DNA from: Halichondria panicea
Taxonomy: Eukaryota > Porifera > Demospongiae > Suberitida > Halichondriidae
Length of the DNA stretch: 64,000 nucleotides
Reading direction: 5' to 3'
Assembly: GCF_963675165.1 (NCBI RefSeq)
Contig: NC_087386.1
Span: forward strand, 3,164,169 to 3,228,168
Shown here: in pieces, positions 1 through 64,000 of the stretch
Layout: each line of letters opens with the position of its first letter
Numbering within the stretch: the first letter of the stretch is position 1
Translations under genes and position numbers: made by a program
The notes under the pieces: generated by a model
Told to the model about the DNA's origin: nothing
What the model saw: only the letters and a program-made list of their open reading frames with translations
Database searches by the model: none

Positions 1-10985
<10,985 letters not shown>

Positions 10986-11602
10986 CTAGGCTCCCGGGTC
11001 AGGATTGTGATAGGGTACAAGCTAGGGGGTTTTAAGAGTAAATATTTCTGACCCCCCTGTAATATTGAGGGAGCTGTTAACAGCTTGTTCACTATGGTCA
11101 ATAGGCTTTGCATGCAAGCAAACAAATTAGTGACAGTTTGTTTGCAGCTAATGCTAGCATTTAGTGTTCAAAGTGGTTCGGGTATTATGAGACAGGGGGG
11201 GTATTATGAGACACCATTGCAATTAAACGCTAATTGGTCTCTAACATATCTGCTGATATTAAAATTGTGATTATTTTGCCTGTAAAAACAGCTAGTGACT
11301 TTTTACTGGTACCAACTTCATTAAATTCTGTACTTAAACAAACTATTGTGGTATCTCTGTCAACACAAGCCCAAATTTCTTTTGGAAAAAATATAAATGC
11401 AGACAGAGCAGCTGAAGCACTCCTGTTTTAATCAGCTGTCTCATAAAGGCGTTTCATTGGGATATGTGATGGCAAGCCAGCAAGCCTAAAATCCAACATT
11501 AATCGTTATAATTATTGACGCCTGTGATAATATGGAAGATAGAGTAAGATGTGCATGACTTACGATTTCTTATACATGCAAGTTTGAGCCCATGCCATTT
11601 AC

Positions 11603-11627
11603 AATCAATCAATCAATCAATCAATAA
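11603..11627. repeat. (AATC)n microsatellite
   Basis: About six consecutive AATC units. Confidence 0.85.
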
Positions 11628-11959
11628 GATTTATCCAACACACAGGAATGGGTAGAACAGTAAACCTCCCTACACAAACAAATAAATTATTAAAATGTAG
11701 GGTGGGTAACTAACTGATTGTGTTCAGGTAACGTACATGTAAGAGTAACTTTAAACATGTTATAGGAGGTACTATTGACTATAGGTAACACGTTCCATAG
11801 AAAGCAGCAAAAAAGAATATCTAAAGCAGTTAATTAACTCTTGATTGCCTACACAGGAGTGCTTGATTGTGCGATCTAGTTCTTTGTGCAGGGAGATGTC
11901 TCGTAGTAGTCATCAAAGCTGATGCAGTCTAGGTGGTTTATTACCTTGTAGGTGTCTGC

Positions 11960-12340
11960 GGTATAGCACGCTGTGCAGTGAAAGTATTATTTAAAAGTGA
12001 GTGAGTTGCTTACATTTTGCCCTAATGCAACAAGTAAAAAGTTACCATTGCCAAATGAGCTCAGGCTATATAATTATGATAAGGTATAGACCCTAGTGAT
12101 AAAGTTAACGTAGTGCAGAGTGGTGTTTATGCTCTTCATTATGAAATTCGGTGTGTTGTAGATCTAATGCCGTTGGTTTATCTTTCATTTTGATAATATA
12201 AACTGGCAATGCAGGTGTACAACAGTGTATGTGGTGTATAAACTGTGACTCAGTGAGGTGAGGATCTACTGCACCAGGACAAGCATAAAGGTATAGCACG
12301 CTGTGCAGTGAAAGTCATATTCAAAAGTGAGTGAGTTGCA
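11960..12340. repeat. 51-bp direct repeat pair, 330 bp apart, upstream of the 12368 gene
   Basis: Copies at 11960-12010 and 12290-12340 share GTATAGCACGCTGTGCAGTG followed by a near-identical half ending AAAAGTGAGTGAGTTGC. The core GCACGCTGTGC is palindromic. The second copy ends 28 bp before the ATG at 12368. It may be a duplicated promoter block, or a duplicated leader exon plus splice donor (the tail reads AGTGAGTGAG). Confidence 0.75.
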
Positions 12341-12367
12341 ATTATTTCATGATTGTGACAGTTTAGG

Positions 12368-15300
12368 ATGATCAGTGTACATGTGGGACAGTTGTTTACT
12401 TGGATGATTCTGGTATTGGCTAATCGTCTATGTGCAACCAACACTTCATTGATTGATGAGTATTACATTCAACCTGATCTGGGAATATCATCTAGTAGTT
12501 ACACCTTGAACCATGTTGTTGGGCTAATGGGAAACCAGTCAACTACTCCGTCTTCATTGACTCTTCATTTCTACCCCGGCAATCATTATCTGAATTCAAA
12601 TTTTTCGCTATTTTATATCGATAATATAACTTTTCAACAGATTGAATCAAGTGAAGATGTACTCATTCATTGTAAGGGTGATGTTGCTTTTCGATTCTTT
12701 AGCATCTCTCTTCTACAAATAACAGGCCTATCATTTGTTTCATGTGGATCTCAAACAGACCACAATTATTATTTGCCTGGTATTTGGATACAATACACGG
12801 TTGCATTTCTTTCAAATATTTCAATCATCAATAGTTCTGCTCCTGCTTTTGAGACTTTTCAAAGTACTATCACCTTCAATAGTGTCACATATTCTAACAA
12901 CGCTCCTCGAGCACCATACAATGTGTTCACTGCTTTGTGGTCCACTGTGATATTTTATGGAGAAAGCGTCTTCAAAAAGAACTCCCAAACTGCTTGTTTC
13001 TTGAGTTTCAGTAATATGACAATTATGGGAAAATTAACATTTTACTCAAACAATGTTGTAAATAGATTTTTCGTTTTACTTATTGGTAGTCAGATGCTGA
13101 TTTTAAGTTCTGGACAAATCCATTTTAACAACAATTTTGCAAATTTGTTATTTGTAGCAGTGTCTAACAGTTTTGTGATAGCTCGTCAAGGATCTATACA
13201 CATGGCTAATAATGAAGGTGCTAATCACAGCCCTACCAAAGTGGCTTTCAACTCAAGTAATCTGTGTCTTATTGATGGTGGAAGTTTTAACTATTTCGGC
13301 AACAGTGGTACGGTCTTCATGATTAACTCTATAATCTCAGTGCACCAAGGAACATTAAACTTTACAAACAACCATGAAAGCTTTAACGATGCTTCTACTA
13401 TTCTGGTGGTTATTACGTGTTCCTTTTATCTTAATGGGGAGATGACCTTTTTTAACAACTCTGGTACTAACACTGGCCTTATCTTTGTACTTTCATCAGC
13501 TAATATGTATGGTAATGTCAGTATAGTGAACAATGAAGCAGATTTGATGGTTGGTTTGGGCATAAACAACTCCACATTGTATATGGAGGGTGCATTGGTC
13601 ATCAGGAACAATACATTGTCAAAGAGTTCAGTTTTATCAGTGTCAAGCAGTCATGTCTATTTAAACTGCACAGTTGACATTTTCCAGAATACTGCACACA
13701 AAGTGGATGGCTTATTTCCTTTTATCATTGCAGTGACATTTAGTGACATTTACTTCTTCCAACGGTTTGAAGCATTTGGTAATTCTGGTCCATATTCATG
13801 TTTTGGGTTAATAAATAGCAATTTCACATCCTATGGAAAATGGTTTTGGAAGAGCAACAATTGCTTAGACTCTTCATATTACTCATTCTCTTCTACCTGT
13901 ATTTTCTTTGGAAATGTGACGTTTTCTAATAATTTTGCAAAAACCGTAAGTGGTGGTGCTATAACGCTTGTTTCCAGTACAATGAAATTGCAAGGTAATA
14001 GCACTTTCATTAAAAACAGATCACCTACTGCTGATGGTGGTGCAATATCTATAATTCGCAGCAAACTCATTTTCAGTGGAAACATAACTTTCAAAGAAAA
14101 CACCGCACTTAGAGGTGGTGCAATCAACCTGTATCACCAGTCTATCCTGATCCTTCAACCAGACCTAGTAAGTCTTGTTTTTGAAAAGAATCAAGCACAA
14201 AAAGGAGGTGCAATCCATGTTGACGATTTGATCAGTTATATAAATTGTACAAACCAGAGAACAATTCAAAAATTTTACTCAGAAAGGCCAATGTGCTTTT
14301 TTGAAGCCCATGGAATTCAAAACAAAATAAAGTTTAAAGATAACCTTGCTTTCTTGAGAGGCAGTGCACTATTTGGTGGTATGCTCGACCGGTGTGTTTT
14401 AGTTTTGAATGTGGTCAACAACAATTCCACTCCATTGGAAGCTTTCTTGGATATATCTGACATTGAATTGAACAATTCCATAATACCTAAAATTTCTTCG
14501 GAATCATTTCGACTTTGCTTATGCCAAAATGGACAGCCAAACTGCAGTATCAGAGAATCGTCTCTTAGAGCAAGACGAGGTGAAACATTTGTTGTAAGTG
14601 TAACTGCTTTTGACCAGCTGAATGCTAGTGTTGAAGCTGTCATTAGAAGCTATCTACAATCAGACTATATTGATAGACATCAGCGTCAGCGTCTTGGAGA
14701 TGGAGGATCACAGCAGACTATCAATAACATGTGTACCAATGTGAGTTATCGCGTTTGGTCTTCATCACAGTCTGAAACAGTGATCTTGTACGTTGAAGGT
14801 CCTTGCAAAGATGAAGGGAATGGATCACACTCGATACAGATAAATTTTACAGACTGTCCACTTGGATTCGATTTAAAATTTGACATTTGTAGCTGTGACC
14901 AAAGGCTTGTTCAATACACCAATACCTGTGACATTGATAGTGAAACTATTGAGCGAAGCACAAACTTCTGGATAGGAGCTAGCTATACAGACAATGGATC
15001 TTACAGTGGTCTCATTTTATATCCAAACTGCCCGTTCACTTACTGCAAGTGGCCTTCCAGAGGAGTTGACCTTACTTCACCAGAAACCCAATGCAATTAC
15101 AACAGATCTGGCATTCTATGTGGCAGGTGTAAAGGAAATGCCAGTTTACTACTTGGCACTTCAAAGTGCTCAAAGTGCTCGGATTATTATTTGTTTTTGC
15201 TGATTCCATTTTCTGTGGCTGGAATATTGCTTGTGGTATGTTTGTTTCTCCTTCGACTCACAGTGGCTGAAGGTTTTCTTCATGGACTAATATTTTATGT

Positions 15301-16393
15301 CAATATCGTCACATCAAACCATTCGTTGTTTGTTCCCAATGGTACATTCAAAGGCTTCTCCATATTTTTAGCCTGGCTAAATCTCGATTTGGGGATTGAG
15401 ACCTGTTTCTACGATGGTATGGACCAGCTTTCTATGGTATGGCTACAATTTGTGTTTCCATTTTACCTTTTGGCTATCGTCTTTCTCATCATCATCGTTA
15501 GCCACTACTCTATCAGAATTTCAAGATTGCTTGGTAAAAATCCCGTAGCTGTCCTCGCGACAGTCATTTTCTTGTCTTACACCAAAATTGTGAGAAATAT
15601 CCTAGTTATATATTCTTACGCTACAGTCGAATATCCTAATCAGCTGTTAATTAGAGTTTGGCTTTTCGATGGCAATGTCAACTATCTTCAGGGGCAACAC
15701 ATAGGATTGTTTGCTTTTGCAGTGCTCATTACCACATTCTTACTTCTGCCTTTTACTTTACTTCTTATTTCCGCACAACTGATGATGAAAAGCCAGAGGA
15801 TCTCATCTTTGCCTGCTTTTTTGAAAGTTAAACCTTTTATCGATGCATACCACGCCCCATACAAACCTAGTCAAAGATATTGGACAGGCCTTTTTCTATT
15901 TTTGCGTTGCATAATCCTCTTGACATTTGCCCTAAATGCTCTTGGTGACTCGAGCATCAATCTTCTTGTCATAACCACTGTCTGTTTAGGGGTGTGTACA
16001 TTGTCATGGATTGTTGGTGGTGTATACACTAATGCCCATCTTGAAGTAATTGAAGCTATTTTGATTCTAAATCTTGGAGTATTTGCAGCTGCTACATATC
16101 ATGTGCAACTGACTGGAGGGAACCAGGCTGCTGTAGCTAATGTTTCTATTACAGTGGCTTTACTTGTTTTCCTCTGGATTGTTATCTCTAGGATAGCTAA
16201 TCGCTTTGAGCTGAAGAGCAAACTGAGCAACTTTCTGAAGCGTGCTGAAGATGAAACAGACAATTTACAAATGGCTACAGACATCATTGAAAGGCCTGAA
16301 AGAGCAATCTCATTTCAAACCATCCCTGCTCCAACGGAGAGGCATGTGAACATTTTTGAGAACAATGAGCTTCGAGAATCGCTACTGGCTTAA
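12368..16393 (+). CDS. Intronless large membrane protein: repeat-rich ectodomain plus multi-pass C-terminus
   Basis: 1341 residues in one exon. Residues 1-24 form a signal peptide (LFTWMILVLANRLCA). Residues about 25-640 are repeats of short strands with N-N and NNTF/FxxN turns; near residues 525-620 GGAI recurs four times with FxxN between, as in polymorphic-membrane-protein (Pmp-like) beta-helix repeats, so a right-handed beta-helix is likely. Residues about 690-940 are Cys-rich, ending in GILCGRCKGNAS and CSKCSDYY just before the membrane. From about 938 to 1278 there are some eight or nine hydrophobic segments (for example YYLFLLIPFSVAGILLVV and LFAFAVLITTFLLLPF), with WLNLDLGIETCFYDGMD between. 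A 60-residue charged tail follows. Many NxS/T sites suggest a glycosylated cell-surface protein. I recall related hypothetical proteins in sponges and other invertebrates but no known function; receptor or adhesion roles are guesses. Confidence 0.85.
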   Translation: MISVHVGQLFTWMILVLANRLCATNTSLIDEYYIQPDLGISSSSYTLNHVVGLMGNQSTTPSSLTLHFYPGNHYLNSNFSLFYIDNITFQQIESSEDVLIHCKGDVAFRFFSISLLQITGLSFVSCGSQTDHNYYLPGIWIQYTVAFLSNISIINSSAPAFETFQSTITFNSVTYSNNAPRAPYNVFTALWSTVIFYGESVFKKNSQTACFLSFSNMTIMGKLTFYSNNVVNRFFVLLIGSQMLILSSGQIHFNNNFANLLFVAVSNSFVIARQGSIHMANNEGANHSPTKVAFNSSNLCLIDGGSFNYFGNSGTVFMINSIISVHQGTLNFTNNHESFNDASTILVVITCSFYLNGEMTFFNNSGTNTGLIFVLSSANMYGNVSIVNNEADLMVGLGINNSTLYMEGALVIRNNTLSKSSVLSVSSSHVYLNCTVDIFQNTAHKVDGLFPFIIAVTFSDIYFFQRFEAFGNSGPYSCFGLINSNFTSYGKWFWKSNNCLDSSYYSFSSTCIFFGNVTFSNNFAKTVSGGAITLVSSTMKLQGNSTFIKNRSPTADGGAISIIRSKLIFSGNITFKENTALRGGAINLYHQSILILQPDLVSLVFEKNQAQKGGAIHVDDLISYINCTNQRTIQKFYSERPMCFFEAHGIQNKIKFKDNLAFLRGSALFGGMLDRCVLVLNVVNNNSTPLEAFLDISDIELNNSIIPKISSESFRLCLCQNGQPNCSIRESSLRARRGETFVVSVTAFDQLNASVEAVIRSYLQSDYIDRHQRQRLGDGGSQQTINNMCTNVSYRVWSSSQSETVILYVEGPCKDEGNGSHSIQINFTDCPLGFDLKFDICSCDQRLVQYTNTCDIDSETIERSTNFWIGASYTDNGSYSGLILYPNCPFTYCKWPSRGVDLTSPETQCNYNRSGILCGRCKGNASLLLGTSKCSKCSDYYLFLLIPFSVAGILLVVCLFLLRLTVAEGFLHGLIFYVNIVTSNHSLFVPNGTFKGFSIFLAWLNLDLGIETCFYDGMDQLSMVWLQFVFPFYLLAIVFLIIIVSHYSIRISRLLGKNPVAVLATVIFLSYTKIVRNILVIYSYATVEYPNQLLIRVWLFDGNVNYLQGQHIGLFAFAVLITTFLLLPFTLLLISAQLMMKSQRISSLPAFLKVKPFIDAYHAPYKPSQRYWTGLFLFLRCIILLTFALNALGDSSINLLVITTVCLGVCTLSWIVGGVYTNAHLEVIEAILILNLGVFAAATYHVQLTGGNQAAVANVSITVALLVFLWIVISRIANRFELKSKLSNFLKRAEDETDNLQMATDIIERPERAISFQTIPAPTERHVNIFENNELRESLLA

Positions 16394-16654
16394 ATCGATT
16401 CACCTCGTACTAGACTATCATCTCACAAACCACTGTCTGTATAAATATTATTGTATATACATTAAGCGAGCCTTGTTATTAATTTACTTGAAGTTTATAT
16501 AGCACTGTACGTAGAGGTTGGTAGATTATGCGCTAGCATAATTTTAAGGTACATTTTTTTGGTGAGAATTAAGCTGGCATAATAGGCACATTTATAACAA
16601 TTATGAGAATAATAGGCAGGTTTAACAGAAATACAGGTCAGTACGAGTCATAGT

Positions 16655-16705
16655 AGCAGCAGTAGCACTGGTAGCACTGGTAGCAGCAGCACTGGTAGCA
16701 CTAGA
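16655..16705. repeat. GTAGCA/CTG tandem tract
   Basis: Alternating AGCAGCAGTAGCACTGGTAG units, about 50 bp, of simple-repeat type. Confidence 0.7.
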
Positions 16706-17322
16706 GTAAAGTATACCAGTCGGACACCGATATCTTCAAAACTACAAAAGATACAGATACGAGTCAAAGACCATTTTAAAGCTAATTTCCTATTCTCCTG
16801 TAGCTATACTGCGCTAATATTAGCGTTTATAGCTAAAATATTGCTGACTAAGCACTTTACAACCCTCACAAAGAAACAAGTGTAGCTCCGCTTTGCAGGG
16901 TCGCCTGATTCTGGGAATTGCGCCACTCTGTACTGCACTCTATCTAGATTGTACTCAGCTTGTGTCAGTTAGCTCTAGCTGTGTAGTTTGGCAAAAACGG
17001 GGATCGGTACGTTCTGACGAAAATCGAAAAATTCGGTATTTTTTTCAAGTTATCACTGCTTGAACTGGAAGCGACTTGGCCTATCCAAGTTTTCGCTGGA
17101 TAATAGGCCCATGGCCATCTGTTTAATAGTGTGTGTAATTAGTTTGAATCAGTCTTGTTTTATTTATGCGTTACACGCCCTTTTACCTGATGCACTTTGA
17201 TGTCTGACGGAATTCGGCGACTTACTGCAACAATCGTCGGACAAAAACAAGGTAAGCTTAAGTTCGGACAGTGCTGATTATTATTCTTAACTAGCTAGCT
17301 GCAGACAGCTCAAACTCCTATC

Positions 17323-17380
17323 TAGCCTCGAGACCAGGCCGATTAAAATACGTATTTTAATCGGCCTGGATTCGAGGCTA
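17323..17380. mobile_element. 58-bp palindromic mini-element with 9-bp target duplication
   Basis: Starts TAGCCTCGAGACCAGGCC and ends GGCCTGGATTCGAGGCTA; the two halves are inverted copies with a self-complementary centre (AAATACGTATTTTAA). Flanked on both sides by ACTCCTATC (17314-17322 and 17381-17389), a perfect 9-bp direct repeat, showing that it moved as a unit. Confidence 0.88.
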
Positions 17381-17798
17381 ACTCCTATCAGGCTCTGCAC
17401 TAGTCTCGCGAGCAGACGTGGGAGGGAGCGACACTAGCTCTGCCTACTACATGTAGTATTTTTCAACTTCGTTCTATTAAAAAAAAATCGGCCTGGGACC
17501 GTACGGTACCTACTAGATCTATGTAGCCTCAATTCCAGGCCGCTCTTCAGGCTAGTGAAGGATGCTAACTTCTATGCTGCTATTATACCTCTGCTATTAT
17601 ACACCCAGCTACTATGACATCATTAAGAAGGTATGTATATTACTATATAGATGACGTACAATGTACATGGAGAAACAACCAATCAGTCGCCCTCAGTCCC
17701 CTTCCTGATCCTCGCGCACTTGCATATGCGGAGGAATTTGACTTCTAATAATAATAATAACTAGATATTAAACTCTAGGTGTAGTGTGTGTACTTGTT

Positions 17799-19250
17799 AT
17801 GGCTATCCTATTGCAGGGATCACTTTTTATCCTACTAATGGTGAGCTCAGTGAAAGATATAAGATAAAAACAAGATGATTGTGCAATGCTTTGCTTTGTA
17901 TAGCTGCAGTTCTGTGTGCATGGAGACTATGTTATCATTGTGAGGATTTTCAACTACAATAACCCTACCAACACTGGTGTTTTCCGTGGTGCTAGTGACT
18001 GCTGTGATGGTGTTCGCGAAAACGATATGTGCAGTATTATTCATCGAAGATGTGACAACAGATTCACATTCTGTGTGAAGACACTCAGTGATTCAGAGGA
18101 TGGAACCAGTTCTTGCATAAGTGAGTTTCTGATGACCCCAGAGATCAACTTCAATGATGCTCCCATCGCCTTTACTGGGTCCACCTGGCTGGGATTAGAC
18201 AACCCCTTCAGACTGAATGGCATCACCACAGCATGGCAGGTACACGTAATCAATGTAATGTAATACAGGCCATTTTTATCACCTTATTATTGCAGGGTGC
18301 CCAGGTCTACGTAGAAGTCTATGACCGGGATGCAAATACAGATGGTAGTATATCTTACCAACTAGTTGATCAGTGGAGGCTGTCTGTAGAGCACCTCAAT
18401 GTTACTGCTGGTGCTGCCTTTGGTCCACCGCTCAACTACCCTGGAATACATGGCTATAGTAATCTCAACGTAATTTTCAGAGTAGAGTGCGCAGAAAGCT
18501 ACTATGGAGTGTTGTGTGAGAATCTCAATGAGTGTTTGTCCGAGTCTATAGACTGTAATCAAGGCAACTGTGTGGACGGTGAGGGATTGGAAACCTGTGT
18601 GTGTAACCCTGGATACACTGGACAGTTTTGTGAAACAGAGATCAATGAGTGTGAAGTTTTGAACATTGACTGCAACGAGAATGAACAGTGTATGGATGAG
18701 TTGAACTCTTACTCCTGTGTCTGCAATACTGGCTACACCGGTGCTGATTGTGAGACTAACATTGATGATTGTGAAAGTAGGAACTGCAGTGGAAATGGTG
18801 TGTGTGTGGATGGTGTTAACTCATTCCGTTGTGGATGTATGTCTGGCTTCACTGGAGAGATGTGCAGTGTGGAGATACAAGGTAAATACTTTGAATTCTC
18901 CAGCAAGGGGGAGGATTGTTATAATTAATTTTATGCTGAATGCTCTGCATGCTTCAGCTGCTATAGCTGGTGAAGTGGTGGGAGGACTGGTAGGCATTGT
19001 GCTGATTGCAGTCCTAGTCATTGTCATAGTGATTATCGTCAAGAATAAGCAAGAGTCTTCTAAATACGCCAGTAGGTTTATATCTGTGTGTGTGTGTTTG
19101 TGTGTGTGTGCTGTACAATATCTTGCTTTCTCTGCAGTTAGTGGAGGAACAGCTGAGATTGACATACCATGTAATAACAACATGGTGTACGGTGTGTGTG
19201 AGATGGCCCAGCCTCAACCTATATACGAGAGTGTGGAAGAGAACAACTAG
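17799..19250 (+). CDS. Delta-like transmembrane protein (MNNL-like, short DSL, 3 EGF)
   Basis: Five exons: 17799-17840, 17904-18239, 18296-18881, 18958-19071, 19138-19250; 396 residues, all phases consistent (exon 2 could start at 17910). Start at the ATG giving a short signal peptide (AILLQGSLFILLM). Residues about 17-220 resemble the Notch-ligand N-terminal (MNNL) region: VIIVRIFNYNNP, RRCDNRFTFCVKTL, FTGSTWLGLDNPF, QVYVEVYDRD, NVIFRVEC. Then CAESYYGVLCENL matches only the first part of a DSL domain and runs directly into EGF repeats (NECLSES..., NECEVLN..., DDCESRN...), the first two with calcium-type DxNEC starts. One membrane segment (GGLVGIVLIAVLVIVIVIIV), then KNKQ and a short tail ending PIYESVEENN. 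In other animals such proteins activate Notch on neighbouring cells; without a full DSL this one may not. An EGF-family adhesion protein is the alternative. Confidence 0.82.
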
Positions 19251-20029
19251 AAACTCATGATAAATGTGAATGTTAGCTATGCAACTGTTGTCGAGCATGC
19301 ATGAAGCTGCAGACTAGTGATATCTATAATGATGTCAACATGCATGAGGCAATGACTTTGATATAATTATCTTTACACATTTCCGATGATCTTGTTTTCA
19401 CTGGCGCAATCAATTGCCTCTGGATATTAATTTGATGTCAGGTACAAGTGTGTACTTGTGACTTGTGTCTGTAGCAGACTAATAGATCTAAGGAGATGTG
19501 TTTCTCGTTGGCAGAATTGGATACAAGAGCATACAACAGCACCCACGTGCGATCCCCCTAAAATCATTCCAAGTGCAACTCTCAGCTGAAGAAACCAACT
19601 CAATCATGAAGCAGTTCAAAAAGAAGCAGGTCTGTGCAGGCTTTTCTTGCCTTGTGTGATGTTCACTAGTCTAGTTTATATGTGCATGCATCTGAGCACA
19701 CAGCAATAGAGCTAAGTCACAAGCAGTGCTTCAATGTCCTTTCGGACTTTCCATGATGGGATTGGATACAAGATGAAACTGACTCTACTCTAAACAGCCC
19801 CAGCTTACCTTCGTCTTCAACAGTAACTAATAGTGGCAAAGATGTACAAAAAGCTTTAATGATGTACTTTTCTCAGCAATAGAGTTACCATGGCAAACTT
19901 AAAATAAATATTTATTAAATGTACAGTAATTAATCAATGACTGACTGCTGTATGAATATGATTGTGTAATACTATGGTTTCTTGTCGACTATAATGAGTT
20001 ATGTTGGTATAGGTTGTTAAACTTGCTAG
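19251..20029. other. Intergenic region
   Basis: 3' flank of the Delta-like gene and of the Myb-like gene, which converge here. A stretch at 19521-19630 reads as an exon-like open frame between AG and GT but matches nothing known to me. No repeat family recognised. Confidence 0.4.
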
Positions 20030-20961
20030 CTAAAATGTAGTGTCGTTGACAAAGTTGTACGATGACGGGTAGTTTTGTGGTGGTGGGTCTCGCTGCTGCA
20101 TGACTAATTGCATCATTCTGTATTCATGCTCCTGGTCTGCCTTCCTTCGTTTTTCATCCAATTCCATTTCTTTCGTCCACCTTTCTTCTTCTCTTTTATC
20201 ATTCTTCTCTTCTGAGTCCTTATGATATTTAAGAAATAAACTCACTGTTTTTTCCATCATCTTCTCCGACTTGCTTTCTTTTTTTGCCCTTTTTTTTGGT
20301 GGCTCAGCTGCTTAATGAATGTGTGCATGTGTGTTAAATAATAACCAAAAACAATAGTTTGTTTATTTAATGTGACGATTATTAACGTTATACTTGTTTC
20401 ATTCTCAGGAGTTTTTTGGCCGGAGTGCCCTGGCCCTGGTGAATCTGACTTCCATCTGCACAAAATGATTGTAGGGTAAGGTACGTATACAATTTTTTTC
20501 AAACAATGAAATTTACCGTTTGCTTCTTCAGGGTCAGGGTCGGAGTCAGTGTCTAGGGCGGCTTCAGTGACCAAGTTTCCTGAATCTAAGAGAGTGACGG
20601 GTGTGGAAGCTGGCCTATGCCCAAGAATGCAGTCCAACTCTTTGTAAAATTTGCACTGTTTCCTTCCATTGCCAGTTTTGTTATTGTGATCTTTGACTTC
20701 TTTGTAGCTTGTTTTAAGGTTTTTAACTTTAGAACGGCACTGTTTCCAATTCCTGGTGTGTCCTTGTTTTTGCAATTTTTTTGCAATTTTTTCATACACT
20801 GATTTGTTACGCACAGCACCATCTAGCTCCTCCTGAATCCTGCTGTCACTCCAAATAGCAAGTAGAGCCCTGACTTCAAGGTCACTCAAATTAAAGCACT
20901 GAGCAGACCGACAAGACGTCTTTTTCAGATATGGGAGCAGCTCAGCATGCAAAATGGTCAA
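20030..20961 (-). CDS. Myb/SANT-like DNA-binding protein, possibly transposon-derived
   Basis: Exons 20961(5' uncertain)-20517, 20444-20394, 20307-20030; phases fit if the acceptor before ATTCACC is used. Residues in the first exon, LSDLEVRALLAIWSDSRIQE through GRKQCKFYKELDCILGHRP, form a trihelix/Myb-SANT domain of the kind shared by Myb_DNA-bind_4 proteins and Harbinger (PIF) accessory proteins: conserved W in AIWSD, W in RNWKQCRSKVKNLK, FY near the end. Then an acidic linker (DTDSDPDPEE), a basic patch (EPPKKRAKK, likely nuclear signal) and a charged coiled-coil-like tail (EEERWTKEMELDEKRRKADQ). No in-frame ATG is seen before the domain, so an upstream exon is missing or the gene is a remnant. 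No transposase lies next to it. A host transcription factor is equally possible. Confidence 0.72.
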
Positions 20962-21185
20962 CTATATCGACAGTCCATGTAGCCATTATAATTCAACAGG
21001 AAATTGTTATTTGGTGGTTTTATCTGCTTCCTTCAAAGCGGTTTGAGCGTTTACACACGTCTCTTATTTCTCAATCGTCTTGGAAACCGGCTTCAAACCA
21101 CATCAGCGCAAGCGATTTGCAAGTCGATCTAGCGCGTTTGACAGGAAGCGCTTTCAAAGCGAAGCTAAGTGTAAACGGGGCTCTA

Positions 21186-21488
21186 TACAGTAGAACCTCG
21201 ATTATCCGGCCCTCGATTATCCGGAACCTCGATTATCCGGCTTGGCAGTTTTCTTGTTATCAGATCAGAAAATGGGCGTGTCCCTCAAACGCGCATGCGC
21301 GTTGCAGCTGTTACCATGGAGACATGCCTGCTTATCTTCTGCGCATGCGCAGACAACCATGTGGCACTGCTGTTTATCAATAAAGTGGGTGGATCAAGGC
21401 GTGGTTTATCTATTCGATTATCCGGCATATTCACTTATCCAGCCTGCTTCTGGAACCAAGGTGTCCGGATAATCGAGGTTCTACTGTA
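21186..21488. mobile_element. 303-bp MITE, pogo/Tc1-type ends, triplicated left end
   Basis: Starts TACAGTAGAACCTCGATT and ends AATCGAGGTTCTACTGTA: long inverted ends with TA at both borders. At the left the motif CCTCGATTATCCGG occurs three times in a row (21194-21240). An older copy lies at 5470-5727. Confidence 0.88.
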
Positions 21489-22029
21489 CCCCTTTCCTTA
21501 CCATTCGTGAAAGTCTGGAACAGGAGCGTCTTTAGGTCGATCAATTAGTGTGGATCCGGCCTCACCACGCCTCCATGTCATTCTATTAGTCTAGATCCGG
21601 CTAGCAATTCTAGCTGGGACTCCCAGTTCTAGCTCCTTTTGTTTAGCGTGTCAGAGACTGGGAGAAGATGATTGTCACTCCCTGGCTCCTTTGGATGTAC
21701 AGCTGTCCAGATCCCTAGAACATACCCTCCATTCTGACGAGTTATCAGTGCATAGGGTGCTTACTAGATTCTTGCCAGCCAGTACAGTTCAAGCTACACA
21801 CAGCACCGCTCAACTATTCTCTACCCCATTATCTAGCTAAATCTGGTCCAACTAGACAGCAGACACAGCTAGTTAATTCAGTAAAGCCAGGGGTAGCTTA
21901 GCCTCGATCCCAGGCCGATCCGTCTCTAATTGAACGCTAGGTCGCCTCCTCGGCCTGGTATTGATTGTATCTGGGCGTGACTTCGTTATTATTATTAAGT
22001 CCATGTGAAATGAAAATTGAATAAAATTA

Positions 22030-22562
22030 ATGATGGCTTCTAAGTTTGTTCTTTGTAGGTTATGTTGCAGCACTGGTGCCATACAAAACAGAAGATATAA
22101 ACATTTGTTCAGCAGTAAGGCTCTCAAAGAAGATATTCCAGGGAGGCTCAGTCTTGCATTGGATCTGCCTGTTAGTGATTCAGATGGCCTGTCAAAGATT
22201 GTCTGTCTTTCTTGTATCAAGAAGATAGAGTCCATAGAGGTGTTCAGGCTCCTGGCCAGACGTAGCTACCAGAAACAAGTGTCCAAAGAGCAGCTCCCTA
22301 GTAGTCCAGTAAGATCAGCCCCTAAGAAAAGGACTAAGGACACGAGTGGTTCCGACGCATCTCCTTTTACTGTGAGCTCGCGTCCATCAGCAAAGAGGAG
22401 TACCATCGGGGTTCGAGGAAAAAGGCTTGCTTTTACTCCTGCACAAAGTAGGAAATTTTTAATGTGATAGTGTTGTAAATAAAATTATTTTTTTAGCTCA
22501 CATTGATGGTCCACATAATGCCAGTGCCTCGACATCATCTGCAATCGCTGTGGAGCTAGAGG
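22030..22562 (+). CDS. ZAD-type zinc-finger protein fragment inside element E1
   Basis: Two exons seen, 22030-22447 and 22497-22562, with a further donor at 22563 and no later exon found. Residues 5-85 carry two Cys pairs, FVLCRLCCSTG and KIVCLSCIKKIESIEVFR, spaced as in zinc-finger-associated domains (ZAD/zf-AD), which dimerise transcription factors in arthropods. A Ser/Lys-rich linker follows (SPVRSAPKKRTK, RPSAKRST). The C-terminal half expected of such a protein is replaced by the RecQ fragment on the other strand, so it is probably truncated by internal deletion of the element. May be the element's own DNA-binding gene or a captured host gene. Confidence 0.7.
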
Positions 22563-22584
22563 GTAGGTCAGAAACTATCCAGTT

Positions 22585-23230
22585 TGCAGCCAACATTGGA
22601 GCACCAGGAGGGGCAAATGCTCTAAGCTCACCTAGGTGTGCATAGGCAGGACGAAAGTCAGAGCTCCTACAGAACATACATAATAATCACAACGGGAGTT
22701 ATTAATAACTTACCACTTGTAAACACAGTGTGCTTCGTCCACAGCTATTGCCACTAAAGAGGAATTGAGTGGAGGCTCTAGTAATAGCATCCTCCAACGA
22801 TAGTCTTCAACAACAGCCTCTGGGGCAGTGAACAGCAGACGGTACTTTCCATCCGACACATCTTTGTTAGTGGCAACAAGACTTCTGTCGATTCCCTTAT
22901 TACTACTGAGGATGGGAAACACCTCTAGTGTTCAGACTCCTGACCTGGTCAATCATGAGAGACACAAGGGGAGAGATGACAAGACTACACTTCTGGCGAC
23001 AAGAGGACCCTTAGTCCTACCAAGCTTGTAGTCCATCAAGAAGGGTAGCAATTGATAGCACAGAGACTTGCCATACCCAGTTGGGAACCACACAAAAACG
23101 TCCCTTCCTTCTGACAGGAGCTTGAGAGCACGGACCTGCTGTTCCTTGAGGATCAGTCCTTCTTGCTTCACACAAGACAGTACATATGCTAATGCTTCTT
23201 GGATATCAAAGACGTTGAAATTGCCATAGT
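22585..23230 (-). pseudogene. Broken RecQ-type helicase fragment inside element E1
   Basis: Minus-strand frames together resemble the first half of a RecQ helicase core: LKEQQVRALKLLSEGRDVF, Walker A FPTGYGKSLCYQLLP, motif Ia SPLVSLMIDQVRSL, TAPEAVVED, DEAH box VAIAVDEAHCVYKW, then across a GT-AG intron (22713-22667) SSDFRPAYAHLGELRAF. Two frameshifts break it, near 22983 and near 22925, and it stops being RecQ-like after APMLAA, before the ATP-hydrolysis motifs of the second domain. It cannot make a helicase. RecQ-like genes of this look travel with some invertebrate transposons, so capture or ancestral cargo are both possible. Confidence 0.82.
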
Positions 23231-23475
23231 AGTATAGCTAGCTAGCTTTACGGAGCTATTCATGAGATTACAATTACTTTTACGGAGTAGGTGCTCATAC
23301 ATACACCATTAGTGTTAAGTCGCTCAGGAATTCGCTCTTTTTTAGCGAATACCTGAGCGAGGTGGAGCCAATAAGAGCACGCCCAGATACACGCCCAGAT
23401 ACAATCAATACCAGGCCAAGGAGGCGACCTAGCGTTCAATTAGAGACGGATCGGCCTGGGATCGAGGCTAGGGGT

Positions 23476-24235
23476 TAGACTCGCAAGCCACTCCCTTTTC
23501 TCTGATTGGACGGGGGCGGGAGAAAAGGGACTGGTGACTCTGGGACACATTTTGTGTCTCTACCAGAATTTGGGTAGAGATTATTCATTGATTTTTCCAC
23601 GTGATCCAAAAATTGCGTGAGGTTAAGTAGAATTGCGTAGCCTGCAAAAGTGATCGCGGGCTTCTTAGCAACAGTTTAAGAATGGATGCTAGTGCTAGAA
23701 AAGAGAAGATGATGGAGTAATAACATCATCAGGCATTCAGCTAGGATATAGTCATCTAAGACACCAGCAGAGATTAGCTTGTTTTAGTTTTACGTGATGA
23801 GAACTGGCAGCCGAAAGTCATTGGTTGCCTAAAGCTTTTAATAACCTGTACAATACAAGACAGATAATGGCAGACGGCAGCAGTTGAATTGAGAGTAGTC
23901 AGACTTGTACAAGCTGTCTTAAATCCCTGCCACTCCTCGGTTCAAAGGACTGCCAAGATTTCTACGTTCATCAGCTGTTCCATGCTAATCCACAAGTTGT
24001 GGCACAACAGACACTGGTACAAGGATCTATAAAATCAAAAGGCTGGCTAGATAGATCTGTATACTTGTCTTCTGTGTGTCTTTAGCTTTTGACGCATCAG
24101 AATAAATTGGATAATCTGCACGTGACATTAATATTTAATAGCATTCCTGATTTACACAAGCTGTAGCCCACAGTCACCAGTCCCTTTTCTCCCGCCCCCG
24201 TCCAATCAGAGAAAAGGGAGTGGCTTGCGAGTCTA
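23476..24235. mobile_element. 760-bp TIR element E2, inserted at the border of E1
   Basis: Begins TAGACTCGCAAGCCACTCCC and ends with its reverse complement (GGGAGTGGCTTGCGAGTCTA); the inverted ends extend about 60 bp through the GGACGGGGGCGGGAG block and TGGTGAC. Flanked by GCTAGGGGT at 23467-23475 and 24236-24244, a perfect 9-bp duplication spanning the E1 border. No coding sequence recognised inside. A relative lies at 39894-40185. Confidence 0.9.
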
Positions 24236-24479
24236 GCTAGGGGTAGCTGTACTTCTACGGTTGTTCAGTACCCACGGTAACAATTCATCTGGGCTGGGCT
24301 AACTAGTTGAGCCACGCCTCCCAATTCTCAAGGCTAGGTACATGTCTCTGTCTAGCTGCTTCTTCAGCTTCTTGCTCAGTTTTGTGGCTTAGAGAAAGGC
24401 CAGCTACTCAGGGGGAAGAGTCGAGATGAAAGTCTGGCAGCCAGGTGACGTCCAAACGGTCAGTTATTCTTTCCACCAA

Positions 24480-24560
24480 CTTTTTAATCTAGTCTAGTCC
24501 TGCTTGCACTGCTACTACTACTGCTACTCTTCCTACTACTACTGCTGCTACTCTTCCTAG
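24480..24560. repeat. CTA/CTG triplet tract inside copy A
   Basis: TACTACTACTGCTACTCTTC units, an internal simple repeat that varies in length among copies A, B and C. Confidence 0.7.
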
Positions 24561-24775
24561 CTAGTCAAAGGTTTCTTTTTTTTTTTTATAATTACATATG
24601 CACAAAGAGACATCAAAGCTTACATCAAAGGACACAGATTTTTAGCCTACTTGACTGATAAGGCCGTTACCTAGACTACAGTTTGTTTGTCAGGGAGGAG
24701 CTCACATACAACTTCATCTAATTCATCATAACGATTCGTTACCGTTGTTGTAATTTCTACAACAGATTGCCAAGG

Positions 24776-26700
24776 ATCAGCTGTACGCGCCTCCTCGGGG
24801 TTAGGCTTGCCATAAGCTCGCCTTGCTACCGGGGTAGCTAAATTGAACTGTAAGGTAAGCACGCCGATTTTTTTTTAGAACAAAGTTTGTGGCCTAAAGT
24901 TATTTTAGATACAACTCGGCTGGGAACAAGGCTCCTGATTGCTTGCTATTGAACTGATCAGAGCTAGAGAGGCGCTAGGCTAGTACTATAGTGCAGCTGT
25001 GGGTTGGATCTGGGTCTACTCTCTGTTCAGCTAAAGGTTATCAAACTGAGTTTGCAAATCAACATCTGCTTTATTCTATCTCTGTTTGGAAGTGTATAGA
25101 GGGTGTGTCCATAGGTAGATCTAGTTTAGCTGTGTATGGTTTACCTATATGTACGTATACATTAACGCACATCAATGTCAGGCCCTACCCCCGAGGTACG
25201 GGCAGTATAGGGGCATTAGTAGGGGGTTATAGGACCATTATCGCTCAAATCCCCCAGAGGCTTTTGCATCAATGTTTTGTCATGTCCAAAATCCCTGGTG
25301 TACTCCCACCAATACAAGGGATTGATAGGGGGTTACGCACGAAGAACCCACCCCATTGGGCATACATTAATAATCCCCACTCTGCCTTTATAAATTGTGC
25401 AGAGGTGGGGCTTGACATTGATAGGTGCATAACTACCGTATAGCGGGTAATTTTCGTCAGTGCACATTTTCGTATGAACAACCCCATTTAATATAATCTT
25501 GCGATCTGAGAAAAGTTCAATTTGAGCTAGAGGCAAATTCATGACCTTGAGTGTAAAGTGATGAATTTAGTCTTACAAGTACGCAAAATATAGGCTTACA
25601 TGGAGTAGGGAATCTTTGGATGGCGTTTTCAATTTCATAGCAACCAACTTAAAACGATTGTGCTCGGTCAGCATAGCATTGCATAGGCATTTCTCTGCTG
25701 TCAGTGCTCTATCAGTATGTATAGAGTTCTTAACTTTTTTAGATCAAGCCAAGTGGTCCCCTTTCTCAAATTATTATTTCATTGAACCTATTGTGGTAGA
25801 ATAATTTCGTATAAAGCTCTTCAATACGAAATAATTTATATGAAAATGTCCACCATAAAAAAAAACCTCCTATACGGTATCTAGTTGATGTAATTACAGT
25901 ACCAACTCAGGCTGAAACTAGGTCCTAAAAAAGCGTCAATAGTTGGTGTTAATTTTTTATGGCGCTTTTAAAAAGGCATGCCAAATCACCTTTACTTTTT
26001 GGGCCTGTCATAATTTTTATGCATGAATTTGATACATAGCTGTGCTATAATTGCACCGTACTGTAAAGCGGGTAATTTTCCGGCCGTCAAAACATTCGTG
26101 GTTGACCAATATTAATTTTAGTCAGTTTATTGATATAATTTTTGTGGTTGCTGCTTGCATTGTGGATAAAAGTGGTCATTCATTCGTGGTTGACCAATAT
26201 TAATTTTTTAATATTTCAGTGACTATGTCCGTCGAGTCAGTAGTATACACATCTGTAGGCCTGATGGGAGTACTGGGTAGTTTTCATACAAATTGGTATA
26301 ATTATCTCCTTAGCATCTAGGCTATACAATTATAATGGAGTCATGTGGCCAATATTTAAAGTTTGATGTTACTTATGCGACAACATGGGGTGTGGTCTAT
26401 GTTGTGCTTTTACGGTGACTGTCTAGATGCAGTTGCAACATTAAGATACCAAAAATCAAGCAGTACATCCACCTGCGTACTAAAAGATTGCACTAGACAC
26501 TGTAGCGCATGAAAGCGCCACATAATTTTAGTGCCTGCTCGGATGGAACCCAATATTTGGGGTTCTAATAATTTTTTATGGCGCTGTAATTACACCAACT
26601 GCGGTATACATAGTCGCCAGAGTCTGCATGCTAAGCATTGCAAGCACTATACTTTTGGTGGCGTAAGGTTTTACTGACATGGTCACTGACTTGTTACAGG
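24776..26700. other. Intergenic region before DIS3L2, mostly mobile-element debris
   Basis: No gene seen. Contains TACCGTATAG-family elements at 25434-25879 and about 26056-26220, and an element with ends TAGTTGATGTAATTACAG and CTGTAATTACACCAACT spanning about 25878-26606 into which the latter is nested. A stretch at 26400-26510 (CTGTCTAGATGCAGTTGCA to GATTGCACTAGACACT) recurs at 45130-45230. Confidence 0.5.
25434..25879. mobile_element. TACCGTATAG-family element, 446 bp
   Basis: TACCGTATAGCGGGTAATTT at left and CCTCCTATACGGTA at right, TA borders; longer internal part than the other copies, with TTCGTAT blocks mirrored inside. Confidence 0.65.
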
Positions 26701-29700
26701 ATGGCAAAGCGACCTCACCAACCTCAGAAGAAAACAACCGTATTCAACAAGATTATGGATCCGGTTAGTATAAATCATGTTTCATATAAAAAAGTTGCAT
26801 TTGACTAATTCAATCACAGCCATTCGAACCTTATTGGGTTAAAGATCAAGTCCAGACTGGTCTTAAGAGGAGCGAACTAGTGCAGGTACACAATGTCCAA
26901 GTGGTACTGTAATGATAGATCCAAGCGTATACAACCAAGTACGTGGCATTTAACCTCTATCTCTAGATACCGTGCATTAAGTTTTTAATGCGAGGTTCTT
27001 TTGATTGTGAATTGCTAGTTTTCGCGTAGATAACAAACAAAAGACACACAAAGAGTTAACTTGCACATGCAATAGTTAGAAACGCAATAGAGCTACTGTA
27101 TAGACTACGCAATGATTAACTACGCATTAAAAACCCGATGGTAGGTTTCTTATTTAGCAGTCTTTAAGTGACAAATTTAATTACCATATTATACTAGAAT
27201 GTTTTGCAAGCATTACACGTAAGCATGATCACCTCGCAAAAATAGAATTGCGAAATCCTATACCTGTACTGGTAACACACGATCCTTGCCACAACACAAT
27301 AGGATATTAGCAAACGATCAAATGTTCTGCTGTTGGCTCATTTGCATAGGTTTTCTAGTAATACAGTATCCATGGATGAATAATTATAATGAGTACATAA
27401 AATAAAGTCATTACTTATTTCAGGGATCTGTGAGAATCAATCCGAAGAATTTCGAAGAAGCTTATGTTGATGATCCTGTGAGTTAGCAGTTTTATTATGC
27501 TCAATGGAGCTCAATGGACCTAAAACGTCATGTTTATTCCCTGTGAGAGGGGCTTTGTAGCGGGATATAATTTATAACATTTGACACAATGCTGTCCCCA
27601 TTCAGGATGGTGGACCTGACTTTTTCATCAGTGGTGTGTTGTCCCGAAACCGTGTATTCAATGGTGATCGTGTGGTCATCGAAATAGCACCCAGGGATAA
27701 ATGGATAGTAAGTAAATATTGTGTACCTTCTGTAGTGTGTACATATCACTGGGGTAACTCTTGTTTATGCAGACCTCCACCCCTGGCTGTGGTGCAATGA
27801 CGAAAGGATCTAGTCCAGAGAAAACAATACCCCCAGACCATGCAACTGGTGGAGAAAGTGTAGTTGATGGAAAACCTCCAGTCCCTAGAACTGGTGGGGA
27901 CAGTCTGGTAGACAGACTTTACGCACCCATGCCAGTGAAGGAAATGGCCACTGAATCGCACAGAGGGCGGTCTACAGTAGAGACAGTTCCGAACAATGTC
28001 CGCAGGCCAGCTAAGGTGGTTTAGTTAAGCATTGCAGTGATGTTCTCAGAATTGTCAAGTGGTGGCTATTTCCAAATCCTCAATCTCGCAAATTTTCCTC
28101 CGTTTCATTAGGCCTAAGAGGTGGACATTTTTTGTCTATAGTGAGTGGTGATTTTTATTTAAAAGTTGTTAGTACCAACCACCACTGAACAGTGCGGGCA
28201 CATCCCTGGCATTGAGTATAATTGTTGAATATAAGTGACGTAAGAGGTATATAACTAGTACATTCACACTACTATTTTGATCAGGTCGTGTTTGTTGTTG
28301 AGAAAGTACATAGCAGAGCCAGTGCTGGTTATCTCAAGGCCTTTGACAAGGTAAACACTAGCCGCTATAAATTATAATATGCTAACAGTTACGATTGCCT
28401 ACACATAATTATAATTGCGTACACATTTAGTGGCAATGTCATTGTTACTCCCAACAGACGAGAAAGTTAGCTATGTTCGCTCCAAGAGACAACAGGGTAC
28501 CCAGAACTTTTGTTCCTCTTGATGACTGCCCTAAAGGTCAGTACAAGTTATAGAGACTAAGAATTATTTAAATTATAACTTGTGCACGTTTTTTCAGATT
28601 TTTGCGCGAACATGAAGAAGTATGAGAACAATCTGTTTATCTGCCGTATTGACAGCTGGCCTGAGCAATCTCCACTACCTTACGGGTAATACGTCAAACC
28701 ATTCACATGCATGTTATTATACTATGCAGGAACAACTGCCAGGACTATACGTTGTGCAAAGCCTAACAACATTTCTATGTTACCAGATAGACACCGCTTG
28801 TTGTGCATGCGAGTCTACTCTGTGTAATCTTATCATTGTTAACAGTGATACATGTACGTAGGTACCATGTATAGTTCTCTCTGCCCTCTAGCAAGCTGAT
28901 GCGCAGTCTTGGTGAGGCTGGTGTGGTTGAGAGGGAGAGTGAGGCCTTCCTGATAGAGAATGATGTGGATTATAGTGAATTTTCGGAGGAGGTACTTGCT
29001 TGTCTCCCCAAGCAACTGCCCTGGAGCGTGCCTCAGGTGAGGGGGGGGTTGTTGTTTAGTGTTTGGTGGCGAAGTGTGGTTACAATCATTGTTAAGTTTG
29101 GTCTCACTTCTAGTTTATTTAGCAAACAAGTTTTCTGGTGTACTTTTATTCCAGGAGGAGGTTGGCAAGCGGAGAGACTTCAGACAAGAGTGTGTGGTGA
29201 CCATTGACCCTGACACAGCCAGAGTAAGCTATAGCTATATATCATGTGCACGTACATGTACTGTGTTTATTCAGGATCTTGATGATGCACTGCATGTGAA
29301 ACACCTGGAGAATGGTACTGCATTTTTGTTTGTGCATACTCTTGTATGAGTACATACGTACATACATACTTTCAGGGGGGAAGGGGGGAAGGGGGATATC
29401 CCCCCTCTGGCTCCAACCCCCCCCCCTAAAATGTCAGGTGCTAGTTGTATGACTGAGTATCCAGCTAAATACTAACAGGGTATTGAAATAACAGTTGACC
29501 TTTTTTTTTTTTTAGCAAAATTGTCTCGTTACTTTTCAAAGCATGCATGCCCCCTCTACTTCAAAATCCTGTATGACACCCTGACTTGTGTACATGTGCT
29601 TTATTTTGTTTGTTTTAGAGCAGTATAACCACTCAGTGTTATATGAGCTTGTTTGTATGAATCCACAGGCACACTGGAAGTTGGTGTCCACATTGCTGAC

Positions 29701-32700
29701 GTCTCACACTTTGTCACGCCTGGGACAGCACTTGATAAGATTGCTGGTCAACGAGCCACTAGTGTTTACCTTGTGCAAAAAGTACGTGAGACAATTGCCC
29801 CGAGTTTGTACAGTTGTACAAGGTATGATTAAAATTATTGCTCATGTAAATTTCCAGTTCTGTATTTGTGTTAGTTAACAGGTCACTGCGGTAAGATTAA
29901 GTCACATCCAAACTATAATACGTATACTGTAGAGCGCGAAATTTTCGAGGCACTTATATTTTCGTGGAATGGCCTCTAAAAGCATTTCATTGCACAATGT
30001 TCGTGGAATGACTGCTTACCGGAAGCCACGCCTTTAATCTTTGCACGTTATAGCAGATAAAGAACAATTTTCGTGGACTTAATTTTCGTATAGGATTGCT
30101 AACCCACGAAGCCCCTCGAAAATTTCGCGCTATACGGTATGGTCCAATCACTACTGTGGTTAGGCGAGATGTTAAGAACACACCATGCTGTATATCAACT
30201 TTTTGATTGCTTTACCGGTAACCTACTTATCACCTAGGTGATTCCTATGCTGCCAAGACTGTTGTGTGAGAAGCTGTGCAGTCTGAACCCCAATGAAGTA
30301 AGTGCTTAAATGTTTGAATCCCTGCGTTATACTGAATCATTATCATGTACATGTATATAGGACAGGCTAACATTTTCTGTTGTATGGACCTTATCCAATA
30401 CAGGACAGGTGAGCCATTTAATATAAATATTTGTGCTTATATAAATCTTGTTTAATACGTACGTGTAGTTCATCTCTGAGTGGTTTGGGAAGTCAATTAT
30501 TCGCTCTTGTGCCAAGCTCAGCTATGACCATGCTCAGGTAACCTTTGATAAGTAGTATATACAGCAAGTGTTTTTATTATGTTGACGTAACGCGGCCTTA
30601 ATTATTACTGAAGATTTTGTTCCGGATATTCATTTGTCTCTAGCAGGTCAACTACTCAGCTCTAAGATTTGATTTCAGCTGTTGATACGTAGTTGACCTG
30701 AACTAGGTAATAATTACATTATAACTCTTATTATTGTAGTTGATGATTGACGGAGAGAAGAGTCATGACACCTTCCCAGAAGTTTATGGTACGTGAGCGC
30801 TCGTCGACTGTGCTAATTGTGCCAGTTTTTAGTTTATGCACGTATTCAATGCTTGATGCATCATGCGCTGTGTCTATAACATACGTATCTTTCCTAGGAG
30901 GTTTCACTACTGAGAAAGTCGCTGAATCTGTATGTAGTCTGAATAAGGTGTGTATACCGTGTTTGTCAATTGAAATCGAATGTGCTTGTATAATGTGAAG
31001 GGTTAGGTATGTATGTGTTTGTAAATGTAGAGTCTCTACATATGGGGTATTGTTTTTGCAATATGCACTCTAGTAATCTGGCTAGATATGAATATTGACG
31101 GATGTTTGTGTTTGTGTGTGTGCAGTTGGCAGAAGCATTGAGAACCCAGCGTCAGTCTAAAGGCACTCTCAGACTTAATCAGGTATAATCCATGCATTAG
31201 AACAACACACACGTCGCATGCACAGTTACTGATGCATGTGTGCAAGATGTGTCACTGTCACAAACGTAGAATTATCGGCACCATAATACTGTAATTTTCT
31301 CCCAGGTGAAGCTCAAGTACAGTATTGATCCAGTTACTGGTCTGCCCAGTGGCTGTCAACCATACAGGCACAAGGAGAGCAACAGGTGCACTCATTCATA
31401 TACAAGTACACTGTATGTATAGGTCTGCCTACGTGTGGGACTATGTTTAGTTTGCATTTAGATAACAGTGTATAAAACACATAGAGCCGATTTCTAAATC
31501 TATATTTTTTTCTATACGTGTAGAATGATTGAAGAGTTCATGTTGATGGCAAACATGGCAGTGGCTCGCAAATGTTTCCTTGGCAACCCAGAGGTGGCTC
31601 TACTGAGGAGACACCCTCCTCCTAAAGCAAAAGCAACCGAGATATTGGTGAGGACGTGATAATCATAGTAATGCCGGTACATGTACCATGAAAATTGTGT
31701 AAATAATGTACATAATTGATATTTATAAAGGGGGCTCGACTGAAGTGCTGTGTATGAAAAAGTGAACAGCTAATAATTATTTCCTCTCATGATCTTTGCA
31801 GACAGCAAGACTTCAAGAACTGGGCATTGAGTTGGACACAACAACTGCTGGGTCCATTCAGGTCTGCTTTGTGTGTAACTTCTGCAATTAATGTATAATG
31901 AATTTATGTATTGGAATGTACAATTCTTGTTTGTTGATTTTGTTTTTTTCTTCACTCAGAAATGCCTGGACAGCTTCTGTGGACGTTCCTCAGACCCTCT
32001 CGCCTGTGAGACAGAGAAACTGATAATAGTCTCACAGTGCTCCAAGATTATGGATGTAAGTTGATCTTCGAATGTCCAGGCTGTTCCAGATCAACTCGGT
32101 TGTAACTTCCCCGTCACGATGCTCATTATGTGCATATGCATTGTATCAGGAGTTCTTAAGAGGAGTATCCAACTCCCACACACATTTCATTCTACTTCTT
32201 CGCCTAAATACTACTAGCCTCCTTCACAGGCCTTGGATTGAAGGCCTGTTACTGACTTTTGCGCATGGGAAAAATTAGTTGCTTCAATAACTCTGTGCTG
32301 CACTCTGCAAATATAAAATCCTCTGAGGCGTTCCCATAAAATTTCCCATTTAAAACTGAAATTTTCATCTGACAAAATATCAATAATTATATAGACAATT
32401 AAAGTCAGTGTACATATAAGTCAGTGTATATGTACACAGAGCTATATAGCTTATAATTATATTATAGCTAGAGACATAGAAAGTCTTATCTACAATGAAG
32501 GTTTATTGAAGCATTTCACTCTGCAGCTCTTTTGTTTCTGATACCCTTTCTTTTACAAGGCTAGTGTCAGCTTTCACTCTGTTCAACCACAAACATTTCT
32601 TCTGAGAGCTCTCGAGCTTTTCACCACTATAATTCCCGGTATACGGTAATTAACTTAACTTAACTACACCTCTTCACTCGTGCAGTTGCAAACACTCAGC

Positions 32701-35700
32701 TCCACCCTCTTAGTTTTTCTGCATTGCAGTACTGAGTGTGGAGCTGAGTGTTAGGGGTTGGGCTGCAACCCCAGCAACCCCACCCCTAGATCTGCCCCTG
32801 TAATCGCATTAAAGTTTGTGGTGTACTGTAAGACAACCTCAATTTAAAGCGACCCTCCAAATATGTGACACCCTAGAGCTCAGGAAATTTTCTTACCTAT
32901 AAAAGTAACGACAGCTTCAATGACAATAATTTTTTAATGCCGCGTCCTAAATAGAGGTAAAGGAGAGCCACACCCTATCCTCGATTATAGCCCACTGGAA
33001 ACATGTTTTTATGCATCCTGAAACCGAGGCAAGCAGACTACTGTAGGTGGAGTTACTGTAAGAGACCTCTAATTAAGATGACACTTATTAATAATTACGA
33101 AGCCAGAGGTTGCTTCTTTGGGTGGTTGAAACATTATGTTGAATACCTATAGTGTTGCATATTTAGAGGGTCGCATCTTAACTAGAGGTAGCTCTACTCA
33201 GTCTACTTGCCTCGATTCTTAGCTGCTTAAAAACGTGTATTTTCCAATGGGCTATATAGAATCGAGGCTAGGGTGTGACATTAAAAAAAATTGTCAACGC
33301 AGCTGTGGCTACTTTTATAGGTAAGAAATTGCCTAAGCTCGAGGGTGTCGCATATTTGGAGGATCGCCGTAATTAGAGATCTTACGATACCTCCAATTAC
33401 ATGCGACGCGACACCAGGACTTCAACATAATTGTTCAACCTAAAAAAATGACCTCTGGAATCGAAAAGTGTTACCTTAAATTGAGGTCTTACGGTAATCA
33501 TTTCTACACTACAGTACTTGTGTATACAAGATATACGTGACACATCCAATCTTGTTATTTGCTCTTAGCTTGCTAACTACTTCTGTGCTGGATTTACTGA
33601 GGCGGATAAATATTCCCACTATGCCCTCAATGTGCCCTTCTACACTCACTTCACCTCCCCCATCAGGCGATATGCTGACATCATTGTCCATCGTCAGCTG
33701 GCTGCTACTCTTGGTACCAAATGCATGAATGTCAATAAGTATTTCTTCTTCATTATTGCTAATAAACCTTTTAGAATCAAAGATACTATATACTTGCACT
33801 CACTTAGTGTCTCCATATTGTTGTATTGAATCCTTGTGTAATTATTCTGTTTAGGCGAGGGCCCTCCATATCATCGGAGCTGTGACGACGTCCAGGAACA
33901 AGCCATGACCTGTAACAAAAAGAAAAAATCTGCCAAACAAGTTGAGGTACGTAATTTTGTTCTAGAGTGCAGTGCTACCAATAACATCAAAAGTTGTACT
34001 ATATTCATACCTGTACAATTTCTATAATGTGATCACCGTGCATGCAGTCTTCTATAAATACATCTGCTCATTTCCCTGTAGGAGCTCAGTTCAGAGCTGT
34101 TCCTCTCAATCATGATAAAGGCGAGTTGGGTCTTGCTTGTCCTTGAGTGAATCAATTCAGTGCTTCACTCACATAATTAATTTTGTCATACTATCTAGGA
34201 GTGTGGTCCATTTGAGACAAAAGGAATGGTGACGGCAATACTTGACAAGTCATTTGATGTGTATATCAGGGACTTTGGAGTTGTAAAGCGAGTATACTGT
34301 GAGGTATGTGTACATTGTGTAGTTTGGTTTTTCTCGAACCCTTCGTCCTAATGTGAATTCACCCTTGACGCTAATATCTCCCTAAAACCCCCACTTGTAA
34401 TGGTGTTCTTATATATAATGGTATGAGCCACTCTGGACGAGGTGTTTTTAGTAACCCCTTTTGCATTCTTTGAGGCTATGTTTCCATATACATGTAGCCT
34501 TCTGCTGCTAGCTTAATGTACACTGGACTACTGCACTGGGTAGAACTAGGTATAGCAGATAAATAAAATGGAATAAATAAAGCAAAAAAGCGATAATAAC
34601 AATTATTCATTAACAAGAAAAGATGTCTGTACCTTCTGGAAATTCATGGAAACTTGTGCGCATGCCTGTATTAGCCATGTGCCTGTATTAGCCATGTGCC
34701 TGTATTAGCCATGTGCCTGTATTAGCCATGCACGTGCATGTACATGTGTGTTAATGTTCGTTTGTGGCAATGTTTGTTATGCCCCGTAAATTGAATTATG
34801 TGTCCATCCCTTTTATGATCGATCAAATTCATGTGTTTGCCGTACATTATTGCATGCATAACTTGCTGGTTATAATTATAATCACAATTGCATCGATGTG
34901 CACCTGTGGTGTTTTCTAGTGATTCAGAAATACAGTTGGCATTCGATGGGTGTAGGTCTATGATAGACTGCAATCATGAAGTTTTCATCTGCATGTACAT
35001 GCACTCGACAGGCATTAGCTTGTAGCTTGTACAGCTAAAAGACCCTACAATAGTGTTATTGTTTAGTTTTTTTTTTGAGGAATGTGAACAAATTTATTCA
35101 TTGCCATGCACTTAGAAATTGCCGCTAAAGAAGTTCACCTTCTCTAGTCGTGGGAAGGAGCATAGTTCTCAGCTCGTTCTTGAATGGCAGGATTCTGAGC
35201 ACACTTGCACGGAGGTCAGTTGGTACTCGAGACAGAAGTGTAGTGTATATACATAAATTATATAGTTATCATGTGCAGTTTACTAATAATATTTTGTTAG
35301 AACCATCAACAATGTAATAAGCTAAGGATGGAATCTTTGTAATGATTTAGTACTTACATGTATGTCTTAAAAGTTCATTGATGAGACCCATTGTGGCTCA
35401 TAAACTGGCAACTGGTGACTTTATTGGTTTACTTAATTTTCATTCAGGTTCTCAAGGTATTCACTGTGGTGAAAACTTCTGTTCAGAGTGGAAAATCATC
35501 CTTACAATATGAGGTACTTACTCAGTGTATTATATACATCCAACTCGTAAATCAAACCGTTAGTGGCATGCATATACACACTAACAGCGTACCGTAGAAA
35601 CTGGATTATTAGCGCTTACTCGATTATAAGCGTATCTTTATTTTAAGAACATGCTCAACTGAAAGTTGTTTGTACTCGAATTGAAGCGCTTTTCCAATCA

Positions 35701-36229
35701 TGCGAAGGATTATTAGTGAACATTTATATTTAATTTCGTTTATCTATGACCTAGCTAGCTAGCTTGTACAGTGCATGGTAGGCTGGTGATATCTATCTCT
35801 CTGGGCATGCTGTTACCTTGTCTGATCATGCTGAGAGAATGTGGATTTGGTCCTATTATACTATGCTAGTGATTCATTTATTTATCAAGAGTAGCTCTAG
35901 GACCAAATCCAACTCACCTGTGCGCATCGATAGCCATTTCAGCAAAAGGAATACGTTGCGTTCATTTCAGAATTCCTTGACCTTTGACTTTGTACAGACT
36001 GACCCAAAATAGGCAGTTCTTTGTTTAACCGATTGCGTTGTGTGTCTCCTACCGCACGCGGGCATTAGGAATAACCGCGAGTGCGGCAAACAAAGCTTCC
36101 GCGCGCGGTTAATTATGGTGGTAGGCAGAGGTGGGTGACCCTTCTCGGCCACCATAGTGTTAATGATATCAGGCATCATAATTATTATTATTCATTCTAC
36201 AGGTGATGATATATCCTATAGTGACCTGA
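26701..36229 (+). CDS. DIS3L2: DIS3-like 3'-5' exoribonuclease 2
   Basis: 29 coding exons, 797 residues, every junction in phase: 26701-26763, 26820-26885, 27424-27477, 27606-27707, 27773-28015, 28285-28350, 28458-28536, 28598-28685, 28892-29036, 29155-29223, 29275-29314, 29669-29781, 30238-30297, 30361-30408, 30469-30537, 30740-30788, 30898-30947, 31126-31182, 31306-31385, 31524-31647, 31802-31861, 31960-32055, 33569-33713, 33855-33946, 34082-34120, 34199-34303, 35116-35214, 35448-35513, 36203-36229. RNase II/RNB family; degrades uridylated RNAs such as pre-let-7 in the cytoplasm without the exosome. Two cold-shock domains lead to the RNB core with catalytic aspartates in [75 protein letters not shown], then an S1 region. 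No PIN domain, which separates it from DIS3 and DIS3L. An AG directly before the ATG suggests a leader intron. Intron 25 uses a GC donor. Confidence 0.96.
29925..30139. mobile_element. MITE, CGCGAAATTTTCGAGG subfamily
   Basis: Ends TACTGTAGAGCGCGAAATT and AATTTCGCGCTATACGGTA, TA borders, 215 bp, in DIS3L2 intron 12. Same terminal bases as the TACCGTATAG family but a different inner sequence; sister copy at 50540-50727. Confidence 0.85.
32824..33496. mobile_element. 673-bp fold-back element in DIS3L2 intron 22
   Basis: Ends TACTGTAAGACAACCTCAAT and AAATTGAGGTCTTACGGTA; further in, CCTCCAAATATGTGACACCC mirrors the block ending at 33366, and TTACCTATAAAAGTA mirrors TACTTTTATAGGTAA. It accounts for the 1.5 kb length of this intron. 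Confidence 0.8.
34121..34198 (+). other. GC-AG intron in DIS3L2
   Basis: Exon ends AAG and the intron starts GCGAGT, ending CTATCTAG. No GT nearby would keep the conserved peptide MIK-ECGPFE in frame. Confidence 0.85.
34664..34731. repeat. 17-bp tandem repeat, four copies, in DIS3L2 intron 26
   Basis: Four consecutive copies of CCTGTATTAGCCATGTG, the last differing at its end. Confidence 0.9.
35590..35830. mobile_element. Truncated copy of the CCGTAGAAACTGG element
   Basis: Left end TACCGTAGAAACTGGATTAT and an inner segment (ATGCTGTTACCTTGTCTGAT) match the reverse strand of the full element at 46548-47143. No right end seen. In DIS3L2 intron 28. Confidence 0.7.
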
Positions 36230-36265
36230 TCAAGTAACCAATGTGAGTGGGATAGTGTCGATCAT

Positions 36266-36271
36266 AATAAA
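36266..36271 (+). terminator. Likely polyadenylation signal of DIS3L2
   Basis: AATAAA 37 bases after the stop codon. Confidence 0.6.
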
Positions 36272-36639
36272 TATTGACTTTGTCATTTGTATTAAATTTT
36301 TATGTGTTAAAATTTATCATGTATATATTTGTTTGCACAACTAGTACTGCTGTTCTTTAATCATTTAAGTTGGCTTATGGAAGCTGTAAATATTGTTGTA
36401 TTGAACATTCTAAGCATAATGATGCATGGCCGTTAAGCAGGTACCGTAACACCAGAACATTTTGCGAGTGAAAACCCTTTGCAAATGAGCCAAATCAGCA
36501 AACAAATTACATTTTGCGGTCTAATTTTTATGTTCTTGCAAGGAATGTGATGTCATACAGGTATACCGTAGCCACGGGAGCCGAGGTAGATGTGTACAAT
36601 TAAGCTATGCCCATGTGTGTGTGTGTGTTCTAGCTATAA

Positions 36640-38190
36640 CTGCAATGCTTGCAATGTGAATACAATACAACCGCATTTTTATTGACTCACTTCACTGACG
36701 CCATACACTATATACCCTTCTCGTGTCAGATACGAATGCCACGCATGTCAGCTAGGGCAATGATTATATTATCCTGTACTAGTGAATAAAACAGCTATCA
36801 AACTAAACTATAATATAATGACTATATTTAAACCCTACCAATCATGGGATGCCGTTTGGAGCCTTGGGCATATCACCTAACAACTGACATACTGACTGCA
36901 ATAATAATTATAGACATTAATTTTTTTCACAAAATCGACATGTATACTGTGTATACATTTGATGTACCTAGAATCTTTTGCAAGGATTTATGCGAATTTT
37001 GCAAGTGTTGATCACTTCTCAAAAATAAAATAGTACACACAATCTTTGCCAGAACACAATAGTTTGTTAGATCGCAAAGGGTAAATTTTCTGCTGATTTG
37101 GCTCGATCATTCGAAGGTTTTCTACCCGCAAAATAGTAATATGGTAATAGATATCGAATGTTTGTCATAGATCGATGTATGCATGCTAAAATGAATGTCG
37201 ATGTAGAGATCTGTAATAGTTCTACTGTACATTACTAGTACTAGTACTAATTGTACATATCCATGTCGTTGAGACATAATTATAGTGATGTAGTCCTGCT
37301 TATCTGCATCTCTTTGCTGCTTTGTTATAGTGTTAGCTTTTCCAATCACACTCTCTGCTGCTTCCCTTCCAGCGTAATATGTATCGTGAAGGTAGCAGAT
37401 TTTGTGGAGACGACTTCTCATAATTTTTTATGTGAGGCTATTAGTAGTGCAAGAAATGCATCGTCAAATTAATGTCCCCCAAATTTAGTGCCGACAAGCC
37501 AATATCACTGTATTGTACTCTCATTGCAAGCGTTGCAATTGTGTAACAGCAATAGAATACACACGTGCACACGTACAATGGGCAGCTTTACAGTCTCCCG
37601 CGGTTACACCCCGAGACATAATTATTTGTTATTCATAATTATGCTGATTGGACTCACTTCACAGACGCCATGCACTATACGCTCCTCATGCTTCCAGTGC
37701 ATGCTAGGGCAATGATTGGACTGGAAGCCCAATGAATAAACTATCAGAACTAAGATGACTATATTTAAACCCTACCAATCATGGGATACCATTTGGAGCC
37801 TTGGGCATGTAGAATTTTCACCTAACAACTGACATACTGACTGCAACATAATTTGTTCACAAACTCGACATGTACATACTAAAGTTTTCAAAGTTTGTCA
37901 CAGATCGATGCATGCATGCTAAATGTCAATGTAGAAATCTGTAATAGTTCTACTATACATGACTAATACTTGTATATATCGTTGAGACTTAATTAGTGAT
38001 GCAGTCCTAATAATAGTTCGCTATAATTATCTAGACATCACTAGTTATAGTAGAAAGCACAGAGTACTCCAAGCAATACGATAAGAATGCTTATCTCCAT
38101 TTTTGCTGCTTTGTTAGTTCTTTCGATTACACTCTCTGCTGCTTCCCTTCCAGCGTAATATGCACCGGTAAGGTAACCAGAGAAATTAGA
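36640..38190. repeat. Tandem duplication of an amine-oxidase 3' end and its flank
   Basis: About 36640-37415 and 37620-38190 are diverged direct copies, roughly 0.95 kb apart. Shared landmarks: ACTATATTTAAACCCTACCA, GGAGCCTTGGGCAT, CACCTAACAACTGACATACT and the oxidase C-terminal codons around CTGCTGCTTCCCTTCCAGCG. The left copy carries only the last codons of the gene. Confidence 0.85.
37300..37410 (-). pseudogene. 3' remnant of a third amine oxidase copy
   Basis: Reads YYAGREAAESVIGKAN on the minus strand, the C-terminal motif of the oxidase at 38041-39555 (YYAGREAAESVIERTN). Upstream reading frame is absent; it belongs to the tandem duplication. Confidence 0.85.
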
Positions 38191-39555
38191 GGACGTTGCA
38201 GATCCACTGAAGTAAAGGTTTTTCACTGGAGCCGCTAGGAGTTCATGATCTCCAGGTCTAATATCGGTCGAGTAGTAAATGTAGGAGCCCCTGAAGAGGG
38301 GATCGTTTAGCCAGTCAGTTACATAAGACTCGTTAATTGTTATATTGCTGGTTGGGTAGAGAGTATTGAGAATATTTTTAACCTCGACAATTGTGACTGC
38401 TTTATCTTGACGAAGTACTCTGTCAGCCTCAGCTCCTGTGATTTGTACAACCAATATGTTGGGTTGCTCTGGGTAATAGAAGTGGTAATTTAGGAAAATT
38501 GGGTAGTAAGCTCTTCTGCTGCTAGCAATGTAGCCTATCTGCTCTGTTGGATCCCAAAAAGCTTCTGTGAATCGCATGATAAGATGAACGTAGTGACTCA
38601 TTTTGAATCGTTAAATCACCTCTTTCTTTGGTGTTAGTAGCTCTGGAATGAACTGAATTGATTCCTGCTGAAGCACCCCCACACTCACAGTTGATATGGC
38701 ATACTTGGCACAATAGTTTGTCACTCCATTCAAATTTGCAGTCACACAAACACAGTCACCACGGCTTGTATCGACTGCTGTTACTTCAGCATTGAAAACT
38801 ACTCGAGTTTGATTGCTCATCAATTTAGCGTCATTAGCCATGCCTTCAATAATGCTTTCATAACCATTTGGATCAGTCACAAAATAATCGCTTCCTGTAC
38901 GATCAGCACCAGAGACAAAGGCTGTGTAAGTCGGATTATTTTCATGTAAGCAAAGAGATAAGTTTTCTGGTTCTTCTCCTGCATAATAATCGCTGTTGAA
39001 CCACTCAATCCAATCATCAATGTCGCTTTCAGGTGTCCATCCGCCCTGGCTCAGTCCACTGCGAAAATTAACATTGGCACAACCTCCAGATTCACTAAGC
39101 TGCTTTGCAATTATATCTGTTACATTTAAAGCTGCATAAAATTCCTGATTGCGAAATTGTGCTTCGTCTGGTTGATTGCCTAGTGAGTCATAGTTTGTCA
39201 GGGAGTCATAATCAAGGTACAAACCTCGCAAATCACTGTACCTGTGTGCTATTTTCCAGAGAGGATTTAAATCAGGCTGAGTTTTATCAACTCCTTGAAT
39301 CCAAGCACACCCCTTTGAAATTGTCACTCCACCCATTTCAACACTACATACTCTTCCACCAATTTTTTCGCTGCCTTCCAAGATGAGTATATTGTTTATG
39401 CCACCTTCTTGCAGTCGCTCTGCAGCAGAAATCCCAGCCATTCCTGCACCAATGATAATCACATCTGCATTCAGATCAGAATCGGAGGGACAGGCCTGGC
39501 TGGAGCTCAGCCTCATTAAAACAAACAAGCCAAGCAATTTTAGAAGATAGCTCAT
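38041..39555 (-). pseudogene. FAD-dependent amine (polyamine) oxidase, in-frame stop
   Basis: Single exon, 504 codons before the final stop, interrupted by one in-frame TAA at 38611-38613. Start at ATG 39555 gives a signal peptide (LLKLLGLFVLMRLSSSQA); the longer open frame starts at a TTG. FAD-binding dinucleotide motif DVIIIGAGMAGISAAERL and ILEGSEKIGGRV mark the flavin amine oxidase family (polyamine or spermine oxidase-like); TVSVGVLQ is the conserved strand near the flavin, and YFSGSATSSNFSGYLTGAYY the C-terminal FAD contact. A hydrophobic C-tail (MEISILIVLLGVLCAFYYN) could be a GPI or membrane anchor. The stop lies between KKEVI and RFKMSHY, where the family is continuous. A paralogue is at 42347-43849. 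Either a pseudogene with one late lesion, an assembly error, or readthrough; the first seems likeliest. Confidence 0.88.
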
Positions 39556-39893
39556 GTTTGCCTGCTCTAGATTCAAGGTATAATAACTATAGAATGAGCA
39601 TAATAGCTAGGAGCACATGATATATAGCCCAGGGAGGTTGTAATCATTAATTTTAGTATTCATTGGATGAGGGCCAGACACTCGGTCGTTGTAAAAACTT
39701 CAGCCCATGCCACTTAATAATACCCACCAGAAAATTCTACCCGATACTTCAAAAAGGACACTGAATTAGAAGTTACAGAATTAGACCCCCCAAAAAATCA
39801 AAACCATGCACACACAAAAACATACCCTCGAGAAGATCATTGAGATCTATACCTGTGCACAAAATCATACCCTCCAAACGTCACACCCCCCCC

Positions 39894-40185
39894 TAGTCTT
39901 GCAAGCCACGCCCCTTCACTGAAAGAAGGGTCTGGAGTAGCCTCGAGACCAGGCCGATTAATTTTAATCGGCGTGGTCTCGAGGCTAGGTCTGGAGTTGT
40001 TCCTGTGGAATTTAATTTAGATTAGCTATCAGCATGCCAATATGTGGGTGTGATTGTGTGTGTGGTTTTAAGATATGAGTGGGTGGACAATGACGTTTCA
40101 GAAATCTGCAATCTGATTGGTAGCACCAACACTGGCACAGATAACAACTCCTTCTTTCTGTGAAGGGGCATGGCTTGCAAGACTA
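39894..40185. mobile_element. 292-bp TIR element, relative of E2
   Basis: Begins TAGTCTTGCAAGCCACGCCC and ends GGCATGGCTTGCAAGACTA; inverted ends of about 35 bp including TTCACTGAAAGAAGG. The terminal TAG.CT.GCAAGCCAC matches E2 at 23476. No matching target duplication is left. Interrupted by the 50-bp palindrome at 39938. Confidence 0.82.
39938..39987. mobile_element. 50-bp palindromic mini-element with 9-bp target duplication
   Basis: TAGCCTCGAGACCAGGCC at left, GGCGTGGTCTCGAGGCTA at right, centre GATTAATTTTAATC. Flanked by GGTCTGGAG at 39929-39937 and 39988-39996. Same family as 17323-17380 and as the ends of E1. Confidence 0.9.
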
Positions 40186-40967
40186 GGGGGTAGCAGGGTT
40201 TAATCTAGGGGGGGGGCTGGGGTGAACCTTCCCCCCCAAAATGCTCATCTTCCCCCCAAAATGTTCATATAATAATGACATCATCACATGAGTACTGTCT
40301 ATGATGTGGAATATGTAACTAGATCTACTATGATGCACTAGCATGTAATAGGGGGTGTGGTCAACAAATGTGGGAGTGGCCAAACATTTTGCGGCATGCG
40401 TAAACCTTCCCCCCAAAACTTTTAATCCTAGATGAAACCCTGAGTGGTAAACGTTTTGGAGGTTATGATTTTGGTATTGTTTCTGATATGATTTTCTGGG
40501 GGGTCTGTTTTCGTGTGTGCGCAGGTATGATTTCCTCGAGGGTAATGATTTTTGTGCATGGGTGTATTTTCTCTGTTTAACTTTTGGGTATGATTTTCTG
40601 GAGTATACTTTTGTGGGGGACTGATTCTGCAAATTCAGCAAATTCAGTGTCCTTTTTACAGTGTCAGCATATTTAGGGTAGCATTTTCTGGTGGGTATTA
40701 TTGTCACTGATTATATTCCATAGGCTAAGGGCAAGCCAACTTAATTACATGCTTCACGGATGCAAGCAGGTATCTTTTTGTGAAAATAAAAACTACCCAC
40801 TCCATAGTCTTATAAGGCTTATTTGTTACCACAACTTACAAGTGTGGTTTGGGAAGCCTAACATTCTTTTTTTTACTGGCATGCCTGGTCCATAAATAGT
40901 TTGTGAAAATGTGGCTTGGCCTAAATTTGGGCATAGATTTTAACTCTTGGGGGTATATAGGGTTGGT

Positions 40968-41487
40968 AGATTATGCTAGCATAATTTTGAGCATAATAGG
41001 TAGGCAGTTTTAAGGACATTTTTAGCTGCAGTTTCAGTAAAAAAATTTGCCGCGGCCGTTAAAACGTGCGGTCGTCAAGGTAGTAATTGCACGTCGTGAT
41101 TGCACGTCGTTAATGACAACGTGCAATTACTGATACGCGATTAATCACTGTACGAATCACAGTGAATAATAGACAACATGCAATTATGAGAATAATAGGC
41201 AGAATACAGGTCAGTACGAGTTATAGTATTAAGAAGTACTGGTGGTGAATTATCTCCTTGCAATTCTATTATAGTGTTAATATAGATAGAGTCACGTGGC
41301 AATTAATTATAGTTTTATGTTACTTGTGTGGATGGCATGGGGACTATGTTGTGCTTTGGAGGAATAATATGGGAATAATAGCCGATTTGAAAAGAATAAT
41401 TGAAAAGAATAATAGGCAATTTAATAGGCTGTTTACTTGAGCATACATAAGGTAATAATATACTTGAGCATAATCTACCAACCTCTA
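40968..41487. mobile_element. TIR element with GGTTGGTAGATTATGC ends
   Basis: Inverted ends about 20 bp, inner GCATAATAGG/AATAATAGGC blocks, inner GCACGTCGT motifs shared with 44600-45030. A diverged partial copy lies near 16515. Confidence 0.65.
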
Positions 41488-41699
41488 ATTGGGGGTGTTC
41501 ATGTTGTAACACTCTATACTCAGTATACCAAGTGGCTGATATCAGGGTGAGTTTTGTGCAGTAAACATTTAGCTAGTAATCCGTGCCAAATCAAATGGCC
41601 GGTAAATATTGAGGTGGCCGTACTTCAGAGAGCCGGAATAACGAGAGTCTACTGTAATTCATCACGAACACAGTTTAAATAAGCAAATAAATTATTATG

Positions 41700-42140
41700 T
41701 ACATGGTTCACTTATTAAATGAAAGCACCGCGGGTGCTGATGCCTCAGTGGAGATGATGCCAAAGCTACATAACACAAAGCTACTATAACACAGTGACAC
41801 ATTATAATTATCATGATGAACATTTTTAATTTTGCTGCCAAATAAAAGAGTGGGTAATGCATATGATCGACCATGATTGTTGCGAACTACTAAGTGGAGT
41901 AGCAACACTTGGTGAACAAGTTTTGCTACGCACTCTTCTGAAAAGGCTGCAATGGCATTCCAAGTAAGCAAAACTAGGCTAGAACGAAGCATTATTTTGC
42001 AAATCCACGGATTAAAATATGACTAGAAGCCTATAGAAACTCTTACTTGCACTTCATTGATCCTGGAGCAGCTGGCAGTCAACACACAAACACACTACCG
42101 TATACCTTGCTTGCGCATGCGCACCGAGGCATAAAAATTA
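41700..42140. repeat. Repeat D, copy 1
   Basis: About 440 bp matching 51195-51640: shared blocks AATGAAAGCAC, GGTGCTGATGCCTC, AAGTTTTGCTACGCACTCTT, GCATTATTTTGCAAAT and the end CTTGCGCATGCGC-CCGAGGCA. The start TGCCTC and end GAGGCA are inverted, so it may be a TIR element. Confidence 0.75.
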
Positions 42141-42346
42141 TTGTCATTTACAAGTCAGCGTGCATGTATATATAATTGTTATGTCTTGAATAGTATCTGC
42201 AAAAATTGTCTGATCTCTCCCGTTATTTGGCATCCTCTAGCATGCAATTTCTCGCATTGCAAATGTGTTTCTTCAGGGAATTTAATTTAAGACACAATTA
42301 TAATTATAACCAGTTTCTCAGTAGTTCATGCATGCATGTTATCAAC

Positions 42347-43849
42347 TCAAGTGAGCATGTCCCAAAGTATTCTAAGCAGGACAATGAATATGTTTGTGTG
42401 TTCATTTATTGCTTTGCTGGGTTTGAGTTGCCCAATCACCTTTGCCGCCGTTTCTCTACCAGCAAAGTATGCACCACCAGCGAAATTTACAGATGTAGCG
42501 CTGCCATTCAAGTACAGGTTTCCAATCGGGTCTCCTAAACGCTCAAAGTCACCAAATCTTAGATCACTTGAGTAGTCAATGAATGATCCTCTAAATACCG
42601 GATCAGATAACCAGTCCCCTATAGCTGAATTCACAACAGTGACGTTGGCAGTAGGGTACATCGTACTCAGAATTTGCTCAATTTCAGAAATAGTGACAGC
42701 TTTATCTTGAGTGAGAATTCTTCTTGCGTTTTCTCCTGTTACTATTGCCTCCAAAACCTTTGGATGTTCTTCGAAGGTCAGGTGGTGATCCAGAAAGACG
42801 GGATAGAGCCCTTTAATGTTGGAAATATAACCAACCTGCTGTGTTGAATCCCAGAATACTTCGCTAAACTCCATAACAATAATTATGAATGTAAATTGAC
42901 ATACCAAATCTTCCAATAACTTCTTGTTTCCATTCTGGTAGCTCGGGAATGAACTGAATTTCTTTAGCCTGAAGCACTCCCACGCTCACAGTTGGAATGG
43001 CGTATCTACCGCAGTACTGTTTGGCCTCTCCATTCAAATTTGCAGTCACACAAACACAATCATTACTGCTCCAATCAATTGTTGTAACTACAGCACCAAG
43101 GAGTAGTCTTGCTTCTTTTGTTTGTTTCACTTCACTTCATCAGCCATGCATTGAATAATCTTTTCGTACCCATTTGGATCAGTCACATAAAAATCAGTTG
43201 CTTCACTTCCAGGTGAAGTAAAATTCGTGTATGTTGGGTCGAGCAGAGACAAGCAGAGAGCCACATTATCTGGTGTTGTTCCTTGACTATAGTCGCTCTT
43301 GTACCACTCAATCCACTTATCAATGGGTGTTTCCGTGGTCCATCCGTTCACATTTAATCCATATCGCAGGGTAACACCGTCACACTCTCCAGATTTTTCT
43401 AGTCGAGTTACCAAATCATAAGATGATTTTAAAGCATTAACATAGTCATTCCAACGAAACAGTGATTCATTTGGTTGATTGCTTTGTGTGTCATAGTTCG
43501 TCAGAGAGTTATAATCAGGATAGAAACCTCGCAGACCACCGTACTTCTGTGCTAATTCCCAAAGAGGGTGTAGATCAGGATCAGCTGGGTCTATTCCTTG
43601 AATCCAACCAGGCCCAAGTGAAACGGTCACTCCGCCAATTTGAGTACTCTTCATTCTTCCACCAACTCTGTTGCTGCCTTCCAATATGATAATGTTGTTT
43701 ATGCCGTGCTCTTGTAGACGCTGTGCCGCAGAAATTCCTGCCATTCCTGCACCAATGATGATCACATCTGCATGTGCATCAGAGTGACAGCTTAGACTGG
43801 AGCTCAGCCTGATCAGCAGTGTAAAGAAGAGTAATTGAAGAGAAATCAT
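42347..43849 (-). pseudogene. FAD-dependent amine (polyamine) oxidase, two frameshifts
   Basis: Single-exon paralogue of 38041-39555, clearly alignable throughout. ATG at 43849, signal peptide (LLFFTLLIRLSSSLS), FAD motif DVIIIGAGMAGISAAQRL, VGGR, VTDPNGYEKII, TVSVGVLQ, LYLNGSATSVNFAGGAYFAG. Two lesions: near 43128 the bases GTGAA are doubled (GAAGTGAAGTGAAAC), and near 42880 there is a net four-base gain relative to the sister copy. Together they add nine bases, so the end is back in the starting frame, but the stretch between is read in the wrong frame. Not able to make a full oxidase as it stands. The lesion at 42880 falls within about ten codons of the stop in the sister copy. Confidence 0.88.
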
Positions 43850-45970
43850 GTTTGTTCTAGCATAGATAGTAATTATAGTAGACTAGTCCTCAACTTAGAC
43901 TACATGTACTATCTATGGTTCTATAGTCATCTAGAGTCTAGTTGGGCAGAGCCAAACCTGCATGGCAGTAGGAGAACACCCTTTTCCACATTAATTAAGA
44001 TTAATTTATTATGGCTGAACCAGTATAAACTCTGGCTGATAATTAATTAAGGACATGTAGACATGTTCTACGAATAAGAAAATCATAATGGACAACCCTT
44101 AGGGGAAGTTAGAGTTCTTCAAAATCGATATTAATTTTGTGTGATTTTAAACTGTGCTCTTGAAACCAGGACAATACATTCAAATTTTGCACATTCTGAG
44201 TACCGTAGTTGATGTAATTACAGCGCCACCATATAAACTTAAGTGTCAACTCAGGCTGAACGCAATTATTCAGGTCTTTAAAAAAGCGCCAACGGATAGC
44301 GCTTATAGCCTCCTTCACAAGGCCTCAGGCCTCTCTTCGAGGAAGAGCGGCCTGGAATCGAGGCTAATAAAAAGGCTGTGATGACTAATTAATAAGGCAG
44401 TCAGCTTTTAGTAATACTGTTGTCCTATAATAATTATTATGCACATGCGTTGCATAATCGTATGTCATGATGCGGTATCAGTGACTGGAGAGTGTACAGT
44501 ATGCTGTTGCTGTATCAAGAGTATTATCTACTCTTGTGTATAATGATCTAATTGTATGATGATCAGTGACTGGAGAGTGTACAATTAATTCGGTATCACA
44601 TCTGGTCCAAGTAATTGCAGCGTGTCGTCATTTACAGAGTGCAATTATTTGTGAGTAATTGCACGTCGTCAATGACAACATGTAGTGTTTTCGAATAACA
44701 GCCGCGGCTGAAAATGTGCAGATAACTTCTTCATAATTATAGGTATTGTTATACTCGTGCAATAAGGGATTAATAGTGTTCAATACATAACAAGCACTGG
44801 TACACTCGGCTACGCCTTGCCGTTGCTCGTGCTATTAATCCTATAAAATTGTTGCATTCTTAGTCTACTAACTGTCTAGATGCAGCTGCATGTAACATAC
44901 AGAGTGTAATCGTATGATTGACTGGAAAGTGTACAGTAATTAATTCCGTATCACATCCGATCCAAGTAATTGCACGTCGTCATTGACAGAGTTTACTTGT
45001 CGATTAATTGCAGGTTGTCATTGACAGACAAAAGTGTAGACAATCAAACTACAGCTAGTTTAGTGTCTCTTAGTATAGCCTTGCCATTGCTTGTTACTCG
45101 TGCCCATTTGTATTTTAACCATAATAAAGTCTAACTGTCTAGATGCAACTGTGAGACCAAAAGTCAAACAGTAGCCACTTGCGTACTATGCTAAGAGATT
45201 GCACTAGACACTAAACTAGCTGTAACCAGAGAGCTATAGCACAGCATACTCGGATATATATATACATGTATAGTTGAGCGTGGCCCGACCTTCTGTTAAA
45301 AAAGGAGGTTGGGGTTCTAAAAATGCGCCACTGCATGCAAAGGGGAATTTTTTTCTGGCTGTAATTCGATTTAATTACATGTACTTAGTCTATTGGATGC
45401 GCATTACTTTACACGTACTCTACGTATTAATGTCATTATTCCCTAAAATTATACAAATTAAAGCGCCAGAAAAATTTCCAGGAACGAGGCTAATGTAGAT
45501 AAAACTGCAACCCATTTTACTCGAGCTTTTGTTCTTTGTCGACAATCGATAAAATACAACACGGTATTAATTGGAAGAAGAAATAGAAGTAAAGTTAATG
45601 TCCATCATTTTCTTATTCTCTGCCTCCCATAATCTCTACATGTAGCTCGATCATTTATATTGAGAGCTAGACAATAATAAGAAAAATATAAGCCTGGGGA
45701 CAAGGCTAACCCTTTACATGTAAAAGTAGCATTATAATTACACAGATATTCATGTACCTGTTTGCAATGGCATAACAACATCAATTATAAATAAAACAGC
45801 ACCGTATACTGTCGGTATTAAATAAAACTCAGTGAAAATCTAGAGTTGCAGCTAGCTAATCATGAGTCTGCACAGTGACACATCTTTATACATGAAAAAT
45901 CATACAATAAATATGTTTAAAAAGCACGCATACACGCACAACACTGTTACGAACTATAAATTGTGTCGTA
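43850..45970. other. Intergenic region with repeats
   Basis: No gene seen. One end of the TACCGTAGTTGATGTAATTA element at 44202, a TAGCCTC...GAGGCTA hairpin at 44321-44367, repeats of GTGACTGGAGAGTGTACA and AATTGCACGTCGTC between 44470 and 45030, and the segment shared with 26400-26510. Confidence 0.5.
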
Positions 45971-48900
45971 CTAGTCTGACTGTAGCTCCCCGGCATTTAG
46001 TTGACGTACCACCAGTTGCTTATATATTCCATGCATAGCTATCAGTTCATCGTGAGTTCCTTGCTCAGCCACTGTACCGTTATCTATCACAATCACCTGT
46101 GAATGGGATGCACACAGCATCGGTAACGCCAGGAGTACATTATCATACATATGGCACGTCGACAAAATCAATGACATTACATGTATGTCATAATTACGTA
46201 ATTGTTCGCATAGGAATTTTTGATTGTATTACGTGAATGATAAGTAGTCATGCATGTAAAATGATAAGCTGTGAAAGTTGGCTAAAAATACGTAGTATTT
46301 TGGGAGAAAAATGGGTGCACAATATACAAGAACATCAAACCAATGTGTGCAAGGAATCTCATAATCAAGTGACTCTCATGAATCACAATGCAGCATACCT
46401 GAGAGGCATTCCTAACGGTGGACAGTCTGTGGGCGATGACGATTACAGTCCTGCCTTTCATTGCTCTATCAATGGCCTCTTGAACCAGATGCTCACTCTC
46501 AGCATCAAGGGCACTCGTTGCCTACCAAATACGATGTTGTAATGAGGTACTGTAGAAACTGGATTATTAACGTACGCGCTAATGAGGTCAATAGAGCTCC
46601 TATGCGCTTACATGTATATTACTTGTAATGTTCGAGCCCCACCCAGTAACGGATGTCTCTGACTCACTAAGCAAGCAGGCAATTCATACTCTTATCATAC
46701 TCATAAATTGTATTTATCATATTGACAGAACCAAAGGGTCAAGTCCACCTTATCTTAGACTACATGTATACCCATTCTTTCAGCATCATCAGACAAGGTA
46801 ACAGCATGTGTCTTTCCCGGTGGATATTACCAGCTATGTACATGTAACTACCATGAAGTGTACAAGATACTGTAGTATACATGTAGCTGAATCAATTCTT
46901 AATTCCTTCGCATTTAGTGGAAATTTTCGCGGTTTTTGAGGGCAGAGCAGTTAACACGAACATTAAAACTGAGACCACGCACCGGTATTTTACACATTTG
47001 CACATGCACAGCTTGTAGGTGGGGTGTGGCTTCCTGGCGAAAATTATGGTAATTGAATTAAATTCGAGTACAAAAACCTGTAGTTGAGCATGCGTGATAC
47101 ACTTATAAATTGAGTAAGTGCTAATAATCCAGTTTCTACGGTACTGTAGTGGCCGTGCATGGTCTGAGGTTCCTACACATTTCGAGGCTAGGCCACAGAC
47201 TTGTTCTAAGACTAATTATTGCATGATTCTTGAAACACAATCTTGAACTTCATTATATTTGGAGCATCCTAGATACATGTAGGTATTGGGGTATTCTTTT
47301 GTCAAAACATGTGATTGGGATATCAAGTCCACTTAGATCGAGTGTTCTCAAGATGGAAAGACAAGGGATTAATTTATCCCGTTACTTACCTCATCCAATA
47401 ACAAAATGTCCGGGTTCAGTAGCAGTGCCCTTGCTATTGCAATACGTTGCTTCTGTCCTCCTGACAATCTCACCCCTCTCTCCCCCACCATTGTGTCATA
47501 CCCTTCCTAAAATAATAATAATTTAATTATGACATGGTAAGCACTAGCTGGACTGGGGACTTTAATGAGAGAGCAGTTCTTAAAAGGCCTTGATGATCAA
47601 TAATTAGCTTGTCATATGCCTCAAATCCAGGTAGCTTGAAAGAAGCGGCCTGGATTCGATACAAAGGCTTGTAATTACATGTACTTGTAGATGCATTTGC
47701 AGAACAGCATACTTTGGCAAAACAAAAACAAACAGACTGTGCCTCAGTAAGCTGTCAGAATAGCCATAGGGAGCCAACATACATGTATTCATCAATACCT
47801 ACACAAAATTACCTCAAAAGTTGTAATAAAGTCATGTGCATTTGCTTGTCTGGCAGCATCCTCAATCTGTTAACAATTAAAAATGACAAATCAACACAGA
47901 ATGTTCCTTTGTGATAGTTACGTGTAGAGGGTTCAAGCAGAAGCCATGAGTGTCAACTAGAGCTCGTATTTGAAGCCAAGATTGAAGCAATATGAATTCC
48001 TAAAGCATGTACACAAGTTTAGCTAGCCTCAGTTCACTCAATTAAAAGCTGTCACTTAGGTAGTTAACCCATGCAGGACTGTACCTCTTTCTGAGTGGCA
48101 TTGCTCCTCCCATAGCAGATGTTGTCACTGATGGAGCAGGCAAACAGAACAGGTTCTTGACTCACCAGCCCAATGTGCTTGCGAAACCAAGATGGATCCA
48201 AATCCCGGATGTCCCTACCACCTATAGATGCACAAAGAAGAGATATTTTTGTAAAATCATAGAACATACATGTACATGTACATACAACATGTGGGTTACA
48301 TTCAAGTGATGCCCTTGCTACAATACCGTATAGCGAGTAATTTTCATGGACAAAAATTTCGTTACTTACGTGGACAAGCTGACCTCCACGAACATTTTCC
48401 CCACAAAAACATAGGCATTGGGTACCAGAACGCATGCAATGCAGGAAATGAAGTCAAACGAATTTTTTTACTGATGAAAATCTCCGCATTCATGGGTAAG
48501 CAAATTTTAACCCCACAAAAATTACCTCTATACGATACACGTACATGTACATGTACATAGTACACACAGCACGTCATTTTGTACATGATTTGAATAATAT
48601 GTTAGCCCAGCCTATACCTAATAAAATCCGTCCACCGCTCAGATTATAGAAGTACTCGATGAGTTTGACGATGGTTGACTTGCCACCACCAGATGGTCCA
48701 ACCAAAGCCACCACCTGACCGGGCTTCACATCAAAACTTAAGTCCTGTAAGCGGAAAGAAAAATTGACTGTACTACCAAAAGTAACACATGTACAGTGAA
48801 CTCTTAACTGCACACCTACCCTTATTTAACAATCATACTCACTTTCAAGATATGTTCCTCAGGTCGAGAAGGATAACAGAAATTTACTCTTTCAAAACTT

Positions 48901-51900
48901 ATCTCTGAAATGATGTACATAATTATTATTATGGATAAAATGAACACAGAACACATTTTAGTTTAAAAAATATTGGTGTATTAATATTAGCATACACTTT
49001 CATGTGATTTTGTCTCACCTCCCTCAAAAGGGTCCAAAATAGTGGTGCCGTCAGGTACACTACACACACGATCTAACAGCTGGAAGATTCGAACAGATGC
49101 TCCCACAGCCTACATTGTACATAAGAACGGAAAAGCCATTGCATTTTTAGTGTAAAAAAATCAATACTTAGGCAGCAATGCAGATTTCCAATCTAAATTA
49201 CATGTATGTACAAGTATAGCTGTACACATCCCATGGCTCCCACCCAGTGCTCACTTGCATGAACTCGCCATAAAGGTTAGACAGAAAAGCGAAGGACATG
49301 GCCAGATTTAAGGTGTAGAGCATGAGAGAGATGAGAGTGCCTGGGTCTATCTCTCTGTTCCACACTAGGTAGCCTCCGTACCATAGCACCAGGCTAGATG
49401 CACCCTGCATGACAGTGATTTAATATTACAGCTGTATCACAGGTTCAAAGATGGCCATCAGGTATGTGAAACGAGATTTCAATACAACCAGTTCCAACTT
49501 TAGAGTCTAAGGCCTTACTTGCTACGGTGTACTACTACTTATTATAGTGCTGTGACATTAATACAACGAAATATCCATATAATGTCATATATAGTATTAC
49601 TGAAAAATAAACACCACACACACATTTTCATTTACCTACAATGACAGTACTAGTACAACTGTACTGAAACTTACATACATACAAAAGCTGACAGAGCCCA
49701 TGAAGGTACCAATCATGAAGGCCAGTCTTCTTCCCAGGTTGTAGCTCTTGTCTATGTCATCACTATAAAGGTCCACCATTTTGGTCTCATTAGAGAATGA
49801 TCGCACAGTGACCATGTTGCTAAGAGACTCCTCAGCTGTGCTGCTGGCATGGGCTAACTTGTCCTGGAATTTCTTTTTAATCTTCTTCACGAAACGACCT
49901 GTTTATACACAGACCCTCTTACTCAGACACGTATATAAACATTGTTAGCCAATTACTATACTGTATACGACATTTGAGTGATTGGCTAATTTATGGTAAA
50001 GGGGGAAGCTCGTACTTCAGCCTCTCACATAGTTTCTAGTACATTGTATATCTATGGGATACATGTACATGTACCTCCATACGTATAAAACACAAAACAA
50101 TAATCATGAACGACAAATTAATGTTTGGTATGACTTGAAAACACTCACCATATTGAACTGCAGCTACAGCAATGATTGGCACCACTGACAACAAAACGGC
50201 AGTCAGCTTAGCATTGATGTAAAACATGAGGCCCAGAGAAATGAGCATTTGCAGCGTGTACCGAGCCAACATGGAGAGGTTCTCAGTCACTGCACTCTGT
50301 ACCACTTGTGTGTCCGCTGCCAGTCGGTTTGTTAGCTCACCAGTTCTGGAGAAAACAATATATACATGCAGTAACATAATGTACGTCTTATTGTACATGT
50401 AATACATGTATGCAATCTGTACACAGAAAACAAATTTAGGTCCATACCTGCTTTTGTCAAAGAATCCCATTTCTTGTGTCATGATTACCTTGAAAAGCTG
50501 TGAATGCGAACATCTTATGAAAGTCTCCTAATGTTGATCTACCATATAATGCGACATTTTCGAGGGGCTTAATTATGAATCGCTGTTTTCGTGAGTTAGC
50601 AATCCTACAAGATTAAAGGCGTGGTTTCCAGTAAGCAGTCAATCCACGAAATTTACTTTGCTTTTAGAGGTCAAGGCCATTCATTCCATGAAATTTAAGT
50701 GCCTCGAAAAGTTCACACTATACGGTATTTCTATAATGAATGTTTCTTTTACTGGTACATGTACATGTACATAGCTGCAAGCAGTCTGCACCATAATAAT
50801 GCTAAGGAGTGAATAGCAACCCACCTTTGTCCTGAGTCGTGCTACGAATCTCTCTCCGGATATGTTGAACAGTATCGCCCTGAAGGTGACAGCGATGCAC
50901 CCCACGGCAAAGATGGCTACCAGATACACAACTTCAATGTTCATACGTTCTGGGTGAGAGAAGTGCCAGACATCAACACTGATCGTTTATAACATGTATG
51001 TACTACATATAACTACGTAATAGCTAGCAAATACAGTCAGTGTGTGTGTCATGTAGAAATTTACCTATGGTGTAGTAAACACAAGAGTCACTCGGAGGAG
51101 GAGGATAAATACCAGTGCTGTTTAGTGGAATATAATAATTACGGTAACAAAATAAATATACAGTGACACAGTGGTACCAGTTGTAATGCGGACTGCTCTT
51201 CATAATGAAAGCACTTCAGGTGCTGATGCCTCGGTGAATTTGTCAAAGCTACTGTACATAACATAAAGCTACTAGCTACACACAGATCATATCACTGATG
51301 ATGAACATTTTGGCTATTACCGGTGCTTATCTGTAACTTAACTCAAGAGTGGGAAATGATCTCTTGCAGCTACCAATAGCTAGCGTTCCAGTACAGAACT
51401 AACTACTAAGTAGAGTAGCAACACTCTGTGGACAAGTTTTGCTACGCACTCTTCTCAAAAGGTTGCAATCAAACTAGGGATAACTCGATAACCAAGCATT
51501 ATTTTGCAAATTCACGAATAACATGACTATAATTTAGCCTATCGTTGATCCTTGGAACAGCTGTAGCAGTCTACACAAACATAAACACAAACACAATACC
51601 GTATACCTCACTTGCGCATGCGCCCCGAGGCATTACTAGGCCATACTTATTGCTGTGATTAAGTCAGACTCTCCAGAATTCATTACATGCATGTACTTAC
51701 TAATGAAGACACTCACCAGTTCGATAGTCCTGGAACTGAGTAAGAGATCACACGTCCAAACAACAGAGGAGCAACAGACACAGAAGCAGTTGCTATTATC
51801 AGGCACACACACCCCACTAAGAGTAATGGAATTTCCTGCAAAGATTACATTGATACAACAACGTCATTAACTTCCCAAGTATTGTAAATACGCTTGATAT

Positions 51901-52619
51901 CTGCTCACAGGCAATTTTAGAGTTGAATTACAAAGTAACCACTAGTAAACCATGCAAGAACAAAAAGTTACCGGTTTGGCTAGGAGAATGATTCGTTTAA
52001 AGCTGGCATTATTTGCAACAGCATCATCACTTTTCTCGTCATCTTGACCCACAGGTTCATTGACTAAGAGTCGAATACGTCTCACATGCAGCATACGCTT
52101 GACACACCACCAGCTCATGAAGCCAAGCACCAAATCCACAGCCGGGAACACAATCCCAGCTATGCTCAGTATAATGTACGGCACACTCATACGTAGGTCA
52201 GGATTAATGTTATTATTCCATCGACCACTTATCACTTCAAGTAAGACCATAACTCCTTTGACAACAGCGTAGATTAGAGTACTTACAATGACTACCATCA
52301 TTAAAACGAGGCATACTTGGGAAGCTCGACGACTGGATTTCTTCTGAAAAGTATGGCTTCGAATGAGGCTGCTCTCGAGATAAAACAGACATCCCACTAC
52401 AACAATCCCTCGGACAGCAGCTAAGCAGGCCAAATCGAATGTCGAATGAGTGAACAGGAATTTTTCCACACTGTCCTCCAAGTACAGTGAGTCACCTCCA
52501 GCAAGCCACAGTGCTATGCATACCAGTGACTCCATAGCAACTAACACAGTTGCAACGGTAGTAAAACGTATCAGGGGCAGATGGGACAAAGTCGTTTTGG
52601 TTCCACCTTCAACATCCAT
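45971..52619 (-). CDS. ABCB9/TAP-like half ABC transporter
   Basis: 16 coding exons, 800 residues, all phases consistent: 52619-51972, 51835-51717, 51117-51065, 50949-50825, 50497-50448, 50345-50149, 49898-49675, 49404-49255, 49109-49019, 48904-48843, 48744-48618, 48221-48085, 47866-47813, 47506-47390, 46521-46399, 46096-45971. Exon 1 encodes an extra N-terminal membrane domain of four hydrophobic segments (TMD0), as in ABCB9 (TAPL) and TAP. Then the transporter domain ([38 protein letters not shown]) and nucleotide-binding domain: Walker [11 protein letters not shown]-loop SQEPVLFA, signature [14 protein letters not shown], Walker B ILLLDEATSALD, H-loop IAHRLSTV. It should work as a dimer; ABCB9 moves peptides into lysosomes. 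TMD0 and the NANAHDFI segment favour ABCB9/TAP over the mitochondrial ABCB8/10. Exact orthology is inferred. Confidence 0.93.
46548..47143. mobile_element. 596-bp TIR element in ABC transporter intron 14
   Basis: Ends TACTGTAGAAACTGGATTAT and ATAATCCAGTTTCTACGGTA, TA borders. Truncated sister copy at 35590. Confidence 0.85.
48324..48537. mobile_element. TACCGTATAG-family MITE
   Basis: TACCGTATAGCGAGTAATTT at left, AAATTACCTCTATACGATA at right, about 214 bp, in ABC transporter intron 11. Confidence 0.8.
50540..50727. mobile_element. MITE, CATTTTCGAGG subfamily
   Basis: TACCATATAATGCGACATTT at left and GTTCACACTATACGGTA at right, 188 bp; inner part mirrors 29925-30139 (AGCAATCCTA, GGCGTGG). 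In ABC transporter intron 4. Confidence 0.8.
51195..51640. repeat. Repeat D, copy 2
   Basis: Matches 41700-42140 across its length; lies in ABC transporter intron 2. A 50-bp fragment of the same left end is at 58620-58665. Confidence 0.75.
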
Positions 52620-54474
52620 TTTGAAGAATAGACCTATATGCAGACCTAGTTAAGTATAGACGTCTATGTCTGATAATCTCTGGGGGGCCAGCTCCAACTC
52701 CAGAAAATTTATGCTGAGCCAGCTGACGTCATTAACATGGCAACTTGGCCTGTTTTGTTTATTTGCACTCTGACCTTTATTAATTAAATTTTGTGTTTGT
52801 GTTTGGCAAGTTTTATAAAGTTAAGTGCAGTGCGTACCGTAGCCTCTGGATATCTTGTCAAGTCTGCTCTACCCTCAAATAAGGTATATATAATATTCAG
52901 TGAATTAGATGTAGCGGTCACAATCACAGATTCCTGCCTGCTTTTATATACAGACAGATTTCACTATAAAACCACCGAAGTGTAGTCTGCCTTGAGTTAC
53001 AAACTCCATTAGTTCCTTAGTGGTATTGTACGTACATGTACACAAGCTGGCCGCATCGAACCCTAAATATCAGAATACAAAAGGGATGGAATCGAGGCTG
53101 TCTACACCAGATTGTACTACAAAATGTGAATTGCTCATCGCAAATATTTAAATACGTATGTTCAATAACCTAACCCTACCTGTAGTCCTAGAATATAATT
53201 ATTATGCGTTTTGGCCAATGAAAATATTATGCGTTATTTCCTCGATTAAACGTTGTTATTTAATGAGGATTATACAGGCCCCGAATAAAAGTCAATTATT
53301 GTGCGATACAATTTTGTATTGCTGACATGATAGCCACTCGCATAAATAGCACTAAACAATGAGTTAGAGTAAGAACTTTGATTGGAGGTAAGCTAAATCT
53401 TAGTTCGGAGAGGTTCGCACTTACCAATAACTGTACACAGGCAACCCGAGAGAGTTTGTATCAGGTACCTTCTTAATTCTTTCACTCAAAAAATTTTGAC
53501 CTTTGACCTCAAGTTTGTATAATTATAATAGTGTTGGTGAGCTTGTGTATAAGAGTGAGACATTGGGTAGAGACATCTCTCCACACACCTGGCTGACCAG
53601 CTCGGTCCAAACTGAACACATGTATAAGCATGATCAAAAGGTCAATAATTATAGATTGATGACAAAAGTAGGTATTAATTGCCTGAAGCAAAAGCTTTCT
53701 CTGATGAAAAAAAACTAGGCAACGTTTTTGAAGGCTATTAATGCTTGCCAGCACTGCTACAGTTAATATAAAACGACATAATTTCCTTATCCCTGCTTCC
53801 AGCTTACTAAGTTACTAGTAACTACTTTAATTTTTCATTGGTGGCAGTTATAAACATTAGGGGTACAGTTGAGAGCTACTTAGCCTCGTTCCCGAGCCTG
53901 GTAAATGTGTATACCTGCATGGGTGATAGTGCGTATGCACTTCAAATTTCCCATAATCTGGTTAACCGTACTAAAACATAAAGTCCATACCATAAACTAG
54001 AATCAAAACTAGAATCAGCAGGTAGCACAGTACAAAAACTCCGAGAGACTTTGAAGTGCTACGTTCATAGTACGATTTCCCAGGTTCTGGGTAATTTGAA
54101 GTGCAACAAGCATCCAGCCCCAGAGTTACCATAGAGAAAAGTTAGGCCGGGAACAAGGCTAAAAACTACGTGTATCCCACTAAAACTGTAGATTTCTATC
54201 GCAAAATTGTAATTAGTGACCCTTTGGCCCTGACAGACCTCCTCTGGCTAGTTGTACACTGTTTAAAGTCCTTGTAAGTACATTTAAAGTGACGTGAAAA
54301 GGATGTGTATAGCACCATTATACAATTAGCCTTGGATTCACCTAAATTTATCCTTGCTAGAATTGCTCTCTATTCAAAAAGAACTTAATGTGGCCTAAGC
54401 TAAGAAATGTAACTAAGACATTTATTTGGTGATCACTTGCCACTATATTTTATATTTTGGTTGCAGACAAAACC
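52620..54474. other. Shared upstream region of the ABC transporter and BRK1
   Basis: The two genes diverge from here. No TATA box stands out. A TIR-like pair TAGCCTCGTTCCCGAGCC (53881) / GGCCGGGAACAAGGCTA (ending 54162) marks a 282-bp element distantly like E1 ends. An untranslated first exon of BRK1 is expected, since an acceptor (TTGGTTGCAG) precedes its start. Confidence 0.5.
53881..54162. mobile_element. 282-bp TIR element, TAGCCTCG-like ends
   Basis: Ends TAGCCTCGTTCCCGAGCCTG and AGGCCGGGAACAAGGCTA. A block CCCA-AATCTGG near the left is mirrored near the right. No clear target duplication. Confidence 0.6.
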
Positions 54475-54678
54475 ATGACATCAATGCAAGGTCAGATTCA
54501 GCAAGACTGGAATAACCGAGAATTTGTTGAAATCATAACATCAAGTATCAAGAAAATTGCAGAATTTTTGAATGCTTTCGACCTGTCAGCTCGTTCACGT
54601 TTAGCTGCTTTGAATCAAAAGCTTACTGCTCTGGAAAGACAAGTTGACTATATCGAAGCAAGAGTTAGCAAGACATAG
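54475..54678 (+). CDS. BRK1: BRICK1 (HSPC300), WAVE complex subunit
   Basis: 67 residues, close to the 75 of human BRK1 and nearly identical in its core: [56 protein letters not shown]. This small coiled-coil protein is a subunit of the WAVE regulatory complex that switches on Arp2/3 actin branching. The coding sequence is a single exon here; TTGGTTGCAG ending at 54466 is a good splice acceptor, so a leader exon probably lies upstream. The start is the second ATG-type possibility; an open frame extends 18 bases further up but crosses the acceptor. Confidence 0.97.
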
Positions 54679-55897
54679 CCTAGTACAAATCAAAACAGAA
54701 AACTTTATCAGTTACATGTTAAATATTGCATTTTAGCCTGAATTTTGTGTTTTGCACTTGATCATGTGATGGAGTGATATAATTAGTGGAGTCAACGTTA
54801 ATCGTGAGTGGTGCTATGGAATGGTAGCTAGTATTCTGCAGCGCATACCGTACAAAATTATTGGGAGCATTACACAGTGAAAGGGCATATGTGCACAGTG
54901 TACATACATGTTACCAGGAGTGCTGCATGAATATTCACGTACACCTGATGTTAGTTACTTATTAATTATTACTTTGTTATAGTTATATACGCATTTATAC
55001 ACTATCTGGAACTAGTGAATATCTGTTCCCACACACTCGGCACACAGCTGAGGGCATACTCTTTTGATCTATACAGTACAGGTCACGAGTTAATTTGGTT
55101 TAAGGTTATCACAATTTCGAACAAACTTTATACAGCTGTTCATGAACACCAAACCATTGATTGTTTTACTTCATGCGTAGTGTACTAAACATCTGCTATG
55201 GTAACATCATGATGAAGAGCTAGTTCCTAAGAAAGAAGACGATTTTGGAAGTCCAACTTCAGCAGCATAGGTTCTATATAATTATAGTGGGTGACAAACA
55301 ACGGCATTACCCTGCATGTGACATTGCATATTAGGGGCTGAATGTTAAAACATAATCATTGCATGAATCGACTTAGTTGTGGATATATAGGCCCTGGAAA
55401 ACCTTGCAGTATAATTAAGAAGAAATGTGAGCAGCAATGAAATAACTATCTACCTATACCATTAAGGCGTCAATAAACGGTGACCGAGCAGCTACATCAG
55501 CAAAATACTTGTCGGGGAGGGGGGGGGGGGGGTATTTTGAGAAAGCATTTTGTTTATAATTATGGACTAGGCGATTCATATAATTACATGTACAAAAGCG
55601 ATGTGTGCTCTCTGTGACATTTTTGATGGCCGCAGTAGTGCCACTTATACACACCTCGGGTTAACAAGGCCAGCCTGTAGTCTACCGGCCTCTAGTGAGA
55701 GGTATGTTCTTGAAGAAACAAAACTGGGATGCTATACTATAAGGCTGCCATCCTTATTATAATTAGAGCACCACCCCTTGTCATGTTTTACTATATAAAT
55801 CGATCGGATTTATCACAGTTATTCATTTGTACCATGCTCTAGAGTCATTTTCATCATTTGTCAGTAAACATTACACATAATTATAATATAGACTGAC
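54679..55897. other. Region between BRK1 and NIT2 3' ends
   Basis: The two genes converge. No gene or repeat family recognised; a G-run of about 14 bases at 55517 and an AATAAA at about 55470 are the only marks. Confidence 0.5.
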
Positions 55898-57548
55898 TTA
55901 ATTATGACACACCTTACATACACCGGCAGTAATTACTTTAACAGGAGAATATACGTCATATCGTTTTTGAATCATTAGGGGTAGTCCTTCTCTGATTTCA
56001 TCAAGCCTTTTCAAGTCCACCTCACCGTACACTATACTTTCTTTTTCTTTTGTAGAGGCGATAACATCACCTCTGTAATAAATAGGTTATTGATTAGACA
56101 CAACAAGCTACATGCAAGCACATACCCTGGATTTGAGATCATAGAGTGCCCGTATGCAGTGTAACACGCCCCAGGAGAGTCATCTCTAGCAGGACTGATG
56201 GCCGTAACATACAGCTGGTTCTGCAAGGCACTGAAGCGAAGTAGGCTATAAGTAACTAAATGACAGGCTGTACTATATAGACCTCACATTGCTCTAATCA
56301 GTACTTCCCAATCCGGTGGTCCAGTTATCATGCTGAAAGCTGCTGGGTAGCATATCAACTTGCAGCCTGGATTGTGAATACATACATTACGTAGATACGT
56401 GTGTGGCTATAAACTTTAATTATATAGTACCTTTTTGTGCGTAGAGAGATGCTAGCTCAGGGAATCTAATGTCACGACAGATACCAATTCCAATCTTACA
56501 CCACTCTGTTGAAGAAGAGCGTAGATGAAAAAACAGAAAAAAAATTGCGTTTGAAGTATGCCTGTGTCAAATGTGAAAAGTTCACTTCCTCCAGTGAGGG
56601 TAACAGACTCCTTGAACTTTATCTTCCCAGGAATGTCAATATCAAATAGGTGCATCTGTGTACACAACCAGCATAATTTTGAATTGTAACAGGAATGTAT
56701 TTCTTGCATCTCAATCCATTAACAATTTTATCAAGCAGTTATTACAGTGTACTTACTTTCCTGTACTTTCCTAGAAAATCTCCCTGAGGTCCAAACACAG
56801 CACACGTATTGTAAAAATTGTCTCCATCCTTCTCTGGAATAGATCCTGCATATAATTATGAGTTCAAGTTAATTTAATAAGATTGTGTCTGGAAAAAACC
56901 CAGTGGATGATTAAACTGTGAAGAAAATTGCTGGTCCGCCCTTGAAAAAAAGTGGTCCTTGAAATCTATACACTGCATGGTATATTATGGTGTGGAGAGA
57001 ACCCAGGTTGCCATATAAATAGCTCTAAAGAACATTACAAGTGCTACAAAAATTATTAAGTGGACAGGAGGGACCATATTTCTCTGGATCGACCAAAATT
57101 TAGAACGAAAAAATTGGTCCCTGACCATTTTTTCAAATTATGCGCAACATGCATTATTTAGTGACTGACCACCAATTAGGTAGATCCTACACTCTCTAGC
57201 AAGTTTGGAGAGACAATCACTGGTAATACCACCTGGGATGGTCTCAGCATAGTCAGGGAAACAGCCCGTGTCGTACGGAGAGTTGAAGCACTCCTATATA
57301 CAACATATAAATTAGACACAGATCGTAATAAAATAATAGGGGAAATCTATGATACTAATTATGTCTAGATCAAAGGACAAAGGACACAGCAGTAAAAAAA
57401 ATAGCTTGGCACTCACAGGGAGAGAAATGACTCTTGCGTTATTTTCAGCAGCTTCCCTGATCAGGCTCTCCGCCTTGTGAAGGTTTGCATTCTTGTCTTT
57501 TCCAACTGTTAGCTGTATTAAAGCTATCTTAAACTTCCCAGCTGCCAT
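55898..57548 (-). CDS. NIT2: Omega-amidase NIT2 (nitrilase family)
   Basis: Eight exons: 57548-57417, 57293-57170, 56845-56757, 56655-56562, 56505-56431, 56366-56288, 56230-56126, 56072-55898; 290 residues (human about 276). Hydrolyses alpha-ketoglutaramate and alpha-ketosuccinamate in glutamine and asparagine metabolism. Nitrilase catalytic triad in place: Glu in [10 protein letters not shown], Lys in YRKMHLFDID, Cys in [10 protein letters not shown]. Other family matches: [43 protein letters not shown]. Start chosen at [13 protein letters not shown]; upstream in-frame codons belong to a mobile element. Intron 4 has a GC donor. The start codon is about five bases from the edge of repeat copy B, whose ACAACAG could act as a splice acceptor for a leader exon. 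Confidence 0.96.
56506..56561 (-). other. GC-AG intron in NIT2
   Basis: Exon ends ACACAG and the intron starts GCATAC, ends CAACAG, 56 bases. Needed to join FTFDT to EWCKIG in phase; no GT alternative fits. Confidence 0.8.
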
Positions 57549-57552
57549 TGAA

Positions 57553-58461
57553 CTTGGCAATCTGTTGTAGAAATTACAACAATGGGTAAGGAATCGTTAT
57601 GATGAATTAGATGAAGTTGTATGTGAGCTCCTCCCTGACAAACAAACTGTAGTCTAGGTAACCGCCTTATCAGTCAAGTAGGCTAAAAATCTGTGTCCTT
57701 TGATGTAAGCTTTGATGTCTCTTTGTGCATATGTAAAAAAAAAAAAAGAAACCTTTGACTAGCTAGGAAGAGTAGCAGCAGTAGTAGTAGCAGTGCAAGC
57801 AGGACTAGACTAGATTAAAAAGTTGGTGGAAAGAATAACTGACCGTTTGGACGTCACCTGGCTGCCAGACTTTCATCTGGACTCTTCCCCCTGAGTAGCT
57901 GGCCTTTCTCTAAGCCACAAAACTGAGCAAGAAGCTGAAGAAGCAGCTAGACAGAGACATGTACCTAGCCTTGAGAATTGGGAGGCGTGGCTCAACTAGT
58001 TAGCCCAGCCCAGAGGAATTGTTACCGTGGGTACTGAACAACCGTAGAAGTAGGGCTACCCCTGGCTTTACTGAATTAACTAGCTGTGTCTGCTGTCTAG
58101 TTGGACCAGATTTAGCTAGATAATGGGGTAGAGAATAGTTGAGCGGTGCTGTGTGTAGCTTGAACTGTACTGGCTGGCAAGAATCTAGTAAGCACCCTAT
58201 GCACTGATAACTCGTCAGAATGGAGGGTATGTTCTAGGGATCTGGACAGCTGTACATCCAAAGGAGCCAGGGAGTGCCAATCATCTTCTCCCAGTCTCTG
58301 ACACGCTAAACAAAAGGAGCTAGAACTGGGAGTCCCAGCTAGAATTGCTAGCCGGATCTAGACTAATAGAATGACATGGAGGAGTGGTGAGGCCGGATCC
58401 ACACTAATTGATCGACCTAAAGACGCTCCTGTTCCAGATTTCACGAATGGCAAGGAAAGGG
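57553..58461 (-). mobile_element. Copy B of the 0.92-kb repeat, next to NIT2
   Basis: Uninterrupted reverse copy of C (61984-62903). Its CCAAG end lies just upstream of the NIT2 ATG, its CCCTTTCC end at 58461. Confirms where copy A was opened. Confidence 0.9.
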
Positions 58462-58746
58462 TTATAGTCACTGGAACTACTAAGCTGAACCAGAGCTGTA
58501 GCTTCTGTTCTGTGTATCTATACTTTCAAAATCAGCAAAGGTCCTTGTAGATTCTATATTCTCTAGTACTAATACCTTCTACCTTCAGCCATTTTTTTTT
58601 TGCCATGGTAAAAAATGATAAGCACCGCAGGTGCTGATGCCTCGGTGGAGGTGCCAAAGATAATTACTGTATAAAGCAATTATGATGATATTTTATGCAG
58701 TTCGGCCGAGGAAGCCGGTACACTGATAGGCTAGGCAGCCTGGCGT

Positions 58747-60055
58747 CATAAAATTTTGGGACCCCCCGAGCCTAGAATGTTAACATTTTAGGCCCCCCAG
58801 GGGGCCAATCTGTTAAAATTCTAGGCCTCCCACTGTGAGATTAGGCCCCCCTCTTTTCTGCACGATAGAACCATAGATAAACGAATAGAAATCTTTATCT
58901 ATGATAGAACGAAGTCAAAGAATTATGGTAAGGTTAGCTCTATTAGTTACAAAGCATCAAAGAGACTGCATGAATGCAAAGACTCTGTATCTTTGCATTA
59001 TTATTCTATCATGGAATTCAAAGTGAACCTTTCAAGTTACTCATGCTTATACCTATAAGAGTTAAATGCTTTGATGCAGCTCTGCAATGTTGGATCTGCC
59101 TGTAAGACAATCAATGTTGTGCATAGCTATCGCCATATTTGCAACTTTTTTGTGCTTACTTTCTCAGCCAAATTTCAAGACAAAACATAGCGGTGTTATC
59201 CCCAAGCGGCTGGTTGCCAAAGGAGGCAAAATTTTGTGAATTCACAATAATTATAAAGTATAAAGCACACAATTTTCAGTGCAAAGACAACAATACATAT
59301 CTTTCTCCATGTTTTCCTACATAGAAGATGTAAATTGTTGTGGGGATGCTCCAATAGCGTCACTGGCTCAGCTCTCAAGTAATGTGGAATCATAGATATA
59401 GAAGTCAAGAGAGAAACTGTTGTATCTATGGTGGAATCACAGTACATGTACATGTAATAAGAATGCAAGCAAGTGAGCCCCGCCCACTTATTAGTAGTAC
59501 AAGGGCGCTTCTCTCATATGCCCTTGCTATATAAACTAAGTTTCTTGTGTAAAGCTGTTTTTGTTCATTGTTTGAAGATTATAGCATGCAGTAGTTTCAG
59601 GCTTGATAAGCCTTTTGGAGCTTAGTAACCCAGCTCAAAAGCAGCAACCTTAAAATCCGGGATATCTGAGGTGAATAGCAGTTTCCTTTCGGGACAAGGG
59701 TAATCTTGGACAGTCCTGACCAATTCGGGACAGTTGGCACCTATGTGCTTCGTGCTGCATGAGGTCATAGAATGACATGGTGCAGTGTGATGGCTGTGAG
59801 ACCAGTGGTACTACTGTACATGCATGAAATGTGTGTGTGAGGAGAGCTGCATTCAGTAACTGGCACTGCATGCATAGACTGTGAAGACCATAGAAGATTT
59901 TATTGGTGTATTTTGAGAATGCACTGTCACATAATGTTACCGCTGTTGCGCTGTTAATGGGGGGCCTAAAATTTTAAGAGGGGGCCTAAAATGTTAAAAT
60001 TCTAGGCCCGGGGGGGCCCATTCTCATGAGGGGCCAAAAATTTTATGACACCGGT
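58747..60055. mobile_element. 1.3-kb element with GCGTCATAAAATTTTGG ends
   Basis: Left GTCATAAAATTTTGGGACCC, right GGGGCCAAAAATTTTATGAC, followed inwards by mirrored TTAGGCCCCCC / GGGGGCCTAAAAT blocks and TTAAAATTCTAGGCC near both ends. No open frame of note inside. Confidence 0.65.
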
Positions 60056-60084
60056 GTCATCGGATAGAACCTCCGGGCGACAGT

Positions 60085-60752
60085 TTCTCGAAGGTGGCGG
60101 CGGCTTAACCTCAAATGTGGCGGAGGCTGTTTCCTTCTTCTATCTATGGTGGCGGCTGGTGTTTTTTGGTGGCGGCATGAGAGTGTAGAGCTTTATCTAC
60201 GGTGGCGGCGGCTTAACCTCGAGGTTACGTCGGTGTTTACTTGGTGGAGGCGGCTTAGCCTCGAATATATTAATGTGGATATGTGAATAAGATAATGTTG
60301 GACCACTTGACCTTTAACTAATTAAAGTTATCTTGGCAGACTACTTCTCAAGCTTGTTTTTAGTGTCTGGGAGGGATTGTGGAGTGGTCAAGACCAGTCC
60401 AGACAGTTGCTCTAGCACTGACCTGATATCAGGCTGCTCATGGTCTCGAGGCTAGCTAGCATTTCTCTACCGTATAGCTGGTAATTTTCGTGGGGCAAAA
60501 TATTTGTGGTTGGAGGTCTGACCACGAATATTTTACCCACAAATGAAGCGACCTTGCCTATACCTTTACCTACAATCCAAGCAGCAACCACGAAAATATT
60601 ATCCACAAAATGTCTCAATATTGCTGAACCACGAATATTTTGTCCCCCGAAAATTACCTGCTATACGGTATTAGCTAAGGTCAAGTGGTTCTAACGTCAT
60701 CTATATTCACGGCTGGCCTTTACATTTTCGAGGCTAAGCCGCCGCCACCAAC
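60085..60752. repeat. GGTGGCGGCGGCTTAACCTC fold-back repeat
   Basis: Several degenerate direct copies of GGTGGCGGCGGCTTAACCTC between 60092 and 60250 and one inverted copy (GAGGCTAAGCCGCCGCCACC) at 60728-60747; a TACCGTATAG MITE sits between. Confidence 0.65.
60468..60670. mobile_element. TACCGTATAG-family MITE
   Basis: TACCGTATAGCTGGTAATTT at left and TTACCTGCTATACGGTA at right, 203 bp. Nearly the exact reverse complement of 6455-6664. Confidence 0.87.
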
Positions 60753-60777
60753 CACATTGCTGCACGTACACCTGCTT

Positions 60778-61979
60778 GTCTAAGACTAGCACTGAATATA
60801 TTTTCTGGGTTTCCGTTTACGAACCACAGCTCTCGGGAAAGTCAGAAAAGTTTCTCAGCAAGTTCCAGTCGATTAAAGTAACCTCAGAATTGTAAACTTG
60901 AGTATATATCAACATACTGGCTGATATCTGTATGCATCTAGACCAGCACTGAATATATTATTTTTCAGGGTTCCCGTTAACGAACCACACAGCTCTCGGA
61001 AAGTCAGAAAAGTTTCTCAGCAAGTTCTAGTCGATTAAATTAACTTCACAATGGAAACTTGAACATACTGGCTGAATCTGCTTGCATGTCTAGACCAGCA
61101 CAGAATTATTATTTTTCAGGGTTCCCGTTAATGAACCATGCACAGCTCTCGGAAAGTCAGAAAAGTTGCTCAGCAAGTTCCAGTCGATTAAAGTAACCTC
61201 AGAAGAGTATATAATCAACATACTGGCTGATATCTGCATGCATGCATGTCTAGACCAGCACTGAATATATTAGTTTTCAGAGTTCTCGTTAACGAATCAC
61301 TGCTCTCGGAAAGTCAGAAAAGTTTCTCAGCAAGTTCCAGTCGATTAAAGTAACCTCAAAAGAGTATAATTATTATATCAACATACTGGCTGATATCTGC
61401 ATGCATGTCTAGACCAGCACTGAATATGTTATTTTTCAGGGTTCGATCCCGTTAACGAACCACAGCTCTCGGAAAATCAGAAAAGTTTCTCAGCAAGTTC
61501 CAGTCGATTAAAGTAACCTCAGAATGAGTATTATATCAACATACTGCATGGCTGATATCTGCATGCATGTCTAGACCAGCACTGAATATGTTATTTTTCT
61601 GGATTCCTGTTAACGAACCACTGCTCTTGGAAAGTCAGAAAAGTTGCTTAGCAAGTTCCAGTCGATTGAAGTAACCTCAGAATTGTAAACTTGAGTATAT
61701 ATCAACATACTGGCTGATATCTGCATGCATGTCTAGACCAGCACTGAATATGTTATTTTTCTGGGTTCCCGTTAATGAACCACTGCTCTCGGAAAGTCAG
61801 AAAAGTTGCTCAGCAAGTTCCAGTCGATTAAAGTAACTTGAGTATATCAACATAACTTATTGGCTGATATACTTAATTGCTTGTATATATAGACCAGGAT
61901 TGAAGATAATTATTCCAGTTCCCGTTCTATATAATCATGGCTCTCAAAAAGTCAGAAAAGTGGCTTGGCGTGTTTCAGT
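60778..61979. repeat. Tandem array of about 160-bp units, seven plus a partial
   Basis: Unit starts at about 60778, 60938, 61089, 61249, 61408, 61570, 61732 and a degraded eighth near 61890. Each has TCTAGACCAGCACTGAATAT, TTCCCGTTAACGAACCAC, GCTCTCGGAAAGTCAGAAAA, CAGCAAGTTCCAGTCGATTA, and ACATACTGGCTGATATCTGC. Unit lengths 151-162 bp. Abuts copy C of the 0.92-kb repeat. Confidence 0.95.
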
Positions 61980-61983
61980 ATAG

Positions 61984-62903
61984 CCCTTTCCTTGCCATTC
62001 GTGAAATCTGGAACAGGAGCGTCTTTAGGTCGATCAATTAGTGTGGATCCGGCCTCACCACGCCTCCAAGTCATTCTATTAGTCTAGATCCGGCTAGCAA
62101 TTCTAGCTGGGACTCCCAGTTCTAGCTCCTTTTGTTTAGCGTGTCAGAGACTGGGAGAAGATGATTGGCACTCCCTGGCTCCTTTGGATGTACAGCTGTC
62201 CAGATCCCTAGAACATACCCTCCATTCTGACGAGTTATCAGTGCATAGGGTGCTTACTAGATTCTTGCCAGCCAGTACAGTTCAAGCTACACACAGCACC
62301 GCTCAACTATTCTCTACCCCATTATCTAGCTAAATCTGGTCCAACTAGACAGCAGACACAGCTAGTTAATTCAGTAAAGCCAGGGGTAGCCCTACTTCTA
62401 CGGTTGTTCAGTACCCACGGTAACAATTCCTCTGGGCTGGGCTAACTAGTTGAGCCACGCCTCCCAATTCTCAAGGCTAGGTACATGTCTCTGTCTAGCT
62501 GCTTCTTCAGCTTCTTGCTCAGTTTTGTGGCTTAGAGAAAGGCCAGCTACTCAGGGGGAAGAGTCCAGATGAAAGTCTGGCAGCCAGGTGACGTCCAAAC
62601 GGTCAGTTATTCTTTCCACCAACTTTTTAATCTAGTCTAGTCCTGCTTGCACTGCTACTACTGCTGCTGCCTACTGCTGCTACTCTTCCTAGCTAGTCAA
62701 AGGTTTCTTTTTTTTTTTTTACATATGCACAAAGAGACATCAAAGCTTACATCAAAGGACACAGATTTTTAGCCTACTTGACTGATAAGGCGGTTACCTA
62801 GACTACAGTTTGTTTGTCAGGGAGGAGCTCACATACAACTTCATCTAATTCATCATAACGATTCCTTACCCATTGTTGTAATTTCTACAACAGATTGCCA
62901 AGG
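61984..62903 (+). mobile_element. Copy C of the 0.92-kb repeat
   Basis: Uninterrupted copy, same orientation as A, with GCCAGGGGTAGCCCTACTTC intact where A carries its nested insertion. Ends TTGCCAAGG at 62903. Confidence 0.9.
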
Positions 62904-64000
62904 AAAGAGATAGAGCCAAATAACCTCTGGACAATAAATTGGGGAGTATAAGTAGGAGTTAGGTGACTGGCTGAATTAAAAATGATAATGTTATAAATTC
63001 ATACTAAATCTAGCTCCGGTGTACAGACATAATTAATTCAGTCATTGTGCATGTAGCTATAGCTAGAGTCTACTGCAGACATGTGCAAGTAGCTAGCTAT
63101 TATATCAAGTCTATACTGCAGACAATGGAGAGTCTACTACTTAAAACTAGGCTGGCTAGCTTTCTACTTATTTAGTAGAGTGATCAGGCAAGAGCATATC
63201 TCATTTTAGCCTCGATCCCAGGCCGATCCGTCTCCAATTGAACGCTAGGTCGCCTAGAGTAAACCACTGAAGATCAGCCACCATGATAAATCGGCCGCTC
63301 GTACGCCAACACAGCACTTGCAAATTGATTTATTTTTGCTACTATATAGAGCTCTTGATGTGATGTTCCTATGAGCCAAACGAGACTTGCAACCAACGTT
63401 GTGTTCCGGAGTTAGAGTTAACTTTCCAGCGCTGCCGAAAGTACATATATTCAGCCAATTGCATGTATTTCCGGCACAACGATCTTCTCTAGAGTATGGA
63501 GGCACGATCCAGCTAAGATTAACTTCTAGTAGTAGCTAACTATGTCTACTAGCTGCATGCAAAATATGAAACTATGTGAAACTCTGTGGTGCAGCTGTTC
63601 CGCTACTAGCCACGCTTTTTTCTCACAAATCTACCGATTGAAATTCGGCCACGCCCCATTGCAGGTTATAACATCATTAGCCTCGACTCCAACCGCCCCA
63701 ACTATTATAAACAGCAATCCTCAAAGATTATATGGTAACACAGACAAAATAGACAAAATAGACTACAAAAAGAACATAAAAACAATAAACAATATTATTA
63801 TTACTACTGGCTACACGACATACAAAACCATGTTTTTTGAGTATCATTAAAAACAGCGTTCGGAATGTTTTCGCAATCCTGGTGGTACCATTTACTGCAA
63901 CTGTCACATGACGCCATATCCCCAAACCTCGATGTGACTTCCACATCAGAATATCGGCAACTACAGTATACAGGAACCTGCGTTTTTGTGACTATTGTCT
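62904..64000. other. Right end of window
   Basis: No gene supported. A solo E1 end (TAGCCTCGATCCCAGGCC) lies at 63210-63257, broken off after AGGTCGCCT. The short open frames here look random. Confidence 0.5.

Follow-up and report, generated by a model that had tools for sequence, protein, structure and literature searches.

A shortened, non-autonomous element from a transposon lineage with a helicase in Halichondria panicea, and an apparent record of excision

The element at positions 21899-23470 of a 64,000-nucleotide stretch of the Halichondria panicea genome (the whole of which is called the window here) raises the question of what kind of transposon holds a ZAD domain and a RecQ-type helicase between inverted ends. 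The first-pass annotation offered two answers: an undescribed transposon type that uses a helicase, or a Mutator-like element that had captured genes. We find that this element (E1) is a real transposable element, but a shortened and non-autonomous one; it is a shrunken member of a lineage of transposons that carry a helicase, and by published features this lineage is most likely AcademH. The features of E1 are as follows.

21890-21898, no strand: left target duplication, degenerate, GGGGTAGCT (exact 9-bp duplications are found in 9/14 siblings)
21899-21979, + strand: left terminal inverted repeat (TIR), 81 nt, from inverted-end comparison
21910-21916 and 21952-21958: arms CCAGGCC and GGCCTGG, separated by a loop, of the terminal palindrome in the left TIR
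22033-22467, + strand: ZAD (zf-AD) ORF, the first coding exon of the transposase-type gene, from the ORF and Pfam
22495-22587, + strand: the ZAD gene's second coding exon, of which only the start remains before the deletion junction (the exon continues in the sibling L044)
22584-22587, no strand: internal-deletion junction; compared with the longer sibling L044, 4 bp overlap here (microhomology)
22588-23237, - strand: 5' fragment of the RecQ helicase gene, with Walker A, DEAH, an intron and the start of the next exon; frameshifted
23390-23470, - strand: right TIR, 81 nt, from inverted-end comparison
23471-23479, no strand: right target duplication, degenerate, GGGGTTAGA

The annotation had reported 80-bp inverted ends flanked by a 9-bp target duplication. 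The ends are there, 81 nt each and 99% complementary, whereas the duplication of the window copy is not: its two sides agree in register at only 5/9 positions. Among the 14 siblings with both ends the duplication is exact (9/9) in nine and 8/9 in one more, and the repeated family, the paired ends and these sibling duplications together establish a TIR transposon. The ZAD-like gene is likewise real, being an open ORF with a Pfam zf-AD match (E = 5.2e-7; 30.3 bits, above the cut-off of 28); its description as a zinc-finger gene holds for the ZAD domain, which is the sole such domain, and no C2H2 zinc fingers were seen in E1. The RecQ fragment lies convergently on the opposite strand and is decayed, with an intron, as had been described: it reads Walker A (FPTGYGKS), DEAHCVYKW, the intron and then SSDFRPAYAHLGELRAFAPPGAPMLA, with frameshifts and stops.

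In the 131 Mb genome (39 contigs) the E1 family comprises eight near-full-length copies of 97-98% identity and many partial ones. One longer sibling, L044, is 96-97% identical to E1 and retains RecQ up to the zinc-binding region together with the C-terminal tail of the transposase. Relative to L044, the ZAD side of E1 is fused to the RecQ side at the 4-bp overlap; E1 keeps its two ends and the 5' exons of the two genes but lacks the middle. As L044 retains the lost parts, E1 is an internal deletion and no host gene was captured. The middle was lost through a deletion with 4-bp microhomology, after which E1 multiplied, presumably with transposase supplied in trans; no autonomous copy more than 95% identical to E1 was found in the genome. 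A second deletion derivative of ∼790 bp (L055-L057, at C6:447450, C7:7179560 and C2:7224000) has one E1-type end and one differing end, a RecQ fragment without ZAD, and 9-10-bp duplications; protein matches suggest that this family has many copies.

Protein searches of the genome with the ZAD and RecQ pieces of E1 located its relatives. The annotation had suggested looking for longer copies that combine ZAD and RecQ with a transposase; relatives of this make-up are complete at four loci, with exact 9- or 10-bp duplications.

L033, 977-6619: 5.6 kb, duplication GTGTTTACC twice, 9 bp
L035, 915-7006: 6.1 kb, duplication CCTCGCGCCC twice, 10 bp
L037, 1908-8260: 6.4 kb, duplication CATCATCAT twice, 9 bp
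L038, 1268-7088: 5.8 kb, duplication TGCCGGCCT twice, 9 bp

These 5.6-6.4-kb relatives all share the TAGCCTCG inverted termini with E1; at a fifth locus, L034, the left end is present together with the two genes. The first gene of L033 encodes zf-AD and then DUF6589 (1.9e-15, 2.7e-31; Pfam scan of the exons), and the opposing gene encodes DEAD, Helicase_C and RecQ_Zn_bind (Pfam); the zf-AD match of L033 scores 21.1 bits, under the cut-off of 28. The arrangement recurs outside the E1 family. Among the matches listed, DUF6589 lies within 13 kb at 23 of 35 ZAD loci, every time downstream on the same strand (23/23), and RecQ is present at 15 of the 35, every time downstream on the opposite strand (15/15), against chance expectations, also from the listed matches, of ∼0.4 and ∼0.2 loci, respectively. 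With RecQ in the full-length relatives and in this constant position, the helicase is part of the transposon system, as the annotation had supposed.

A search for DUF6589 gave 92 matches here and zero across 14 control genomes, and a search of viral contigs for relatives of the transposase found nothing. The DUF6589 parts from five loci are mostly 50-58% identical in pairwise comparison (L034 and L035 are 94% identical), and these partial sequences have in common the motifs FVGDNV, GD..T.ER and, where present, NEH..N. From their conservation, the motif residues are likely to be the catalytic D, D and E, and DUF6589 is the candidate catalytic domain of a putative DDE transposase. The ZAD and DUF6589 exons are predicted to be spliced into one mRNA, and the ZAD domain may bind the element ends or dimerise. 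What looks like a different type of DUF6589 element is found at L059 (C9:1649200-1654400, with the DUF6589 protein at C9:1650827), which has an intronless reading frame of more than 1500 amino acids with a DUF6589 match; similar long frames occur at C14:4797543 and C3:3629098.

The full-length element measures ∼6 kb, starts with TAGCCTCG, has 9/10-bp duplications and carries a ZAD-DUF6589 gene convergent with a RecQ gene. AcademH is a lineage of the Academ superfamily (Kojima 2020). According to one account, AcademH makes duplications of 9 or 10 bp and AcademX of 3 or 4, a difference that is related there to the encoded helicase and nuclease (PMC10045372); this and a second account describe a helicase encoded beside the transposase and place AcademH in animals and fungi (PMC10045372, PMC10799480). 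Because a helicase with 9/10-bp duplications is the published AcademH combination, E1 most likely belongs to a known kind, and the idea of an undescribed transposon type is probably wrong. We put the probability at roughly 0.85 that E1 is non-autonomous and derives by internal deletion from a two-gene DNA transposon of the AcademH kind, likened to AcademH by published features. Taken alone, E1 is an ordinary deletion derivative; following it brought to light two-gene helicase transposons that are largely intact. The more interesting and unexpected result is the apparent excision record of the lineage, which, if read correctly, would reveal how an unstudied transposase cuts DNA; neither a transposase gene that begins with a ZAD domain nor tip-to-tip remnants are mentioned in the AcademH literature that we searched.

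This record consists of very short elements in which two element tips face each other. The window contains 11 matches to the TAGCCTCG ends, where 0.01 would be expected, and three tip-to-tip forms stand out.

17323-17380, no strand: tip-to-tip remnant, 58 bp, formed by related element ends; duplication ACTCCTATC, exact over 9 bp
17524-17567, no strand: 44-bp tip-to-tip remnant, other end type, 7/9 duplication
39938-39987, no strand: tip-to-tip remnant, 50 bp; duplication GGTCTGGAG, exact over 9 bp

The genome holds ∼200 such micro-elements of 46-125 bp, and the 9-bp duplications are mostly intact where checked. The core pattern of the 17323-17380 form occurs at 178 sites (reversed control, 0); 20 of these were fetched, a few of which have flanks in common and count as duplicates of a single event, and all 19 that could be scored have duplications matching at 8-9 of 9 positions (one at 8/8). 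Where a micro-element site lies in a segmental duplication, the sibling shows a clean empty site. A scan of 319 kb (the window and the loci) for two facing TAGCCTC ends no more than 130 bp apart and with a duplication gave tip-to-tip remnants in at least five end families and none in shuffles. The tip of E1 itself is found at 18 pattern sites in the genome (control, 0); ten E1-type junctions at ten independent target sites with good duplications are all different, two with apparent templated filler. Three further observations belong here: at window 44306-44366, a 61-bp tip-to-tip form with a different end type and no clear duplication; an unrelated short element, with inverted arms of 41 nt (95%) at window 39889-39929 and 40150-40190, inside which the 50-bp micro-element lies; and a 76-bp near-perfect palindrome (TAGACTCG...) with an exact 9-bp duplication, GTAGCTACC, at L007 593-668, which is a tip-to-tip form of another end family.

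The position of the break within the tips is constant in one respect. Each element end forms a palindrome, CCAGGCC-loop-GGCCTGG, and the remnant tips stop just before its inner arm, regardless of the length of the loop. The tip is 29 nt in the L038 and L033 types, with the inner arm of L038 at 30; in the E1 type it is at most 54 nt, the break falling at 53-54 nt and the inner arm at 54. Among L038-type sites in the genome, a pattern search found none with the inner arm retained, whether at both tips or at a single one. Parent elements of ∼600 bp with the same asymmetric ends are present at L083 and L084. The E1-tip pattern spanned at most 15 bases between the arms and so cannot alone exclude longer E1-type tips; the exclusion of longer tips rests on the inner-arm patterns for the L038-type ends and on the size scan of the 319 kb. 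Some trimmed L038-type remnants gave tip lengths of 36-37, an artefact of matches to the opposite arm and not real long tips. Elsewhere in the window (63207-63256) a lone E1-type end breaks off at about nt 50, near the inner arm, and is followed by unrelated DNA; this is perhaps a one-sided scar.

The P element cleaves one strand at its terminus and the opposite strand 17 nt further in, a stagger described as atypical (PMC7776569). By analogy, we infer that the remnants could be excision scars left by an unusually long staggered cut. Our proposal, which is tentative and held at less than even odds, is that an AcademH-like transposase makes a stagger of 29-∼54 nt set at the inner palindrome arm rather than at a fixed distance, that RecQ is needed to unwind it, and that end joining left the ∼200 scars. 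In this scheme, held with less confidence than the kind of transposon, one strand would be cut at the terminus on excision and the other 29-54 nt inside, just before the inner arm; RecQ would unwind the stretch between the two nicks, and fill-in and end joining would leave a tip-to-tip scar between intact duplications. A stretch of this length is not expected to melt alone, so the helicase of the element would have a function.

That the micro-elements are instead ordinary self-transposing micro-MITEs, which would replace the excision part only, is a serious contender, although we hold it at somewhat less than even odds. They are clean inserts, with empty sites in duplicated siblings, and 31 of 50 L038-type sites among those listed are exactly 58 bp (29 + 29), the commonest form, as a single mobile master would give. 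Against this, the E1-type junctions differ from one target site to the next and include templated filler, the tip-to-tip structure recurs across different end families, and the inner arm is lost throughout the L038 type. The copy-specific junctions argue against micro-MITEs for the E1-type remnants, and less so for the 58-bp class. The literature searched offered no reason for the presence of a helicase gene in certain cut-and-paste transposons. Were the scars excision products, they would fix where the inner cut lies in several end types and would give the helicase a concrete, testable job.

Three other readings bear on what E1 is. It is improbable that the lineage is a separate superfamily outside Academ that independently paired a DUF6589 transposase with RecQ, as the case of Kolobok and KolobokH might suggest. 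The likeness to Academ is judged here by published descriptions, and the helicase is not diagnostic because KolobokH, a Kolobok lineage reported only from fungi and with its helicase placed downstream of the transposase, also carries RecQ (PMC9587614). Nor can orientation alone separate Kolobok from the E1 lineage, since a rhodophyte Kolobok has its RecQ on the complementary strand. What speaks for AcademH over a separate superfamily is the joint occurrence of helicase and 9/10-bp duplication, reported for AcademH (PMC10045372).

A second reading, that E1 has been retained as a functional ZAD-only repressor of transposition in the manner of truncated P-element repressors, is very unlikely. In its favour, most copies have an open ZAD ORF; several copies have stops or indels, so that openness fits youth, and among clean copies the changes are near neutral (unique dN/dS of 0.82, from small numbers: ∼6 synonymous and 17 non-synonymous). 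We rejected a selected repressor on these grounds. Long TIRs with 9-bp duplications also occur in Mutator-like elements. Capture of fragments of two host genes (a ZAD factor and RecQ) by such an element or another TIR element would account for the truncated gene pieces and for those features of the E1 family, and it is scarcely credible: the siblings do not carry unrelated gene fragments, as simple capture might have given, and instead all share the same two 5' gene ends, part of the deleted middle is visible in L044, both genes lie convergently between like ends in the full-length relatives, the 23/23 and 15/15 ordered associations contradict it, and nothing points to Mutator, the Pfam scan of the transposase-like exons in L033 having found DUF6589 but no MULE model. 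Gene capture was rejected on the shared content and on L044.

Set beside known systems, the AcademH-kind element that we favour resembles Mutator-like elements (Pack-MULEs) in its long TIRs and ∼9-bp duplications, and differs in that no MULE domain was found and its internal genes are its own. With KolobokH it shares a RecQ helicase within a transposon; here, in contrast, the helicase gene is convergent and the target duplications are 9/10 bp. The likeness to the P element would lie in the donor site: a cut of that kind would leave element tips there, and the remnants here fit such a cut. The differences are that the stagger would be 29-∼54 nt and set by the inner palindrome arm, that a helicase is carried, that the target duplication is 9 bp whereas that of the P element is 8 bp, and that Pfam found no P transposase domain on the exons scanned. 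The closest agreement is with AcademH: relatives of E1 have a helicase gene beside a transposase-type gene, the duplications are exact at 9, 10, 9 and 9 bp in the full-length relatives and 9 bp in the siblings of E1, and terminal inverted repeats are present in E1 and the four relatives. The transposase enters this comparison under the Pfam label DUF6589 only, with its motifs GDNV, GD..T.ER and NEH..N, and E1 itself differs from AcademH in being non-autonomous.
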